NCBI RefSeq assembly: GCF_000214415.1 | Contig: NC_015562.1 | Span: 1,651,130 to 1,715,129 of the forward strand | Source: Methanotorris igneus Kol 5 | GTDB taxonomy: Archaea; AGJL01; Methanococci; Methanococcales; Methanococcaceae | Reading direction: 5' to 3' | Length of the DNA: 64,000 nucleotides | Part shown: positions 1-64,000 of the stretch, one piece after another | How the letters are laid out: each line of letters starts with the position of its first letter | Numbering within the stretch: position 1 is the first letter of the stretch | Notes under the pieces: model-generated | Told to the model about the DNA's origin: nothing | Database searches by the model: none | Seen by the model: only the letters and a program-made list of their open reading frames with translations | Translations under genes and position numbers: made by a program

Positions 1-2
1 GG

Positions 3-464
3 GTAGAAAAGAGATTTTTGTATCTTTTGATAATATTGGGGGTTATAGTGATTATATTCTACATCCAAAAATTAAACAAATTACTAAACTTCATAATAAA
101 TACATCAAACAAAATCTTTAAACCCATAATTTCACTATCTGTGGGGCAAAAATTTGTTTTATTGGCTATAATTTTTTTAATCACCTCTGCAATTGATCTT
201 GCATTAAGTAAGGAGTATCTTGCAAACGTAGATGCTATGATAGCATACTATTTCCTAGTACTTGGTGTTTTAAATTTACTTTTTGAGTATGGAAGTGAAT
301 CCTTTCCAAAATTACGAACATGTTTAAGCTTAATTATATTGAGCATATTAATTTACTATACTCCTCAAATTACGAAGTTGTATCCTAAAGCATACCTCAT
401 CCCCATCATTATTGTCATCTTTATTCTAATTTTATCAAAAATTAAAATAAAGTTAATAAAATAA
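3..464 (+). CDS. Hypothetical multi-pass membrane protein (5' end probably outside window)
   Basis: I do not recognise this family. The reading frame is open to the left edge of the window, and the first possible start inside it is a TTG at 18, so the true start probably lies upstream. The visible part (about 150 residues) is hydrophobic with roughly four predicted membrane segments, short basic loops and a lysine-rich C terminus. It ends at 464, only five bases before the left inverted repeat of the insertion sequence that starts at 470, so the element could have removed downstream neighbours. No catalytic motif is visible. Confidence 0.6.
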   Translation, partial: VEKRFLYLLIILGVIVIIFYIQKLNKLLNFIINTSNKIFKPIISLSVGQKFVLLAIIFLITSAIDLALSKEYLANVDAMIAYYFLVLGVLNLLFEYGSESFPKLRTCLSLIILSILIYYTPQITKLYPKAYLIPIIIVIFILILSKIKIKLIK

Positions 465-469
465 AGCAC

Positions 470-1451
470 TGTTGTATCCTGAAATTATTTCGTTGTTCAT
501 GTTCATGTTATCACCTCTTTATTGCATTTGGTATTTTCGAAGTATACTTCGTATGGGGTTTTAAAACTTAATGAGCGGTGTGGTTTTATTTGGTTGTGCC
601 ATTCAACGAATTCTTTCAGGTTGTTGAACTTGTCCAGTCGATATTCAACTTCCCTATTTATTCTTTCAACTTTTCCTATCGTTTGAGGGTGTCTGATTGA
701 GGTTTTTATATGTAAAATTTCCCTTTCCATCAGGAACTTCTGGAATCTCGAGATTCCACCCCTTGCAGGGACGAATTGGGTTCCATTGTCAGTTAATATC
801 TTTTTCGGCGTTCCATGCTTTTCAAAGCATTCTTCTAAAGCCGAGATAACAACGTCGGTTGTAGCTTCTTCGTAAATTCCAGCGTGTAGGATGAATCTAC
901 TGTGATCATCAATTATTAACAGGAGATTATATCTAACTCCATCCACATCTACGATTTTAAAATCCATCTGCCACATTTCGTTAGGTTTTGAAGCGCTGAA
1001 TCGCTTTGGCTTTTTCTTTCTTTTCTTCTTTCTCTTGTGGGTGAGATCGAACTCCTTCAGTATAGTATATATACGATTATGAGGAATATGTATATTGTGC
1101 TTATTCTCTATGTATTTCTCTAAATGCACTGCACTGGTTCCTTTATACTCCTCAACTGCTTTAAGAACTAAATCAATTTCTTCCTTCGATATTTTCTTTG
1201 GCTTTCTACCCCTACGCTTTATCTTTGGAATTTCTCCGGTCTCTCTATATTCTTTCCATATTTGCTGAACTCTACGGGGGGTTACTCCAACTTTCTTAGC
1301 TATACGGCTGGTTTCAAAGCCCTTTTCTTTCCATCTAATGATTTTCCTAATCATTTTATCGTTAAGTTTTGCCCCCTTCATATTATTCTTATTATTAACA
1401 TTCCTCTTTTTATTACCTACTGATGCGAAATTATTTCGGGATACCACAACA
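470..1451 (-). mobile_element. IS481-like insertion sequence with terminal inverted repeats
   Basis: The left end (470-492, beginning TGTTGTATCCTGAAATTATT) and the right end (1426-1451, whose complement begins TGTTGTGGTATCCCGAAATA) are imperfect inverted repeats differing by a three-base gap and a few substitutions. They enclose one transposase gene. No target-site duplication is evident beside the chosen ends. The right end lies about 10 bases from a TATA-like tract that serves the next gene (1517). Confidence 0.8.
503..1447 (-). CDS. IS481-like transposase with integrase (rve) core
   Basis: The protein has an N-terminal helix-turn-helix region (about residues 30-75, with the pattern SRIAKKVGVTPRRVQQIW), a basic linker, then an rve/RNase H-type DDE core. 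Catalytic candidates are the D of WQMDFKIV, the D of LTDNGTQF and the E of GKVERINREVE; the C terminus ends with the family-typical HNQIKPHRSL. All three acidic residues are present, so the enzyme could be active. The longest frame starts at a GTG inside the right inverted repeat; an ATG 22 codons further in (1381) is an alternative start. Confidence 0.85.
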   Translation of the reverse strand: MVSRNNFASVGNKKRNVNNKNNMKGAKLNDKMIRKIIRWKEKGFETSRIAKKVGVTPRRVQQIWKEYRETGEIPKIKRRGRKPKKISKEEIDLVLKAVEEYKGTSAVHLEKYIENKHNIHIPHNRIYTILKEFDLTHKRKKKRKKKPKRFSASKPNEMWQMDFKIVDVDGVRYNLLLIIDDHSRFILHAGIYEEATTDVVISALEECFEKHGTPKKILTDNGTQFVPARGGISRFQKFLMEREILHIKTSIRHPQTIGKVERINREVEYRLDKFNNLKEFVEWHNQIKPHRSLSFKTPYEVYFENTKCNKEVIT

Positions 1452-1454
1452 GAA

Positions 1455-1472
1455 AAATATTTATATAATTAA
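1455..1472 (+). promoter_or_regulatory. TATA-box region of the surface-protein gene
   Basis: An AT run containing TTTATATAATT lies about 50 bases before the ATG at 1517, a plausible archaeal TATA box with a short leader. The insertion-sequence end at 1451 is directly upstream, so the BRE position overlaps or abuts the element. Confidence 0.45.
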
Positions 1473-1516
1473 AAGTAAAAGTACCTTAGTATAATAAAAT
1501 GTGAGTGGTGTAAACC

Positions 1517-2908
1517 ATGATCAAAATTAAAAATAACAAATCCAATAAAACCATTATAAGTTTAATCATAACCATGATTTTAGCATCTATGTTAATATTA
1601 AGCCAAACTGCAGCAGTTTCGGTAACTTTAACTCCATCAAAACAAGAATGTAATGTTGGAGATGTAATTGATATAAACGCAAAAGTAGAGATACTCAGCA
1701 GTAAGGGGGAATGGGCAAATATAAAAAATATAACACTTAAAGTTGAAAAGGATGGAAAAGTAGATACTGTCCAAATTCCATTAACATTAGAACCTGGAAA
1801 AACTGTATTATCCAATAAACCCCTCTCAAATACAAGTAGTGAAGTAATTGAAGTTAAATTATTAAGCACCAATGCAGTGTATGGCTATGGATATGGTTAT
1901 AGTTATGTAAATGATAGCGGTTATGGGTATCTAAATTGGCATTATGGTTATGGATATGGCTATGGCTATAGTGGATATGGCTACAATGTTTTAAACTCTC
2001 CATCAAATGCCATAATTGAATACAACATAAAATGGAAACCAAGTGAAACTGGAACTTACAAGTTTACATTGGAAGTTACATTGGAAGATGGAACGAAGTT
2101 TGGTTCAGAATGCACTGTTAATGTAAACCCAACCACCTCTGTAACTTCCGGAGGTGGGGGAGGAAAAAGAACAACAACAAGTGAAGAAGGAGCAAAAAGT
2201 TTATTAGAAGCAGTACCTGAAAAATACATTGTTAAGGAAATAACAGTAACTCCAGGCAAGGAAGTAGCTATAGCAATAGATAAAGAGTTATCAGATCTCA
2301 TTGGATTAGATAAGTTAATGATAACTCTCGATAAGTCAATGAACTTACAAGTTATCGTTTCTGCTGTGAAATCTCTACCAACTACAGTCAATGCACCACC
2401 ATCAGGAGAACCGTTCTCAATATTCGAAATAGTATTTGTAAATAAAGATGCTGGAGAACTTGTAGAACCAAAAGGAGAAGTTGAGTTTAAAGTTCCAAAA
2501 TCTTGGTTGATGGAGAAAGGATATGGTAAAGAAAATGTAGTATTAGAAAGATGGAATGGTAATAAATGGGAAGATATATCAACAGAAGTGGTTGGAGAAG
2601 ATGGAGAGTATATTAAGTATAGAGCTAAATTGAATTCATTCTGTATCTTAGCAATTTGTGCTAAAGAAATTGCAGTTGAAAATATAACAAACGTAACCGT
2701 AACTAAAAACGTAACAACTAAAGATGTAACAGTAAATAAAACTAAAAATGTAACTGAAAATATAACAGCCAAAAACGTAACAAAGGTAACTGGTAATGTA
2801 AGCAAGGCTGAAGAAGAGAAGAAATCAAATATTGGACTTGTAGTTGGAATAATCATAATATTAGCAATATTAGGAGCTTTGGCATATTTCTTAACAAGAA
2901 AGAAATAA
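1517..2908 (+). CDS. Secreted, membrane-anchored PGF-pre-PGF-type surface protein with Tyr-Gly-rich segment
   Basis: The N terminus (residues about 15-36) is a signal peptide. A beta-rich domain follows and is interrupted at about residues 116-158 by a segment dominated by Tyr and Gly (repeats of YGYGYGYS). After a glycine run (SGGGGG, near residue 214) comes a domain that resembles the PGF-pre-PGF region of archaeal surface proteins: it contains PKSWLMEKGYGKENVVLERW and ends near CILAICAKE. A Thr/Asn/Val-rich spacer rich in N-glycosylation sequons (NVT repeats) leads to a C-terminal membrane helix (about 440-460) and a basic tail. It is probably a cell-surface protein anchored by the C-terminal helix. 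Start chosen at the ATG preceded by GGTG. Confidence 0.7.
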   Translation: MIKIKNNKSNKTIISLIITMILASMLILSQTAAVSVTLTPSKQECNVGDVIDINAKVEILSSKGEWANIKNITLKVEKDGKVDTVQIPLTLEPGKTVLSNKPLSNTSSEVIEVKLLSTNAVYGYGYGYSYVNDSGYGYLNWHYGYGYGYGYSGYGYNVLNSPSNAIIEYNIKWKPSETGTYKFTLEVTLEDGTKFGSECTVNVNPTTSVTSGGGGGKRTTTSEEGAKSLLEAVPEKYIVKEITVTPGKEVAIAIDKELSDLIGLDKLMITLDKSMNLQVIVSAVKSLPTTVNAPPSGEPFSIFEIVFVNKDAGELVEPKGEVEFKVPKSWLMEKGYGKENVVLERWNGNKWEDISTEVVGEDGEYIKYRAKLNSFCILAICAKEIAVENITNVTVTKNVTTKDVTVNKTKNVTENITAKNVTKVTGNVSKAEEEKKSNIGLVVGIIIILAILGALAYFLTRKK

Positions 2909-2919
2909 AGAAATAATAA

Positions 2920-2948
2920 AATAACTTTTTTACTTTTTTTCTTTTTTA
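2920..2948. terminator. T-rich tract between convergent genes
   Basis: Runs of seven to nine T's on the plus strand follow the surface-protein stop at 2908 and precede the stop of the convergent ZPR1-type gene. Oligo-T tracts terminate archaeal transcription, so this probably ends the plus-strand transcript. Confidence 0.4.
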
Positions 2949-3533
2949 TTGTTTTTTAGTGTCTATAATAATTACATTGCCTTTCAATTTTTCAATTTCC
3001 TCGTCAGTTAATTTTTCCTCAACAACACCATCCCCAATAATAGCACTATGCCCCAACGGGTCTTCAATTATTAAAGTTGCAGTTTCTTTCCCTTCTTTAA
3101 TTTTTTTGATTCTTTCTCTTAATTCCTCTCCTTTCTTTTTCTGCTCTTCATTTTCTGCCCATCTTATTAATGTTTGCAAAACGTTATCTACCCTGTTTAA
3201 GACCCCCTCAACATTTGAAACATAACCCTCTGAAACTGGGCCTGGGGTTATTTCAACACCCAACTCTGGAATTTTTACATATCCTGTTGATGATTTTATA
3301 ACTCTTCTGTTTAAGTCTCTCTCATTTTTAATTACCAACTTGTATCTTTTTGGTTCCCTAACCTCTAATGGAAAAACGTCACTTTTTCTATATTTACACC
3401 TATCGCACAACATTGTAGTTTCAATAACCCTACCAAAGTAAGGTATTTCAATCTCATGATTTGTTATTGTAAAGGAATTTTTTCCTCCACATATTGGACA
3501 ATCTAACTTCTGAACTGCCAATTCTTTGCTCAT
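2946..3533 (-). CDS. ZPR1-type zinc-finger protein
   Basis: The N terminus holds a four-cysteine zinc finger, CPICGGKNSF...CDRCKYRKSD (residues about 17-49), followed by the ZPR1 body with EVREPKRYKLVIKNERDLNRRV and EGYVSNVEGVL. In archaea a single ZPR1 unit of about 190-200 residues is normal, whereas eukaryotic ZPR1 has two. The function is not established in archaea; the eukaryotic homologue binds translation factor eEF1A. A GGTGAT ribosome binding site lies just before the ATG. The gene is divergent from the XRE/eha block. Confidence 0.8.
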   Translation of the reverse strand: MSKELAVQKLDCPICGGKNSFTITNHEIEIPYFGRVIETTMLCDRCKYRKSDVFPLEVREPKRYKLVIKNERDLNRRVIKSSTGYVKIPELGVEITPGPVSEGYVSNVEGVLNRVDNVLQTLIRWAENEEQKKKGEELRERIKKIKEGKETATLIIEDPLGHSAIIGDGVVEEKLTDEEIEKLKGNVIIIDTKKQ

Positions 3534-3585
3534 ATTATCACCATGTTAATTTTTGTAGTTACTATTTTTAGTAATGTTGTTATTT

Positions 3586-3718
3586 ATAGTCATTTGTGGA
3601 ATTTGACTAAAATCTATTTAACCCCATTAATGATCCATAAATCAAATTAAATGAATGTTATTATGCCTTATTTTTTTGTTATGTGTAGATAAGTGTAAAA
3701 AAATTCACAAACGACTAT
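3586..3718. repeat. MITE-like repeat, ATAGTC-type termini (copy A)
   Basis: This holds most of the gene-free stretch 3534-3881. The left end ATAGTCATTTGTGGAATTT and the right end AAATTCACAAACGACTAT are inverted repeats with one or two mismatches. The interior is AT-rich with no reading frame. Related ends occur at about 5.7, 37.8, 38.8, 39.2 and 57.0 kb. Confidence 0.65.
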
Positions 3719-3787
3719 GTATTTGTTGTGAAAACTGCAACTACATTTTTTCATATATAAATTTTATGGTTTATTTTTTTGGGAAAG

Positions 3788-3821
3788 ATTTATAAATATC
3801 CCATGGGAATAATATTATTCC
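3788..3821 (+). promoter_or_regulatory. Promoter and palindromic operator of the XRE regulator
   Basis: A TATA-like TTTATAAATAT at 3789-3799 is followed at 3806-3821 by a perfect 16-base palindrome, GGAATAATATTATTCC. Its position just downstream of a TATA box and ahead of a helix-turn-helix gene suggests an autoregulatory operator. That role is inferred. Confidence 0.55.
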
Positions 3822-3881
3822 AGTGCAATATATAATGATTAAACATGACTATTGGCGGAATGTATTTTCCGATGTGAGATT

Positions 3882-4535
3882 ATGTATAAAAAGTTGAACA
3901 TCATAGAGAGAGCCATCTTGCTAAACCCCAAGTATGTAAAAATATTCCGTGAGAAGTTAAATATAACTCAATCTAAACTTGCAGAGGAAAGTGGAGTTAG
4001 CCAATCTCATCTGAGTATGCTCGAAAAGGGGAAGAGAAAAGCCACTGAAATGATTGCAGCAGCAATAACACTTGGTTTATTAAAGTGCAGTGATGTTTGG
4101 GATAAAGAAGACCCTATAATGTATCTTCTCGATATCCTATCGTTAACAAAATTGGAAGAGGCGATAGTAGAATTCATCAATGATATAAACAATTCTGGAA
4201 ATTCCCCATCATTTAAAAGATTTGTTAGGTATATTGAGGGTTATCCTGTGATAGTTGTTGATAAGGATGCATTTACCGAAGAATTGAAAAAAAGATTGGA
4301 TGTTATTGAAATTAAAAATATTGAATTCAAAAGAGGATGCATGACCGTAAAAGGTCTCCATTCAGATAAAAGAGAAGTTGTCATTGACCTCGATTGCTCA
4401 GATATTAGAAGATTAGAGAAGAAGGTTTCAGAGAAAATAAATAAAAAAACAATAATTCAAATATTCCCAAAAGATGAAACTCCTCCAATTTATTCGGTTA
4501 ATAGAGACTGCATGATTGTTCATTGTTGGGGATAA
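3882..4535 (+). CDS. XRE-family transcriptional regulator
   Basis: Residues about 17-65 form a lambda-repressor-type helix-turn-helix ([20 protein letters not shown], then [19 protein letters not shown]). The remaining 150 residues are a mixed alpha/beta domain I do not recognise, ending in a Cys-containing [11 protein letters not shown]. The longest frame starts at a TTG (3852), but the ATG at 3882 gives a standard N terminus. It lies 174 bases upstream of ehaA in the same direction, so it could control the eha operon as well as itself through the palindrome at 3806-3821; no sequence evidence links it directly to eha. Confidence 0.75.
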
Positions 4536-4709
4536 GTTTGTAATTTATATGTTCTTATATGTTCAAAGTCAAATTTTGTTGTGATAAATGAGCTTTTAGA
4601 AAATCGCTAATCCCAAATATTTTTGTCGATAAAAAATATTCCTTAATTCAACATAAATTTTTATCACCAACTATAATTTAATTTTAAGTGTCGATAGATG
4701 GTGATATCA

Positions 4710-4958
4710 ATGGAATATTATGTCATTTCAGTAATTGCGTCGATAATCTTTGCGTTTATGTTAAAAATGCCAATAATTCCAAAAGAAAGACCTATAAGGG
4801 ACTCATTTGAAACATCAGTTTTATTTCCAACTCCGATTATTGCGTTAGGTTTGACAGCAATAGATAAAATTTTGTTTACCCCTGATTTGATGTCATGCGT
4901 TTTGATTGGTTTAATATCTGCATTGTTTTCAAAATTTTCAGATAAAATATTTGGGTGA
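4710..4958 (+). CDS. ehaA: Eha hydrogenase membrane subunit A
   Basis: First gene of the energy-converting [NiFe] hydrogenase operon. Eha couples H2 oxidation to ion-driven reduction of low-potential ferredoxin, which refills CO2-reducing methanogenesis and biosynthesis. The product is a small integral membrane protein (about 82 residues, two to three helices) with the conserved-looking loop PIIPKERPIRDSFETS. I chose the ATG at 4710 because GGTGAT lies four bases upstream (4700-4705); the in-frame ATG at 4698 precedes that site. The next gene starts five bases after the stop. Identification rests on size, hydrophobicity and first position in a canonical gene order. Confidence 0.8.
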   Translation: MEYYVISVIASIIFAFMLKMPIIPKERPIRDSFETSVLFPTPIIALGLTAIDKILFTPDLMSCVLIGLISALFSKFSDKIFG

Positions 4959-4963
4959 ATTAA

Positions 4964-5455
4964 ATGCTTGAAGTTCTAAAAATTGCAATAGCTTCAATAG
5001 TATCCTGGATTAATTTTGTGTTAATAGACACTTACTTTGGACTTCCAGAAAAACCTGGAGTTTTGGGAGCAAAGGTTATTGGAGAGAAAGTTAGAGATAT
5101 CGGTGGAAATTTAAATGGCGGTTATTTCATGGGAAATATTGTTTGTTCTCCTGATGCATCAGCAGGAACTTTACTTGCATCGATATGCTATTACCTCATG
5201 GGTATTGAAGGGGGTTTAATTGCAGCGTTATTTGTTTACATTGGTAATAGATTATGCCATGACCCCGGTTACGCGGGAACAATTGGGGCTTTAATGGCGA
5301 CGGTATTAATTCATTTATTCAGCCCAATTATAGAGCCAAAATATTTTATTGTGGGAATGGTTATTGCGATATTCTCAATACAAGGATTTGACCACGTTCT
5401 TGCTTCAAAAGTTCTTGGAGAAATAGCAAGGAAGATGAACAGAACGGGGAGATAA
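4964..5455 (+). CDS. ehaB: Eha hydrogenase membrane subunit B
   Basis: A 163-residue membrane protein with about four helices and a soluble-looking stretch ([20 protein letters not shown]) near residues 32-55. It follows ehaA by five bases and precedes ehaC by two, so translation is probably coupled. Its exact role in the complex is unknown; order and length match EhaB of other methanogens. Confidence 0.8.
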
Positions 5456-5457
5456 GA

Positions 5458-5703
5458 ATGGATTTATCATCAATAATAATTGGAGTTATTGCAGTTATTT
5501 GTGGGTTGAGGGTTTTCTTAACTCAAAGTAGGGCGAGAAAGTTGTTGTATCTCTGCTGTTTAAATTTCTGCATTGCGGCATTGATAGCATTGTATATAAA
5601 AAGTCCTATGGGTAGTTTGGCAGCTATTGTTTATTTAATCTCGTCCACACTCTCAAGTAACGCTATAGCATACACATTAGAGCAGATGAAAAAAATGGAA
5701 TAA
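5458..5703 (+). CDS. ehaC: Eha hydrogenase membrane subunit C
   Basis: An 81-residue membrane protein with three helices and a basic loop (TQSRARKL) after the first. It begins two bases after ehaB. The size and fold resemble the small MnhC/NuoK-like subunits of group 4 membrane hydrogenases. The next gene is separated from it by a 247-base block filled by repeats, the largest break within the front half of the operon. Confidence 0.75.
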   Translation: MDLSSIIIGVIAVICGLRVFLTQSRARKLLYLCCLNFCIAALIALYIKSPMGSLAAIVYLISSTLSSNAIAYTLEQMKKME

Positions 5704-5714
5704 AAAACATGAAT

Positions 5715-5935
5715 ATAGTCGTTCTACAATTAAATGACAGTTAACATAACTCTAATTTAAATTGGAGTTTTGTTAAACTTGCTTAAAATTGAAATTTTAT
5801 TAGGCGAAAACTCCTGCGGAGTTTTCGCTGCTCGAACCTTACGGTTCGATTAGGCGAAATCAAAGATTTCGCTGCTCGAACCTTACGGTTCGAAGTTGTA
5901 AATAGTGCCGTATTTTTATAAAAAACAACTGTGTA
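5715..5935. repeat. MITE-like repeat (copy B) with inserted hairpin modules, inside the eha operon
   Basis: The left end ATAGTCGTTCTACAATTA and about 75 following bases match the reverse complement of copy C (37798-37918) closely. At about 5801 the match is broken by four hairpins: GCGAAAACTCC/GGAGTTTTCGC, TCGAACC/GGTTCGA, GCGAAATC/GATTTCGC and a second TCGAACC/GGTTCGA (to 5892). After that a short GTGCCGTA segment again matches copy C, and the right terminus is degenerate. The layout is therefore a hairpin array nested inside a MITE. Confidence 0.7.
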
Positions 5936-5950
5936 TGAAAAGGTGGAACG

Positions 5951-6229
5951 ATGGATATATTACCAACTGTATCCGCAATTTGTTGTGTTCTTGGTGCTAT
6001 TGGGGTTATTGTTCACACAAACCCAATAAATAAAATTATAATGTTTGCATTTCTTGAAAGCGGATTAATTGGGCTTATTGTTTCATGTTATTATTTGGAT
6101 GTTGCGATTGTGTCTTCAATATTAGAGCCGATAGGGACTGTGGTCTTATTGCTTGGGTTAATGAAGTATGAGGTTGTTAAAAAGAGCAAAAAGAAATATG
6201 GTAGAAAATTACCTATATTGACAAAATAA
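5951..6229 (+). CDS. ehaD: Eha hydrogenase membrane subunit D
   Basis: A 92-residue protein with three membrane helices and a basic C terminus (KKSKKKYGRKLP), similar in size and topology to MnhC/NuoK-like subunits. AGGTGG precedes the ATG. It is the first gene after the repeat block and is followed by ehaE after nine bases. Assigned by gene order. Confidence 0.75.
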   Translation: MDILPTVSAICCVLGAIGVIVHTNPINKIIMFAFLESGLIGLIVSCYYLDVAIVSSILEPIGTVVLLLGLMKYEVVKKSKKKYGRKLPILTK

Positions 6230-6238
6230 GGTGATTTG

Positions 6239-6502
6239 ATGGATTTGATAACGCTGATAATGTATCTTGGATATTTCTTGTTGGTTGTTGGGACGATAGG
6301 TGTTGTGTTTGGACCTATGACTGATGACCCATTTAAGAGGTTGTTGAATATTGAAGTGCCATCTATGGGGGTTGCGTTGATATTCTTGGCTTATAACGAG
6401 ACACTTGCGTTAATGACATTCCTTGGAGTCAATGCAATACTCATCCTTGTCTTGGTTAGAGCAATTGTAATAAACACTGAACTTAGTGAAGAACAGGAAT
6501 AA
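6239..6502 (+). CDS. ehaE: Eha hydrogenase membrane subunit E
   Basis: An 87-residue membrane protein with two to three helices and an acidic C terminus. The ATG at 6239 is preferred over the TTG immediately before it, because GGTGAT at 6230-6235 lies three bases upstream of the ATG. Role assigned from position between ehaD and ehaF. Confidence 0.75.
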   Translation: MDLITLIMYLGYFLLVVGTIGVVFGPMTDDPFKRLLNIEVPSMGVALIFLAYNETLALMTFLGVNAILILVLVRAIVINTELSEEQE

Positions 6503-6526
6503 ATTGTTTCATTAGGAGGGAAACAA

Positions 6527-6991
6527 ATGAATAAATTAAGCAAAATTTGGAACTACTTATCAAAGCCCCACGTTGTTCCCCGAATATTTGCGGGATTTTT
6601 GGCATTAGTTATGATCTTTGGTTTATTGTTGCCTCATGAATTAAATAAAAATCAACTCTATCCAAAACCTGTCCCACAGTCCCAAGTATTGAAGACACCT
6701 CTTGCCCCTTACGATAGGGGAGGAATTCCTCTTGAAAAACCAGCGGAAATAATTTCCCAATATCCTCAATTTGAGCCACTGCTTGGAAAAATAACGGCCT
6801 ATTTAACTCCAATAGCAGAATGGATTAGTAAAAAGACACTTTATTTTGGAACTACAATCGTCTCAACGCCTGGTGGAATATTGGATGAGATTCTTTACTA
6901 CACAAGGGGATTTGACACAATCCTTGAAAGTACAATACTGTTGGTTTCATTTATCATATTCAGTTGGATGCTCATGAATAGGGATGGGTGA
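6527..6991 (+). CDS. ehaF: Eha hydrogenase subunit F
   Basis: A 154-residue protein with an N-terminal membrane helix (about 20-37), a Pro-rich extracytoplasmic middle ([20 protein letters not shown]) and a second helix near the C terminus (about 135-150). This topology resembles the MnhB/MbhE-like components of membrane hydrogenases. Its stop overlaps the ribosome binding site and start of ehaG. Confidence 0.75.
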
Positions 6992-6992
6992 A

Positions 6993-7682
6993 ATGATGGA
7001 AAACATAATTTACTCCTTCTATAACCCCTCAATACTTGTTGCGTTTATTGTTGGGATATTGTCTTTGTTTGCATTATCTTATCAAAAATCTGATCTGCAT
7101 ATCTTGTTGCTTACTGACTTAATAGAGTGTGCCATGCTTGTGGTTATTGCAGCAGTTGGGACTGATTTAGCGGAGGCACTAATCTTGCCTGGCTTGGTTG
7201 TTGGTATGGCGGAATTGTTGGCAGTTTCAGAGATTTTGGTGATGAAGAAATCATTAGCTAAAAACAAACCAAAGAAAAAACTGTTTGAAGAATTTCTATT
7301 GCCTTTGCACCATGGTGTTTTAGAGCATGAAGTTGAGATGGAAATACTAAAAACATCTCCAAAATTCTTAGCATTGGTGCTTGTTGTCTATGGGGCAATA
7401 TTAAGTGGGTTTACAGGAGGGGCAATAATAGCGAGCGGCCTTCTTTATTATGCGTTATCTCAGAGGGCATTGGGTAGAGAGTTTGATGAAACAATTAAAT
7501 GCCTATGGGAGGGAATTTCTGGCCTATCTGGAATTGCATGGGCTTTGTGGATTTTTGGGTTTATAGGATTCTTTATCAACCCAGATAACTACCTTGTATG
7601 GTTGATGCTCGCAGGATTAGGATTGGTCATAAAAGTTGGCTCAAAATTAGGATTAATTGGCTATATTGGTGAGGTAAAATGA
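6993..7682 (+). CDS. ehaG: Eha hydrogenase membrane subunit G
   Basis: About 230 residues with seven or so membrane helices and a cytoplasmic loop (residues 85-115) containing [26 protein letters not shown] overlaps the ehaF stop just before tandem ATG codons at 6993 and 6996, so either can be the start. The last bases of the gene belong to a 95-base segment that is repeated before ehaH. Confidence 0.75.
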
Positions 7683-7920
7683 ATGGAGATAGCATATTAA
7701 ATATCGTTGGAAATTTTCATGGGTATGTTCCACTTGGAGATATTGTATTCTATCTGCAACCTTTTAAAAAGGTTGCATCCAAATGGGATGCATTGCTCAC
7801 TTCGTTCGCAATGCCTCTTAAAAATGGCTATATTGGTGAGATAAAATGGATGAAAATACTCTACTAAATATCGTTGGAAATTTCCACGGATACATCCCAC
7901 TTGGAGACATTGTATTCTAT
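7659..7920 (+). repeat. 95-bp direct repeat flanking a hairpin array at the ehaG-ehaH junction
   Basis: Copy 1 is 7659-7753 and copy 2 is 7826-7920; about 80 of 95 bases match. Between them (7754-7825) lie three hairpins: GCAACCTTTT/AAAAGGTTGC, ATCC/GGAT and GCATTGC/GCAATGC. In reverse complement this spacer resembles 34384-34451 and 26192-26299. Each copy contains a GGTGAG site, a start codon and the first 25 codons of ehaH. Confidence 0.8.
7679..7867 (+). pseudogene. Truncated duplicate of the 5' end of ehaH
   Basis: The frame encodes 25 residues nearly identical to the ehaH N terminus (LNIVGNFHGYVPLGDIVFY), then runs through the hairpin array and stops within copy 2. It has its own GGTGAG ribosome binding site. 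From codon 7 on, the nucleotide differences to ehaH are almost all synonymous (only one Val/Ile change), so the two 5' ends look as if they diverged while coding. A functional 62-residue product is unlikely. Confidence 0.7.
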
Positions 7921-8514
7921 ATAACTGATTTTTCAATTATTTGCTTCTTGATAGCGATATTCTTTACTATTGTTGTTTATTTGTCAAAACCAGAAAAGCA
8001 GTTAGAGGCAAAGTTGCATGATTTTGGGGATGTGTTCTATGATGTCAGTTTGAAGGAATTAAAAATCAGAAGAATGATGGCAATATTCTGCGGAATTGCA
8101 ACAGCAGGAGCAATGCTTACTGGGGACTTGTTTGATTATGCTTTATTTTTAGCTTTGGTTGGAATTGCAAATATTGGTATCGTCTCTGCGGTAAAAAGGG
8201 AGTGGGTATTAAATGCAGCATATCAATACGGGATTATAGCAATGGTTGCAGGATTGCCATTATTTGGTTCAGCGGCAATGATACTTGCCAAAACAGGGAC
8301 TCTGTCCTTATTTGAATTGGCAAAAACCAATGCAGACCTTTTCTATCCAAAAGTTCTATTTGCAGTTGGTATGGCTGGGGAAACAGGTATAGCCCCATTC
8401 TATGCGGCAAAGGCAGAGATGTTTAGAGCCCCAGGAGCACCATATATCTTAATGATACACCTTTCATCCCTCTTGATTATTGTTAGGACGGTCGAGATTT
8501 TGCTAACAATATAA
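7846..8514 (+). CDS. ehaH: Eha hydrogenase membrane subunit H
   Basis: A 222-residue membrane protein (about six helices) related to the front half of NuoL/HyfB-type antiporter-like subunits; it contains GETGIAPFYAAKAEMFRAPG, a motif reminiscent of that family. GGTGAG precedes the ATG. Inferred role: part of the ion-translocating module with EhaI and EhaJ. Its 5' end is duplicated upstream. Confidence 0.8.
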   Translation: MDENTLLNIVGNFHGYIPLGDIVFYITDFSIICFLIAIFFTIVVYLSKPEKQLEAKLHDFGDVFYDVSLKELKIRRMMAIFCGIATAGAMLTGDLFDYALFLALVGIANIGIVSAVKREWVLNAAYQYGIIAMVAGLPLFGSAAMILAKTGTLSLFELAKTNADLFYPKVLFAVGMAGETGIAPFYAAKAEMFRAPGAPYILMIHLSSLLIIVRTVEILLTI

Positions 8515-8526
8515 CTTGGTGGGACT

Positions 8527-8730
8527 ATGACACCAGAAAAGAAAAGTGGAATCGTATGCTTAATATTATCACTCATTGGATTTTGCATATTGTTAATTAC
8601 CAATAGTGAAGTTGTTACCTATATGGTATTCTCTATATTTGCTCCCATGTTCATTTATGGAGTTGGGACGTTTTTAATTCCACCAACGAGGAGAAAAAAA
8701 GAAGGACAAATACCATTTAGAGGGTGGTGA
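8527..8730 (+). CDS. ehaI: Eha hydrogenase small membrane subunit I
   Basis: A 67-residue protein with two membrane helices and a basic C-terminal tail (PPTRRKKEGQIP). GGTGGG precedes the ATG, 12 bases after ehaH. Assigned by position and size. Confidence 0.7.
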   Translation: MTPEKKSGIVCLILSLIGFCILLITNSEVVTYMVFSIFAPMFIYGVGTFLIPPTRRKKEGQIPFRGW

Positions 8731-8757
8731 GGAGAGAAATAATCTGGAAGTGATAAC

Positions 8758-9633
8758 ATGAACTTTGATGCGTTATTGGGATCCTTATCATTGTCATTGT
8801 ATGCATTTTTAGTTGGTAGTTTGTTGTTAGGGTTGCATAGGAAAATAATGGCGAGAATTCAGGGAAGGCCAGGCCCTCCAATAATTCAGTATTTGTTGCA
8901 TATTCTAAAGTTTTATGTTAAAGAAATTACCTTCCCAATCTCAGCAGGGAATCCACTATATGTGTTTGTTGCATTGATGAGTTTAATGGTTTGGTTGGGA
9001 GCTTTGTTCATTGGAATCTCATTGAAATCATCTCTACTAATTCTAATAGGTCTCTACGTCCTCCAAAAGATTATAGAGCACGGTTGTGGATTGAGTAGCG
9101 GTTCTCCGTATGGAAAGGTTGGTGGGGTTAGGAGTGTTTTCTCCGCAGCGGCAGAGGTGCCATTATTTGCAGTTGTTGGGATAATCTATCTTTCAACCCA
9201 TTCAGTCATAATTGAGGATATATTGGCTTATGAAGCAGCACATGGACCATTATTATTCAAACTTCCATTGGCAGCATTTGCGTTCTTTGTGCTTGTGCTT
9301 TCAAAAGCACCATACAGCCCATTTACAATAGTGAAGGGGAAAGATATTGTTAGTGGATACATTACAGAACATTATGGGTTGTTGGAGAGTATAATCTTAA
9401 TGGGAGAGGCAGTAGCATGGTTTGTCCTGCTGTGGTTGTTCTTGGCTTTGTTTATAGGGCCAATAGTGGTTTCAAATCCAATAATAACACTAATTGCAAT
9501 GACAATAATGACGGTTGTAATCTCATTTATATGTGCTTTAACCCCACTACTTGCTCCACACCACTCAGTTATGCTTCAAATTACAATAGCGGCGTTGGTT
9601 TTGATTGATGTTGCTTATAGATTGATGACATAA
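8758..9633 (+). CDS. ehaJ: Eha hydrogenase membrane subunit J (NuoH/HycD-like)
   Basis: A 291-residue protein with about eight membrane helices. It shows hallmarks of the NuoH/EchB/HycD family, which anchors the hydrogenase module to the membrane: an N-terminal GLHRKIMARIQGRPGPPIIQ and a following FYVKEITFP, and an acidic loop (residues about 150-170). Among the Eha membrane subunits this is one of the few with a clear complex I relative. Its stop is followed by a hairpin repeat (9640-9668). Confidence 0.85.
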   Translation: MNFDALLGSLSLSLYAFLVGSLLLGLHRKIMARIQGRPGPPIIQYLLHILKFYVKEITFPISAGNPLYVFVALMSLMVWLGALFIGISLKSSLLILIGLYVLQKIIEHGCGLSSGSPYGKVGGVRSVFSAAAEVPLFAVVGIIYLSTHSVIIEDILAYEAAHGPLLFKLPLAAFAFFVLVLSKAPYSPFTIVKGKDIVSGYITEHYGLLESIILMGEAVAWFVLLWLFLALFIGPIVVSNPIITLIAMTIMTVVISFICALTPLLAPHHSVMLQITIAALVLIDVAYRLMT

Positions 9634-9639
9634 GCAAAA

Positions 9640-9668
9640 ATTAATGGCAAAACCCTTAGGTTTTGCCG
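9640..9668. repeat. Short hairpin repeat in eha operon
   Basis: GGCAAAACC and GGTTTTGCC pair around a three- to four-base loop between ehaJ and ehaK. Nearly the same hairpin occurs at about 13527-13552, 26157-26177 and 51078-51101. Confidence 0.6.
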
Positions 9669-9691
9669 TATAAAAGGTTTTGGGTGAAAAA

Positions 9692-9949
9692 ATGCTCTAC
9701 CTTTATCTTTTATCAATTGCTGGATTGATTACTGTCTTGTATATAATAAGTGTGAGTATTTACCAATTAAACATTATGTCATTAAGTTTAATTTTTGTTG
9801 GAATATTTGTTGGAATTTTATTGCTAAAATACAAAAAAATCTGCCATTTAATGGAAAAACTGGAAATTGCATTTATGTTCCTTGTATTGATTGGATTCGC
9901 TTATTTAGGATTCTGCTTATACAGTGTAGGGTGGTTATATGCTCCTTAA
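9692..9949 (+). CDS. ehaK: Eha hydrogenase membrane subunit K
   Basis: An 85-residue protein with three membrane helices. The ATG at 9692 follows GGTGAA at 9683; the upstream in-frame TTG (9680) lies before that site. Its last 11 bases overlap ehaL. Assigned by order and topology. Confidence 0.7.
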   Translation: MLYLYLLSIAGLITVLYIISVSIYQLNIMSLSLIFVGIFVGILLLKYKKICHLMEKLEIAFMFLVLIGFAYLGFCLYSVGWLYAP

Positions 9950-10208
9950 CATAATAGCATTTATTGTTGGCATCTGTTTGGGTTTGGTATATAGCTACAG
10001 CAAATATAAAGCCCCATACGTAGAAAAACGCATTGATAAATTGGCATTAGCATCTGCAATTATTGGAGGGTTAATATTTAACTTATCTCCGCCTATAGGA
10101 AGTTTATTTCTTGGATTTCCACTTGGGATGAGACCAGGGTATGGAAGGATGGAGTTTTTAATTGGTGTGATTATTGCAGTATTGATATATTTAAGTTTAA
10201 AAATTTAA
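9939..10208 (+). CDS. ehaL: Eha hydrogenase membrane subunit L
   Basis: An 89-residue membrane protein with three helices and an exposed loop [14 protein letters not shown]. It overlaps the end of ehaK, which indicates coupled translation. Assigned by gene order. Confidence 0.7.
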
Positions 10209-10228
10209 TTCAATTTTTGGTGATTGTA

Positions 10229-10645
10229 ATGATAAAAATAGATGAAAAATACAAAAAAGACAGTTTAGAGCAAAAATACAACATCATTAGGGATAATAGA
10301 TACATTATGGAAGAAGTTATAATTCCAATTTCAAAGGTCTTGAATCTTCCTACTGAAGAAGTCGTTGAGATCTTTGTAAGGAAGTGTGATAGTGCAACAT
10401 TGTATGAACTCCATGCCTATGCAGAGCAGGCAAAGATGGGGTGTTTGGGAAGAAGAGTGGATATTGATTTAGGATTATGTTGGCTTAGTGATTTCTTTGG
10501 TTTGATATCAAAGAAAGATGCTGATTTGATTAGGAAAAAAGTTGTTGAATCCCATATTTTGTATAAAAAGCCATATAAGGAGGCATTGGAGGAAGGAAGG
10601 AAGTTAATTATCCAATTATTAAAGGAGGATTTGAGGGAGGAATAA
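10229..10645 (+). CDS. ehaM: Eha hydrogenase soluble subunit M
   Basis: A 138-residue soluble alpha-helical protein without metal-binding motifs; Cys residues occur singly ([27 protein letters not shown]). GGTGAT at about 10219 sets the ATG at 10229 as the start rather than upstream GTG/TTG codons. It sits between the membrane subunits and the hydrogenase small subunit, as EhaM does in other methanogens; its function is unknown. Confidence 0.75.
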
Positions 10646-10646
10646 C

Positions 10647-11111
10647 ATGCTAAAGGAATTTGTAAGAAAGAGGTCAATCCATGTCTGTGTTGTTAATACC
10701 GGTGGGTGTAATGGTTGTGATATTGAGATTGTCTCTTGCTTAGCCCCAAGGTATGATATTGAGCAGTATGGTATTTTTGTCCATAATAACCCAAGAGAAG
10801 CAGATGTTTTACTTGTTACAGGTCCAGTAACTCTTCCTTGGAAGGAAAGATTGAAAGAAATTTACGAAAAAACACCAGAGCCAAAGATAGTTGTTGCTGT
10901 TGGTGCCTGTGCTTTGAGTGGGGGCATATTTAAGGAAGGGCATGTTGTTGGTGGAATTGATAAGGTAATTCCCGTAGATGCAAAAATCCCTGGTTGCCCT
11001 CCAAGGCCTTCTGAAATCATAGAGGCAATTTTAAAAGTGGGGCCTGATGCATTAGCAATGAAAGAGAAAATGATTAAAGAAAAGATAAGAAAGGGAGAGG
11101 TAATTATTTAA
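10647..11111 (+). CDS. ehaN: Eha [NiFe] hydrogenase small subunit
   Basis: Group 4 [NiFe]-hydrogenase small subunit (NuoB-like, 154 residues). The cysteines that ligate the proximal [4Fe-4S] cluster are visible in [11 protein letters not shown] (about residue 19-26), VGACALSGG and PGCPPRP. It passes electrons from the NiFe site in EhaO toward the polyferredoxins. It starts one base after ehaM's stop and has a GGAGG site within ehaM. Confidence 0.92.
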
Positions 11112-11136
11112 AATCAAATTAAAATCCCGTGATAAT

Positions 11137-12264
11137 ATGGCAGTGATTCCAATAGGTCCAATACATCCAATATTAAAAGAACCATTGAGGATAAAGTTGC
11201 ATGTTGAAGGGGAAAGAGTCGTTGATGCAGAGATAGAGATGGGTTATGTGCATAGAGGAATAGAAAAGATAATGGAAGGAAAGCATTACTTAAAAGGAGT
11301 TCATTTAGCAGAGAGAGTTTGCGGAATTTGCTCCTACATCCACACCCAAACATTTGTGGAGTGTATAGAGCACATATCAAAAATAGATGTTCCAGATAAA
11401 GCAAAATATTTAAGGGTTATAACATGTGAATTAGAAAGAATCCATAGTCATCTCATTGCTTCTGCTGTTTACAACTTTGCAATAGAGCATGAAACAATAG
11501 GTATGTGGTTGTTAAATGTAAGGGAAATGATAATGGATTTGTTGGAGATGATTACTGGAAACAGGGTAAATATGGGATTCAATGTTGTTGGGGGAGTTAG
11601 AGTTGATATTGATAGGGAAATGATGGATAAGATATACAGAACCTTGGATAAATTTGAAGATGACATAAAAAATATCATAGAGGCATTTGAAACTGGTCCA
11701 ATGATAGGTTTGAGGAGTAAAGGTATAGGGGTTATTGGCTATGGAGAGATTATGAAAACAAGGGCTGTCGGCCCTGTGGCAAGGGCTTCTGGATTGCCAG
11801 AGAGTGATTGGAGATTAAGACACCCAACATATCAAGAATTAAAGTTTAAACCAGTTTGGAGGGAAGAGGGGGATAACTTTGCAAGGATGATGGTAAGGCA
11901 CGAAGAGGTACTTGCAAGTATTGAGTTGGTTAGAAAGGCATTGGAACTTTATGAAGAATGTTCTGGGGGAGTTAGAAAAAAGGTCCATGTAAAAGGTGGG
12001 GAAGGAGAATGGAGGAACGAAGCTCCCAGAGGAGAGGTTTTGTATAAGATAGCAATAACGAATGATGGAATAATAAAGAGGATAATGATAAGAACTCCAA
12101 CAGTGATGAATTTGGAGGCATATAAGTATATGCTAAAAACATGTCCAACAATCTCAGATGCAGTTGCCACTTATGCCTCAATAGACCCATGCGTATCTTG
12201 CACTGAAAGGGCAATCATTGTTAAGGATGTTAATAACGGCAAAGAAAGAACCATTAAATTCTAA
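11137..12264 (+). CDS. ehaO: Eha [NiFe] hydrogenase large subunit
   Basis: Catalytic subunit (375 residues, NuoD-like) of the Eha hydrogenase. Both NiFe-binding motifs are present: [13 protein letters not shown] (about residues 64-76) and DPCVSCTER near the C terminus. All four nickel-ligand cysteines are cysteine, with no selenocysteine. Like other group 4 enzymes it lacks an obvious C-terminal maturation extension: about 18 residues follow the last motif. It oxidises or evolves H2 on the cytoplasmic face. Confidence 0.93.
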
Positions 12265-12289
12265 GATTATGTTGTGACAAGGTGGTATT

Positions 12290-13438
12290 ATGTCATCCGC
12301 TATTTGGTATTTGTATGAATTTGCCAAGAAAAAATGGCTTAAGAAATTTTTTGATGCAAAGACGGAAAAAGAAAGCACTATTCCACAAAAAAGATATAGA
12401 AAAGTTCCTCCAATAGTCCAATATATAGAAAAATGTATAAGTTGTACTGCATGTAAGGAATCTTGCCCATCTTTTGCAATAGAAATGATCTATAATAAAG
12501 AATTTAAAAAAGAAATCCCAAAGATTGATGATGGTTCATGTATAAGTTGCGGAAACTGTATCGAGGCATGTCCAACGGGTGTTTTGGAAATAGATAGTTT
12601 AAGGGAAGATACAGATGGGTTACCATTTGACATTCCAAAATACACCAACTTAATTATTGATGAGGAGTTATGCGTTAAGTGTGGTTTATGTAAAGAGAAC
12701 TGCCCAGTTGAAACAATTCATTATGAAGAAGGGAAGTATAAGATTCATTTGCATGATTGTGTTGCATGCAATAGATGTGTTGAAGTTTGTCCAGTTGATG
12801 CCATAAGGAAATTTACTGAGAAAGACCTAAAAGAAAAAATTGACAAAGCTCAAAAGATTAAGTTCAAAATGCTTACAGGAGAAATTGAAATTGAGAAAAA
12901 TAAGATTAATAAAGTCCCATATATTGTGGAAAGTTTATGTATAGATTGTTATAACTGTGTGGATGTTTGTGTTGGGAAAATTGATATTAAAAACCATAAG
13001 GTTATTGAGTGTGTTAAATGTGGGTTATGCTTGGAGGTTTGTCCAACAAATGCTTTAAGAACAGAGAAACTTAAACCAAAACCAAAAAGAACTGATGTTT
13101 GTTACATGGTTGATGAGAGTAAATGTATTGGTTGTAGAATTTGCTACAACGTCTGTAATGTAAATGCCATAAAGATAGGGGACGAAACAAAACTGCCTTA
13201 CATAAACCCTTTGAAATGTGCAAGGGAGGGAATGTGTGCAAGGGAATGTCCTGTTAATGCAATAAGTTTAGTTGAAACAGAGAAAGCATTGATGAAATAT
13301 AAATTAACTGCCATATGTGATGAACTCAGAGGAATTATGAGGAGGGACTTGGAAGAATATTCCAAAAAATATGTCCTTGCAAAATCAGAACTTGAAAAGA
13401 TTGCTGAAAATGAAATTAAGAAATTATTTAAGAAATAA
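12290..13438 (+). CDS. ehaP: Eha-associated polyferredoxin
   Basis: A 382-residue soluble polyferredoxin. Counting C-x2-C-x2-C-x3-C motifs gives seven regular sites (beginning CISCTACKESC, CISCGNCIEAC, CVKCGLCKENC, CVACNRCVEVC, CIDCYNCVDVC, CVKCGLCLEVC and CIGCRICYNVC) plus one irregular site CAREGMCAREC. It should relay electrons between EhaN and ferredoxin or the formylmethanofuran dehydrogenase system. It starts 25 bases after ehaO with an AGGTGG site. The symbol follows gene order and is not certain. Confidence 0.8.
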   Translation: MSSAIWYLYEFAKKKWLKKFFDAKTEKESTIPQKRYRKVPPIVQYIEKCISCTACKESCPSFAIEMIYNKEFKKEIPKIDDGSCISCGNCIEACPTGVLEIDSLREDTDGLPFDIPKYTNLIIDEELCVKCGLCKENCPVETIHYEEGKYKIHLHDCVACNRCVEVCPVDAIRKFTEKDLKEKIDKAQKIKFKMLTGEIEIEKNKINKVPYIVESLCIDCYNCVDVCVGKIDIKNHKVIECVKCGLCLEVCPTNALRTEKLKPKPKRTDVCYMVDESKCIGCRICYNVCNVNAIKIGDETKLPYINPLKCAREGMCARECPVNAISLVETEKALMKYKLTAICDELRGIMRRDLEEYSKKYVLAKSELEKIAENEIKKLFKK

Positions 13439-13526
13439 CTATGGCATAAAAAAATTTACCTGACTACTTTATGGAAAATTACCGTAGTTTATATCCAAAA
13501 TTAAATTTTATTGTAATTAATTTTTA

Positions 13527-13552
13527 TGGCAAAACAAGGTTTTGCCGTATAA
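13527..13552. repeat. Short hairpin repeat in eha operon
   Basis: GGCAAAAC and GTTTTGCC pair around a short loop, followed by GTATAA as in the ehaJ-ehaK copy. It lies in the 133-base gap between two polyferredoxin genes. Confidence 0.6.
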
Positions 13553-13571
13553 TTTGGTATGAGGGATTGTT

Positions 13572-14054
13572 ATGCTAAATGATATTTTAAAAAAATACTT
13601 TAACGGGGAAGAGATTATTCCCAATTTCAACATAAAAGCAAGCATGAAAAAGATTGAAGTTAATGAAGAAAAGTGCATTGCGTGTAATAGATGTGTTGAG
13701 GTTTGCCCAGTTAATGCAATAGAGCCAAACACGCCTTTCCCAGTTGAAATTGATGAAAAAAAATGTATATATTGTGGAAAGTGCGTTGAGGTTTGTCCAG
13801 TTAATGCAATTAATATTTTTAAAGCATCTGCAAAAATTGAAGATGGGGAACTTAAAATTGAGAAAAACATAAAAAAATACAAAGAACTTATCTACAATAG
13901 AAAAAAATGCTGTTTATGCTTAGTTTGTCTTAAAACTTGTCCATTTGGTGCAATATTTGAAGATAAAAGCACCTTAAAATTTGACATGAAGAAATGTACG
14001 TTATGTGGTCATTGTGGAGAGGTATGCCCATTAGATGCCATTGAATTTAGCTGA
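13572..14054 (+). CDS. ehaQ: Polyferredoxin with four [4Fe-4S] motifs
   Basis: 160 residues with four C-x2-C-x2-C-x3-C motifs: CIACNRCVEVC, CIYCGKCVEVC, CCLCLVCLKTC and CTLCGHCGEVC. A short helical N terminus (about 25 residues) precedes them. It continues the eha operon and probably serves electron transfer from Eha. Mobile-element debris begins directly after its stop, so its original 3' context is lost. The symbol is by position only. Confidence 0.75.
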   Translation: MLNDILKKYFNGEEIIPNFNIKASMKKIEVNEEKCIACNRCVEVCPVNAIEPNTPFPVEIDEKKCIYCGKCVEVCPVNAINIFKASAKIEDGELKIEKNIKKYKELIYNRKKCCLCLVCLKTCPFGAIFEDKSTLKFDMKKCTLCGHCGEVCPLDAIEFS

Positions 14055-14213
14055 CCTCCTCTCCGCCCTTTAGGGCGGAGGTTCCCATGGGGAACACCCT
14101 CTCATCCTCGTCGCCGAGGCGTCATCGGGCAGGTTATGTTCATCAGGCTGGGTCAGGCAGCCTTCAAAGAATACTATATAACAACATTGTATATAAGTTT
14201 ATCGATATTAACG

Positions 14214-15233
14214 AGGTTGTCGAAAAATACGAATACTATAAATAATAGTAATAATAATTATGAGCGGCAGAAAAACCAAAAGAAAAGGATACTGGAAAGC
14301 CTACGATAAGAGGTTTAAGATATTCAATATTAAGTACACTTATGATTTTGTTTCATTTATTATAAATATTTTACTTCCATATAAAGAAAAACGCAAAGTA
14401 GGAAGGCCTTTAGCTATAAGTTACAATGAATATATAGCTACTCTAATAATAAAACACATTTTTAGAATTAGTTTAAGAGATTTAGAAACTCTTTCCGATT
14501 ATTTACATAAAAAGCATATAGATAGCTCCACATACGGAAAAGCTTTTCAGAGGATTAAAATAAGCGATTTAACTAAAATAATCGTTGGATTACACTTAAT
14601 TATTGCTAATTCGTTAAAATCATCGGTTATAATTTACATAGCTGATTCCACTGGAGTCCATTTATTAAGAGTGTATTGTGAAAGAATCAGAGTTGTGAAT
14701 AATGAAATAAAAAAGGTAAAGTATCGGGTTTTTGACAAAATGCACGTATTAGCTTGCTATTATAAAGATTATGGATTAATTTCGATTGTTATGGTAAAAT
14801 GGGATAATGGATATAGTTCAGACAGTAAAAACTTACTAAAAATGATAAAATCTTTAGATTTTGTGAAAGGTGCGATAATATTGTTGGATGGTGGTTACGA
14901 TGATGAAGATTTACTTAGAGAGTTGTTATCCATAGACCTCATTCCAATAGTTAAAACAAAAGAGTTTAAATGGGATTACGGTATTTCTAAAATCAGAAAG
15001 AAAGTTAAAAAATTGTTTGATAAGAAACTGTATAAAATTAGAGGGGTAATAGAAGCGATATTTGGAGGGCTAAAAACTAAATTTAGATTAACTCTAAATG
15101 AAAAACTACCTGAAAGTAGATGTAGAGCTACTTTAGCAGTAGCAATCGTTCATAATATTTTAACACTAATGAGAGTTATTAGTATTAGAGAGTAATATTT
15201 AAATTCATTGATGAAATAATTTTTCGACAACCT
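14214..15233 (+). mobile_element. IS5-like insertion sequence with 10-bp target duplication
   Basis: Terminal inverted repeats AGGTTGTCGAAAAAT (14214-14228) and ATTTTTCGACAACCT (15219-15233) are perfect over 15 bases. The flanks carry the direct repeat CGATATTAAC (14203-14212 and 15234-15243), an intact target duplication that points to a simple, fairly recent insertion. One transposase gene lies inside. Confidence 0.9.
14260..15195 (+). CDS. IS5-like DDE transposase
   Basis: 311 residues with an N-terminal basic segment, a DUF772-like helical region (about 45-110) and a DDE core: D of IADSTGVHL, D of ILLDGGYDDE, and E of GVIEAIFGGLKTKFRL, which matches the RxxxExxFxxLK pattern of the IS5 group. 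The catalytic triad is complete, so it may be active. Confidence 0.85.
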   Translation: MSGRKTKRKGYWKAYDKRFKIFNIKYTYDFVSFIINILLPYKEKRKVGRPLAISYNEYIATLIIKHIFRISLRDLETLSDYLHKKHIDSSTYGKAFQRIKISDLTKIIVGLHLIIANSLKSSVIIYIADSTGVHLLRVYCERIRVVNNEIKKVKYRVFDKMHVLACYYKDYGLISIVMVKWDNGYSSDSKNLLKMIKSLDFVKGAIILLDGGYDDEDLLRELLSIDLIPIVKTKEFKWDYGISKIRKKVKKLFDKKLYKIRGVIEAIFGGLKTKFRLTLNEKLPESRCRATLAVAIVHNILTLMRVISIRE

Positions 15234-15292
15234 CGATATTAACCCCTCTCCGCCCTAAAGAGCGGAGCTTCCTTGACAACAAATAATGGTGA

Positions 15293-16057
15293 TTGCTAAT
15301 GATAACAATAAAAAAGTCATTTAAGGATTTAATCTCAGATTTAGGAGAGAAGTTTGAGATGGATCATGAGAAAGTGGAAGAGGTATTAAAAAATATAAAA
15401 CCAATAAAAGAAAAAACCATATTCATTAATCCAGATAAATGTGTGAGATGCAATCTTTGCGTTGAGGAATGTCCAGTTGACGCAATAAAAAAACCAACTA
15501 TAAAGAGACCTGCTGAAATAACAGACAAATGTGTAAAATGTGAGATATGTGCCCAAACATGCCCAGTTAATGCAATTGAAGTTATTGAAGGTAGGGCTTA
15601 TGCTGAAAAAGATCATATTGTCTATGAACTCAAAGAGCTCAGTGTCCCTCATAGGAAATTGAGGTTGAAGAATTACAAATTTGATAGGGATAAATGTGTA
15701 TTTTGTGGTATATGTGCAAAGTTCTGCCCAACAAATGCAATAGAAGTTGAGATTGGTAAGAACTTTGAGGTTGATTTAAATTTCTGCATGGGTTGTGGGG
15801 CTTGTGCATATGTATGCCCAAAAGATGCAATAGAAGTTGAGAAGGAATTGGGAGGGGTTATATTTAACAAAATCATATCTGTAAATAATGACGTATGTGT
15901 TGGATGCCTTGCGTGTATTGAGGTCTGTCCAGTTAATGCAATAAAAGAGATACCTGAAGGAGTTGAGATAGATAAAGAAAAATGTATATTCTGCGGTAGG
16001 TGTAGAGACGTATGTCCAGTTAATGCAATAAAAATTGAAAAAATTAATAAAGATTAA
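15293..16057 (+). CDS. Polyferredoxin with six [4Fe-4S] motifs
   Basis: 254 residues. Six motifs are visible: CVRCNLCVEEC, CVKCEICAQTC, CVFCGICAKFC, CMGCGACAYVC, CVGCLACIEVC and CIFCGRCRDVC. The N-terminal 40 residues are helical and start like the preceding polyferredoxin, so the two are related. The GGTGAT site and start survive the insertion sequence upstream, but cotranscription with ehaA-ehaQ now depends on reading through 1.2 kb of mobile DNA. The start could also be ATG 15299. Confidence 0.82.
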   Translation: MLMITIKKSFKDLISDLGEKFEMDHEKVEEVLKNIKPIKEKTIFINPDKCVRCNLCVEECPVDAIKKPTIKRPAEITDKCVKCEICAQTCPVNAIEVIEGRAYAEKDHIVYELKELSVPHRKLRLKNYKFDRDKCVFCGICAKFCPTNAIEVEIGKNFEVDLNFCMGCGACAYVCPKDAIEVEKELGGVIFNKIISVNNDVCVGCLACIEVCPVNAIKEIPEGVEIDKEKCIFCGRCRDVCPVNAIKIEKINKD

Positions 16058-16103
16058 AAACAAAAATTAAACGTTAGGATTGTCTGTATTGGGAGGAGGT
16101 TCT

Positions 16104-16745
16104 ATGAAAGTGAAGGAACTTATGGATACTAACTTTTTGAAGGTCTATCCAGATTATACAGTTGAGGAAGTTGCTAAATTAATGCATGAAAAAAATAGAT
16201 ACTCTGCCCCTGTTGTTGATGAACATGATAAATTAGTTGGATGGGTTAATGCTATTGATTTGCTAATACTTAATGATGAAGATAAAAAGAAAGAAATAAA
16301 AGAATTTATGCACGACGTTGATAAGGTTATTGTGTTAAATGAGAATGATGAGGCAAGAGAAGCGGTAATTAAAATAGTTAAGTATAAAGTTGTTAGTATT
16401 CCAGTAGTCAATAATGAGGGAAAGGTTGTGGGTATAGTTAGGAATTGTGATATTACAAAGACACTTGCAAAACTCTATGACATACCCGTTTATAAGTTAT
16501 TTAAGACACTGCAGGAACAGCTTAGGGGTATAACTTGGGAAGAGTTGATGGAAGCAGCAGCAATTGTAACAAAACAGACAACTGGAGAGGAGATTACTCC
16601 TGAAGAATATGAGAGAAGGATAAAAAATGCTACATTTGGTAAGGCAATTTGGGCATGTGGTGGTTTGGAGAAGTTCTTTGCTGGTTTGATTAGGATAGGG
16701 GAGGTTGCTCTTGCAAGAAAGGTGGCAAAAAAGAGGGGTATGTAG
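16104..16745 (+). CDS. CBS-domain protein with helical C-terminal domain
   Basis: Residues about 1-125 form a CBS pair (MKVKELMDTNFLKVYPDYTV; then YKVVSIPVVNNEGKVVGIV), which usually binds adenosyl ligands. About 90 residues follow, containing TWEELMEAAAIVTKQTTGEE and ending in LARKVAKKRGM. GGAGG lies eight bases before the ATG at 16104. The stop is followed directly by the next ATG at 16746. It may be an energy-state sensor for the hydrogenase operon; that role is inferred from position only. Confidence 0.75.
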   Translation: MKVKELMDTNFLKVYPDYTVEEVAKLMHEKNRYSAPVVDEHDKLVGWVNAIDLLILNDEDKKKEIKEFMHDVDKVIVLNENDEAREAVIKIVKYKVVSIPVVNNEGKVVGIVRNCDITKTLAKLYDIPVYKLFKTLQEQLRGITWEELMEAAAIVTKQTTGEEITPEEYERRIKNATFGKAIWACGGLEKFFAGLIRIGEVALARKVAKKRGM

Positions 16746-17156
16746 ATGATTGAGAGTAAGTATGTTGATATTGAAAAGGAAATTGAATCAATGGTTAATA
16801 GGAAGGACTTTGATTTTTGGGAATTTTTAAAGAGGGCTTATGAGAGCAATGTGAAGCTTGATATTGGGCATTTTATTATACTCAATATTTTAATTGGAGT
16901 GGGGGAATTATATAGGCGTTTGAGTGAGGAAGTTGGTAAAAACCAAGCACGGAAGATACTTGAAAAAAAAGGCATATTCACGAAAAACTCTGAATATGTT
17001 TCTGGAGAATATTTAAAAAAGTTTATAGGCAGGAGTAGTAGAGTTGCCGTACATAATAGAATAAGAGACTTGAAAGATTTGGGATTTGAAATTGAAAGTA
17101 AATCTGGACCTTTGGGAGGATATAAATTAGTGAAAACTCCAGATTGGTTTCAATGA
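16746..17156 (+). CDS. Winged-helix DNA-binding protein
   Basis: 136 residues; the C-terminal half (KKFIGRSSRVAVHNRIRDLK then DLGFEIESKSGPLGGYKL) has the pattern of an HTH_11-type winged helix, with the wing at SGPLGGYKL. The N-terminal half is helical and unrecognised. It starts immediately after the CBS gene, so the two form a likely pair: a ligand sensor and a DNA-binding partner at the end of the eha block. Confidence 0.65.
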   Translation: MIESKYVDIEKEIESMVNRKDFDFWEFLKRAYESNVKLDIGHFIILNILIGVGELYRRLSEEVGKNQARKILEKKGIFTKNSEYVSGEYLKKFIGRSSRVAVHNRIRDLKDLGFEIESKSGPLGGYKLVKTPDWFQ

Positions 17157-17297
17157 AATTTAGGTAAAAACAACAATATAAAAAAACATTAAAAATAATG
17201 CTTAAAAATATTAAATGTTGCCTATATTGGTATTTTATTAGGTTAATATGCATATAAGTTTAAGTTTAAAAAATTCGCACACAACCATATTTGGCTG

Positions 17298-17498
17298 ATG
17301 GATATGAAAGTCCATGTTGAATTTGAAAACATAACAAAAGTAATTGAGGTTGAAAAAGGTTCAAAGGTTGGGGATTTATTGAAAAAATTGAACCTGAGAA
17401 ATGTTATAGTCATGAGAAATGATGAATTTTTGTTAGACGATGATGAATTAATAGAAAATGATAATATAAAGATTATAAAAGTATCTTCTGGGGGATAA
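17298..17498 (+). CDS. ThiS/MoaD-like small sulfur carrier or ubiquitin-like modifier
   Basis: 66 residues with a beta-grasp pattern (VEVEKGSKVGDLLKKLNL; then a basic/acidic middle) and a C-terminal Gly-Gly (VSSGG), the form used for thiocarboxylation or isopeptide formation. In archaea such proteins act in thiamine, molybdopterin or tRNA sulfur chemistry or as SAMPs. No partner E1-like gene is in the window, so which one is open. Confidence 0.75.
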   Translation: MDMKVHVEFENITKVIEVEKGSKVGDLLKKLNLRNVIVMRNDEFLLDDDELIENDNIKIIKVSSGG

Positions 17499-17557
17499 TG
17501 TGATAAATTATATTTTTGGTTTAGTCCGGCTAATAAAGCCAGTGCTATTATTAAAAT

Positions 17558-18844
17558 TTATTTAATGACTTTTACTTTATCCCCATCTAATTCAACAATC
17601 ATAATATCTTGATTTTTGTATATTCCATTAATTACAGCCAAAACACATGCTTTTGTACCATTTCTATCAGAACCTGCAAGAACAAGAATGTTGTGCTTTG
17701 GATTGTATGGGTTTTTTATGAGTTGTATTACCCCTCTATTTTTACCTGGGTTGTTGTTGTCGATTTTTATCTTTAACTTATCCTTTATTTGGTTAGTTAT
17801 GTTATTTGAAACTGGCCCTCCAATTAATATTAGGTCAGAATCTACCTTCAAAACATTATCATCTAAAATTTTTCCACATCCAAAGTAAAATGTTGCGTTT
17901 TTGTATTTTTCCCCACAATAGAACACGTATGTTTTATTTCCTTCCTTTATCCCCCAAACGTCATCCCCAAGATATTGAATGTCATCTATTTCTTCTTCAT
18001 AGTTGTGAGTTGTTTTTACTCTAAATGTTGTTATATTCCCAAAACTATCAACATACACATTAAAATTCATGATTTTAAAGTTCTCTGGGAGATTTTCTGG
18101 ATGCTTATGTTCTAATTCAATCTTATTACCTCTAATATATACAATAAAATCTTTGTTCAATGGGAATTCTTCCCCATCAACCAATTTTATAGCATCATAC
18201 ACATTAAAATTGAAATACAATCTTTTTAAACTTTCGTAAGTTTCGTTATATATTATTCCAATATCAGAATCTTTAACTTGGTGATATTTGCCTTTCTTTA
18301 GTTTAACACTTTCAATTAGTTCATTGTCCTTATATACATCTACTAAAAGTTCATTTTTATCAAAACTTACAGCTTTGAGAACAATTTTATAGTTTTTGTA
18401 TTCAAATGATTCATTGGTTGTAATATTTTTCACTTCATCTCCAAGTATTAATGAATCCCCATCATGATCTAATATCTTGTATAGTTTTCCAAAAAATTCA
18501 ACTTTCTTATCTTTTTCAAAGTTTATTTCCCTTTCGTAAGTTAAGCTTTTGTATTGTATAGATTTGTTGTTGTTTTCAAACTCAACAATTAGCGTTTCTC
18601 CATTTTCACTAATTTTTAGTTTGTTGTATGCTGGAATATAATAGACCTTTGTGTCTGTTATATTTATATGATTTCCAACAACAGTTACTTTTTTGTTTGA
18701 ATACATGTTGTTCATTAGTAATTTTGCATAATCATAGTCAACACTATCCTTATTTGCTATAACTATTGCGTTTGTGGGAAATGCACTACAAAATGATAAA
18801 AAAATAAACATCAAAAATAAAATTCCTACCTTTTTAATATCCAT
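17558..18844 (-). CDS. S-layer-family secreted protein
   Basis: 428 residues with an N-terminal signal peptide (about 1-25, ending near SAFPTNA) and no clear C-terminal anchor. The C-terminal part carries motifs typical of methanococcal S-layer proteins: DLILIGGPVSNNIT, an acidic/Asn-rich NNNPGKNRGVIQLIKNPYN and NILVLAGSDRNGTKACVLAV. It is shorter than the main S-layer protein of these organisms, so a paralogue is more likely than the principal lattice protein. Several NxT/NxS sequons occur. Confidence 0.72.
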   Translation of the reverse strand: MDIKKVGILFLMFIFLSFCSAFPTNAIVIANKDSVDYDYAKLLMNNMYSNKKVTVVGNHINITDTKVYYIPAYNKLKISENGETLIVEFENNNKSIQYKSLTYEREINFEKDKKVEFFGKLYKILDHDGDSLILGDEVKNITTNESFEYKNYKIVLKAVSFDKNELLVDVYKDNELIESVKLKKGKYHQVKDSDIGIIYNETYESLKRLYFNFNVYDAIKLVDGEEFPLNKDFIVYIRGNKIELEHKHPENLPENFKIMNFNVYVDSFGNITTFRVKTTHNYEEEIDDIQYLGDDVWGIKEGNKTYVFYCGEKYKNATFYFGCGKILDDNVLKVDSDLILIGGPVSNNITNQIKDKLKIKIDNNNPGKNRGVIQLIKNPYNPKHNILVLAGSDRNGTKACVLAVINGIYKNQDIMIVELDGDKVKVIK

Positions 18845-19089
18845 ACAACCACCTCTTTTATACCAAGGTTTTTTATAATTTTTATTACATTAAAGATACT
18901 TATGATTTTTTATTAGTTTTTGCGAAATTTTATTGGAACTTATTGCATACCCTAAAATTTTAAATGATTGTTATCCGGTCCTAAATTTTAAAAATAAGTC
19001 AATACTTCTCCCAAATTATGGTTATATTCAACATCTAACGCAAACACTATATTTGCCTCATAATCTCAAATAAGTTGGTTGGTGATGAT

Positions 19090-19626
19090 ATGGAAGAGTT
19101 AAGAAGAGAACTTATAGAACTTTTAAAAGAAGTTGGTTGTATAAAATTTGGAGAATTTATTTTAGCATCTGGAAAGAAGAGTAACTACTATATTGACATA
19201 AAAAAAGCCACTACAAACCCAAAAGTGTTAAAATGCATTGCAAAACTTATAAAAGAGTATATAAAAAATGAGGATGTTAAGGTTGCTGGTGTTGAGTTAG
19301 GTTCTGTCCCTATAGCAACAGCGGTATCCATAGAAACTGATAAAGAATTACTCATCATAAGAAAAAAACCTAAAGATTATGGGACTAAAAATAAAATTGA
19401 AGGAGAATTGAATAAAGGAGATAAGGTTGTTGTGGTTGAGGATGTGACTACAACTGGTGGAAGTGTTATTAAGGCAGTTAATGAAATTAGAGAAAATGGA
19501 GGAATTGTAGAGAAAGTTTTTGTTGTTGTTGATAGATTAGAAGGGGCAAAAGAGAATTTAAAAAATATTGGTGTTGAGTTGATTCCATTGGTTACGATTG
19601 AGGACTTAGGAGTTAAAAGAAATTAA
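19090..19626 (+). CDS. pyrE: Orotate phosphoribosyltransferase
   Basis: Converts orotate and PRPP to OMP in pyrimidine synthesis. The PRPP-binding motif [18 protein letters not shown] is present near residue 115-130, and [14 protein letters not shown] near the N terminus matches OPRT. Length (178 residues) fits the short archaeal type. The ATG at 19090 follows GGTGAT at 19080, so it is preferred to the TTG at 19075. Confidence 0.93.
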
Positions 19627-19739
19627 AAAGGAAATTTATACTAAAATTTAGTTTGCGTTTAAATAGAAAATATAAAACAATGATTTTATATAAAACATCA
19701 AATATTGGGTAATATGAGAAAATAGTACAAGGGATTACT

Positions 19740-20714
19740 ATGCTAATCAGACCAAGGAGATTGAGAAAAAACCAAAAAATTAGAGATTTGGTTAGAGAAA
19801 CAACATTAACAAAAAATGATTTAATAATGCCAATATTTGTGGATGAAAATTTGAAAAGCAATGAAAGGAAGGAAATACAATCAATGCCTAACCAATATAG
19901 ATTCAGCATAGAGGGAGCTGTTGAAGAAGCAAAAGAAATTGCTGATTTAGGTATTCCAGCAGTTATTTTGTTTGGAATCCCAAAACACAAAGATGAAGTA
20001 GCATCATCTGCTTATGATAAAAACGGAGTTATCCAAAAAACTATAAAGGGTATTAAAGATGAGTTGGGGGATGAACTTTTGGTTATTGCAGATGTTTGCT
20101 TATGCGAATACACATCCCACGGACATTGTGGAATCGTTAAGGATGGAAAGATATTAAATGACGAAACCTTGGAGATTTTAAGTAAAATAGCACTTTCCTA
20201 TGCAGAAAGTGGGGCTGATATTGTAGCTCCGTCAGATATGATGGATGGGAGGGTTAAAGCAATTAGGGAAACCTTAGAAAAACATGGATTTGATGACGTT
20301 GCTATAATGAGTTATGCGGCAAAATATGCATCCTCTTTCTACGGCCCATTTAGGGATGCAGCAGAGAGTGCCCCAAAATTTGGGGATAGAAAAAGTTATC
20401 AAATGGATATTGGAAATGCAAGAGAGGCGATGAAAGAGATTAAGTTGGACATTGAAGAAGGGGCGGATTTAATACTTGTAAAACCAGCATTACCTTACTT
20501 GGACATAATAAGGATGGCAAGGGACAGATTTGATGTGCCTATTGGAGGATATTGTGTTAGTGGAGAGTATGCAATGGTTGAAGCAGCAGCAAGGAATGGA
20601 TGGTTGAATAGAGAAAGTGCAATATTTGAAACATTATTGAGTATAAAAAGGGCAGGGGCAGATTTCATAATAACATACTGGGCAAAGGAAGTGGCATCAT
20701 GGTATTTATATTAA
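19740..20714 (+). CDS. hemB: Delta-aminolevulinate dehydratase (porphobilinogen synthase)
   Basis: Condenses two aminolevulinate molecules to porphobilinogen for corrinoids, F430 and sirohaem. 324 residues is typical. Visible landmarks: the Zn-binding [15 protein letters not shown] (about 119-134), the Schiff-base region [17 protein letters not shown] with one catalytic lysine, and [10 protein letters not shown] with the second. The ATG at 19740 directly follows a short AT-rich gap after pyrE. Confidence 0.95.
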
Positions 20715-20715
20715 A

Positions 20716-20852
20716 AATATTTAAGGATTCTGTAGTTACAGCAAAAGGTTCATCAAGTCAAGTAGCAGATGCTGCAGCAAGCAACCACAAAATTACAAGA
20801 CATTACACATTATTTAGAAAATACTCATAAAATAGTAAAAATGGCTAAGTAA
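20716..20852 (+). pseudogene. Short degenerate coding remnant downstream of hemB
   Basis: Two overlapping frames read like broken protein sequence: one gives SSSQVADAA and the next continues QQATTKLQDITHYLENTHKI and ends VKMAK at 20852. I do not recognise the parent gene. A single frameshift would join them. It may be the 3' end of a lost gene between hemB and metG. Confidence 0.3.
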
Positions 20853-20869
20853 AGGTTTTGCCTCTATTT

Positions 20870-22849
20870 TTAGTGAATCTTACTTCCAGCAGGTAAGTCC
20901 TTATCAATAGTTAATAAACTGACAACACTTCCATCTTCGTTTTCTCCTGCCAATAACATACCCTCTGACTTAACTCCGCACAATTTTGCTGGTTTTAAAT
21001 TACAGACAACAATTACCTTTTTTCCAACTAATTCTTCAGGTGTGTAGTGTCCTTTTATTCCTGCAACGATTTGCCTCTCTTCTCCACCAATATCAACAAT
21101 TAATTTTAAAAGTTTTTTTGATTTTGGAATATCCTCAGCGCTCTTAATTTCTCCAACTCTCAAATCTATTTTGCTTAAATATTCAATATCAATCAAATCC
21201 ATGCCTTTCACCTCTTTCTTTTCTTCTTTCTTTTTGTTTTCTTCTTCAACTTTCTTTAATTTTTCTTTCATCTTTTTGATTTTTTCATCTTCTACTTTTT
21301 TGAATATAATCTTTGGTTTTTTCAATTCGTTTCCTCTCAACCCCAAATCCAATTCTTCATTCATCATATTTAAAAGTTCCATTGCCTTTTTAGGCATGTA
21401 TGGATAGAGAAGGTAGGTTATGGTTTTTACCACTTTACAGCAAACATATAAGATTTCTTCCAACCTCTCTTCATCCTCAATTGTCCATGGTTGCATGTTT
21501 TGGAAGTAGATATTTCCCTCCCTTGCTAAATGTAAAATACTCACAAGACCATCCCTAAATTCGAAATTTCTTATATGTTTATCGACCTTTTCAATGGTTT
21601 CTTTGCATTTTTCCAATAACTTTTTATCTTCTTCTTTTAATCTGTTTTCGTCAACTATTGGGATTTTTTTGAATTTTCTGTGGGTGAATACAAAGGTCCT
21701 GTGTGTAAAATTCCCTATAATGTCAATGAGTTCATTATTAATCCTTCTTTGGAAATCATCCCATGAAAAGTCACAGTCCTTATGCAATGGGGCTGACATT
21801 GTTAAATAATACCTTAAATAATCTGCCTCAAAGTTTTCAACAAAATCCTTCACCCAAACGACCCATTTTTTACTTGTGCTCATCTTTTTTCCTTCTAATG
21901 TAAGGTAACCCCCACTAACAACTGCACTTGGTAAGTTGTATTCTCCATGCGCAATCAACATTCCAGGCCAAAAGACGGCGTGATGAACCGTGATGTCTTT
22001 CCCAATCATGTGGTATATTTTTGTGTCATTATTTTTAAGCCAGTATTCTTTCCAAATATCTCCTAAAAGTTTTGTGTTTGATATATATCCAATAGGTGCC
22101 TCCAACCAGACATACATTACTTGGTTTGGATTATCTGGGATAGGAACTCCCCAACTTATATCTCTTGAGATATCCCAGTCGTGCAATTCTTCAATCCAAC
22201 TCAAAGCCATGTTTTTTACATGTTCGGGCATTTCTTTTGCATTCTCTATGTATTCTTTTAATTGCTCTTTTAGAGCACTTAACTTAAAGAAATAGTGGGT
22301 AGTTTTTCTAACCTCAGGTTTTGATTTACAGTGAACACAGTAAGGGTCAATCAATTCTGTTGGTTCTAAATGCCTTCCACAACCTTCACAGTGGTCTCCT
22401 CTTGCCTCTCCTCCACAATGTGGGCATGTTCCCTCAACGTATCTATCAGGCAAAAACTTGCTGCATTTTGGGCAGTAAAATTGCTCAATTTCCTTTTCAT
22501 AAATGTATCCATTTTCTTTTAATTTTTTGTAAAATTCTTGTGCTGTCTCTATGTGAATATCGCTGTGGGTTTTTCCAAATGCATCAAATTCAATATTTAA
22601 GCTATCTAAATCCCTCTTTATTTCATTGTGGTATCTTTCAACAATTTTTTCGGGTGTGGTGCCTTCTTTCTCTGCTGTTAATGTTATTGGGACTCCGTGG
22701 TTATCTGTCCCCCCAATATGGATGGCATTCTCTCCTCTTAATTTTAAATATCTTGTTAAAATGTCTGCTGGGATATATGTGCTTCTCGCATGCCCTAAAT
22801 GCAAAGGTCCGTTTGTGTATGCCAATGCTGTTGTGATTAGATATTTCAT
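20870..22849 (-). CDS. metG: Methionyl-tRNA synthetase
   Basis: Charges tRNA-Met. Class Ia signatures: HIGH-type [12 protein letters not shown] near the N terminus, KMSKS-type [10 protein letters not shown], and two CxxC zinc knuckles (CPKCSKF, CPHCGG, CEGCGRH, CVHCKS) in the connective peptide. After the anticodon-binding domain come a Lys/Glu-rich linker and a C-terminal EMAP-II/Trbp111-type tRNA-binding domain ([20 protein letters not shown]). Start set at the ATG giving [11 protein letters not shown], preceded by GGGAG; the longer frame to 22903 lacks a site. Confidence 0.95.
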
Positions 22850-23152
22850 AGCATCTCCCTCCAAAAGGTGATTTTTTGATTTTAAGTAAGTTAAATCACA
22901 CATTAAAATTTAACATACGCCCACAACCTAAAATCAGAAAACACATTTTTCCCTAAGTCATTACTGTTTGGTATATATTATTTTACTGTTTTATAGAGAA
23001 TTCAATTTATTATTTTATTATTTTTTGAGGTAAATTATTTAAGTGTGGATATTTAAATATTAATCATGCTTTAAGGACACAACAATTAATAATTTTTGCT
23101 ATAAAATTTTTGGTGTATTTAAAATGGATTTAATTTTTTATTCTTATGTGGG

Positions 23153-23626
23153 GTGGGGGGATTGGCTATTTGCAAAAGATGTCAGAGAATCCTTGATAGA
23201 TATAAAAACTACACTCCAAAGGAAGTGATAAAAGATAGTTATTGTATATTTCATCATCCAAGCTATTGGAAAGAATATGGAGATAAAGTTAGGGAGGCAT
23301 TTTATAATGAAGTGGTGGATGCAGTAACTAATGATAAGGAACTAATTTGTGTTGGTTACTATTTGCCAGAGATTGATTTTAGAGATTTTGCTGATAGAAT
23401 TGGAAAGGATAAAATTATATTTAAAAAAAGAGTGATTTTTGAAGAAGCCAATTTCCAGAAGATTAATTTTGGTAAAGTAGAGTTTAGGGAAAATGTTTAT
23501 TTTTCTAAGGCAAAATTTAATGGTATAGTCCGTTTTTTAGAGGTTGTGTTTGATGGAAAGGTTTATTTTTCAAGAACTGCATTTATGGGGAGGCGGAGTT
23601 TTTAGGAACTGTGTTTAATGGAATGG
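23153..23626 (+). pseudogene. Pentapeptide-repeat membrane protein, 5' part (frameshifted, interrupted)
   Basis: The first part encodes a putative zinc knuckle (ICKRCQRIL...YCIFHH) followed by pentapeptide-like repeats with Phe spaced alternately four and five residues (FEEANFQKINFGKVEF). At about 23590 the frame shifts by one base (GGGGAGGCGG): restoring it continues AEFLGTVFNGM up to the mobile element at 23627. The start is either GTG 23153 or TTG 23162, the latter just after a G-rich binding site. The rest of the gene resumes at 25059. Confidence 0.75.
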
Positions 23627-23631
23627 GGTTC

Positions 23632-23711
23632 TCCCAACGTAGTCAAATATGGACAATTATGGACATTTAAGATATTTACCATTTAAATCCACGTAATAAA
23701 CTACGTTGGGA
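23632..23711 (-). ncRNA. Right-end hairpin region of the TnpB element (candidate omega-RNA 3' part)
   Basis: Arms 23632-23643 (TCCCAACGTAGT) and 23700-23711 pair perfectly over 12 bases around a 56-base loop. Next to it, GTCTCT/AGAGAC (725-730/735-740 of the 23-kb block) forms a second hairpin, followed on the minus strand by GATGACGCCCAA. TnpB guide RNAs come from this position in related elements; transcription here is inferred. Confidence 0.5.
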
Positions 23712-23721
23712 TTGGGCGTCA

Positions 23722-24942
23722 TCAGTCTCTTAGCAGAGACCTCTGCCCCTGTCGTGGACATAAAAACCTAACGGTTTTTAAGTTCTCGTCGCTTCGCTCC
23801 GAGATAACCCCAGAGCCACCCATAAACCTTTTGATTACATTCAAACCTCGTTTAAAAATATTAAAACAGCCAACTACTTGGCGATTAAAAGAGTTTGAAC
23901 AATTATAGCAAACGACCTGCCCTTCTTGGGACTCCATTTTACTCCCGCATATAGGACAGGTCGTTGAAGTGTAGGCAGGATTAACTAAGATAACAATCGC
24001 CTTATAACTTATTTTTTCGATTATTCCATTCCAATTCGCCCTATCTATTCTTCTATTGAAGTGTTTATTTTTATACATCCTTCTCTTATTCAAATCCTCG
24101 AAGACAAAAATTGCATCCGGAAATAGTCGAGATAATTGTGTTGTAAGTTTGTGTAAAAAGTCCTTAACCCTATTTCTCCTTCTTTCGAATAACCTATTTA
24201 TCTTTCTCAAAACTCTTAAAGGACATTTTTTGAGCAGTTTTTTAAGCCCATCAATCTTTTTATCATAAACCTCCTTAAGTCGGTGTAATTCGGTTAAATC
24301 TATCCTTATCCAACCCTCTATCGGATGAAATAAATCGAGGGATTTTAGATTGCTATCTACTCCAACGATTATATCTTTGTCTGAATAGTTTAGATTATCT
24401 TTGAAGGTTAAGAATGCTTCATTTTCCTTTAAAATAATTTCTCCAATTGTTAAGTCCTTAACCTTATCGAAAAACCACTCATTTTTGATGTTTAAGGTTA
24501 AATACTCTTTTCTTGGTTTTATCGTTATTCTTATCTCCGCTCTTTCTTTGTCGTATTTTATTAGAGTTGTTTTAACTCTAACGAATAACCTCTCTACTAC
24601 TGGTTTTGTTTTAGTTCTATAACCTCTTTTGTAGTTCGAAGCCCAACTTTGTAGGATGGAATAGGCGGTTTTTATAATCCCATCGATGTAGTGAGAGGCA
24701 TAACTCCAATTTTCTAAGAGTTTGTTTCTTAGGTTTCTTTTGAATTCGTTTGATTTTGGTAGTTTTGGTTTGTCTTTTTTAGTGTATTCTATGTTATTCC
24801 AAATCATGTCTATGCATTCGTTTAACTTATCTTTGCATTCGATTAAGAACGTTTTAAGTGGATAGTTATGGCTAACTTTGTAGGATAGAACGACTTGATA
24901 GGATAATTCCTGAGTCCCTTTTGATTTTGTCTTATTGGACAT
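23722..24942 (-). CDS. tnpB: TnpB-family RNA-guided nuclease homologue (RuvC-III Asp missing)
   Basis: 406 residues: N-terminal helical/WED-like part, RuvC-I with [11 protein letters not shown] (Asp near residue 196), RuvC-II with FVFEDLNKRRM (Glu near 280), and a zinc ribbon [20 protein letters not shown]. The RuvC-III segment, normally DRDxNAAxNI or DRDVVGAxNI, reads NRQVVGCFNI, so the expected catalytic Asp is Gln. The same change occurs in the other TnpB of this window. The enzyme may be nuclease-dead or use a relocated acid. The 3' end of the gene overlaps the element's conserved right-end sequence. Confidence 0.85.
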   Translation of the reverse strand: MSNKTKSKGTQELSYQVVLSYKVSHNYPLKTFLIECKDKLNECIDMIWNNIEYTKKDKPKLPKSNEFKRNLRNKLLENWSYASHYIDGIIKTAYSILQSWASNYKRGYRTKTKPVVERLFVRVKTTLIKYDKERAEIRITIKPRKEYLTLNIKNEWFFDKVKDLTIGEIILKENEAFLTFKDNLNYSDKDIIVGVDSNLKSLDLFHPIEGWIRIDLTELHRLKEVYDKKIDGLKKLLKKCPLRVLRKINRLFERRRNRVKDFLHKLTTQLSRLFPDAIFVFEDLNKRRMYKNKHFNRRIDRANWNGIIEKISYKAIVILVNPAYTSTTCPICGSKMESQEGQVVCYNCSNSFNRQVVGCFNIFKRGLNVIKRFMGGSGVISERSDENLKTVRFLCPRQGQRSLLRD

Positions 24943-25058
24943 AGTAATCGTTGTTTGTTTTTTAGTAGGATTATGGTATTATCAAATATTTAAAAATTTC
25001 TTCAATATTTACTCACAAATGTTCATAAATGTCCATGTATAATTAAACAGTTTCAAAC

Positions 25059-26019
25059 GGCGATTTTTTCAAGGGCAGTATTTAATGAAGGTGCTAACTT
25101 TTCAAGGACCACATTTAACAAAAAGGCATATTTTTTAGGAACTATATTCAAGAGGGACGTTGATTTTTCAAGGACGACATTTAGGGGAGATGTGGATTTT
25201 CTCGGAGTGACATTCAAAAACTTAACCAAATTCATAAACGTTTCCTTTGAACTCGCAAAATTTTTGCATTGTATATTTGAAGATATTACCGTTTTTAAAA
25301 GGAGAGAGACATTCAGCCCAGATAAGAATGAAGTAGTAATTTTTAATTTTGTGAATTTTAAAAACCCGCAAAACACTACATTTATGGACTTCCCACTGTC
25401 CAAAATATCCTTTTTAATGACTGATGTTAAAGACATTACAATAATAGCAAAAGCAGAGGAAATTTTAAGTGAAAAACTTTTAAGATACAAAGAAAAAGAA
25501 GAAAGGGGAAAGATAAACGAGACAAATAAAAATGAGAACTTTGAAAAAGTGATAAAGATACTTAGACCATATTTGAGGCAAGAGACCGTCCTCGCAGAGT
25601 ATAGAAACATAAGGAAGTCATTTGAAAAGAACCGGACTTTTGTAGAGGCATCAGAGTTGTTTATTAAAGAAATGGAACTACTGAAAAAAGGACTTCCATG
25701 GTTTGAAAAGGCAGTTTATGATTTCTATTATGGGCTATCAAAATATGGTGAGTCCATTATAAGGCCCATCTTTTGGTCTGCGGTTTTTATTTTTGTATAT
25801 CCTCTAATAATACTGTTCTTAAACTACAATAATGATTTCTCAAAAGTAACAGAATTCTACCCAAAATGCCTAAAAGAGACATTGAGGGCATTTTTCCAAC
25901 TCGGCATAATTGATAAATCATCCTTAATGATATCTTACGAGTGGTCAATCAGGATAATCTCATTAATTCTATTGAGTAATCTCTTTATAGCAATTAAAAG
26001 AAGATTGGAGAGAGTATAG
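25059..26019 (+). pseudogene. Pentapeptide-repeat membrane protein, 3' part
   Basis: Continues the interrupted gene: ANFSRTTFNKKAYFLGTIFK and DVDFSRTTFRGDVDFLGVTF repeats up to about 25250, then a charged helical linker (FEKVIKILRPYLRQETVLAE) and two membrane helices near the C terminus (SIIRPIFWSAVFIFVYPLIILF; SLILLSNLFIAI, each shortened here), an arrangement seen in pentapeptide proteins with an ion-channel-like tail. No start or binding site precedes this part, so it is probably not expressed. An internal TTG at 25192 gives a 275-residue frame. Confidence 0.75.
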
Positions 26020-26131
26020 TCCTAATATGCATTATTATTTATGATATTATTGTTTTATTTTTTGCCTAACTAAATAAAAGGGCAAACAACGAAAGATTTT
26101 TAAATATTCAGTGTAAATTTAAAGTTAAATT

Positions 26132-26300
26132 ATAGTCGTGTGCGGAAATGATATACGGCAAAACCTTCGGTTTTGCCAAATAATATATCTAAGAGGCACT
26201 GCCGAGCGTAGCGAGGCAGTGCATCCGATTTGGATGAAATCGAACCGTAAGGTTCGAGCTGCAAAACCACAGGTTTTGCTTAACCTTTTTTAAAAGGTTT
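26132..26300. repeat. ATAGTC-type half-end followed by an array of hairpin modules
   Basis: TATAGTCGTGTGCGGAA at 26131 matches the MITE termini, but no partner end is seen. It is followed by five hairpins: 26157-26177 (GGCAAAAC-CTTCG-GTTTTGCC), 26196-26222 (GCACTGCC…GGCAGTGC), 26240-26257 (TCGAACC/GGTTCGA), 26261-26279 (GCAAAACC/GGTTTTGC) and 26282-26299 (AACCTTTT/AAAAGGTT). It fills the gap before alaS. Confidence 0.65.
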
Positions 26301-26338
26301 CTTGTTGAATATTCCACTAAAATTCATTTGGTGATAGG

Positions 26339-29020
26339 ATGGAGGTAAAGCACGATTACAAAGTTAAACTTTTTGAAGATTTAGGATTTGTAAGAAAAAA
26401 ATGTAAGAAATGTGGACAATACTTCTGGACTTTGGATGAAGAGAGGGAAACATGTGGAGACAGCCCATGTGATGTCTATACATTTATTGGCAATCCAATA
26501 ACAAAGAAAAAATACACATACAATGAGATGGTTAAGGAATTTTTGAATTTCTTTGCAGAAAATGGGCATACGCCAATAAAGAGATACCCAGTTACAGCAA
26601 GAAGGTGGAGGGACGATATACTTTTAACCATTGCTTCAATTGCTGTCTTCCAACCATGGGTAACAAAGGGAATTGTTGAGCCAGTGGCAAACCCATTGGT
26701 AATTGCCCAGCCATGTATTAGGTTAAATGATATTGATAATGTTGGGAGAACTGGAAGGCACATGACATGCTTTACAATGGGAGGGCACCACGCATTTAAC
26801 AAGAAAGATGATTTCAAATACTGGACAGATGAGACCGTTGAGTTATGCTTTAACTTCATGAAAAAACTTGGTATTGATGAAAAATCATTGACATTTATTG
26901 AAAGTTGGTGGGAGGGAGGAGGAAACGCAGGGCCATGTTATGAGGTTATTACACACGGTGTTGAACTTGCCACACTTGTCTTTATGCAGTATGAGAAAGT
27001 TGGCGATGCATATAAGGAAATTCCATTAAAGATTGTCGATACTGGTTATGGAATTGAGAGGTTTGTTTGGGCTTCACAGGGAACACCAACTGCTTATGAT
27101 GCTGTATTTGGGGATATTGTTGAGAAATTGAAGAAAAATGCTGGAATTGAAAACATAGACGATAGAATATTGGCAAAGATTACAGAAGTTGCTGGATTGA
27201 TGGATATTGAGGATGTTGGGGACTTGAAGATTTTGAGGAAGAGGGTTGCTGATAAGATTGGAATGGATGTTGAGGAACTTGATAAATTGATAAGTCCATT
27301 AGAAAACATCTACGCAATAGCAGACCACACAAGATGCTTAGCATTTATGTTTGGGGATGGAATCGTTCCTTCAAATGTTAAAGATGGATATTTGGCAAGG
27401 TTGGTTTTAAGGAAAACGTTGAGATACATGGAAAAGGCAGGATTAACTTTATCATTAAAAGATATCATCCAAATGCAATTGGGAAACTTAAAAGACCTTT
27501 ATCCAGAGCTTTTGGAGATGGAAGATTATATTATGGAAATTGTTGAGGTTGAAGAGAAAAAATACATACAAACACTTAACAGGGGGAGAGGAATTGTTGA
27601 GAGATTAGTTAAATCTAAGAATGAGATTGGTTTAGATGATTTAATTGAACTCTATGACAGCCATGGATTACCACCAGAGGTTGTAGAGGATATTGCAAAA
27701 GAAATTGGGCAAAAAACAAAGAAAGAGGTAAAAATAAACATCCCAGACAATTTCTACACAATAGTTGCAGAGAGACATGAACAGAAAAAAGAAGAGACAA
27801 AGGACAAGAAAGAGGACTTACCAGATGTGGATGTTCCAGAGACAGAGTTATTATTCTACAAAAATCCAAAACAGAAGGAGTTTGAGGCAAAGATATTGAA
27901 AATTGTTGATAATTATGTGATTTTAGATAAAACACTCTTCTATCCAGAAGGTGGTGGGCAAAGGTACGATACTGGATTTATAAATGATAAGGAGGTTATT
28001 GAGGTTCAAAAGAAAAACAACATTGTTTACCACAAACTTAAAGATGTCGGTGGCTTAAAAGAAGGGGATGTTGTAAAAGGTGTCATTAACTGGGAAGATA
28101 GAGAAAGGTTGATGAGGAATCACACAGCAACACACATAATTAACGCAGCATGTCAAAAAGTTTTGGGTAAACACGTTTGGCAGGCAGGTTCAAATGTTGA
28201 GGTTGATAAGGCAAGGTTAGATATTACACATTATGAAAGAATTAGCAGAGAGCAGTTAAAGGAAATCGAAAGAATTGCAAATGAAATTGTTTTAAAAGGC
28301 ATCCCAATAAAATCAACATTCATGAATAGGAATGATGCAGAGCAAAAATATGGATTTAGAATTTACCAAGGGGGAGTTGTCCCAGGAAATGTTTTGAGAA
28401 TCGTTGAGATTGAAGGTGTTGATATTGAGGCGTGTGGTGGAACGCATTGCGAGAACACATCAGAAGTTGGATTTATAAAGATTTTGAGGACTGAAAGAAT
28501 TCAAGATGGTGTTGAAAGGCTTGAATACACAAGTGGAATAAATTCAGTTGAGGAAATCCAAAAAATGGAAGATACATTAATAGAAGCAAGTGGAATCTTA
28601 GGAGTTCCACCAGAGCAGCTGCCAAAGGCGGTTAAGAGGTTCTTTGATGAGTGGAAAGAACAAAGAAAGACTATCGAAGAACTGCAGAAGAAAATTGGAG
28701 AACTTAAAAAATACGAGTTAATGAACAAGTTTGAAGAAGTTGGAAAATACAAAGTTTTAGTTGAGAAAGTTGAAGGTGATCCAAAAGAGATGTTGAATAT
28801 TGCTGATAATTTGGTAAAAGAAGGCTCTATTGTGGTCTTGCTGAACGATAATGGAAATATTTTATGTAAGAGAGGAGAAAATGTTGATATAAGTATGGTT
28901 GAATTGATTAGGCATGTTGCAAAAGGTGGAGGAAGAGAACACTTAGCACAAGGAAAATATAGTGGTGAGTTTGAGACAATTAAGGAAAAAGTTGTTGAGT
29001 TCGTTAAAAGCAAGCAATAA
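26339..29020 (+). CDS. alaS: Alanyl-tRNA synthetase
   Basis: 893 residues, the archaeal length. N-terminal [10 protein letters not shown] zinc element, class II core with [12 protein letters not shown] and [17 protein letters not shown], then the editing domain with [11 protein letters not shown] (HxxxH) and [15 protein letters not shown] (CxxxH), and a C-terminal oligomerisation/C-Ala domain ending near [14 protein letters not shown]. All editing metal ligands are present. GGTGAT lies before the ATG (26339). Confidence 0.96.
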
Positions 29021-29021
29021 A

Positions 29022-29064
29022 ATTTGATTTATTTCTTTTTTTATTTTTTATTTTTTATACTTAA
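29022..29064 (+). terminator. T-rich tract after alaS
   Basis: Several T runs (six to seven bases each) immediately follow the alaS stop, consistent with an archaeal oligo-T terminator. A tandem pair of AAAATAATATATAATAGT follows at about 29090-29125. Confidence 0.4.
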
Positions 29065-29198
29065 AATAATTTTAGGATGCTACAAAATAGAAAATAATAT
29101 ATAATAGTAAAATAATATATAATAGTGTAAAAAATTAAACTTTATTTTAAAATATTTTAAAATCTTAAATAATCTTAAATAATGTGTGGGGCTGTGTT

Positions 29199-29612
29199 AT
29201 GGAGATAGGATATGCTTTTATTTTAGCGGGATTATTCATGATTGCCTTAGAAACCATTATTCCTGGGTTGTATTTTCCGGCTTGGGGAATTGCAATACTA
29301 ATCTATGGAGTTTTTTTAATAATTGCCCCAAATTTTGCCTTACCATCTGCAATAATTGCAGGAGTTGTGACACTCTATATAATTCACAAAGCAGTTTATA
29401 AGAAAGGCATGGATGTGAAAATAGGGGCTGAAAAATACATTGGCATGGAGGGAATTATGCTTAAGGATGTTGATGAACACCATTATGGGTTTGTTTTGAT
29501 AGATGGGGAGAAATGGCAAGCTAAGGCAAAAGAACCAATAAAAAAAGGAGAAAAAGTTGTTGTTGTTGGTATAGAGGGGGTTTCCCTCATAGTTAAGAAA
29601 AAAGAAAATTAA
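29199..29612 (+). CDS. NfeD-family membrane protein
   Basis: About 137 residues with three to four membrane helices and a C-terminal OB-fold (GMEGIMLKDVDEHHYGFVLI, GEKWQAKAKEPIKKGEKV). NfeD proteins partner with SPFH/stomatin proteins in membrane microdomains, and a stomatin gene follows directly. The ATG at 29199 gives a normal N terminus; the GTG at 29184 is an alternative. Confidence 0.85.
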   Translation: MEIGYAFILAGLFMIALETIIPGLYFPAWGIAILIYGVFLIIAPNFALPSAIIAGVVTLYIIHKAVYKKGMDVKIGAEKYIGMEGIMLKDVDEHHYGFVLIDGEKWQAKAKEPIKKGEKVVVVGIEGVSLIVKKKEN

Positions 29613-29675
29613 ACAGGTTGTTAAAAATCATAGTTGTTTATAATTTATTATTAATTCATTATTAGGGTGATAGTT

Positions 29676-30488
29676 GTGTGGTTTTGGATTCTATTAGGTT
29701 TAATTACTCTATTTATTATTACAAAGGCAGTTGTTATTGTTAAGCAGTATGAAGGGGGGCTTATATTCAGGCTTGGTAAAGTTATAGGAATGTTGAGGCC
29801 TGGAGTAAATTTAATAATCCCATTCTTTGATGTACCTATAAAGGTGGATTTAAGGACAAAAGTTGTTGATATTCCACCACAAGAGATGATAACAAAAGAT
29901 AACGCTGCTGTTAGGATAGATGCGGTTATTTATTATAGGGTTGTGGATGTTAATAGGGCAATTTTGGAGGTTCAGAATTACGAATTTGCAATAATAAACC
30001 TTACTCAAACAACATTGAGGGCAATAATTGGTAATATGGAGTTGGATGAGGTCTTGAATAAGAGAGAACACATAAATTCAATATTGTTGGAGATATTAGA
30101 TAAGGAAACTGACGTCTGGGGGGTTAAGGTAGAGAAAGTTGAACTTAGGGAGATTGAGCCACCACAAGATATAAAAGATGCGATGACCCAGCAGATGAAG
30201 GCGGAGAGGTTGAAGAGAGCAGCAATCTTAGAGGCAGAGGGAGAGAAACGAAGTAGAATCTTAAAAGCAGAAGGTATTGCAGAGAGTTATAGGATTGAGG
30301 CAGAAGGGCAGGCAAAGGCAATTAAAATTGTTGCTGAAGCAGCGCAGCAATACTTTAAGGATGAAGCACAATTATACAAAGCATTGGAAGTTGCTTCAAT
30401 TGTGTTAAAAGACAATGCAAAATATGTGATATCTGAGAACATTATGGATATAGCAAAGAATTTCATCAAAAAAGAAACTAAGCAATAA
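29676..30488 (+). CDS. Stomatin/prohibitin-like SPFH (band 7) protein
   Basis: About 270 residues: an N-terminal membrane helix ([20 protein letters not shown]), the SPFH domain with [39 protein letters not shown] and [16 protein letters not shown], then a helical coiled-coil part rich in [15 protein letters not shown]. Paired with the NfeD gene upstream. A GGTGAT at 29666-29671 places the GTG at 29676 as start. Confidence 0.9.
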
Positions 30489-30493
30489 TTGGG

Positions 30494-31108
30494 ATGGTGA
30501 TGAATGATAAGCACGTTATAGCATTTTGTTTAATATTTGCAGTATTGGGTTTAATATCCCTAAATTTTTATACCTTAGAGCCAAAAGACGTCAAAATTTG
30601 TGAGATAAAGGATGGGGACTATGTAAAAATAACTGGTTATATTCAAAAATTGATAGTCAAGAGAGACGAATATCGACATATATTGGAAGTTAAATCTTTA
30701 ACTATAAGTGATGGCACGGGACATTTAAATGTTGTTGCATTTGGAAAAGTAAGAGAAGAACTAACAAATTACATAAAGGATTATCAGCCATGTTCCATAA
30801 AAGAGGAGGATAAAGTTCAAGTGATTGGGAAAATATCAACATACAATGGGAGATACCAACTAATTTTAGAGGATATAGATAACTTCAAGTTAATTGAAAA
30901 GTTAAATTTTGAGAAGGATATTTATCTCTCTCCAATTCCAACGCATATATATGCCTCAAAATATGGGAAAACATACCACACATCAGAAGATTGTCCTTAT
31001 GGTAAGAAAATAAAGAAAGATAATAGAATTTACTTCTATTCTGAGGAAGATGCAGAAGAATTAGGTTATAAAAAATGCAAATGGTGTTCAAAGAATGCCA
31101 ATAAATAA
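30494..31108 (+). CDS. Membrane-anchored OB-fold protein with Ada-like zinc-binding C terminus
   Basis: About 204 residues: an N-terminal membrane helix (residues 8-26), an OB-fold of the nucleic-acid-binding type (DGDYVKITGYIQKL, SDGTGHLNVVAFGKV, DKVQVIGKISTYNGRYQLIL) and a C-terminal YHTSEDCPYGKK...EEDAEELGYKKCKWC segment that resembles the Ada metal-binding domain. The topology suggests the OB and Zn domains lie outside the cell, as in exported nucleases or DNA-uptake proteins, though no nuclease domain is present. It overlaps the next gene by 14 bases. Confidence 0.7.
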   Translation: MVMNDKHVIAFCLIFAVLGLISLNFYTLEPKDVKICEIKDGDYVKITGYIQKLIVKRDEYRHILEVKSLTISDGTGHLNVVAFGKVREELTNYIKDYQPCSIKEEDKVQVIGKISTYNGRYQLILEDIDNFKLIEKLNFEKDIYLSPIPTHIYASKYGKTYHTSEDCPYGKKIKKDNRIYFYSEEDAEELGYKKCKWCSKNANK

Positions 31109-32288
31109 TTTGTTCTTTCTCTTTTTGGGCATCATTTGCGGAACATTTACTGGATTATTCCCTGGCGTGCATCCAAACAATATTGTGGCATTATCTTTCC
31201 TATTTATTCCTTATTTCGAGAGTGGTTATGTGTTCTTTTTAATTGGCATGGTTGTTGCCCACTATTTTATAAATTACGTTCCAACGGTGTTCTTAGGAGT
31301 ACCTGATGATGAAACAGCAACTGCCGTCTTTCCAATGCATAGATTAACTTTGAGGGGTTTAGGTTATGAGGCGGTGTTTTTATCAGGTTTTGGGGCATTT
31401 TTAGGTATAGTATCTTCAATTTTTGTGATTTTTGTTATATCATTTTTAAATTTGGATTTTTATCGGTTTTATAGTTTTTTAAAGTCATATCTTCCATTTA
31501 TTTTGGCGTTAGTTTTGTTTATTATTGTTATATTTTCAAGGAGTTATTGGGCGTTGGTTATAACGCTATTATCTGGGATTTTTGGAGTTATCACGCTATA
31601 TAAAAATCCATCCTTCAACTGCACATTAACTGCAATATTTACAGGCATGTTTGGTATTCCAATATTGATAAACAACCTTAAAACAGCAAGGATACCACAC
31701 CAAATTATAACATTTCCAGATTTTAAGTTGAGTTTTTTAAAATCAGCATTCTTTGGCTCTGTTGGGGGATTTTTAAGAATATTTTTACCCGGCGTTGGAG
31801 GAGCACAGGTGAACTATTTTTTGAGTAAATTGATAAGAGAAACCGATATAAGGAATTTTATTGTTTCACAAGGCTCTATAACATTAGCTAATGAAGTATT
31901 TTCAATCTTTGCATTATTTTTAATTGGGACTGGTAGAAGTGGCGTGGCAAAGGCGATAAAAAATTTAAACATTGATGTTGATCTATTCCAATTAATACCG
32001 TCTATAATTATTGCATCATCGATTTCATTTGTTGTTTTGTTGTATTTATCAAAATTTATCCTTTTAAAAATGCAGAAGATAAATTTCAAAAAGATTTCAA
32101 TATTTTTTATTTTTTTCTGCACTTTTGTAGTTGTTATTTCATCCATCAACAACCATCTATTTTATCATTTGACTATTTATTTGACAGCAATCTCAATCGG
32201 CATTTTATGTTTAAAAACAAAAACTCCATTTTCCTACATGATGAGCGTTTTAATATTCCCAACTATACTTTATTTTTTGTCTTCATAA
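31095..32288 (+). CDS. TctA-like (DUF112) permease
   Basis: A 397-residue protein with about ten membrane helices. The N terminus GTFTGLFPGVHPNNIVALSF and the repeat-like GSVGGFLRIFLPGVGGAQVN are the paired glycine-rich loops of the tripartite tricarboxylate permease TctA fold. No TctB or TctC partner is near, as is usual in archaeal homologues; substrate unknown. Overlaps the preceding gene, so they are cotranscribed. Confidence 0.8.
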   Translation: MPINNLFFLFLGIICGTFTGLFPGVHPNNIVALSFLFIPYFESGYVFFLIGMVVAHYFINYVPTVFLGVPDDETATAVFPMHRLTLRGLGYEAVFLSGFGAFLGIVSSIFVIFVISFLNLDFYRFYSFLKSYLPFILALVLFIIVIFSRSYWALVITLLSGIFGVITLYKNPSFNCTLTAIFTGMFGIPILINNLKTARIPHQIITFPDFKLSFLKSAFFGSVGGFLRIFLPGVGGAQVNYFLSKLIRETDIRNFIVSQGSITLANEVFSIFALFLIGTGRSGVAKAIKNLNIDVDLFQLIPSIIIASSISFVVLLYLSKFILLKMQKINFKKISIFFIFFCTFVVVISSINNHLFYHLTIYLTAISIGILCLKTKTPFSYMMSVLIFPTILYFLSS

Positions 32289-32341
32289 TTAATAACAATT
32301 TTTCATTGCTTTTAGTTCTTCAACCAAATGCATCATTTAAT

Positions 32342-32823
32342 GTTTCCAGCCATGTTTTAATGGATGAGTAATTCAAACTTTTAGAAGCAATTGAAAATGA
32401 AATTATAAAATTACGTTTCCATCCTTGTTTTAATGGATGAGGTATTCAAACTGAAAAAAGCGAAAAAGATTAAGAAACAAAATCCCGAGTTTCCATCCTT
32501 GTTTTAATGGATGAGGTATTCAAACGGAGTATGTGGCTCTGCTTTTAGAACCGCATGAGTGGTTTCCATCCTTGTTTTAATGGATAAGCAATTCAAACGG
32601 TGTGTATTAGGATGTCAATAGATCCAGAGATTATGTTTCCATCCTTGTTTTAATGGATGAAGTATTCAAACGACTCTTCTACATGGGTTCTGATCCAGAG
32701 ATTATGTTTCCATCCTTGTTTTAATGGATGAAGTATTCAAACTATGGGTGGGTGACCCGATCCACCCACTATTTCTTAATTTCTAAGTTTCCATCCTTGT
32801 TTTAATGGATAAGCAATTCAAAC
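32342..32823 (-). CRISPR. Orphan CRISPR array, seven repeats and six spacers
   Basis: Repeats of 37 bases start at 32342, 32415, 32489, 32562, 32635, 32706 and 32787. Each begins GTTTCC(A) and ends ATTCAAAC, with an internal CATCC…GGATG pairing. Spacers are 34-37 bases except the last (32743-32786, 44 bases). The first repeat is the most degenerate (GTTTCCAGCCATG), and reading on the minus strand gives the more usual 3' end GGATGGAAAC, so the leader is probably at the right (after 32823). No cas gene is present in the window. Confidence 0.92.
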
Positions 32824-33001
32824 CCTATAACTTCATCCTTATTTTATGCCCAAACTCCTATATAAATCTTTCTTTTTCAACCCGAATTTTCTTACTGTAT
32901 GATTATCAAACCCTTTATAAGAGTAAGAAAGATTGTGCAAATTATTTATAAATCCAATGCACAACCACTCCAATAAATCTCAATGATTAGAAGAGATTAG
33001 G
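32824..33001. other. Probable CRISPR leader region
   Basis: AT-rich sequence between the array and the IS4-like element. It holds a degraded repeat-like stretch (TTCATCCTTATTTTATG at about 32831) and no reading frame. If the array is transcribed on the minus strand this is the leader, and the IS at 33002 limits it to about 180 bases. Confidence 0.4.
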
Positions 33002-34129
33002 ACTTTCGCAAATACATTTAAATACTTAGATTAACAATAAACCAGCTTCTTTACATAAAGAGATTATAGCATTCCCAACGGCTATTCGGTTTAGTTCTCT
33101 TCTAAACTCATACCAAGTAATCTTTTTATCAATTCTAATCCTCTCTAAAATAAAAAAAGCTCTCATGGCTAACGAGATGTGTCCTAATACTGGAAGTCTC
33201 TTTCTAACGAAGAAATTTCCGATATTGCAGCACTGTTTAACCCCTCTGTGGAATTCTTCGATTCTCCAAGAGGCGTTTCTGACCTCTTGGAATTCTTCGA
33301 AATCCATAAATAGGTTATTCGTTATATAATATACTGCCTTTCCGTTTTTGGAAAGGCAGAAGAGTTTGACATAGCCCACTTTCCTTAGATAAACGATTAA
33401 GCCGCTCTTAGGAATTTCTCCAAGTTCTTTAATCGAAATCCACTCTCCGTTTTTGGAGAGTTTTATCTTCCTATTTCTTTTAATCCTGCAGAGGTAAAAT
33501 AAACCGAACTTATCTATGAGTTTTAAGTTTTCTTTGCTTGAATACCAACTATCAAAGCAGATATATCGAATATTTAAGCCTTTCTCCACCAAAGATGATA
33601 TTATTTCTCTGCATAAATCGTTCTTTGTCTTTCCATCTCTTTGTTTATCATAGACTCTAAAATCGATTGGAATGATGTTTTTTCCATTTGTAACAATGCA
33701 ATCAACGATATGTATGCCTTTAACTACTCGTTTGTGTAGGTTACTCCAACAATAATAGGTAAACTCTGTTGATTTGGAGTAAATTTTGTCTATAACAAAG
33801 TCGTCTATAACGATAATGTTATAGTCGGGAATGATAAAATCTCTAACATAGCTAAATAGTCTCTCTTGAGGAGAAATTCCTTCATCCCAAAGAATTCGAT
33901 TTATAGTATCGTGGGATATGTTTATTCCGAAAATACGCAACGTTTTTGATAGCTCTACACACGAATTAACCTCTGAAAGTAATATAAAAAGCATGTAAAC
34001 GATAGACCCCATCTTTTTTAGCATATTATCCCAAAACAATTTTTGTTATTCAAAATAATAGTATAGGATTGCAATAGATATATTTAATTTAGTGATTATA
34101 ATTAAATATTCGAATATACTTGCGAAAGT
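33002..34129 (-). mobile_element. IS4-like insertion sequence
   Basis: Ends ACTTTCGCAAATACATT (from 33002) and the complement of …ATACTTGCGAAAGT (to 34129) are imperfect inverted repeats. One transposase lies inside. A clear target duplication is not visible; TAG flanks both sides but is too short to rely on. Confidence 0.8.
33026..34039 (-). CDS. IS4/IS701-like DDE transposase
   Basis: 337 residues with DDE acids in IIVIDDFVIDK, ICFDSWYSSKENL and WRIEEFHRGVKQCCNIG, the last matching the Y/W-x-IExxxxxxK box of IS4-type transposases. The catalytic acids are complete. Confidence 0.82.
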   Translation of the reverse strand: MFWDNMLKKMGSIVYMLFILLSEVNSCVELSKTLRIFGINISHDTINRILWDEGISPQERLFSYVRDFIIPDYNIIVIDDFVIDKIYSKSTEFTYYCWSNLHKRVVKGIHIVDCIVTNGKNIIPIDFRVYDKQRDGKTKNDLCREIISSLVEKGLNIRYICFDSWYSSKENLKLIDKFGLFYLCRIKRNRKIKLSKNGEWISIKELGEIPKSGLIVYLRKVGYVKLFCLSKNGKAVYYITNNLFMDFEEFQEVRNASWRIEEFHRGVKQCCNIGNFFVRKRLPVLGHISLAMRAFFILERIRIDKKITWYEFRRELNRIAVGNAIISLCKEAGLLLI

Positions 34130-34477
34130 TCTAGAGATATTACACAATTTAAAACCAATCCAAACTTAAAACATACAAAATAAAACCAAAAAACTAAAAT
34201 AATTAAAAAACCTCAATTTTAATTTGAAAAAATCAGTAATACTTTTTATCGATTTTCTAGTACCAAAATTCAACAGGGGGTATATAATCTCAAAATTCCT
34301 TCGGAATTTTTACGACTTACTCACTTCGTTCGTAAGAAGCAAGAAAGATTAATTAGGAAATTTAATATATGCTATTAAACTCTCTAAGAGGCATTGCTGA
34401 GCGAAGCGAAGCAATGCATCCCATTTTGATGAAACTTTTTTTAAAAGTTTCTTTTAAAGGTTTCATTTAGAGGTTTC
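34130..34477. repeat. Gene-free stretch with hairpin modules downstream of gatE
   Basis: After AT-rich sequence, hairpins lie at 34292-34310 (AAAATTC-CTTCG-GAATTTT), 34315-34335 (CTTAC…GTAAG), 34391-34417 (GCATTGCT…AGCAATGC) and 34431-34451 (GAAACTTTT/AAAAGTTTC). The block 34384-34451 is the reverse-complement relative of the array between ehaG and ehaH. On the minus strand it forms the 3' untranslated region of gatE. Confidence 0.65.
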
Positions 34478-36373
34478 TTAGAGATACTCTGATAATTTCT
34501 CTCTTAATATGGTATTGACCAATTTACCATCTGCTTTACCCCTCAAAACTGCCATACATCTTCCCATTAACATACCCACTGCTCCCATTCCCTTACTTTT
34601 AACAACTTCAATGTTCTCTTTTATAATGTTTTCAATAATCTCTTCGACTTCTTCTTTTGATAATGATTTTAATCCCTTCATCTCTAAAATCTCATCTATG
34701 TTCTTATCTGGGAACTCACAGAATCCTTTGAGAACTTCAATAATTGCTTCTTTTGACATTTTTCCTTCTGATAATGCTTTAAATGTCTCTCTTAAATGTT
34801 CTTCAGTAATTTTTGATATGTCATAGCCCTCTCTTCTAATTTCTTTTAATGTTCCCTCTAATGTTGTTGCTATTAATGTTGGTTTTATGGACTTGAACTC
34901 CTCACAAAGTTTCTCAAATAAATCTACATAGTATGAGAGAACCATCTGCTTTGCTAACTCTTCATTTAAGCCATATTCTTTCATGAACCTCTCTGCTTTT
35001 TCCTCTGGCATCTCTGGAAGGTTATTCTTAATTTTCTCAATCAACTCTTTACTTATTTTTATTGGTGGAATATCAGTTTCAGGATACATCCTTGCTGCTC
35101 CTGGCAATGGTCTTAAGTAGGAAGTGTTTCCATCTTCCAAAGCCTTCCTTGTCTCCTCTGGAACTCCAATGAGTGCTTCCCTTGCCCTCTCTTTTACAGC
35201 CTCCAATGCCTTATCTACTTTTTCCTCTTCATCTGCAACAATTATTACAGCATCATTTTCTCCTGCATTAACAAATTCTCTCAATTTTTTAACTTCTTCC
35301 TCACTAATACCATATTTTGGAAGTTCATCGGTGTGGAAAATCCCTCCAACCCCCGCAATAACCTTTGCCCTATCTGAGAACTCTGTCCCTAACCTTCTTC
35401 CTGGTTGAATTTCTCTACCTACTAAACCAGCAAAGCCCTTCAATAAAACTGCCTTAACCTTACCGTTCTTCTTTTTTAAAGCATTTCTTATAACTTTTGA
35501 TTTTGTATCTTTAAATATCTCTGTTACATCAAATACTTCATCAACAACCTCAGCATTTCTCTCTTTTAATTCATCCCTTATCTTTAATAGATTAATTTGC
35601 CTAATTACTTCGTTCTCTATAACTTTTTCAATTAAATCTAAGTTTTGGACACCTTTAACCTCAATTCTTGCCCCATCTTTTATTGATATGTTAATATCTT
35701 GCCTAATTGTTCCTAATCCTCTCTTAACTTTTCCTGTTGCCCTTAAAATTTCCCCAATTCTTTTTGCTGCCTCTCTACCCATTTTTGGGGAAGTGATATC
35801 TGGTTCAGTTGAAATCTCTACTAATGGAATCCCCAATCTATCTAAGTTATAGACGACACAATCTCCTCTATCTTCAATCTTTCTTGCTGCATCCTCCTCT
35901 AAACATAAACTTGTTATTCTTACTTTTCCAAATTCCGTATCGATATATCCGTCCTTTGCTATGAACATTGTCCTTTGGAAACCTGATGTGTTAGAACCAT
36001 CAATAACAATCTTCCTCATTGTATGGACTTCATCAACAACTTTCATATTCATCATTAAAGCAACCTCTAACGCAACCTCTATTGCCTCCTCTGATGGTAG
36101 ATGAGGAGGTTCCTCATCTAACTCAACTAAGCAAGTTGTGTCTTTGTAGTATTGATAAATGAATTTTTTTCCCTTCTTTGCCTCCAACAATGCTGCCCTA
36201 TCAACTTCTCCCATCTCACTTTGAGAAGGTCTTAAAACTCTCACTATTTCCCCATCTGGCTCATCATCTCTAATAACTGTTGGACAGTGGCAGAAGAGTT
36301 TTCTCTTTGTGTTTAATTGCTGGTGGATTTCTAAACCAACCTTTAACCCTATTTTGTTGTAATCAATCTCCAT
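34478..36373 (-). CDS. gatE: Glutamyl-tRNA(Gln) amidotransferase subunit E
   Basis: 631 residues. The GatB/GatE core is clear (KVGLEIHQQLNTKRKLFCHC, EEPPHLPSEEAIEVALEVAL, DGSNTSGFQRT), with the archaeal GatE-specific insertion (AspRS-like) and the C-terminal YqeY-like helical tail domain (MGMLMGRCMAVLRGKADGK-type end). With GatD it converts Glu-tRNA(Gln) to Gln-tRNA(Gln), as archaea lack GlnRS. It lies 98 bases downstream of gatD on the same strand. Confidence 0.96.
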   Translation of the reverse strand: MEIDYNKIGLKVGLEIHQQLNTKRKLFCHCPTVIRDDEPDGEIVRVLRPSQSEMGEVDRAALLEAKKGKKFIYQYYKDTTCLVELDEEPPHLPSEEAIEVALEVALMMNMKVVDEVHTMRKIVIDGSNTSGFQRTMFIAKDGYIDTEFGKVRITSLCLEEDAARKIEDRGDCVVYNLDRLGIPLVEISTEPDITSPKMGREAAKRIGEILRATGKVKRGLGTIRQDINISIKDGARIEVKGVQNLDLIEKVIENEVIRQINLLKIRDELKERNAEVVDEVFDVTEIFKDTKSKVIRNALKKKNGKVKAVLLKGFAGLVGREIQPGRRLGTEFSDRAKVIAGVGGIFHTDELPKYGISEEEVKKLREFVNAGENDAVIIVADEEEKVDKALEAVKERAREALIGVPEETRKALEDGNTSYLRPLPGAARMYPETDIPPIKISKELIEKIKNNLPEMPEEKAERFMKEYGLNEELAKQMVLSYYVDLFEKLCEEFKSIKPTLIATTLEGTLKEIRREGYDISKITEEHLRETFKALSEGKMSKEAIIEVLKGFCEFPDKNIDEILEMKGLKSLSKEEVEEIIENIIKENIEVVKSKGMGAVGMLMGRCMAVLRGKADGKLVNTILREKLSEYL

Positions 36374-36471
36374 TTTATCACCTAATTCATGTAAATTTAA
36401 TTTATTTTATTTATTTTGTTAATCATTTGTCAATTATTGATTATTTTTACTGAATTATTTTTAGATTATGT

Positions 36472-37725
36472 TTAATAGCAGTCAAATCTACTTCTATACT
36501 CAATTTCCCCAACTAAATTTTTGTTGATTAATTTTTTAACTTCTTCTACATTATAATTTCCTAAAAGATACATTAACTTAACCAATGCAACTTCTGGTAG
36601 CATATCTTCACATCCAATAACTCCTAACTTTTGCAGTTTTCTTCCATTTGAATATACATTCATGTTTACTCTTCCGTGTATTGTTTGGGTTGTCATTACA
36701 ACTACAACACCATTATCTACTGCATATTTTATGCCATCAAAGATTGTTTCCGGTGCATGACCTAAACCAGTTCCTTCTAAAACAATTCCTTTATATCCAT
36801 TGTCAACATAAAACTTTAAAATATCTGAACTAATTCCTGGATAAATCTTAACTAATGCTACTTTTTCTTCTAAGTTGGTATTTATTTTCACTTTTTTAGT
36901 TCCTTCACTTTTTTTTGGTTCTCTTAAATATTCTATCTCCTTTGTAAATGGATTTATCTTTGCAACAGGAATGGTGTTTATTGATTTAAATGCATCTCTT
37001 CTTGATGAATGGGATTTCCTAACTTTAACTCCTTCATGCAAATAGCAGAATGTATCTCCACTCTCCCCATGCATAACAACATAAACACCCTTAATTGGCT
37101 CAGTTGCCGCCAAAACTCCACTAATTAAATTCAATGCTGCATCTGAGGAAGGTCTATCGCTACTTCTCTGCGCTCCAACCAAAATTATTGGCACATCAGC
37201 ATCTACCATAAAGGATAAAGCACTCGCTGTATAGTGCATCGTATCTGTTCCGTGAGTTATAACAATTCCATCCGCCCCATTTTCAATCTCTTCCTTAATT
37301 GCCTCAGCAATTTTCTTCCAATATGATGGAAGCATATTCTCGCTTAGAATGTTCATTATTGCCTTTCCTTCAATGTTTGCTATATCCAAAAGTTCTGGAA
37401 CTGCCCTTATTAAATCATCTGCTGTAAATGCAGGGTGAACTGCTCCAGTTTTATAATCTACTCTTGAAGCAACTGTTCCTCCAGTTGAGAGAATAGCGAT
37501 ATTTTTTAGATTTGGGTTCTTTTTGATGCCTAATGGAGGCAGCTTGTATTCTGGTTTTTTACCCTTTTCAATAATTTCGATTTTCTCAATATTCTCTTTT
37601 AAAATTCCTACATTATAGCCATTCTTCATTTTTATGACTACTGTGTTTTCGTCTATTGAAGGGAGAACTACTCCAACATATTCAGTATCTTTTGTGCAAA
37701 TTTTTACGACATCTCCAACTTCCAT
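36472..37725 (-). CDS. gatD: Glutamyl-tRNA(Gln) amidotransferase subunit D
   Basis: 417 residues: an N-terminal SH3-like domain (about 1-75) and an asparaginase-type glutaminase with the catalytic threonine motifs [19 protein letters not shown] and [16 protein letters not shown]. It supplies ammonia to GatE. GGTGAG precedes the ATG at 37725. Confidence 0.96.
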
Positions 37726-37797
37726 AATCTCACCGGATAATTTTATAGCAATATTATAATGTTTGCCAATATTTAATTATTTAATGCAAACTAAACT

Positions 37798-37918
37798 ATA
37801 GTCGTTCTACAAATTACGGCACTGTCCATAATCTTAAATTTCCAATTTTAGGTAATTTAACAAAACTCCAATTTAAATTAGAGTTACGCTAACTGTCATC
37901 TAATTGTAGAACGACTAT
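37798..37918. repeat. MITE-like repeat (copy C)
   Basis: 121 bases with ends ATAGTCGTTCTACAAATTA and TAATTGTAGAACGACTAT that are inverted repeats (at least 15 perfect). Its reverse complement matches copy B inside the eha operon over about 75 bases. It lies between gatD and the phosphopantothenate gene. Confidence 0.75.
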
Positions 37919-37970
37919 ATTTGGATTTATTATGGTCAATGAGCGGAGATATTTATAATTTAATAAATCG

Positions 37971-38735
37971 TTAATCAATCTCTAAACTTTTTAACCTATC
38001 TGCTATATAGTTGAGCATTCTTTTTAAATTTTCTTTGTTGTTGTAATTATTTACGATGTCTTCCAATTCATCTCTACTTTTATTTTTATATTCTCTAACA
38101 TACTTTATGAGCAATGGTAGGCATCTCGTTAATTCATCCACAATAGTTATTGTTGATTTCCTTGCAGTTCTTGATAGTGGGTTTAAATCAATGGAAATTA
38201 CCTTTTTTCCCATCATTATCAATGCTTCTGTCCTATCTCCATCTTCTAAAGGAACTAAAACCACATCTGCAGTATAAATTCCCTCTTCTGAGACCTTTCC
38301 CCTTAAACTATCCAAATTTGGAATTTGTTTGTTTGCATCATCCACTCCTAATAATCTTATCTCTCCATTTTCTATCTCTTTTTCAAACTCTTTCTTTATT
38401 TTCTCTTCCCTTTCTCTTGTTCTATAAAACAAATTCACCTCAATTTTTCCATTTAGTTCTTTTGCAAGTTTTACAACATCTTCCTTAGCTAATGCAACCG
38501 TGTTTCCATTTACTGATATAACTGGATTTTCTGCCAAAACCAGCAAAGCAGCAGCTGCTTTTATTGATTCAAGTGCAATATCTGTTGTTTTTTCTCCGAT
38601 TAGATAGTCGAAGGTCTCTCCTCTCCCATGTGCTATTAATCCAGCTTTTGCTAATATGCCTTTATCTAATGCTTCTACGATTTTCTCTCTTTTTAATAGT
38701 GATTCATACCTTGGATGTGATTTTGGAATATCCAT
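37971..38735 (-). CDS. 4-phosphopantoate--beta-alanine ligase (phosphopantothenate synthetase)
   Basis: 254 residues of the DUF137 family, the archaeal CoA-pathway enzyme that joins 4-phosphopantoate and beta-alanine using ATP. Characteristic parts: [39 protein letters not shown], and [20 protein letters not shown] with the Asn-Pro-Leu-Ser-Arg-Thr segment. GGTGAA precedes the ATG. Confidence 0.93.
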
Positions 38736-38760
38736 AATTTCACCAAAATTGTATATTATT

Positions 38761-38896
38761 ATAGTCGTTTGCGGAACTTTTGTCAGTTATTTAATAACAA
38801 TAAAATTTTGAAAGGGGCTATAATCATAGTTAAATTTTCAAATGGGATATGATTCTTTCCTTAATTTTGATTATGCATTATAACGCAAACGGCTAT
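38761..38896. repeat. MITE-like repeat (copy D)
   Basis: Ends ATAGTCGTTTGCGGAA and TAACGCAAACGGCTAT are inverted repeats of about 14 bases. The interior has no frame. It lies upstream of the pilin gene, whose promoter must lie within or after it. Confidence 0.7.
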
Positions 38897-38978
38897 ACGA
38901 AACCTGTGGTATTATATACTAAAATTTAGGATATTAATAGTTACATTTAATTTTTATTCTGTTTAGGATGGTGAAATT

Positions 38979-39191
38979 ATGAAAATTATAACATCTAAAA
39001 AAGCACAGATTACTATGGAACTTGGTATATTACTTATGGTGGCTATTGTAGTAGCAGTAGTTGCTGCATATCATTATTTAACAACAATAAAAACTACTGG
39101 AAAAACTGTAAATAAAACCGTTACAAATGTAAGTTCCACGTACTCTGAGAAGATTAAAGACCTCGCTAACCAACTGGGTAATTTGACATAG
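38979..39191 (+). CDS. Class III signal peptide (EppA-processed) pilin-like protein
   Basis: 70 residues. The N terminus MKIITSKKAQITMELGIL fits the class III type: a short basic leader, cleavage before Gln (KKA/QITMEL) with Glu at +5 and a following hydrophobic helix (ILLMVAIVVAVVAAY). Such peptides are processed by the EppA peptidase and build archaeal pili. The body is very short (about 45 residues), Thr-rich and has NxT sequons. GGTGAA precedes the ATG. Confidence 0.8.
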   Translation: MKIITSKKAQITMELGILLMVAIVVAVVAAYHYLTTIKTTGKTVNKTVTNVSSTYSEKIKDLANQLGNLT

Positions 39192-39309
39192 ATCGTTCTG
39201 CACAAGAGTGTCATAAATCATTATCTTAAATCAATTAGTGAATGATTAAATAACTTTATATGTTTAAATTAAGTGTAAGATAAATGTCATTTAATTGCAG
39301 AACTACTAT
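39188..39309. repeat. MITE-like repeat (copy E), overlapping the pilin stop
   Basis: Ends ATAGATCGTTCTGCA and TGCAGAACTACTAT are inverted repeats with a few mismatches. The left end begins at the pilin stop codon (TAG at 39189-39191). Together with copy D the pilin gene is bracketed. Confidence 0.6.
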
Positions 39310-39423
39310 AATCTTACGGTCAAAAGTTTTTAATATCACTTTAAAAATTTTATTGTTTAGGTATCGTTATTTTTGTATAAACATTGAAATTTCATTGTTA
39401 TTAATGGTGTATGGGGTGATTAA

Positions 39424-40527
39424 ATGAAGTTGCATGAATATGAAGCAAAAAACATATTTAAGGAATATGGAATTCCAATTCCAGAAGGTTTTATTATTTC
39501 AAAGGAAGAAATTTCAAAGATAGATGACATCGGGATTAATAAGCCTGTTGTAGTTAAAGCTCAGGTTTTAGTTGGTGGAAGAGGAAAAGCAGGAGGAATT
39601 TTATTTGCAGATAATAAAGAGGAGTTAAAAGAGAAGATTAATGAACTTTTTAGCAAAGAGATAAAAGGAGAGGAAGTTGAGAAGGTATTAATTGAGGAGA
39701 AATTGCCAATAAAAAAGGAATACTACTTGGGAATTGTTATTGATAGAACTGAAAAAAGGCCAGCTATTATGTTTTCAACTGAGGGTGGAGTAGATATTGA
39801 AGAAGTAGCAAAAAGAAACCCTGAAAAGATCGTAAAATACCACATAGAACCAAGAAAAGAGTTCCTTCCATACTCTGCAAGGTGGATTTTGAAACATGCA
39901 GGTATTCCATCAAAAGAAATCCCTATAGTTGCTGATGTTATGTATAAGTTATATAAAGTATTCAAAGAAATGGATGCCGTATTGGCTGAGATAAACCCTC
40001 TTGTTATAACAGAGGATGGAAAGGTTTATGCTGCTGACGCTGTTTTGAATGTCGATGATGATGCTTATTATAGGCATGATTACTCAAAGTTTGAAGAATT
40101 TGGTAAAAAGGAGAAATTAGAATTTGCCTATGTTGAGTTGGATGGGGACATTGGGGTTATTGGAAATGGAGCAGGTTTGACGTTGGCAAGTATGGACATT
40201 ATTAAAGAATTTGGTGGAAATCCAGCATGTTTCTTAGATATTGGCGGTGGAGCAAGTGCAGAGATTGTTAAAAAGGCATTGAAAAAGGTTTTAGAAAATC
40301 CAAAGGTTAGGGGAGTTTTTATAAATATACTTGGTGGAATAACAAGGTGTGATGAGGTTGCAAAGGGAATTGTTGAGATTTTAAAAGAGCATCCTAATGT
40401 AAAATTTGCCGTTAGAATGATGGGAACTAATGAAGAAGAGGGAAGGAAAATTTTAGAGGAAAATGGCATTCCTTACGAAACTTCAATGGAAGAGGCAGCA
40501 AGAAAATTAATGGAGAATTTGGCATAA
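39424..40527 (+). CDS. sucC: Succinate--CoA ligase (ADP-forming) beta subunit
   Basis: 367 residues, ATP-grasp and CoA-binding domains. Visible: N-terminal KLHEYEAKNIFKEYGIPIPE, the nucleotide loop VLVGGRGKAGGI, and the C-terminal GNGAGLTLASMDIIKEFGG and INILGGITRCDEVAKGI. It acts in the incomplete reductive branch of the TCA pathway. The alpha subunit is not adjacent, as in related methanogens. Confidence 0.95.
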   Translation: MKLHEYEAKNIFKEYGIPIPEGFIISKEEISKIDDIGINKPVVVKAQVLVGGRGKAGGILFADNKEELKEKINELFSKEIKGEEVEKVLIEEKLPIKKEYYLGIVIDRTEKRPAIMFSTEGGVDIEEVAKRNPEKIVKYHIEPRKEFLPYSARWILKHAGIPSKEIPIVADVMYKLYKVFKEMDAVLAEINPLVITEDGKVYAADAVLNVDDDAYYRHDYSKFEEFGKKEKLEFAYVELDGDIGVIGNGAGLTLASMDIIKEFGGNPACFLDIGGGASAEIVKKALKKVLENPKVRGVFINILGGITRCDEVAKGIVEILKEHPNVKFAVRMMGTNEEEGRKILEENGIPYETSMEEAARKLMENLA

Positions 40528-40630
40528 TTTAATAAATTTTTCTTCTTATAATTACTCATTATTATTTTATTATTTTTTAGTTATTTTACTTTAAATTTTT
40601 ATGAATAAACAACAAAATTAGGCGGTAAAA

Positions 40631-41548
40631 ATGAAAATTCTTGTAACAGGTGGAGCAGGATTTATTGGAAGTCATATCGTTGATGAATTGATAAAAAATG
40701 GACATGAAGTTGTTATTTTAGATAATTTAGTGACTGGAAATAAAAACAACATAAATCCAAAGGCAGAGTTTGTTGAAGGAGATATAACAAACAAAAATTT
40801 GGATGAAAAAATCGATTTTCAGGATATTGATGTTGTTATTCATCAAGCAGCACAAATAAATGTGAGAAAATCAGTAGAGGATCCCATTTATGATGGAGAT
40901 GTTAATGTTTTAGGAACTTTAAATATTTTAGAGAATATGAGGAGATATGATGTCAAAAAAATTATCTATGCCTCATCTGGTGGGGCAGTTTATGGTGAAC
41001 CAGAGTATTTGCCAGTAGATGAAAATCATCCTATTGCCCCACTTTCTCCTTATGGATTGAGTAAATATTGTGGGGAGGAATATATAAAGCTCTATAATAG
41101 GTTATATGGCATAGAATATTGCATTTTAAGATATTCCAATGTTTATGGAGAGAGACAAGACCCAAGGGGAGAAGCAGGAGTTATAAGTATCTTTATAGAT
41201 AGAATTTTAAACAATAAAAATCCAATAATCTTTGGAGATGGTAATCAGACGAGGGATTTTGTTTATGTAAAGGATGTTGCAAGGGCAAATTTAATGGCAC
41301 TTGATTGGAAAAATGAAATTGTGAATATTGGGACTGGAAAAGAGACATCTGTTAATGAATTATTCAAAATTATTGCCGATGAGTTAAATTATGAAGATAA
41401 ACCAATATATGACAAGCCAAGAGAAGGAGAAGTTAGGAGAATTTATTTGGATATAAAAAAGGCGGAAATGTTAGGGTGGAAACCAGAGGTTGATTTAAAA
41501 GAGGGGATTAAAAGAGTTGTTAATTGGATGAAACAGATGCAAGGATAA
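40631..41548 (+). CDS. NAD-dependent sugar-nucleotide epimerase/dehydratase (GalE-like)
   Basis: 305 residues, short-chain extended family. NAD motif TGGAGFIGSHIVDELIKNGH at the N terminus; catalytic YGLSKYCGEEY (YxxxK) near residue 150, with Ser in ASSGGAVYGEPEY. Probably UDP-glucose/galactose or GlcNAc 4-epimerase. It follows sucC as in related genomes. The substrate cannot be decided from sequence here. Confidence 0.88.
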   Translation: MKILVTGGAGFIGSHIVDELIKNGHEVVILDNLVTGNKNNINPKAEFVEGDITNKNLDEKIDFQDIDVVIHQAAQINVRKSVEDPIYDGDVNVLGTLNILENMRRYDVKKIIYASSGGAVYGEPEYLPVDENHPIAPLSPYGLSKYCGEEYIKLYNRLYGIEYCILRYSNVYGERQDPRGEAGVISIFIDRILNNKNPIIFGDGNQTRDFVYVKDVARANLMALDWKNEIVNIGTGKETSVNELFKIIADELNYEDKPIYDKPREGEVRRIYLDIKKAEMLGWKPEVDLKEGIKRVVNWMKQMQG

Positions 41549-41654
41549 ATTTTATTAATTTTATTTTTATTTTAGTTAAAAGTAGCGAAGTTAAAATGTA
41601 GATAAGATTTACTTTTGATTGTCATTCATCTAATTATTCATTGGAGGTACTAAC

Positions 41655-43250
41655 ATGGAGATGACCCTGGATAAATGGATTCATATTAGGGATCACAAAA
41701 AACTAGTCACTATAGATGAAGCAGCGAAAGAAATTAAAAATAAACTCGGATTGAATGTTATGCCACATAACATCTCATATCTTGTGCAGTATGGACGGAT
41801 AAATAAATATAAAATAAAAAATCGAGTTTTTGTAGATATTAAGGAAGTAGAAGAATACTATAAAACACATATCTTCAAGAAAAGAGAGGAATGGGAGCAA
41901 AAATTGGGATTTAAACTTGACTGGGAGCTTGCTTTTGATCTGGTCACTGAAAAGGAGAGGACAAAACATGTTCATCGCCTTCATCCCTACAAAGGAAAGT
42001 TCATTCCCCAGTTGGTTGAATATTTTCTTAAGAACTACTTTAAACCAGGAGATATTATACTTGATCCTTTCATGGGTTCAGGTACAACGTTAGTACAGGC
42101 ATTGGAAATGGGGATTCACTCCATCGGTGTGGATATCTCTCCATTCAACTGTTTGATTGCGGAAGTCAAACTTCAAAACTATGATATTAAAAAATTAAGA
42201 AGTACTCTTTTAGATATGCTTAACAAAACATTGGAACATATAGAGCAGAGAAAACGGAAAGAATTTGATGAAGAAGTAGAATTACTCATACGGAAATTTA
42301 ACGAGAAATATTTTTCTCAAGAATACAGAAGGATGCTTCACATGGGAAAAATCAATGAAAAAGAATATTCATCCAGAGTTATGCAAGAATTCTATGCAAA
42401 ATATCAAAAATTAAAAGAAAAATATCGGGAAGATATATCTGAAGATGGTCCATTTAAAGATAAATCATTCCTGTATATGTGGTATTCTCCAGAGATTAGG
42501 GAGGAAATGGCATTTTATCTCTCTCTAATTAATAACATTGAAGATGAAGCAATTAAAAAAGTCGCTATGATTATCCTAAGCAGAACCGCTCGCTCAGTGA
42601 GGGCCACAACACATTTTGATCTTGCAACACTTAAGAATCCGGTGTATGACCCATATTATTGCTACAAACACAAAAAAATATGCAGACCGGTCAACACCAT
42701 TGCCCAGCATCTGAAAAAATATACCTACGATGTAATTGAAAGGATCGAAGAATTCTCAAAATTGAGAAAAGATGCTTATTACGCCGTATTTCAGGGAGAC
42801 TCTCGTAAGATAGATATCGAAGAAGAATTGGAAAAAACAAATCCAGAATTCTTTAAACTCTATCAAGAAAAGAAGATTCATGGGATATTTACATCCCCCC
42901 CTTATTTAGGTCAGATAGATTATCATGAGCAGCACGCTTATGCATATGAACTTTTTGGATTCAAAAGGTTTGATAGGCTCGAGATTGGGCCAAAGTTCCA
43001 AGGAACTAACAAAAAAGCCCAAGAAGAATATATTGAAGGTATTTCTCAAGTTTTACTAAACATGAAGCGGTTTTTAAGAAAGGATGCCAAGATATTTATT
43101 GTTGTGAATGATAAGAGAAATCTCTATCCAGAGATATTTGAAAAGGCAAAAATGAAGGTTATTAAAGAATTTAAGAGACCCGTTTTGAACCGCACATCAA
43201 GAGATAGAAATCCCTACTACGAGAGCATATTTGAAGTAGAGGTGGAATAA
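41655..43250 (+). CDS. DNA methyltransferase of a TdeIII-type restriction-modification system
   Basis: 531 residues: an N-terminal excisionase/MerR-like helix-turn-helix (about 15-70), then AdoMet motif I DPFMGSGTTLVQALEMG (about 137-153) and motif IV TSPPYLGQIDYHEQ (about 413). SPPY is typical of N4-cytosine or N6-adenine methyltransferases; the order I before IV fits the alpha/gamma arrangement. The partner nuclease starts at the next base. Use of CGG/CGC/TGG-rich codons differs from neighbours, which suggests acquisition. Confidence 0.85.
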   Translation: MEMTLDKWIHIRDHKKLVTIDEAAKEIKNKLGLNVMPHNISYLVQYGRINKYKIKNRVFVDIKEVEEYYKTHIFKKREEWEQKLGFKLDWELAFDLVTEKERTKHVHRLHPYKGKFIPQLVEYFLKNYFKPGDIILDPFMGSGTTLVQALEMGIHSIGVDISPFNCLIAEVKLQNYDIKKLRSTLLDMLNKTLEHIEQRKRKEFDEEVELLIRKFNEKYFSQEYRRMLHMGKINEKEYSSRVMQEFYAKYQKLKEKYREDISEDGPFKDKSFLYMWYSPEIREEMAFYLSLINNIEDEAIKKVAMIILSRTARSVRATTHFDLATLKNPVYDPYYCYKHKKICRPVNTIAQHLKKYTYDVIERIEEFSKLRKDAYYAVFQGDSRKIDIEEELEKTNPEFFKLYQEKKIHGIFTSPPYLGQIDYHEQHAYAYELFGFKRFDRLEIGPKFQGTNKKAQEEYIEGISQVLLNMKRFLRKDAKIFIVVNDKRNLYPEIFEKAKMKVIKEFKRPVLNRTSRDRNPYYESIFEVEVE

Positions 43251-44366
43251 ATGCTACCAGAGGATAAAATAGAAGAAATAGCAATAGAAACCATACGGGT
43301 ACTCGTTAACAGATTCAGGTCTCTGCCAGATGAAAATTCCGAATTACGAAATATGCCCTTTCATTTGGCATTTCTGAAAGCATTTTACAAAAAAATAGAC
43401 ATCAAAAACGAGGATGAAGCGATAAGATTTCTTACCCTCTCAAGCTGGTTCCATGGATTAAGTACCACTTTAGGACAAAGTTATTTTGAGAATGTGGCCC
43501 ATATACTATCCGATGGTGAGAAAAGGACATTCAATAATTACAGCATTCCAAAATCTGCTAAAATGATAATTGAAGACATAATAACCGACCTAAAAAGCGG
43601 GTCAAGAAAGCCCAACATGAAAGAGGAAGAAAAAATGTTGAGGAGGGCATTGTTTGAGAAAGGTAATACGAATGAATTGGAGAGAGGACTGAATTTCACA
43701 GCAGATGTGTATATTGAAACTAAAGAAGAAGTTATCATGATAGAACTAAAAAGTGTAAGACCAAATGCTGGTGAAATGAGGGGAGAGAAACAGAAAATAC
43801 TATATGGAAAAGCATATTTGATGTACCAATTCCCTAAAAAGAAGGTCAGATACTATCTTGGTTTCCCTTTTGATCCAACTTCCAACAATGATCCTTGCGG
43901 ATATGATAAAGAAAGATTCGCCTCTTATCTTATTGAATTCTCAAAATATTTCGACAAGGATGAGTTTCTGATTGCTGGAGAACTCTGGGACTTCCTTTCT
44001 GGTGAAAAGGATACCATGTGTGAAATTCTGAAAATAATAAACGATATAGCCACACCGAAGTTTGAGGAAGAATTTAAAATTGTCAACAGATTTTGTTTCA
44101 TAAATGAAGATGCACTCTACACAGAAAATGCAATAGATGTTAAAAAATTTGAGAAATACATCGAAATTTTAAATAAATGGAAGTTATATTCAGAAATTGA
44201 ACTGGCTAAGATTGTTTCTAAAATTGGCATAAAGGAGATTCCCAACCCCTATAGAAAACAATTTGAAAAATTGATTAATCTTTCCATGTTTGATGACACT
44301 GGTAGATACAATAAAAAGCGAAAAGAAAAACTGATGGGGTTGTATGATAAACTTGAAATTAGCTGA
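43251..44366 (+). CDS. TdeIII-family type II restriction endonuclease
   Basis: 371 residues. The N terminus (IETIRVLVNRFRSLPDENSE; FHLAFLKAFYKKI; WFHGLSTTLGQSYFENVAHI) matches the TdeIII family. A PD-(D/E)xK site is visible as FTADVYIET and IELKSVRPNAGEMRG (about 150-175). Known TdeIII cuts GGNCC; the specificity here is inferred. It starts directly at the methyltransferase stop. Confidence 0.85.
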   Translation: MLPEDKIEEIAIETIRVLVNRFRSLPDENSELRNMPFHLAFLKAFYKKIDIKNEDEAIRFLTLSSWFHGLSTTLGQSYFENVAHILSDGEKRTFNNYSIPKSAKMIIEDIITDLKSGSRKPNMKEEEKMLRRALFEKGNTNELERGLNFTADVYIETKEEVIMIELKSVRPNAGEMRGEKQKILYGKAYLMYQFPKKKVRYYLGFPFDPTSNNDPCGYDKERFASYLIEFSKYFDKDEFLIAGELWDFLSGEKDTMCEILKIINDIATPKFEEEFKIVNRFCFINEDALYTENAIDVKKFEKYIEILNKWKLYSEIELAKIVSKIGIKEIPNPYRKQFEKLINLSMFDDTGRYNKKRKEKLMGLYDKLEIS

Positions 44367-44466
44367 GATTTGAACTTCAGAAACATACCAAAAGAAAATC
44401 TGCATAATCAAGATGAATATGGGTAAAATGAAGGGATAAAAGGATGAAAGTTATTTTTGTATTTTT

Positions 44467-44790
44467 TCATTCATTTTCTTCTCTAATTAATCTATAGAAC
44501 CAAGGTTCTTCGTAACTTTCTAAATCTTTAACGTATGGACAATCTTTTGGGAAAACTCCCGCCATAATTCCTTCCATAACTGTTAAACATCCATGTTCAA
44601 ATCTATTTTTATAAACACTGCATAATTTTGTTTCTTTATCTAAATGTTGGCAGTAAATAACCTCTAATCCATTTTCTGTTTTGTATGCGTGTAATATACA
44701 GCATCTTCCACATCTCTCACATAACTCATCTGGGAACAGTTCTTCACTTATTTTTATGACTTTGTCTTTTTTGAACCTTAACGTTTTCAT
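44467..44790 (-). CDS. YkgJ-type cysteine cluster protein
   Basis: 107 residues with CERCGRCCILHA near residue 22-33 and further cysteines at YCQHLDKETKLCSVY, HGCLTV and CPYVKDLE, the pattern of the YkgJ/UPF0153 family, thought to bind Zn or Fe-S. Function unknown. GGTGAT lies before the ATG. Confidence 0.85.
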   Translation of the reverse strand: MKTLRFKKDKVIKISEELFPDELCERCGRCCILHAYKTENGLEVIYCQHLDKETKLCSVYKNRFEHGCLTVMEGIMAGVFPKDCPYVKDLESYEEPWFYRLIREENE

Positions 44791-45040
44791 AATATCACCT
44801 TGAGGATCGGAGGATAGGTTAAAATAGCAATTGATATATAAATTTTTGGGTTGGTGTTTGAGGTTTGAACAAAATAATCTATAAATATGTGTTTACTTTA
44901 AATTACTCAGGAAGGAGAATATACAATATCCCATGAAAAACTTTAAGTATCACAATTATTTTCATAATTTATCCAAAAATGAGAGGTTGTTGATTAATTA
45001 TCAGATTATTTTTATAGGATTAAAACATTAATAAATAGGT

Positions 45041-46306
45041 GTGAAAATGGAGTATTCCATAGCAATTGGGTATATTTCATTATTATTGATTGCAGGATCA
45101 TTTATAGCGAGAATTGGAGAAAAAATGGGACTACCTGATATTCCATTGTTGCTGTTATTTGGGCTTTTTGTTGGGCCAGTAACTGGCATAATATCATCCA
45201 GTTACGCACAGAATATCTTTGCCATTGTTGGAACCGTAGGTTTAATTGTTCTTTTGTTAGTGGGAGCATTTGAAATGAGATGGATTGTTTTAAAAAGAGT
45301 ATTAAAAACAGTTTTAAAATTAGATACAATTGCATTGTTTATTTCTCTTGCTATTTCTGGGATAATATTCAATATGATTTTTAAATTACCCAACCTTAAC
45401 CCAGTTGGATATTTGTATGGTGCAATAAATTGTGCAACTGATCCTGCAACACTAATCCCAATATTCTCCAAATCCAACATAGACCCAGAAATTGCTATAA
45501 CCTTAGAGGCAGAAAGTGTATTTAATGACCCTCTTGGTATTGTGGCAACTATGTTGGGATTATCTGCGTTGGGATTAGGAGAGAGTACCAATCCAATATT
45601 AGAATTTTTAGCATTGGCTATTGGCGGAGGAATTTTGGGATTGGTAGCAGGTAAAATCTTTGAAATGGTAGTTTTAAAGGAAGATTTTAATGAGTATATA
45701 GCCCCATTAAGTATTGGAACAGCAATGGCTGTATGGTATGTTGGAGAAGAGTTGATTCCAAAGTTAATTGGCTACGAGTTTAGTGGGTTTATGGCAGTTG
45801 CTATAATGGGATTATATTTAGGAAATGTATTAACAAAATACCCAAAAAAATCAAACGAAACGGAAAAAATTACAGAATTCTGCACGGACTTATCAACACT
45901 CATAAGAATATTGATATTTGTGTTTTTAGGGGCAAGTATAAATCTACCTCTCCTAAAAAGCTACGGATTTGAAGGTCTATTGTGTGCCATTGGATCCATA
46001 TTTATTGCAAGGCCAATTGCCGTATTTATAGCAACGTCAGTCCCACCAATTAATGAAAGCTTAAAAGAAAGGTTATACATTGCATTGGAGGGACCAAGAG
46101 GTGTTGTACCTGCTGCATTAGCGGCAACGGTCTATTCGCACATAATGGCAAATCCAAGCATAATCCCTGTATATATTAGACAATACATGCCACCAGAAGC
46201 TATTGCTGGCTCAATTTTAGTGGCAACATTCATGACGATTTTACTGAGTGTAGTTATTGAGGGTTCATGGGCAAGACCGCTTGCAGATAGACTCTTGAAA
46301 CAATAA
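45041..46306 (+). CDS. NhaP-type Na+/H+ antiporter
   Basis: About 421 residues and 12-13 membrane helices. Close in pattern to M. jannaschii NhaP1: ATDPATLIPIFSKSN (the ion-binding Asp region), AESVFNDPLGIVATML (ND motif) and ALEGPRGVVPAALAATV. Moves Na+ against H+ and links to methanogenic Na+ energetics. An ATG two codons in (45047) is an alternative start. Confidence 0.93.
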   Translation: MKMEYSIAIGYISLLLIAGSFIARIGEKMGLPDIPLLLLFGLFVGPVTGIISSSYAQNIFAIVGTVGLIVLLLVGAFEMRWIVLKRVLKTVLKLDTIALFISLAISGIIFNMIFKLPNLNPVGYLYGAINCATDPATLIPIFSKSNIDPEIAITLEAESVFNDPLGIVATMLGLSALGLGESTNPILEFLALAIGGGILGLVAGKIFEMVVLKEDFNEYIAPLSIGTAMAVWYVGEELIPKLIGYEFSGFMAVAIMGLYLGNVLTKYPKKSNETEKITEFCTDLSTLIRILIFVFLGASINLPLLKSYGFEGLLCAIGSIFIARPIAVFIATSVPPINESLKERLYIALEGPRGVVPAALAATVYSHIMANPSIIPVYIRQYMPPEAIAGSILVATFMTILLSVVIEGSWARPLADRLLKQ

Positions 46307-46371
46307 GGCAAAAAACTAAATAAAATAATTTTTTACTGTTTTTTTCTTTAATTTTTTATTGGGGTGAGTTT

Positions 46372-47691
46372 ATGGAAGTGATAAATGTAGAAGATGAGGT
46401 AAGCAAAGAAAAAACAAAAAAGAACAAAAAAATATGTGTTGTTGGTTTGGGTTATATAGGATTGCCAACTGCAAGCATGCTCGCAAATCATGGTTATAAA
46501 GTGGTTGGTGTGGATATTGATGAGAATAAAGTAAACGCCATAAAAAATGGGACTTTGCAAATAGAGGAACCGGGCTTAATGACATTAGTTAAAGGGGCAA
46601 TAAATTCTGGGAATTTAATTGTCAAAACTGAGCCAGAAGAGGCGGATATTTTTATTATCTGCGTTCCAACGCCAGCAGTAGAAAATAATGGGACAAAAAA
46701 ATGCGACCTAAGTTATGTATGGAGTGCGGCAAGGAGCATTAAGCCATATTTAAAAAAGGGGAATTTGGTTATAATTGAAAGCACAATCCCTCCAAATACC
46801 ACCAACAAACTACACGAGTTTTTTGGAGAAGGTATTTATGTTGCTCACTGCCCAGAAAGGGTATTGCCAGGAAGGATTTTAATAGAGTTGGTTGAGAACG
46901 ATAGGATTATTGGTGGAGTCGATAAAAAATCTGCAGAATTGGCAAAAGAAATATATCAATCATTTGTTGATGGGAATATATACTTAACCGATGCCACGAC
47001 GGCGGAGATGGTAAAGTTGATGGAAAACACGTTTAGGGATGTGAATATAGCATTGGCAAATGAATTTGCAAAGGTTTGTGAGGAGATTGGAGTCAATGTT
47101 TGGGAGGCAATAGAGTTAGCAAATAAACATCCAAGAGTCAATATCTTAAAACCCGGCCCAGGAGTTGGGGGGCATTGCATAAGTATAGACCCATGGTTCA
47201 TCGTTGAAAAATCTAAAAACGCCAAACTTATAAAAACTGCAAGGGAACTAAACGATAAAATGCCAGAGTATGTTTGCAATTTAATTTTAAGAGAAGTTGA
47301 GGGTATTGAAAATCCAAAAATTGCTATTTTGGGAGTGACATATAAGGGTAATGTAGATGACACAAGAGAAAGCCCAGCTAAAAAAATTGTTGCTATGTTG
47401 ATATCAAAAAACTTTACAGTTAAATGCTATGACCCACATGCTAAGGTATTTGATTATGAACTCTGCGATTTAAGAAGTTGTATAGAAAATGCTGATTGTA
47501 TAGTAGTTTTGGCGGACCACAATGAGTTTAAGGACTTTAATGAAGAAGAAATAAAAAACATAGGTTCAAAAATGAGAACCAAAAAAATTATTGATACGAA
47601 AAATATCTTAAACCATGAGTTGTGGGAGAAGTGTGGTTTTGATGTAGTTTTGTTGGGGGATGGCAAAAGGTTCAGAAAATCTAAACTTTAA
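46372..47691 (+). CDS. UDP-N-acetyl-D-mannosamine dehydrogenase
   Basis: 439 residues. Rossmann motif [20 protein letters not shown], catalytic cysteine in [14 protein letters not shown] and the C-terminal lobe [17 protein letters not shown]. Oxidises UDP-ManNAc to the uronate, used for the archaellin and S-layer N-glycan. It could act on a related UDP-sugar. The first 20 residues are a charged extension. Confidence 0.9.
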
Positions 47692-47758
47692 AATAGGAAA
47701 ATTTGTTAAATGTATTTATTAAAAATTAAGCTAATTAAAAATAAAAGGATGTGATTTT

Positions 47759-48583
47759 ATGATAAGGGTTGCAGTAACTGGAGCATTGGGAAGAATGGGA
47801 AGCAACATTATAAAAACCATTTGCGAACAAGAAGATATGGAAGTTGTTGCAGCAATAGAAGTCCCAAACCACCCAAAGAAAGGAGAAGACGTTGGGGAGC
47901 TTATAGGCATTGGGAAAATAGGGGTTCCATTATCAACCTCTGATGAGTTAGATAAGGTTTTGAAGGAAACAAAGCCAGATGTTTTAGTTGATTTTACAAT
48001 AGCACATGCGTGCGTTGAAACCGTCAAAATAGCAACAAAAAACAAAGTTAAATTAGTTATTGGAACTACAGGATTTACTGAGGAGCAGAAGAAAGAGATA
48101 GAAAATGCAATAAAAGAAAATAAGGTATCAGCAGTTATTTCTCAAAACTTTGCAATTGGAGTGAATATCTTCTTTAAGACATTGGAATTTTTAGCTAAAA
48201 AGTTGGGACATTATGATATTGAGATTGTTGAGATGCACCACAGGTTTAAGAAGGATGCACCAAGCGGGACAGCATTGAGAGCGGCAGAGATAATAAAAGA
48301 AAATAGGGAAATCCCAAGTGAATACGTGTTTGGAAGGTATGGTATGGTTGGAGAGAGAAAGAAGGAAGAAATTGGAATCCACGCTTTAAGAGGGGGAGAT
48401 GTTGTAGGAGACCATACCGTTATCTTTGCAGGAGATGGGGAGAGGATAGAATTAACTCACAAGGCAAGTAGCAGACAAGCATTTGTAAATGGAGTTATTT
48501 TAGCGATAAGATTCATTGTTAATAAAGAAGAGGGTATATACAATACCTTTGATGTCTTAGGTTTGAATGATATTAAATTCTAA
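47759..48583 (+). CDS. dapB: 4-hydroxy-tetrahydrodipicolinate reductase
   Basis: 274 residues. NAD(P) motif VTGALGRMGSNIIKTI, active-site EMHHRFKKDAPSGTAL and substrate-binding THKASSRQAFVNG. Lysine biosynthesis. No other dap gene is adjacent. Confidence 0.95.
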   Translation: MIRVAVTGALGRMGSNIIKTICEQEDMEVVAAIEVPNHPKKGEDVGELIGIGKIGVPLSTSDELDKVLKETKPDVLVDFTIAHACVETVKIATKNKVKLVIGTTGFTEEQKKEIENAIKENKVSAVISQNFAIGVNIFFKTLEFLAKKLGHYDIEIVEMHHRFKKDAPSGTALRAAEIIKENREIPSEYVFGRYGMVGERKKEEIGIHALRGGDVVGDHTVIFAGDGERIELTHKASSRQAFVNGVILAIRFIVNKEEGIYNTFDVLGLNDIKF

Positions 48584-48654
48584 TTTAGGGCTTTTAGATT
48601 TTTTATTTTTAATTTAGACTTCATTTTCCAAAGGATATAGTATTTTTGTGGAAA

Positions 48655-49446
48655 TTAAAATCTACTAAATACATTTGTTATTTTCCTCTTAATTTTTTGT
48701 AAGAAACTTTCTTTATGCATTTTCTCAATTTTTTCAATATCCACATACGAACCAACAACTCTCAAAGCTAATTCCATATATGCCTTTGATGATGGGGAAT
48801 TTGGGGAGTATTCAAGAACTGTCATTTTTTTCAGTGTGGCAGTTCTAATGTTCTCATCCTCTGGAATATTACCAATAATCCTACCTTTAATAAGCATCTC
48901 TATCTCATCTTCCCCCATTTCAGCAAAATCTCTACCGGTCCTATTTAAAACAATACCCATTAGAGGAGTCCCTGCCATTTCAGCACTTTCTTTAATCCTC
49001 AAACCATCAACAATGGAAAATAACTCAGGGGTAACAATGAGCATCAACTTATCTGCAATAGCCAAATGCATTGCCATATCCCTATTCAACCCAGCGGGGG
49101 CATCAATAATAACATAATCATACTCATCAGCAACCTCATTAACAACCTCTGGAAATAAATCCAAATCTGACTTTTTATAACCTTCAATGGACAAACTTGT
49201 TGGTAAAACATAGACCCCAGTTTTATGTTTGTATATCGCATCTTTAACATAAGCCTCTCCAGCTAAAACATCATGAAGGTTGGGTTTTTTCTTTTCAAAA
49301 TTAAAAATTAATCCCAAATTCGCCATTGATATATCTCCATCAATGACTAAAACCCTCTTTCCCAATTTTGATAATGCAACAGATAAGTTTGCAGATGTTG
49401 TTGTTTTTCCAACCCCTCCTTTTCCAGATGCAATAGTGATAATCAT
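48655..49446 (-). CDS. minD: MinD/ParA-family ATPase
   Basis: 263 residues. Deviant Walker A SGKGGVGKTTTSANLSVAL, Walker A' DGDISMANLGLIF and Walker B YVIIDAPAGLNRDMAM. The C terminus (ESFLQKIKRKITNVF) is a basic amphipathic helix suited to membrane targeting, as in MinD. GGTGA lies six bases before the ATG at 49446, so that start is preferred to the one four codons upstream. Archaeal MinD homologues act in cell-shape and chemotaxis-array positioning. Confidence 0.9.
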   Translation of the reverse strand: MIITIASGKGGVGKTTTSANLSVALSKLGKRVLVIDGDISMANLGLIFNFEKKKPNLHDVLAGEAYVKDAIYKHKTGVYVLPTSLSIEGYKKSDLDLFPEVVNEVADEYDYVIIDAPAGLNRDMAMHLAIADKLMLIVTPELFSIVDGLRIKESAEMAGTPLMGIVLNRTGRDFAEMGEDEIEMLIKGRIIGNIPEDENIRTATLKKMTVLEYSPNSPSSKAYMELALRVVGSYVDIEKIEKMHKESFLQKIKRKITNVFSRF

Positions 49447-49647
49447 TAAGTTCACCAACTTTCTGTAATTTTATGTTGGAAGATTGAGTATTGAAAAGTA
49501 ATATGTCATTAAAATTATTGTAAAAATTTCGCAAACAATCTAAACCTATAAAAAATTATCATTTCCCATATTTATATTTATAAAAAGTAATTAATTTAAA
49601 TGTATGGATTAAAGGTTAAAAAATAATAAAAATTAGAAAAGTAAAGG

Positions 49648-49906
49648 GGTCTGTCCAATGTGGGTATTGGTGAGTAAGTACCCATATTGGACTTGGGCGT
49701 CATCAGCCACACAAGAGTGTCTCTGCCCCTGTCGTGGACATAAAAACCTAACGGTTTTTAAGTTCTCGTCGCTTCGCTCCGAGATGACCCCAAGCTCCAC
49801 CCATCTATTTTTTTTATCTTTATAAAGTCCTATATAAATATATCTAAAACTCATAAACACACATATCCTCACAAATACTCACAAAAAACTAAACAGTTTT
49901 GAACGG
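49648..49906 (-). mobile_element. IS607-derived MITE (tnpB deleted) beside the L24e gene
   Basis: 259 bases with the same left end (complement GTTCAAAACTGTTTAGTT, at 49904) and right end (…GGACAGACC, at 49648) as the elements at 23.6 and 52.8 kb. The 3' segment 49693-49800 shows the TnpB-gene end and the conserved GATGACGCCCAAG. The tnpB body is gone. It is inserted two bases after the L24e stop codon. Confidence 0.8.
49653..49722 (-). ncRNA. Candidate stand-alone omega-RNA-like hairpin region
   Basis: Arms 49653-49666 (GTCCAATGTGGGTA) and 49679-49692 pair over 14 bases with one possible G-U pair; ACAC/GTGT (709-712/717-720 of the 49.7-kb block) forms the adjacent short hairpin. This is the same layout as beside tnpB in the other two elements. 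Expression would be as the L24e transcript's tail on the minus strand; this is inferred. Confidence 0.4.
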
Positions 49907-49908
49907 CA

Positions 49909-50118
49909 TTATTGACTTTGGCTTTGTTTTCTGCTTTCTTTAAGTTTGTGGTATGTTAATGTCCATTTAACTTTTCTTGGGATCCTTCCCATTTTGTAGT
50001 TCTTTTCACATTTTGATGAGCAGAAGTACAACACTGAACCATCTTTTTTTACTAACATTTTACCTGTACCTGGTTCAATTTCTCTTTCACAAAAACTGCA
50101 GATTTTCCATTCTACCAT
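49909..50118 (-). CDS. rpl24e: 50S ribosomal protein L24e
   Basis: 69 residues with the zinc-binding pattern [15 protein letters not shown] and [14 protein letters not shown]. Length is typical for archaea. GGAGGT precedes the ATG. The stop lies two bases from the mobile element, so its 3' untranslated region is now element-derived. Confidence 0.95.
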
Positions 50119-50194
50119 ATTATAACCTCCAATTACTGGGGTTTTGATATATTTAAGGATTTTGTTAAAATTTTAAATTAAAGTTTAAATTAGT

Positions 50195-50422
50195 TTATCT
50201 TTTCTTACCCAATGGCTTTGCTTCTCTTTCTGTTTCTCTCAACATTACAATATCCCCAACTCTAACTGGACCTTTAATGTTTCTTGTTAAAACTCTCCCT
50301 GCGTCTTTTCCACCTAAAATTTTGCATCTTACCTGTGTAATTTCACCAGTAACTCCTGTCCTTCCAATTATTTGGATAACCTCTGCTGCAACAGCATCTT
50401 TATATACCATGTCATCTGACAT
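50195..50422 (-). CDS. rps28e: 30S ribosomal protein S28e
   Basis: 75 residues ending [14 protein letters not shown], with [20 protein letters not shown] and [16 protein letters not shown], the S28e OB-like signature. It lies between L7Ae and L24e in the usual archaeal order. Confidence 0.96.
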
Positions 50423-50523
50423 CCTTAATCACCTTAAATAAAAATTATAAAAAGGTTTAATCAAAATCCAAAATTATAAAATAATAGGTTATATATATAC
50501 ATTTTGAATTAGATTTATTAAAC

Positions 50524-50877
50524 TTATTGTTTCAATGCATTGACTTTTTCGATTAAATCTTTTAATTCGTCTGCATTTCCTTCGTTTATGATAGCTACTG
50601 ATGATGCTGCAACTTCTAAACCTGCTGCTTTTCCTAATTCTTGTTTTGATGCTACGTATGTGTATGGGATTCCTTTTTCTTCACATAATGGTGGAAGGTG
50701 AGCAACGATTTCTTCTGGTTGAACATCTTCAGCAATTATAACGAGTTTAGCAATTCCTTTTTCAACTGCTTTTGTAACTTCGTTTGCTCCTTTTTTAATT
50801 TTTTCTGCGTTTGAAACTACCTTGTATGTGAGTTCTTGGATTTCTTCAGGAACTTTAAATTTTACATAGATAGCCAT
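50524..50877 (-). CDS. rpl7ae: 50S ribosomal protein L7Ae
   Basis: 117 residues. [20 protein letters not shown] and [20 protein letters not shown] are the L7Ae RNA-binding region; the protein binds K-turns in rRNA, box C/D and H/ACA RNAs and RNase P RNA. GGAGGT lies seven bases before the ATG at 50877; the longer frame to 50895 has no good site. Confidence 0.96.
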
Positions 50878-50895
50878 GCATATAACCTCCTTCAT

Positions 50896-51371
50896 TTTTT
50901 ATAATTTAAAAAATGTGGTTGTCATCCGGATATATGCCCACTCATATCATCATGGTTGTAAAAGAGTGGCAATTATCCTATACTCAAAAGTAGTATATAT
51001 GTGTTATGGTTATTGGTTTATAGTCGTTTGCTGAACAGTTGAATAATCTATGATTATAGTCTCGGACAAAAATTATACGGCAAAATTTTGTTTTGCCATA
51101 AAGTTTTCTAAAAGTCTATTTATCTCAATAAAAATTTGTTTTGAATAAGCCAATAATAATTTTCCAAATGATAATTTTCCACTCATTAATGTCCGAGACT
51201 ATATTCAACTTCCCTGCAACATAACGTTGCAGTGGATTTTTAGACTTATTTTATAATCAATAAATTTCAAATAATCATTATGCGTTTATTAAAATTTGAA
51301 ATAGACCTATAATCATAAAAATTTACCAATGGCATATTCCAAATGTGCAAAAATATTTTAGAGTGAGAGTT
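50896..51371. other. Gene-free stretch with nested MITE-like repeats
   Basis: Holds the probable L7Ae promoter region (minus strand), a TATAGTCGTTTGCTGAAC half-end at 51020, the complete repeat at 51056-51202, and GCAACATAACGTTGC at about 51217-51231. No reading frame of note. Confidence 0.6.
51056..51202. repeat. MITE-like repeat with ATAGTCTCGGACA ends
   Basis: 147 bases with perfect 13-base inverted ends (ATAGTCTCGGACA and TGTCCGAGACTAT). Inside, TACGGCAAAATTTTGTTTTG begins the same short hairpin found in the eha operon. It lies within or next to an ATAGTCGTTTGC half-end at 51020. Confidence 0.75.
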
Positions 51372-52136
51372 ATGAAGAGAATACTAATAATGGGTGGCAC
51401 AAGCGATGCAAATAATATAGCAAAAAAATTAAAAGAATTGGGCAATTTATTTTTAATTACCACTACAACAACAGATTTTGGTGGAGATATTGCAAAGAAA
51501 TATGCCGATGTCGTTATATCAAAGCCTCTCGATAAAGATGCACTAAAAAATGTTATTTTAAACTATTCTGTTGATTTATTAATTGATGCAACGCACCCTT
51601 TTGCAGTAATAGCAAGCAAAAATGCGGTAGAAGTGGCAAAAGAACTAAATATTAATTATATAAGGTATGAAAGACCTTCAGAAATATTTAAACATGAAAA
51701 GATAGTTTATGTAAAGGATTTTGAGGAAGCCGCTAAAAAGGCATTGGAGATAAGTAATAAAAAAGTATTCCACATGGCGGGAATTAAGAATTTAAAAACT
51801 GTTGTTGATATTGTGGGGAAAGATAGGGTAATAGCAAGAATTCTACCTATATCCATAAATAAGGCATTAGAACTTTTACCACCTCAAAATATCGTCGCCA
51901 TGCAGGGGGTCTTTTCAAAGGAATTGAACAAATATTTAATATTGGATTATAATTGCGATGTTATTATAACCAAAGAGAGTGGAGATAGTGGGGGATTTAA
52001 AGAGAAGATTTTAGGAGCTTTGGAAGCAGATGCCACACCAATAGTGATTAAAAGGCCTAAGATTGATTATCCAGTAGTTTTTAATGATATTGATTCATTG
52101 ATAGGGCATATCCAAAATTTAGACAAAAATTATTAA
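51372..52136 (+). CDS. cobK: Precorrin-6A/cobalt-precorrin-6A reductase
   Basis: About 254 residues. N-terminal GGTSDANNIAKKLKELG and LIDATHPFAVIASKNAVEVA are characteristic of the CobK/CbiJ family; reduces precorrin-6A in cobalamin synthesis, needed for methyltransferases. GAGTGAG precedes the ATG at 51372, preferred to the GTG at 51345. Confidence 0.93.
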   Translation: MKRILIMGGTSDANNIAKKLKELGNLFLITTTTTDFGGDIAKKYADVVISKPLDKDALKNVILNYSVDLLIDATHPFAVIASKNAVEVAKELNINYIRYERPSEIFKHEKIVYVKDFEEAAKKALEISNKKVFHMAGIKNLKTVVDIVGKDRVIARILPISINKALELLPPQNIVAMQGVFSKELNKYLILDYNCDVIITKESGDSGGFKEKILGALEADATPIVIKRPKIDYPVVFNDIDSLIGHIQNLDKNY

Positions 52137-52180
52137 AATTATAAATTAAACAAAAAATCTTTGCCAGAGGTTTTGGTAAT

Positions 52181-52783
52181 ATGGATAAAGCCATAGATCT
52201 TAAAAAAGGGGAACGAGTGGCAATAATAAGTGCTATATTGACTTTTACCATAGCATTAATAAAAGGAATAGTTGGTTATATATCTGGAAGTATTGCACTT
52301 ATAGCTGATGCTTTACACTCATTTTCAGATGTTTTGGGACCAATTGCCGTTTATGTGGGATTGAAATTTGCTCAAAAAGACCCAAATGAAAGATTTCCGT
52401 ATGGATACTATAGGGCAGAGACACTTGCGTCTTTGGTTGTTTCCTTTTTGATATTTATTACTGGGATTGAAACGCTTAGGGAGTCTATTGAAAGAATAAG
52501 CAATCCAACAACAATATCCCATCCTTTTGCAGCCATTTTAGCATTATTAATATCCTTAGCAGTTACTTATTACCTCTACAAATACAAGGAGAGGGTAGGT
52601 AAAGAGATACACTCACAGGCACTTATGGGAGAAGGACAACATTCATTAGTTGATTTTTACACATCAGTAGCAGCATTGATAGCAATAATTAGCTCTTATT
52701 TTGGATTTACAATAATAGAACCAATTGTGGAGGCAATTATAAGTATTGCCTTCCGAAACTGTTATATATTAGATGAGTGTTAG
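52181..52783 (+). pseudogene. Cation diffusion facilitator, truncated by an IS607 element
   Basis: The first 189 residues are a normal CDF transporter: GSIALIADALHSFSDVLG (metal-site His/Asp), FPYGYYRAETLASLVVSFLI, and the second site EGQHSLVDFYTS. At about 52750, in helix six, the frame runs into the element and adds AFRNCYILDEC before a stop. The last helix and the cytoplasmic metal-binding domain are lost, so activity is unlikely. The missing 3' part is not found on the other side of the element. Confidence 0.85.
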
Positions 52784-52802
52784 TTATTATTGGTGAGTAA
52801 TT

Positions 52803-53432
52803 GTGAGTTTAGAAAGACTATATACGATGAAGGAAGCTTGTGAATTGTTGGGAGTTCATATAAAAACACTGCAAAGATGGGATAGAGAGGGAAAAATAAA
52901 GTGTGTTAGAACTGTGGGGGGAAAGAGGAGGGTTCCAGAGAGTGAAATAAAACGAATATTAGGAATTAAAGATAAAGAACAAAGAAAAATTATCGGCTAT
53001 GCAAGGGTTTCATCTAACACACAAAAAGACGATTTAGAAAGGCAAATAGACGCGATAAAATCATACGCAAAAGATAGGGGCTGGAATATAGAGATATTAA
53101 AAGATGTTGGTAGTGGATTAAGCGAAAAAAGAAAAAACTACAGAAAACTTTTAAAAATGGTTATAAACCGGGAGGTTGAGAAAGTAATAATTGCCTATCC
53201 AGATAGATTGACAAGATTTGGCTTTGAAACATTAAAAGAATTCTTTAAATCTTACGGAACGGAGGTAATCGTTATTAATAAGAAATGTAAGGCTCCACAA
53301 GAAGAGTTAGTAGAAGATTTAATAACCATTATCTCCTATTTCGCAAGAAAATTATACGGAATGCGTTCCCACAAATATAAAAAACTTATAAAGACAGTTA
53401 AAGAAATTGTGGGCGAGAATAATGCAAAATAA
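52803..53432 (+). CDS. tnpA: IS607 serine recombinase (TnpA)
   Basis: 209 residues: MerR-type helix-turn-helix at the N terminus ([20 protein letters not shown]) and a resolvase domain with the nucleophile Ser in [10 protein letters not shown], then [12 protein letters not shown] and [15 protein letters not shown]. All hallmark residues are intact. It overlaps tnpB by 11 to 26 bases. Starts with GTG; the preceding GGTGAG supports this. Confidence 0.9.
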
Positions 53433-54702
53433 AAACAAACTTCCATCCGAAATCGTATTAACTTATAAGATTAAACATAATTACGATTTAAAGAACTTGT
53501 TAGATAAATTTATAAACCTCTCTCAGAAAGCAGTTGATATTATCTGGGAAAATATCAACTGGAAAGAAAAAGAAGTTAAACATCGATTTAAATCTAAAAA
53601 TAAATACAAATACTACACAACCACCCGATTAATCCCAGAAATTCCAAAAGATAAGGATTTCAAAAGAGAACTAAGAAATTATTTACTAAATGGATGGAAT
53701 TTTGCTTCTCATTATGTCGATGGAGCTATTAAAGTGGCTTACTCTACAATAGAGAGTTGGAAATCGAATTATTTAGATGGTAAAAGAAAAAGAAATAAAC
53801 CGACATTTAAAAGACCTTTTGTTAGAGTTAAAAATACCCTAATAAAATACGATAAAGAAAATGGAACGATAAGGATAACGATAAAAGCGAGGAAGGAGTA
53901 TTTAGTTTTAGACATTAAAAATGAATGGTTTTTCGAAAAAATTAAAGGTTTTGACATTGGAGAGATAATATTAAAAGACAGTGAAGCATTAATAACCTTT
54001 AAAAAACCTTTAAATATATTTGATAAAAAAGTCGTTATCGGTGTAGATAGCAATCTAAAATCCTTAGATTTATTCCATCCAGAAGAAGGGTGGATTAGAA
54101 TTGATTTATCTGAACTGCGTAGAATAAAGAATGTTTATGATGTTATTATCGATAAGTTAAAGTCGATTTATAAAAAAGCCCCAAAAAGAATCAGTATCTT
54201 GCTAAAAAAGTATTATAATAGGAGAAAAAATCGAGTTGAAGATTTTATTAACAAATTAACCTCCCAATTGTCAAAGCTTTTCCCAGATGCAATTTTTATC
54301 TTTGAGGATTTGGATAAGCCCAATATGTATAAAAATTCGAACTTTAACAGAGATTTAGATAGAACGAGTTGGAGAGAGATAGCGAAAAAGTTAGAGTATA
54401 AGAGTATTGTTTTTTACGTTAATCCTCACTATACTTCAAAAACCTGTCCTATATGCGGGAGTAAAATGGAGTCCCAAGAGGGACAGGTTGTAAAATGTGA
54501 AAAATGTGGAGTTTTCAATAGGCAGTTCGTCGGCTCTTTTAATATCTTTAAAAGAGGAGTTAAATTAGTTAAAAAACTCTTAGGCGGAGTTGGGGTTCTC
54601 CCGGAGCGAAGCGACGGGAACTTAAAAACCGTTAGGTTTTTATGTCCGTGGCTGGGGTGGAGGTCGATGATTTACTCTCCAATGAACCCAGAGGAGAGTT
54701 GA
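53422..54702 (+). CDS. tnpB: TnpB-family RNA-guided nuclease homologue (RuvC-III Asp missing)
   Basis: About 426 residues, co-linear with the 23.7-kb copy ([53 protein letters not shown]). RuvC-III reads [11 protein letters not shown]: Asn and Gln stand where most TnpBs have DRD. The protein's 3' coding end runs into the conserved right-end sequence TTATGTCC…GATGTCACCCAAG. The ATG at 53422 overlaps the recombinase stop. Confidence 0.85.
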
Positions 54703-54719
54703 GACCGATGTCACCCAAG

Positions 54720-54787
54720 TCCATCGTGAGGGTTAATTTAAGCGGGAGTACTTTTATTCACATTTACTCCTAAATCCTCACGATGGA
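54720..54787 (+). ncRNA. Right-end hairpin of the IS607 element
   Basis: Arms 54720-54731 (TCCATCGTGAGG) and 54776-54787 pair perfectly over 12 bases, with an inner GGAGTA/TACTCC stem. It directly follows the conserved CACCCAAG, the place where TnpB guide RNAs normally end. Stem sequence is unlike the two sister copies. Confidence 0.45.
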
Positions 54788-54793
54788 TAGACC

Positions 54794-54918
54794 CCGAAGA
54801 GTTAACTGCAAGTGTTGAAGAACAGAATAGAACTATTGGAGAAATAGGTAGAGCTACAGAAGAGATGACTGAAATATCAAATAAACTTGCAGAATCTGCA
54901 AATAGATTCAAAGTATAG
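54794..54918 (+). pseudogene. 3' remnant of a methyl-accepting chemotaxis protein gene
   Basis: Directly after the element, the frame (from 54796) reads EELTASVEEQNRTIGEIGRA then TEEMTEISNKLAESANRFKV and a stop. EELTASVEEQ and the heptad helix are typical of the C-terminal end of chemoreceptor signalling domains. The rest of the receptor is absent; no che gene is in the window. Confidence 0.75.
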
Positions 54919-55173
54919 TTATATAATCCCACATTGCAAATCTCATCCAGATTCTTTTTTTAGTTTTTTATATGAGAAATCTCCAAAATATTTATAAGAC
55001 TCTCAAAATAAATTAATTTAATAGTTTTTAACACTGTTTTATCTACTTTATTTGTTTTTAATTTAGTACTCTAATATAAACTACCAAATTTCGAAAATAT
55101 AAATAAAACTATCATTAATGATATATTGAAGATAAGCGTAATTTAATTTATACTAAATAACTGGGATGAAAAC

Positions 55174-56190
55174 ATGGAAACGTCAAGGAAAATAGTATAT
55201 ACTATCATCCTTGTCTTTCTGTTAATCTTTTCCTATTCATTTGCAATTATGAAAATTGAAGGCTTACCGTTTTTAGATGCACTTTATTTTAGCATAATCA
55301 CAATTACAACAACTGGTTATGGAGATTATACACCAACAACATATGAAGGAAGAATACTGACGATTATCTACCTATTTTTTGGTATTGGCATTGTTATGTA
55401 TCTATTTGGAATTATTGCCCAATTTATTATTGAGGGGGAATTTAAGAACTTGGTGAGGATGAGAAAAATGGAAAATAGGATTAAAGAATTAAAAGACCAC
55501 TACATAATTTGTGGATTTGGTAGAATAGGAAGAATCGTCGCAAATAAATTTAAAAAAGAAAAAATTCCATTTATTGTTATTGATATAAACAAAGAAATCC
55601 TGAAAGAAGAACTTAACAAAGATCCAAACTTCAATTTTATTGTTGGAGATGCGCGAAAGGATGAAACACTTAAAAAAGCAAAAATAGAAAAGGCAAAAGG
55701 TCTCATAACGACACTCCCAACAGATGCTGATAACGTTTTCATAACACTGTCAGCAAAAGGTTTAAACCCAAAAATAAAAGTTGTGGCTAAGGCAGATGAA
55801 GAGGAAGCAATTAAAAAACTAAAAAGAGCTGGAGCAGACAAAGTTGTTTCACCTTATATGATTGGTGGGTTAAGATTAGCAGAAGTCGCTTTAAGGCCCG
55901 GCATTTTAGACTTTGTCTCGACATTTATAAACATAGCAAAATACGAATATGGAGAAGATGTTGAACTGAGAAAATTTATTGTTGAAAAAGGTTCAGAGAT
56001 TGATGGTAAATCTTTATATGAATCCGATATTAGGAAAAAGGTAGGATTAACAATTTTAGGCATAAAAAAAGGTGATAATTTAATTATAAACCCACCTTCG
56101 GATATTATTATTAATGCAGGTGACGAAATCTATGCTTTTGGTTCCGGCAGCCAGTTAAAAAGTTTAGAAAAAATGGTAAAAAATAAATAA
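55174..56190 (+). CDS. Potassium channel with RCK domain
   Basis: 338 residues: two membrane helices (about 8-27, 65-88) flanking the selectivity filter TITTTGYGDYTP (about 44-55), then an RCK N domain (DHYIICGFGRIGRIVANKF with Rossmann GxGxxG) and RCK C domain (TrkA-C) to the end. MthK-like arrangement; gated by ligand in the cytoplasm. No internal Met suggests a free RCK form, unlike MthK. Confidence 0.9.
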   Translation: METSRKIVYTIILVFLLIFSYSFAIMKIEGLPFLDALYFSIITITTTGYGDYTPTTYEGRILTIIYLFFGIGIVMYLFGIIAQFIIEGEFKNLVRMRKMENRIKELKDHYIICGFGRIGRIVANKFKKEKIPFIVIDINKEILKEELNKDPNFNFIVGDARKDETLKKAKIEKAKGLITTLPTDADNVFITLSAKGLNPKIKVVAKADEEEAIKKLKRAGADKVVSPYMIGGLRLAEVALRPGILDFVSTFINIAKYEYGEDVELRKFIVEKGSEIDGKSLYESDIRKKVGLTILGIKKGDNLIINPPSDIIINAGDEIYAFGSGSQLKSLEKMVKNK

Positions 56191-56208
56191 ATACCTAACG
56201 TTTTAAAA

Positions 56209-56349
56209 GTGGCTCATCTGTATATCCTGATAGAAAAGTATAAAAAATATGTTATAAAAGAATATGGTGTGTTAGATGATGAAAAAAGAGCAATCAAAAC
56301 CTTTAACTTGCCAAAAATAGTTTCAACATATCTACTTTTGACACATTAA
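56209..56349 (+). CDS. Possible small ORF or gene remnant
   Basis: A GTG-started frame of 46 codons (AHLYILIEKYKKYVIKEYGV, then DDEKRAIKTFNL…) has plausible residue composition, but no ribosome binding site is visible and I recognise no homologue. It may be a relic. Confidence 0.2.
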   Translation: MAHLYILIEKYKKYVIKEYGVLDDEKRAIKTFNLPKIVSTYLLLTH

Positions 56350-56392
56350 AGGTTGTAGCAAAAACATTCATTGAAATAGGGTGAGTAGGAAA

Positions 56393-56665
56393 ATGGAAAG
56401 GGTAGTTATTACAGTGACGGGAAAAGATAGAACAGGGATAGTAGCAAATATTTCAAGTGTTCTTGCAGAGAATAATGTAAATATTTTGGACATAAGGCAG
56501 ACAATTATGGATGATTTATTTACCATGATAATGCTTGTTGATATATCCAACGCAAAAGAGGATTTCTTAACTTTAAAAAAGAAGTTAAACGAAGTTGGAG
56601 AAAAAATAGGAGTCAAAGTTATAGCACAACATGAAGATATTTTCAAATATATGCACAGAATCTAA
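56393..56665 (+). CDS. ACT-domain protein (UPF0237 type)
   Basis: 90 residues; the whole protein is one ACT domain (VVITVTGKDRTGIVANISSV, NVNILDIRQTIMDDLFTMIM). Stand-alone ACT proteins of this type bind amino acids or act as regulators; function not established. GGGTGAG precedes the start at 56393. Confidence 0.85.
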   Translation: MERVVITVTGKDRTGIVANISSVLAENNVNILDIRQTIMDDLFTMIMLVDISNAKEDFLTLKKKLNEVGEKIGVKVIAQHEDIFKYMHRI

Positions 56666-56966
56666 AAAAGAAAAAGAAACAAAAAAAAACAACAAATAAC
56701 TTTTTATTTGGTTTAAGTCATCTACAAATATTTTTCACAACCATATAACTAAAAATTTCAATTGTTTTTGTATTCTTTGCTTAAGTTAATTTTTTATGGA
56801 CATTGCGTTAACTTCGGGGATGACTATACAAATTATATAATTTAATTTCGAAATAATAGTTTCCTCTTTATTTTTTATTTTCTATGAATAATGTTTTAAA
56901 ATAGTTTTAATCGAGTTTAAAACTTATTTATCTTTTTTTCTTTTTTTAAATATAGATAGTGATGTT

Positions 56967-57110
56967 ATAGTCGTTTGTATATCCTCTGCATTTATTAACC
57001 CATAACAAATTTTTGATAGGGTTATATGGTTATGGTTATTTTCAAATAAAGTATAGCCATTCCTTTTAATTTTAATCAAGTTTTCAACCATTTATAATGC
57101 AAATAGCTAT
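56967..57110. repeat. MITE-like repeat (copy I)
   Basis: Ends ATAGTCGTTTGTATA and TATAATGCAAATAGCTAT are inverted repeats with mismatches. It is the most diverged recognisable copy. Confidence 0.55.
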
Positions 57111-57121
57111 AAGTTGTGCTC

Positions 57122-57150
57122 TTGGTCAAAATGACCAAAAAATTTAAATA
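57122..57150 (+). promoter_or_regulatory. Palindromic operator plus TATA-like box
   Basis: TTGGTCAAAATGACCAA (57122-57138) is a perfect inverted repeat of seven-base arms, followed at once by AATTTAAATA (57141-57150), a TATA-like sequence. The palindrome would overlap the BRE/TATA zone, a usual site for archaeal repressors. The regulated gene is probably ino1 at 57439, or a transcript not seen. Confidence 0.5.
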
Positions 57151-57438
57151 ATGCTTGTTATTAATTATTATATAGAATATTATATAGAATTAATAGATTG
57201 TTGTTAGGTTATTTTGTGCAATCTTCCCCTATTCTAAATTTTTTGGCATCTCCAATGAGTTCAATTTTTTATTCTTGGGGGTATGATTCTATTTGAATTA
57301 TGTGTTGTTAGGGTTGTTTAAATACAAGATGCGTTATGAAAAAATAATGCCATGACTAAATAAATTCATATTATACTCTTACAAACCACCCCAAATATAA
57401 TAATTAATTATAAATAAAAATAAGAGGGGGTGATGGGG

Positions 57439-58590
57439 GTGGTTAGAGCACTAATTTTAGGACAAGGATTTGTCGCAAGTATTTTTGCAATAGGGGTAGA
57501 GAGGATTAAGAGGGGAGAAATTGATTGCTATGGAGTACCTTTGGCAAATGAACTCCCAATAAAAATTGAAGACATCGAAATAGTTGGAAGTTACGACGTA
57601 GATAAAAGTAAAATTGGGAAAACTATTTACGAAGTAGCTAAGAACTACTGGGATGGAGAAATTCCTGAAACTCTAAAAAATGTCACTATAAGAAAAGGAA
57701 TACATTTAAGAAGTTTGAGAAACCTTCCTATTGAAGCTGAAGGATTGGAGGACGAGATGTCATTAAAAGAGGCTGTTGAAAAACTTGTAGAGGAATGGAA
57801 AGAACTTAAACCAGATGTCATTGTCAACACTTGTACAACAGAGGCATTTGTTCCATTTGGAAATAAAGAAGAACTTATCAAAGCAATTGAAGAAAACAAC
57901 AAAGATAGATTAACTGCAACACAAGTCTATGCCTACGCTGCTGCACTTTATGCTAAAGAAGTTGGGGGAGCAGCATTTGTCAACACAATTCCAACATTAA
58001 TTGCAAACGATCCTGCATTTGTTGAGCTTGCTAAAGAATGCGACTTGGTAATATTTGGAGATGATGGGGCTACAGGAGCTACACCATTAACCGCTGATGT
58101 TTTGGCTCACTTAGCTCAAAGAAATAGGTATGTTAAAGATATTGCTCAATTCAACATTGGAGGAAATAATGATTTCTTGGCATTAACAGACAAAGAGAGA
58201 AACAAAAGTAAAGAATACACCAAATCCAGTATTGTTAAGGACATTTTGGGATACGACACTCCACACTACATAAAACCAACAGGTTACTTAGAGCCATTAG
58301 GAGATAAGAAGTTCATATCAATGCACATGGAATACATAAGTTTCAATGGAGCAGTTGATGAACTTATCATAAACGGAAGAATAAATGACAGTCCTGCATT
58401 AGCTGGGCTTTTAGTAGACTTAGTCAGATTAGGAAAAATAGCAATTGACAAAAAAGAATTTGGAACAGTATATCCAGTTAACGCATTCTACATGAAAAAC
58501 CCAGGTCCAAAAGACATGCCGAACATCCCAAGAACCATAGCATACGAAAAATTAAGAATGTGGGCAGGATTGAAACCAAGATGGCTCTAA
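57439..58590 (+). CDS. ino1: Myo-inositol-1-phosphate synthase
   Basis: 384 residues, NAD-dependent conversion of glucose-6-phosphate to inositol-1-phosphate for archaeal lipids (and osmolytes in some hyperthermophiles). N-terminal LILGQGFVASIFAIGVER, then FGDDGATGATPLTADVLAHL (NAD/active region), NIGGNNDFLALTDKERNKSK and EYISFNGAVDELI. I chose GTG 57439 because GGTGAT (57429-57434) lies four bases before it, as in other genes here; GTG 57430 and ATG 57433 are alternatives. Confidence 0.9.
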   Translation: MVRALILGQGFVASIFAIGVERIKRGEIDCYGVPLANELPIKIEDIEIVGSYDVDKSKIGKTIYEVAKNYWDGEIPETLKNVTIRKGIHLRSLRNLPIEAEGLEDEMSLKEAVEKLVEEWKELKPDVIVNTCTTEAFVPFGNKEELIKAIEENNKDRLTATQVYAYAAALYAKEVGGAAFVNTIPTLIANDPAFVELAKECDLVIFGDDGATGATPLTADVLAHLAQRNRYVKDIAQFNIGGNNDFLALTDKERNKSKEYTKSSIVKDILGYDTPHYIKPTGYLEPLGDKKFISMHMEYISFNGAVDELIINGRINDSPALAGLLVDLVRLGKIAIDKKEFGTVYPVNAFYMKNPGPKDMPNIPRTIAYEKLRMWAGLKPRWL

Positions 58591-58602
58591 TTTTTTAACT
58601 TT

Positions 58603-59577
58603 TCAGTTTTTAAGAGTTAACTTTTTATACACAATAATGCTCACATTATCTTTTGTTTTTTCCAATGCAATTTTTAATAATTCATTTACAATATCTTTTG
58701 AATTGTTATTGCTACTTACAGTTTTTAAAATAGTTTCCTTTTCAACATAGTCATGAAGTCCATCAGAACTCATCAACAATACATCACCATCAATTAAATC
58801 CCATTCGTAATCATCTACCTTAAATTCATCCAATCCCAATGCTGATGTAATAATATTTTTCATTGGATGGTGCATTGCCTCTTTTTCTGAAATATGTCCC
58901 TCATCTATTAACGCCTGAACTAAGGAGTGGTCTTTTGTTCTAAAAACTATTTCTCCATCTCTGATTAAATAAGCCCTACTATCCCCACAATTTGCAATAA
59001 TGCATTTATCTCCTTTAACTATTGCAGTTGTTAATGTTGTTCCCATCCCTTCCTTATCTCCAATGGCATTTTCTTTTATTTTGTTGTGTGCTGTATTGTA
59101 TGCATCTTTTAAAAGTTTTTTTATCTCTTCAATTGACAAATTTTCATTATAGTTTTTTGTAATAACTTCTTCTAAAATATCCACTGCCATTTTTGATGCA
59201 ACATCTCCTGCATTATGCCCTCCAATTCCATCTGCAACTGCTAATATGTAGATGTCTTTTATTTTTTTAATTAAAATATAATCTTCATTGTTTTCCCTAT
59301 TTCCCTTGTGGGATACACCGTAAGCGTTATTTTCCTCAAAAATAATTTCATTGCGGTTAATGTTTTCAGTAGATTTAATTTCTGAAAGTTTAGGTTCAAT
59401 TTTTGGTATTTCAATATTTTGGGGTTTTTCTGGGATTTCTATGTTATATTTATTATCTATATTGTTTTTCTCTTCAATATCTAATTTTGTAGGGATTTTA
59501 TGATTTCCTTCCTCTTTACTCTCAACAAATTCAAATATTTTTTTTAGCCCTTTATTAATAATTTTTTTAAAGTCCAT
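58603..59577 (-). CDS. PP2C-family Ser/Thr phosphatase
   Basis: About 324 residues: a charged N-terminal extension (about 1-80) with no recognised domain, then a PP2C/PPM catalytic domain with NRENNEDYILIK, VADGIGGHNAGDVAS (metal Asp-Gly), TTAIVKGDKCIIANCGDSRAYL, SSDGLHDYVEKE and KTKDNVSIIVYKK (last metal Asp). All metal-binding acids are present, so it should be active. GGTGAA precedes the ATG at 59577, 38 bases after the kinase gene's stop, so the two are very likely cotranscribed and act as a kinase-phosphatase pair. It lacks a membrane helix. Confidence 0.9.
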   Translation of the reverse strand: MDFKKIINKGLKKIFEFVESKEEGNHKIPTKLDIEEKNNIDNKYNIEIPEKPQNIEIPKIEPKLSEIKSTENINRNEIIFEENNAYGVSHKGNRENNEDYILIKKIKDIYILAVADGIGGHNAGDVASKMAVDILEEVITKNYNENLSIEEIKKLLKDAYNTAHNKIKENAIGDKEGMGTTLTTAIVKGDKCIIANCGDSRAYLIRDGEIVFRTKDHSLVQALIDEGHISEKEAMHHPMKNIITSALGLDEFKVDDYEWDLIDGDVLLMSSDGLHDYVEKETILKTVSSNNNSKDIVNELLKIALEKTKDNVSIIVYKKLTLKN

Positions 59578-59615
59578 ATTTTCACCATTTAAAAAATAAT
59601 TTATTAAAAAGAAAA

Positions 59616-62600
59616 TTATTTCCATTCCTTCTTAATCCTATTCAATAAAACTTCAAGTTTTTCTATGGTGTCTTTTCCAAGTGGGATACTTTCTTTAATT
59701 AGGAACTCTACATGTTTTATAGCCCCTTCTAATTCTTTTTTATTTTCTTCTGATTTGACATAATCTTTTAATATTTCTAATGCATCTAATAAACCAACCT
59801 TATCATTTGCCTTAGCACAATTTAAGGCAAGTTTTGTTATTGAATCTATTAGTTCTTTTGTTAATCTATTAATTTTTGATTTATCTGTTGATTTTTTAAT
59901 TAATTCTGTGGTTTTTGTTAATGTCTTTTTAAGTTCTTCTTTTTCTTTGTTCAGTTCTTCTAAGGAATTTAGAGCGTTTAAAAACTCATCTACTGACTGG
60001 AACCTATCTTCTTTTCTCTTTGCTAAAAGTTTTTCAAATATTCCATCAAATATTGATAGTTCTGGGTTTATTTTTGATGGCGGTGTTGGTTTTATGTTGG
60101 GATTTATTATTTTCAAAGACAGTTGGGCTAATGAAGTTGCTTCATAAGGTAGTTTTCCAGTTAAAAGTTCGTAGAATAATAATCCCAACTGGTAAATATC
60201 CGTTCTTTTATCTGTTTTTCCATATTCTTCTTCATCTATTTGCTCCGGTGCTGAATATAGTAAAGTTAATCCCTTTGTGGTTGTTGCTGTTGATGATTTT
60301 GCTCCTATTTTAGCCAATCCCCAATCTGTGATTTTTGGGGTTAAGTTTGAAGTTAGTAGTATGTTGGATGGTTTTATGTCTCTGTGGATTATATTCTTGG
60401 AATGAGCGTGTTTTAACCCCTCTGCTATTTGTTTTATTAATTTTATGGCATCTTTTGGATTTACTGGTTTTGGATAATCCTCTAAGTTGTTTATTTTCCT
60501 TCCGTTTATAGTGCAACCTTCAACATATTCCATTTCAATGTGCGGGATTGGTTCTTCAAAGGCATCATACATTTTAACAATATTTGGATGGTCGAGGTTT
60601 TTCCATGCTCTAATTTCTTTTAATAGGAATTTTTTGGCTTTTTCATCTAAATTAGGAACTTTTAATGCTATTGGTTGAGTTCCACCTTTTCTTTTAACTT
60701 TGAATACCTTTCCAAATCCACCTTCTCCTAATTTTTGTAGTGGGATGTATTTGTTTAATAGGGATTGTGGGAAGTCAGGTATATTGTTGGTGGTTTGAGT
60801 TGATGTTTGGGAAGGTTTTAACTCTGTTGATTCTGAAGGTTTTCTTTTTCTCATCTTAACTATTCCAACAGTTGCTATCAAGACGAGGAATCCTAAGAGT
60901 ATATAGGATTTTGGAAAACTGGATGTTTGTGAGGAGGATTTGGGTGTTGAAGTTTGTTCGGTAGATATTTTTTGGGTGTTGGTATTGGTTTTTTCTGTTT
61001 TTTGTGAGGATGTTGAGGGTGAGTTAGGTGAAGAGTATATTACATTACCGTTATCATCAATGATTGAGTCTATGGTTATAGATAATCCGTCATTTTTACT
61101 ATTTACTATTTCTGCTCCATCAAATCTCACTTGGAAGTCAGTTAAATCATAATTATTAGGATTTGATACTACAACTTTCCAAGTGTTTGAATTTATTCGT
61201 TCTACGGTTGTAATTGGTTCTTTGTCGGCATATTTTCTTACTCTGATCCAATCTAAGGTTGTGTCTGAGCCACTCCATGATGAAACGAGAACATGCTTTA
61301 CATTTGGAATGTCTTTTATATCATTATAACCATAGTCAAAGTGATATTCAACGTTTGGATCTTTTAATATGAAGGAATTTGGAGCAATTGTAGCTGATAC
61401 AATACCTACTAACCCATTGTGTGGAACATCATAACCTTTTACTATCTTGCCACCAGGATAGTAAAATCCCCACCAATCAGGTCCTCCATCGTCATATCTA
61501 TAGTTCAGTCTAATAGTTCCAAACCAATATCTAACATAATCAGTGTGAGACACTACTTTAGTTTCAATTATTACTGGTTGTTGTATTTCATAAGTAGAGT
61601 ACAGTCCATTACCTACATCTAAACCAAAAGCTTGTCCATTTGTAGTAGTATAATGTTCTGGATTTAGTATTATTTTACTATTGCTGATAGAATAAGACCC
61701 TATAGCTATCCATTTATTTCTATCTAAACTCGTTCCATCAAAATCATCAAAGAATTCAAATACCGCGTCTCCATTAGGAGTTTTTGAAGGATCTTTATGA
61801 ACTATTAGGACAACTTTACCATTTGCAGGGATATTGTGTATCTTAGTCCAGACATGATATTTGCCGTCAGTATGTTCAATCCAATAAGAAGATATTTTTT
61901 GGGTATTGGTATTGGTTTTTTCTGTTTTTTGTGAGGATGTTGAGGGTGAGTTAGGTGAAGAGTATATTACATTACCATTATCATCAATGATTGAGTCTAT
62001 GGTTATAGATAATCCGTCATTTTTACTATTTACTATTTCTGCTCCATCAAATCTCACTTGGAAGTCAGTTAAATCATAATTATTAGGATTTGATACTACA
62101 ACTTTCCAAGTGTTTGAATTTATTCGTTCTACGGTTGTAATTGGTTCTTTATCTGCGTATTTTCTTACTCTGATCCAATCCAAGGTTGTGTCTGAGCAAC
62201 TCCATGATGAAACAAAAACATGCTTTGCATTTGGAATGTCTTTTATATCATCATAACCATAGTCAAAGTGATATTCAACGTTTGGATCTTTTAATATGAA
62301 GGAATTTGGTGTAATTGTAGCTGATACAATGCCCACTAACCCATTGGGTGGAACATCATAACCTTTTGCTATCCTGCCACCAGGATAATGAAATCCCCAC
62401 CAATCAGGTCCTCCATCGTCATAACCATAACTCAGTCCAGTAGTTCCAAACCAATATCTAACGTAATCAGTGTGAGACACTACTTTAGTTTCAATCACTA
62501 CTGGTTGTTGTATTTCATAAGTAGAGTACAATCCATTATGTACATCTAAACCATAAACTTGTCCACGTGTGGTATAATGTTCTGGATTTAGTATTATTTT

Positions 62601-62909
62601 ACTATTGCTGATAGAATAAGACCCTATAGCTATCCATTTACTTGTATCCAAACTATTACCATCAAAATCATCAAAGAATTCAAATACTTTATCTCCATTA
62701 GGAGTTTTTGAAGGATCTTTATGAACTATTAAAACGACTTTACCATTTGCAGGGATATGAGGTATTTTAGTCCAGACATAATATTTGCCGTCAGTATGTT
62801 CAATCCAATAAGATAAAGTGTTAGTACTAACATCCTCTCCAAAAACCACTCCAATATTAATAAAGATTCCAATCAATACTAACCCAGTTATTAAACTTCT
62901 AAGTTTCAC
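59616..62909 (-). CDS. Receptor-like Hanks-type Ser/Thr kinase with duplicated DUF2341/lectin-like ectodomain
   Basis: 1097 residues. Signal peptide about 1-24; ectodomain repeats at about 33-340 and 341-650, each with DUF2341-like YWIEHTDGKY…VFEFFDDFDG followed by a jelly-roll-like body (DDGGPDWWGF); Ser/Thr-rich stalk; membrane helix about 669-685; cytoplasmic kinase about 720-985. Kinase motifs: LGEGGFGKVFKV (728-737), Lys750, Glu765, HRDIKPSNI (842-850), DWG (862-864, instead of DFG), SAPEQ (886-890), Asp904. All catalytic residues are present. A helical C-terminal tail of about 110 residues follows. Starts with GTG after GGTGAT. A TATA-like TATATATTTA lies about 25 bases before that site, so it may have its own promoter. 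Confidence 0.93.
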   Translation of the reverse strand: MKLRSLITGLVLIGIFINIGVVFGEDVSTNTLSYWIEHTDGKYYVWTKIPHIPANGKVVLIVHKDPSKTPNGDKVFEFFDDFDGNSLDTSKWIAIGSYSISNSKIILNPEHYTTRGQVYGLDVHNGLYSTYEIQQPVVIETKVVSHTDYVRYWFGTTGLSYGYDDGGPDWWGFHYPGGRIAKGYDVPPNGLVGIVSATITPNSFILKDPNVEYHFDYGYDDIKDIPNAKHVFVSSWSCSDTTLDWIRVRKYADKEPITTVERINSNTWKVVVSNPNNYDLTDFQVRFDGAEIVNSKNDGLSITIDSIIDDNGNVIYSSPNSPSTSSQKTEKTNTNTQKISSYWIEHTDGKYHVWTKIHNIPANGKVVLIVHKDPSKTPNGDAVFEFFDDFDGTSLDRNKWIAIGSYSISNSKIILNPEHYTTTNGQAFGLDVGNGLYSTYEIQQPVIIETKVVSHTDYVRYWFGTIRLNYRYDDGGPDWWGFYYPGGKIVKGYDVPHNGLVGIVSATIAPNSFILKDPNVEYHFDYGYNDIKDIPNVKHVLVSSWSGSDTTLDWIRVRKYADKEPITTVERINSNTWKVVVSNPNNYDLTDFQVRFDGAEIVNSKNDGLSITIDSIIDDNGNVIYSSPNSPSTSSQKTEKTNTNTQKISTEQTSTPKSSSQTSSFPKSYILLGFLVLIATVGIVKMRKRKPSESTELKPSQTSTQTTNNIPDFPQSLLNKYIPLQKLGEGGFGKVFKVKRKGGTQPIALKVPNLDEKAKKFLLKEIRAWKNLDHPNIVKMYDAFEEPIPHIEMEYVEGCTINGRKINNLEDYPKPVNPKDAIKLIKQIAEGLKHAHSKNIIHRDIKPSNILLTSNLTPKITDWGLAKIGAKSSTATTTKGLTLLYSAPEQIDEEEYGKTDKRTDIYQLGLLFYELLTGKLPYEATSLAQLSLKIINPNIKPTPPSKINPELSIFDGIFEKLLAKRKEDRFQSVDEFLNALNSLEELNKEKEELKKTLTKTTELIKKSTDKSKINRLTKELIDSITKLALNCAKANDKVGLLDALEILKDYVKSEENKKELEGAIKHVEFLIKESIPLGKDTIEKLEVLLNRIKKEWK

Positions 62910-62986
62910 AATATCACCACCTTATCTAATGAACATAAATATATAGATTTTTAAAAAATATAAAAAATATAAAATTTTTTATTAAC

Positions 62987-63999
62987 TCATCCCCCAAACT
63001 CCTCAGCCCATTTCTCATACTTCTCAATATCTTTTTTAGTCAAAGGACTTTTTATTTTCTTAAATGCCTCTTCAAAATCATCATTAGTTAGTGGTCTAAC
63101 ATTTAACTTTCTTTTTCTCAATTCGTTGTAGGGAAGTTTAGCCAATTCATGTAAGTCCTTATTCACATCCCTAATCATATTCCATATTGCCTCTTGACAG
63201 AGATTTTTCAAATCCCTACCAGAATAAAACCTTTCCACACACTTATCTGCAATTTCATCTAAATTAACATTCAACTTCACCCCTTTTGTGTTAATTTTAA
63301 TAATCTCCTTTGTTGCCTCCTTATCTGGTAATGGAATATAAATTCTCCTTGAAAACCTTGACAAAATTGCCTCATCTAAATCCCATGGTGTATTTGTTGC
63401 TGCTAATGTCAATATTAACCTATCCCTCCCTTTATCTTGAAAACCATCCAATTCAGTTAAAAGGGTAGATAGCATCCTCCTTGATGCCTCACTTGTTTCT
63501 TCACTTCTTTTTGTGGTTAAGGCATCTATTTCATCTATAAACACTATACTTGGAGCCATCTCTCTTGCAACATCATACAATGCACTGATTATCTTTGAGG
63601 ACTCTCCATAGTATTTGCTTAAAACAGATGATGCCTTCACATTAAAAAATGTTGCCTCTAAACTTCCAGCAGATGCAGATGCTAATAGTGTTTTACCTGT
63701 TCCTGGAGGACCAAATAACAAAATCCCTTTCCATGGCTGTATTGATGCTGGCTTTTGAAGTGCTGATATAACAATAGTTTCCATCATAAGTTGTTTAACT
63801 TCTTTCAACCCCCCTATGTCCTCCCATGTAATAGGAGATTTTTGTATTAGGTTGTTTTTCACAAAATTTTTAAACTTGTCAATTTCATCTTCTACCTCAG
63901 CTTTTGTAGTGTTTGATGATTCTGATTTTTTTGCAGGTTTGGATTTATTAACTTTTGATGGATTACTTATGCTATTTGCCACCATTTCCCATTTTTTAG
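62987..63999 (-). CDS. Vps4/CdvC-like AAA ATPase (probably truncated by window edge)
   Basis: One AAA module: WEDIGGLKEVKQLMMETIVI, Walker A LFGPPGTGKTLLAS, Walker B IVFIDEIDAL, and the meiotic-clade marks SEASRRMLSTLLTELDG and ATNTPWDLDEAILSRFSRRI then YIPLPDKEA. The C-terminal helix (KKDIEKYEKWAEEFGG) resembles that of Vps4/katanin/CdvC. The frame is open to the right edge (AKKWE before the ATG at 63985), so an N-terminal, perhaps MIT-like, domain may lie upstream. Proteasome-type features are absent. Same strand as the kinase and phosphatase, 77 bases from the kinase start. Function: substrate remodelling, possibly of an ESCRT-like or other filament. Confidence 0.85.
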   Translation of the reverse strand, partial: KKWEMVANSISNPSKVNKSKPAKKSESSNTTKAEVEDEIDKFKNFVKNNLIQKSPITWEDIGGLKEVKQLMMETIVISALQKPASIQPWKGILLFGPPGTGKTLLASASAGSLEATFFNVKASSVLSKYYGESSKIISALYDVAREMAPSIVFIDEIDALTTKRSEETSEASRRMLSTLLTELDGFQDKGRDRLILTLAATNTPWDLDEAILSRFSRRIYIPLPDKEATKEIIKINTKGVKLNVNLDEIADKCVERFYSGRDLKNLCQEAIWNMIRDVNKDLHELAKLPYNELRKRKLNVRPLTNDDFEEAFKKIKSPLTKKDIEKYEKWAEEFGG

Positions 64000-64000
64000 C

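Follow-up and report, generated by a model that had tools for sequence, protein, structure and literature searches.

Makarova et al. (2024; PMC11188069 / PMC10936438) described a "Main" clade of archaeal ESCRT systems, in which Methanococcales are listed as members, and reported that membrane Ser/Thr kinases (STK) and phosphatases (STP) occur with the Main-clade ESCRT loci. A system that combines ESCRT with a membrane kinase and a phosphatase has therefore been known since 2024, and the statement of the initial annotation that no such archaeal unit had been described is incorrect. The locus analysed here, located at the end of a 64,000-nucleotide stretch of the Methanotorris igneus Kol 5 genome (the window), is very probably a "Main-group" archaeal ESCRT operon, in which two ESCRT-III-like proteins and Vps4 are accompanied by a receptor kinase and a phosphatase. 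The locus resembles the Main clade in the presence of Vps4, ESCRT-III, a membrane STK and an STP, and it also encodes a coiled-coil and a small protein whose architectures are those described for arCOG09748 and arCOG08177. It differs in the ectodomain of the kinase, which is DUF2341-based rather than Ig-like, in having two ESCRT-III paralogs (E3a and E3b, about 23% identical) and in the insertion of an ATPase_2 gene between them.

Three genes on the minus strand occupy positions 58603-64000 of the window. These are a PP2C-family Ser/Thr phosphatase (58603..59625; 340 aa; Pfam PP2C_2, 3e-19, and PP2C, 3.8e-17), a one-pass receptor Ser/Thr kinase (59616..62909; 1097 aa; Pkinase, 1.5e-49, and DUF2341, 5.9e-26) and a Vps4-type AAA ATPase (62987..64000), of which the C-terminal 337 of 397 residues lie inside the window. 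The same-strand ATPase, receptor kinase and PP2C reading frames recognised initially are confirmed in position, strand and Pfam domains. The phosphatase and kinase genes overlap by 10 bp, and the kinase and ATPase genes are 77 bp apart. The phosphatase scores 219.5 bits (4.2e-65) against the Stp1/IreP NCBIfam model, the cut-off of which is 230 bits. The end of the window cuts the ATPase gene, which in full spans L009:8987-10180 and extends to the window-equivalent position 64180.

Extension beyond position 64000, which the initial annotation had proposed as a search for ESCRT-III, revealed two ESCRT-III-like genes and placed the trio at the 3' end of an eight-gene operon on the minus strand. 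The first (5') gene encodes a small arCOG08177-like protein (L009:14474-14998) and the second a coiled-coil arCOG09748-like protein (L009:12753-14477). Both are conserved, and their size, position and architecture fit these arCOGs, of which they are candidate members. E3b (L009:12108-12737) is followed by the inserted archaeal ATPase_2 gene (L009:10843-11859) and by E3a (L009:10218-10862), which lies just 5' of Vps4; the receptor kinase (L009:5616-8909) and PP2C (L009:4603-5625) genes complete the operon.

E3a is predicted to adopt an ESCRT-III-like fold. The AF2 model (pLDDT 75.8) consists of a long helical hairpin followed by shorter C-terminal helices, and among PDB structures the CdvB2 filament ranks first (Foldseek E = 0.044), with CdvB, Asgard ESCRT-IIIB, CHMP1B, CHMP3 and VIPP1 at lower ranks. 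Since the Foldseek E-values exceed 0.01 for both this model and that of the ATPase N-terminus discussed below, the fold evidence lies in which proteins rank high rather than in significance. Neither E3a nor E3b matches Pfam Snf7, E3a matches the NCBIfam CdvB1/B2 model at only 0.004, far below the cut-off, and a sequence-only search of E3a against solved structures gave no useful matches. The tail of E3b, EELFKRLEKE, is close to MIM1 without its last leucine, and the motif is not preserved in all orthologs.

The AAA core of the ATPase (63329..63724; aa 153-284; Pfam AAA, 5.5e-40) carries GPPGTGKT, FIDEID and a pore-loop-like stretch, SKYYGESSK, and is strongly conserved in an alignment of 13 relatives. 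It is followed by a Vps4_C oligomerisation element (62993..63127; aa 352-396; Pfam 3.6e-8, 33.7 bits, cut-off 21.3), and the protein ends in EKYEKWAEEFGG. AAA domains are generally alike, the NCBIfam CDC48 and PAN models score as well as that of CdvC, and Cdc48/p97 comes out on top when the ATPase is searched by profile against PDB and NCBIfam. The ATPase could accordingly be taken for a Cdc48/PAN-type protein-unfolding enzyme that happens to lie beside an unrelated bacterial-style kinase/phosphatase pair, a generic signalling or stress cluster. A domain tree was built instead, because the first rank of Cdc48/p97 arises in part from two-domain proteins that score twice. In this AAA-domain tree of 56 rows, composed without katanin, spastin and fidgetin, the ATPase is on the Vps4 side and is split from Cdc48 D1/D2 and PAN at 100/98; the grouping with Cdc48/PAN that would have contradicted the original assignment was not seen. 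An Asgard pair, a single-AAA Desulfurococcales protein and a Thermoplasmata protein are on the same side of this branch.

The N-terminus of the ATPase, which lies outside the window, is predicted to form an MIT-like three-helix bundle (pLDDT 81.6). Among the PDB matches listed, which include other MIT domains, the highest TM-score belongs to the MIT domain of S. solfataricus Vps4 (2v6y; TM 0.70/0.78, rmsd 2.0), with a Foldseek E of 2.5, so that the MIT domain is identified by fold prediction; a sequence-profile search of this region against solved structures gave no useful match. ESCRT-III-like genes are present in every genome that carries a full-length ATPase ortholog, and separate Cdc48 and PAN genes exist in the same genome. 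Taken with the tree grouping, Vps4_C and the predicted N-terminus, these observations make a Cdc48/PAN-type enzyme extremely improbable and sustain the Vps4/CdvC assignment made at the outset. The ESCRT-III/Vps4 core pair is shared with eukaryotic and Asgard systems; in contrast to these, no ubiquitin genes were recognised at the window locus, and a receptor kinase is found instead.

The kinase contains HRDIKPSN and APE motifs, with DWG in place of DFG. Its predicted ectodomain (60936..62837; about aa 25-658) comprises two DUF2341-containing units behind a signal-like N-terminus, and a transmembrane stretch, judged by eye, follows C-terminally at about aa 659-680. The cytoplasmic kinase domain (59997..60743; aa 723-971; Pfam) is followed by a C-terminal helical domain (59619..59996; aa 972-1097) that is conserved with the kinase domain in relatives; a PCI/winged-helix-like domain has been reported at the C-terminal position of such kinases (PMC11188069). 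The intracellular part is 59-81% identical to that of eight relatives, whereas the ectodomain has no blastp match at 1e-3 to the ectodomains of the same eight kinases. WD40, PEGA or DUF4013 takes the place of DUF2341 in the relatives, and DUF2341 occurs in one other protein of the same genome. A receptor with a conserved inner part and an outer part that, by sequence comparison, appears unrelated between species is a new detail relative to the published systems. The bacterial PASTA-type PknB/PstP pairs likewise couple a single-pass Hanks kinase to a PP2C phosphatase, and the model matches to such pairs are generic; the archaeal ectodomains are of DUF2341, PEGA, WD40 or DUF4013 type rather than PASTA, and the archaeal genes are tied to ESCRT rather than to cell-wall synthesis.

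The phylum-wide search yielded 36 Methanococci genomes, with wider sampling drawn from the contigs of further genomes. ESCRT-III and full-length Vps4 co-occur in the same 13 of the 36; the system was not detected in the other 23, including all seven of genus g2. The kinase and phosphatase genes usually adjoin the ESCRT-III/Vps4 genes. The complete trio of Vps4, kinase and PP2C adjoins in nine other Methanococci genomes and one Archaeoglobus MAG, and is thus no chance neighbourhood; the separation of the three genes in relatives, which would have refuted the initial annotation, was not seen. In two further genomes the contig stops too early to show whether the trio is complete, and G024 has the kinase at the locus but lacks PP2C there. 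The gene content and order of the locus and their conservation are established. The Vps4 and E3a trees conflict with genus and family, and the gene trees reject vertical descent within the genus. The inositol-phosphate synthase next to the locus was considered as a marker of vertical descent and dropped, as it is missing from too many genomes.

Patchy distribution, conflicting trees, unrelated ectodomains on one chassis and the recurrence of inserted ATPase genes at these loci would all suit a mobile defence-like module, in which viral or membrane damage, detected by the receptor kinase, would trigger ESCRT scission or repair. This is unlikely, given that the defence-model matches of the kinase and ATPase are generic, that no known defence system was matched beyond them, that no virus or defence-island context was seen at the window locus, and that patchiness also fits an accessory physiological function. 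We tentatively consider the possibility of a prokaryotic receptor-to-ESCRT signalling pathway, in which a laterally moving chassis (ESCRT core plus intracellular kinase half) is fitted with a different sensor per lineage (DUF2341, WD40 propeller, PEGA, DUF4013). If so, different surface cues would activate one and the same membrane-remodelling machine.

The ATPase and ESCRT-III parts are homologous to the Sulfolobales Cdv system (CdvA, CdvB paralogs, CdvC), which also joins ESCRT-III-like paralogs to a Vps4-type ATPase whose N-terminus is MIT-like, and this raises the question of a role in cell division, as for CdvB/CdvC in Sulfolobus. In contrast to that system, the window locus has a kinase and a phosphatase, and no CdvA-like Pfam match was found among the neighbouring genes scanned. 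Two FtsZ-family genes are present in the genome, and the system is missing altogether from many close relatives; a division role is therefore quite improbable, and the operon most likely acts in budding, scission or repair at the cell membrane or in surface-protein sorting. In the proposed mechanism, E3a and E3b would co-polymerise on the membrane, and Vps4 would bind ESCRT-III tails through its MIT domain and extract subunits. An outside signal may lead the receptor kinase to phosphorylate a component of the system, which PP2C would undo. The surface-sensing switch on a membrane-remodelling machine, as originally suggested, fits the MIT-like domain, the ESCRT-III-like neighbours and the one-pass receptor kinase.

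The operon offers a compact case of ESCRT activity that, outside cell division, appears to be coupled directly to a transmembrane receptor kinase. Genetic tools exist for Methanococcales, and the function of the cassette could be tested by adding or removing few genes, since close relatives are entirely without it. We also note, as a separate observation, an SPFH/ESCRT-III/Snf7/Vps4 operon in Clostridia, found twice in the ftsZ/sporulation-nrdR region.

The window (G000:C1:1651130-1715129) lies in a genome consisting of a single contig of 1,854,197 bases. Reading of its ORFs returned, where the initial annotation had located them, three - strand genes at 58603-59625, 59616-62909, and 62987-64000. 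According to Pfam, the first of these encodes a PP2C phosphatase, the second a kinase that pairs DUF2341 units on the outside with an internal Pkinase domain, and the third an AAA ATPase whose Vps4_C element scores above the curated cut-off, which bears out the proposed identities. The window end truncates the ATPase; the complete protein, read from the overlapping stretch L009 (G000:C1:1705130-1725000, where L009 position + 54000 gives window position), has 397 aa. Extension past 64000, proposed as a check for ESCRT-III, reveals two ESCRT-III-like coiled-coil proteins, E3a (214 aa) and E3b (209 aa), with an archaeal ATPase_2 gene between them (L009:10843-11859, window-equivalent 64843-65859), followed, reading on from the window, by a 574-aa coiled-coil protein and then a 174-aa protein, all on the - strand. 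The genes beyond the window overlap or are separated by short gaps, with the exception of E3b and ATPase_2, whose genes lie 248 bp apart. A Ski2-like helicase gene upstream has no counterpart in the relatives' loci, and the operon, established in its gene content and linkage, is therefore counted as eight genes.

The N-terminal 85 residues of the ATPase are predicted to form three helices (5-25, 29-49, and 54-72). Among the matches listed, the highest TM-score belongs to the MIT domain of an S. solfataricus Vps4 (2v6y; TM 0.70/0.78, rmsd 2.0), and the MIT domains of MITD1, archaeal 2w2u, calpain-7, and SKD1 are also present; these MIT matches have E-values > 1. In a tree of 56 AAA domains, which covers neither katanin, spastin, nor fidgetin, the ATPase clusters with its Thermococci MAG and Archaeoglobus MAG relatives, with those of Thermoplasmata and Asgard, and with a single-AAA protein of Desulfurococcales. 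A 100/98 branch divides this group from Cdc48 D1, Cdc48 D2, and PAN, in agreement with the Vps4/CdvC-like assignment made at the outset.

E3a and E3b match each other with ~23% identity. The AF2 model of E3a, built on a 19-row alignment (mean pLDDT 75.8), begins with a helix, continues into a long hairpin, and closes with shorter helices at the C-terminus. Its top structural match among 350,542 PDB chains is a CdvB2 filament (E 0.044, probability 1.00), just below which rank additional CdvB2 entries, and the best 50 include CdvB, Asgard ESCRT-IIIB, CHMP1B, CHMP3, and VIPP1. Since no match in this comparison reaches E < 0.001, the predicted fold strongly suggests, rather than proves, an ESCRT-III-like protein. 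NCBIfam gives a CdvB1/B2 match at 0.004 for E3a, and the tail of E3b incompletely resembles MIM1.

Of 36 Methanococci genomes, 14 have Vps4 at E <= 1e-60. The copy in G029, among these, is partial and divergent, with divergent partners of its own, and the ESCRT-III profile matches precisely the other 13. The order small protein, coiled-coil protein, E3b, E3a, Vps4, kinase, PP2C is preserved in most loci, so the trio are neighbours in relatives as well. The loci of G021 and G035 carry additional kinases and a rearranged order, and ATPase_2 is inserted between the ESCRT-III genes in three genomes (G000, G016, and G024). The same core occurs in one Thermococci MAG and one Archaeoglobus MAG. We also note that loci L071 and L072 have another ATPase gene of similar look after E3a, different from ATPase_2. 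The divergent G029 locus (L039, G029:C72, from a Methanococci MAG), whose Vps4, coiled-coil, and small proteins are ~51, 26, and 30% identical to those of G000, is possibly a second subtype.

The initial annotation knew of no described archaeal unit with a Vps4/CdvC-like partner in Methanococcales; such a unit had been described by Makarova et al. 2024 (PMC11188069 / PMC10936438). Their "Main" clade, for which Methanococcales are named, combines Vps4 and ESCRT-III with two further proteins: arCOG09748, made up of helical, coiled-coil, globular, and winged-helix parts, and arCOG08177, which joins a Cas2-like part to a TBP-fold. Many loci of this clade contain membrane Ser/Thr kinases and phosphatases. 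Because the window locus shares Vps4, ESCRT-III, the kinase, the phosphatase, and Methanococcales membership with these systems, it is of an already described kind. That it is an ESCRT locus is nearly certain. The ESCRT-III proteins would form a polymer, which Vps4 would take apart via MIT-tail contacts. Control of the system through phosphorylation by the receptor kinase and PP2C is reasonably probable. The output may well be membrane budding, scission or repair, or sorting of surface proteins, at roughly even chances. Makarova et al. argued for vesicle formation and sorting, given the presence of FtsZ; G000 has two FtsZ-family genes.

Eight related kinases are 59-81% identical to the window kinase over the kinase and C-terminal domains, and blastp of the region before the kinase domain detects no match at 1e-3 in any of them. 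Pfam assigns this region to DUF2341 in the window kinase, WD40 plus PEGA in G008, PEGA in G015, G024, and G035, DUF4013 in G012 and G017, and a propeller plus PEGA in the Archaeoglobus MAG; a further kinase copy in G035 has a long TPR region. Ectodomain variation as such is already known, Makarova et al. 2024 noting Ig-like repeats in most kinases and showing PEGA in their figure key; the new detail is its completeness among close relatives. A clade of the genus members G000 and G021 is rejected in the Vps4 tree (p-AU 0.0003) and the E3a tree (p-AU 0.00005), and in both G021 adjoins G035, a member of another family. Either lateral transfer or the loss of ancient duplicates would account for this split. 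The ESCRT loci of G035 (L038) and G021 (L013), from two different families, have multiple kinases and extra membrane genes in common, which points to transfer of the entire cassette.

A genome scan encountered a Clostridia MAG contig (L148, JAFWXT010000085.1) whose genes at 7339-11590 encode an SPFH protein, a protein of ~110 aa, a pair of coiled-coil proteins, and an ATPase. The N-terminus of this ATPase is MIT-like, its Vps4_C element passes the cut-off, and its family falls on the Vps4 side of the 56-domain tree. About 24 of the 297 genomes in one clostridial order contain homologs at E <= 1e-60. The order SPFH, small protein, bE3a, bE3b, Vps4, where bE3a and bE3b denote the clostridial ESCRT-III-like counterparts, is complete in 8 of 15 loci examined (the small protein being assigned by place and size alone in two of the eight) and partly preserved in several more (operon in L160-L168, parts in L169-L172). 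bE3b in L164 exceeds the Pfam Snf7 cut-off (34.0 vs 27.3 bits, E 2.8e-8), and across the hairpin, bE3a can be aligned to the archaeal E3 profile. BrxL-like, trypsin-like, or TIR-related genes often lie beside the operon. It is flanked by spoIIGA plus two sigma factors on one side and nrdR on the other in L163 (259-10899), and by ftsZ and nrdR in L167 (1322-10590); BrxL-like and TIR-related genes follow it in both of these division/sporulation regions. Makarova et al. stated that ESCRT is not found in bacteria. A phage-shock-protein survey (PMC11237479) reported Vps4 transfers to bacteria in which an unrelated TPR/6TM gene takes the place of snf7; it also noted Snf7 beside PspA in some bacteria. 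Text searches covering part of the literature found no description of the clostridial SPFH/ESCRT-III/Vps4 operon.

Elsewhere in the window, at 52181-54950, IS607-like resolvase and TnpB-like genes (52803-54702, named by eye) are preceded by a cation-efflux gene that is apparently cut short (200 aa) and directly followed by the apparent tail of a chemotaxis receptor, ending ATEEMTEISNKLAESANRFKV; the element thus seems to join two gene remnants.
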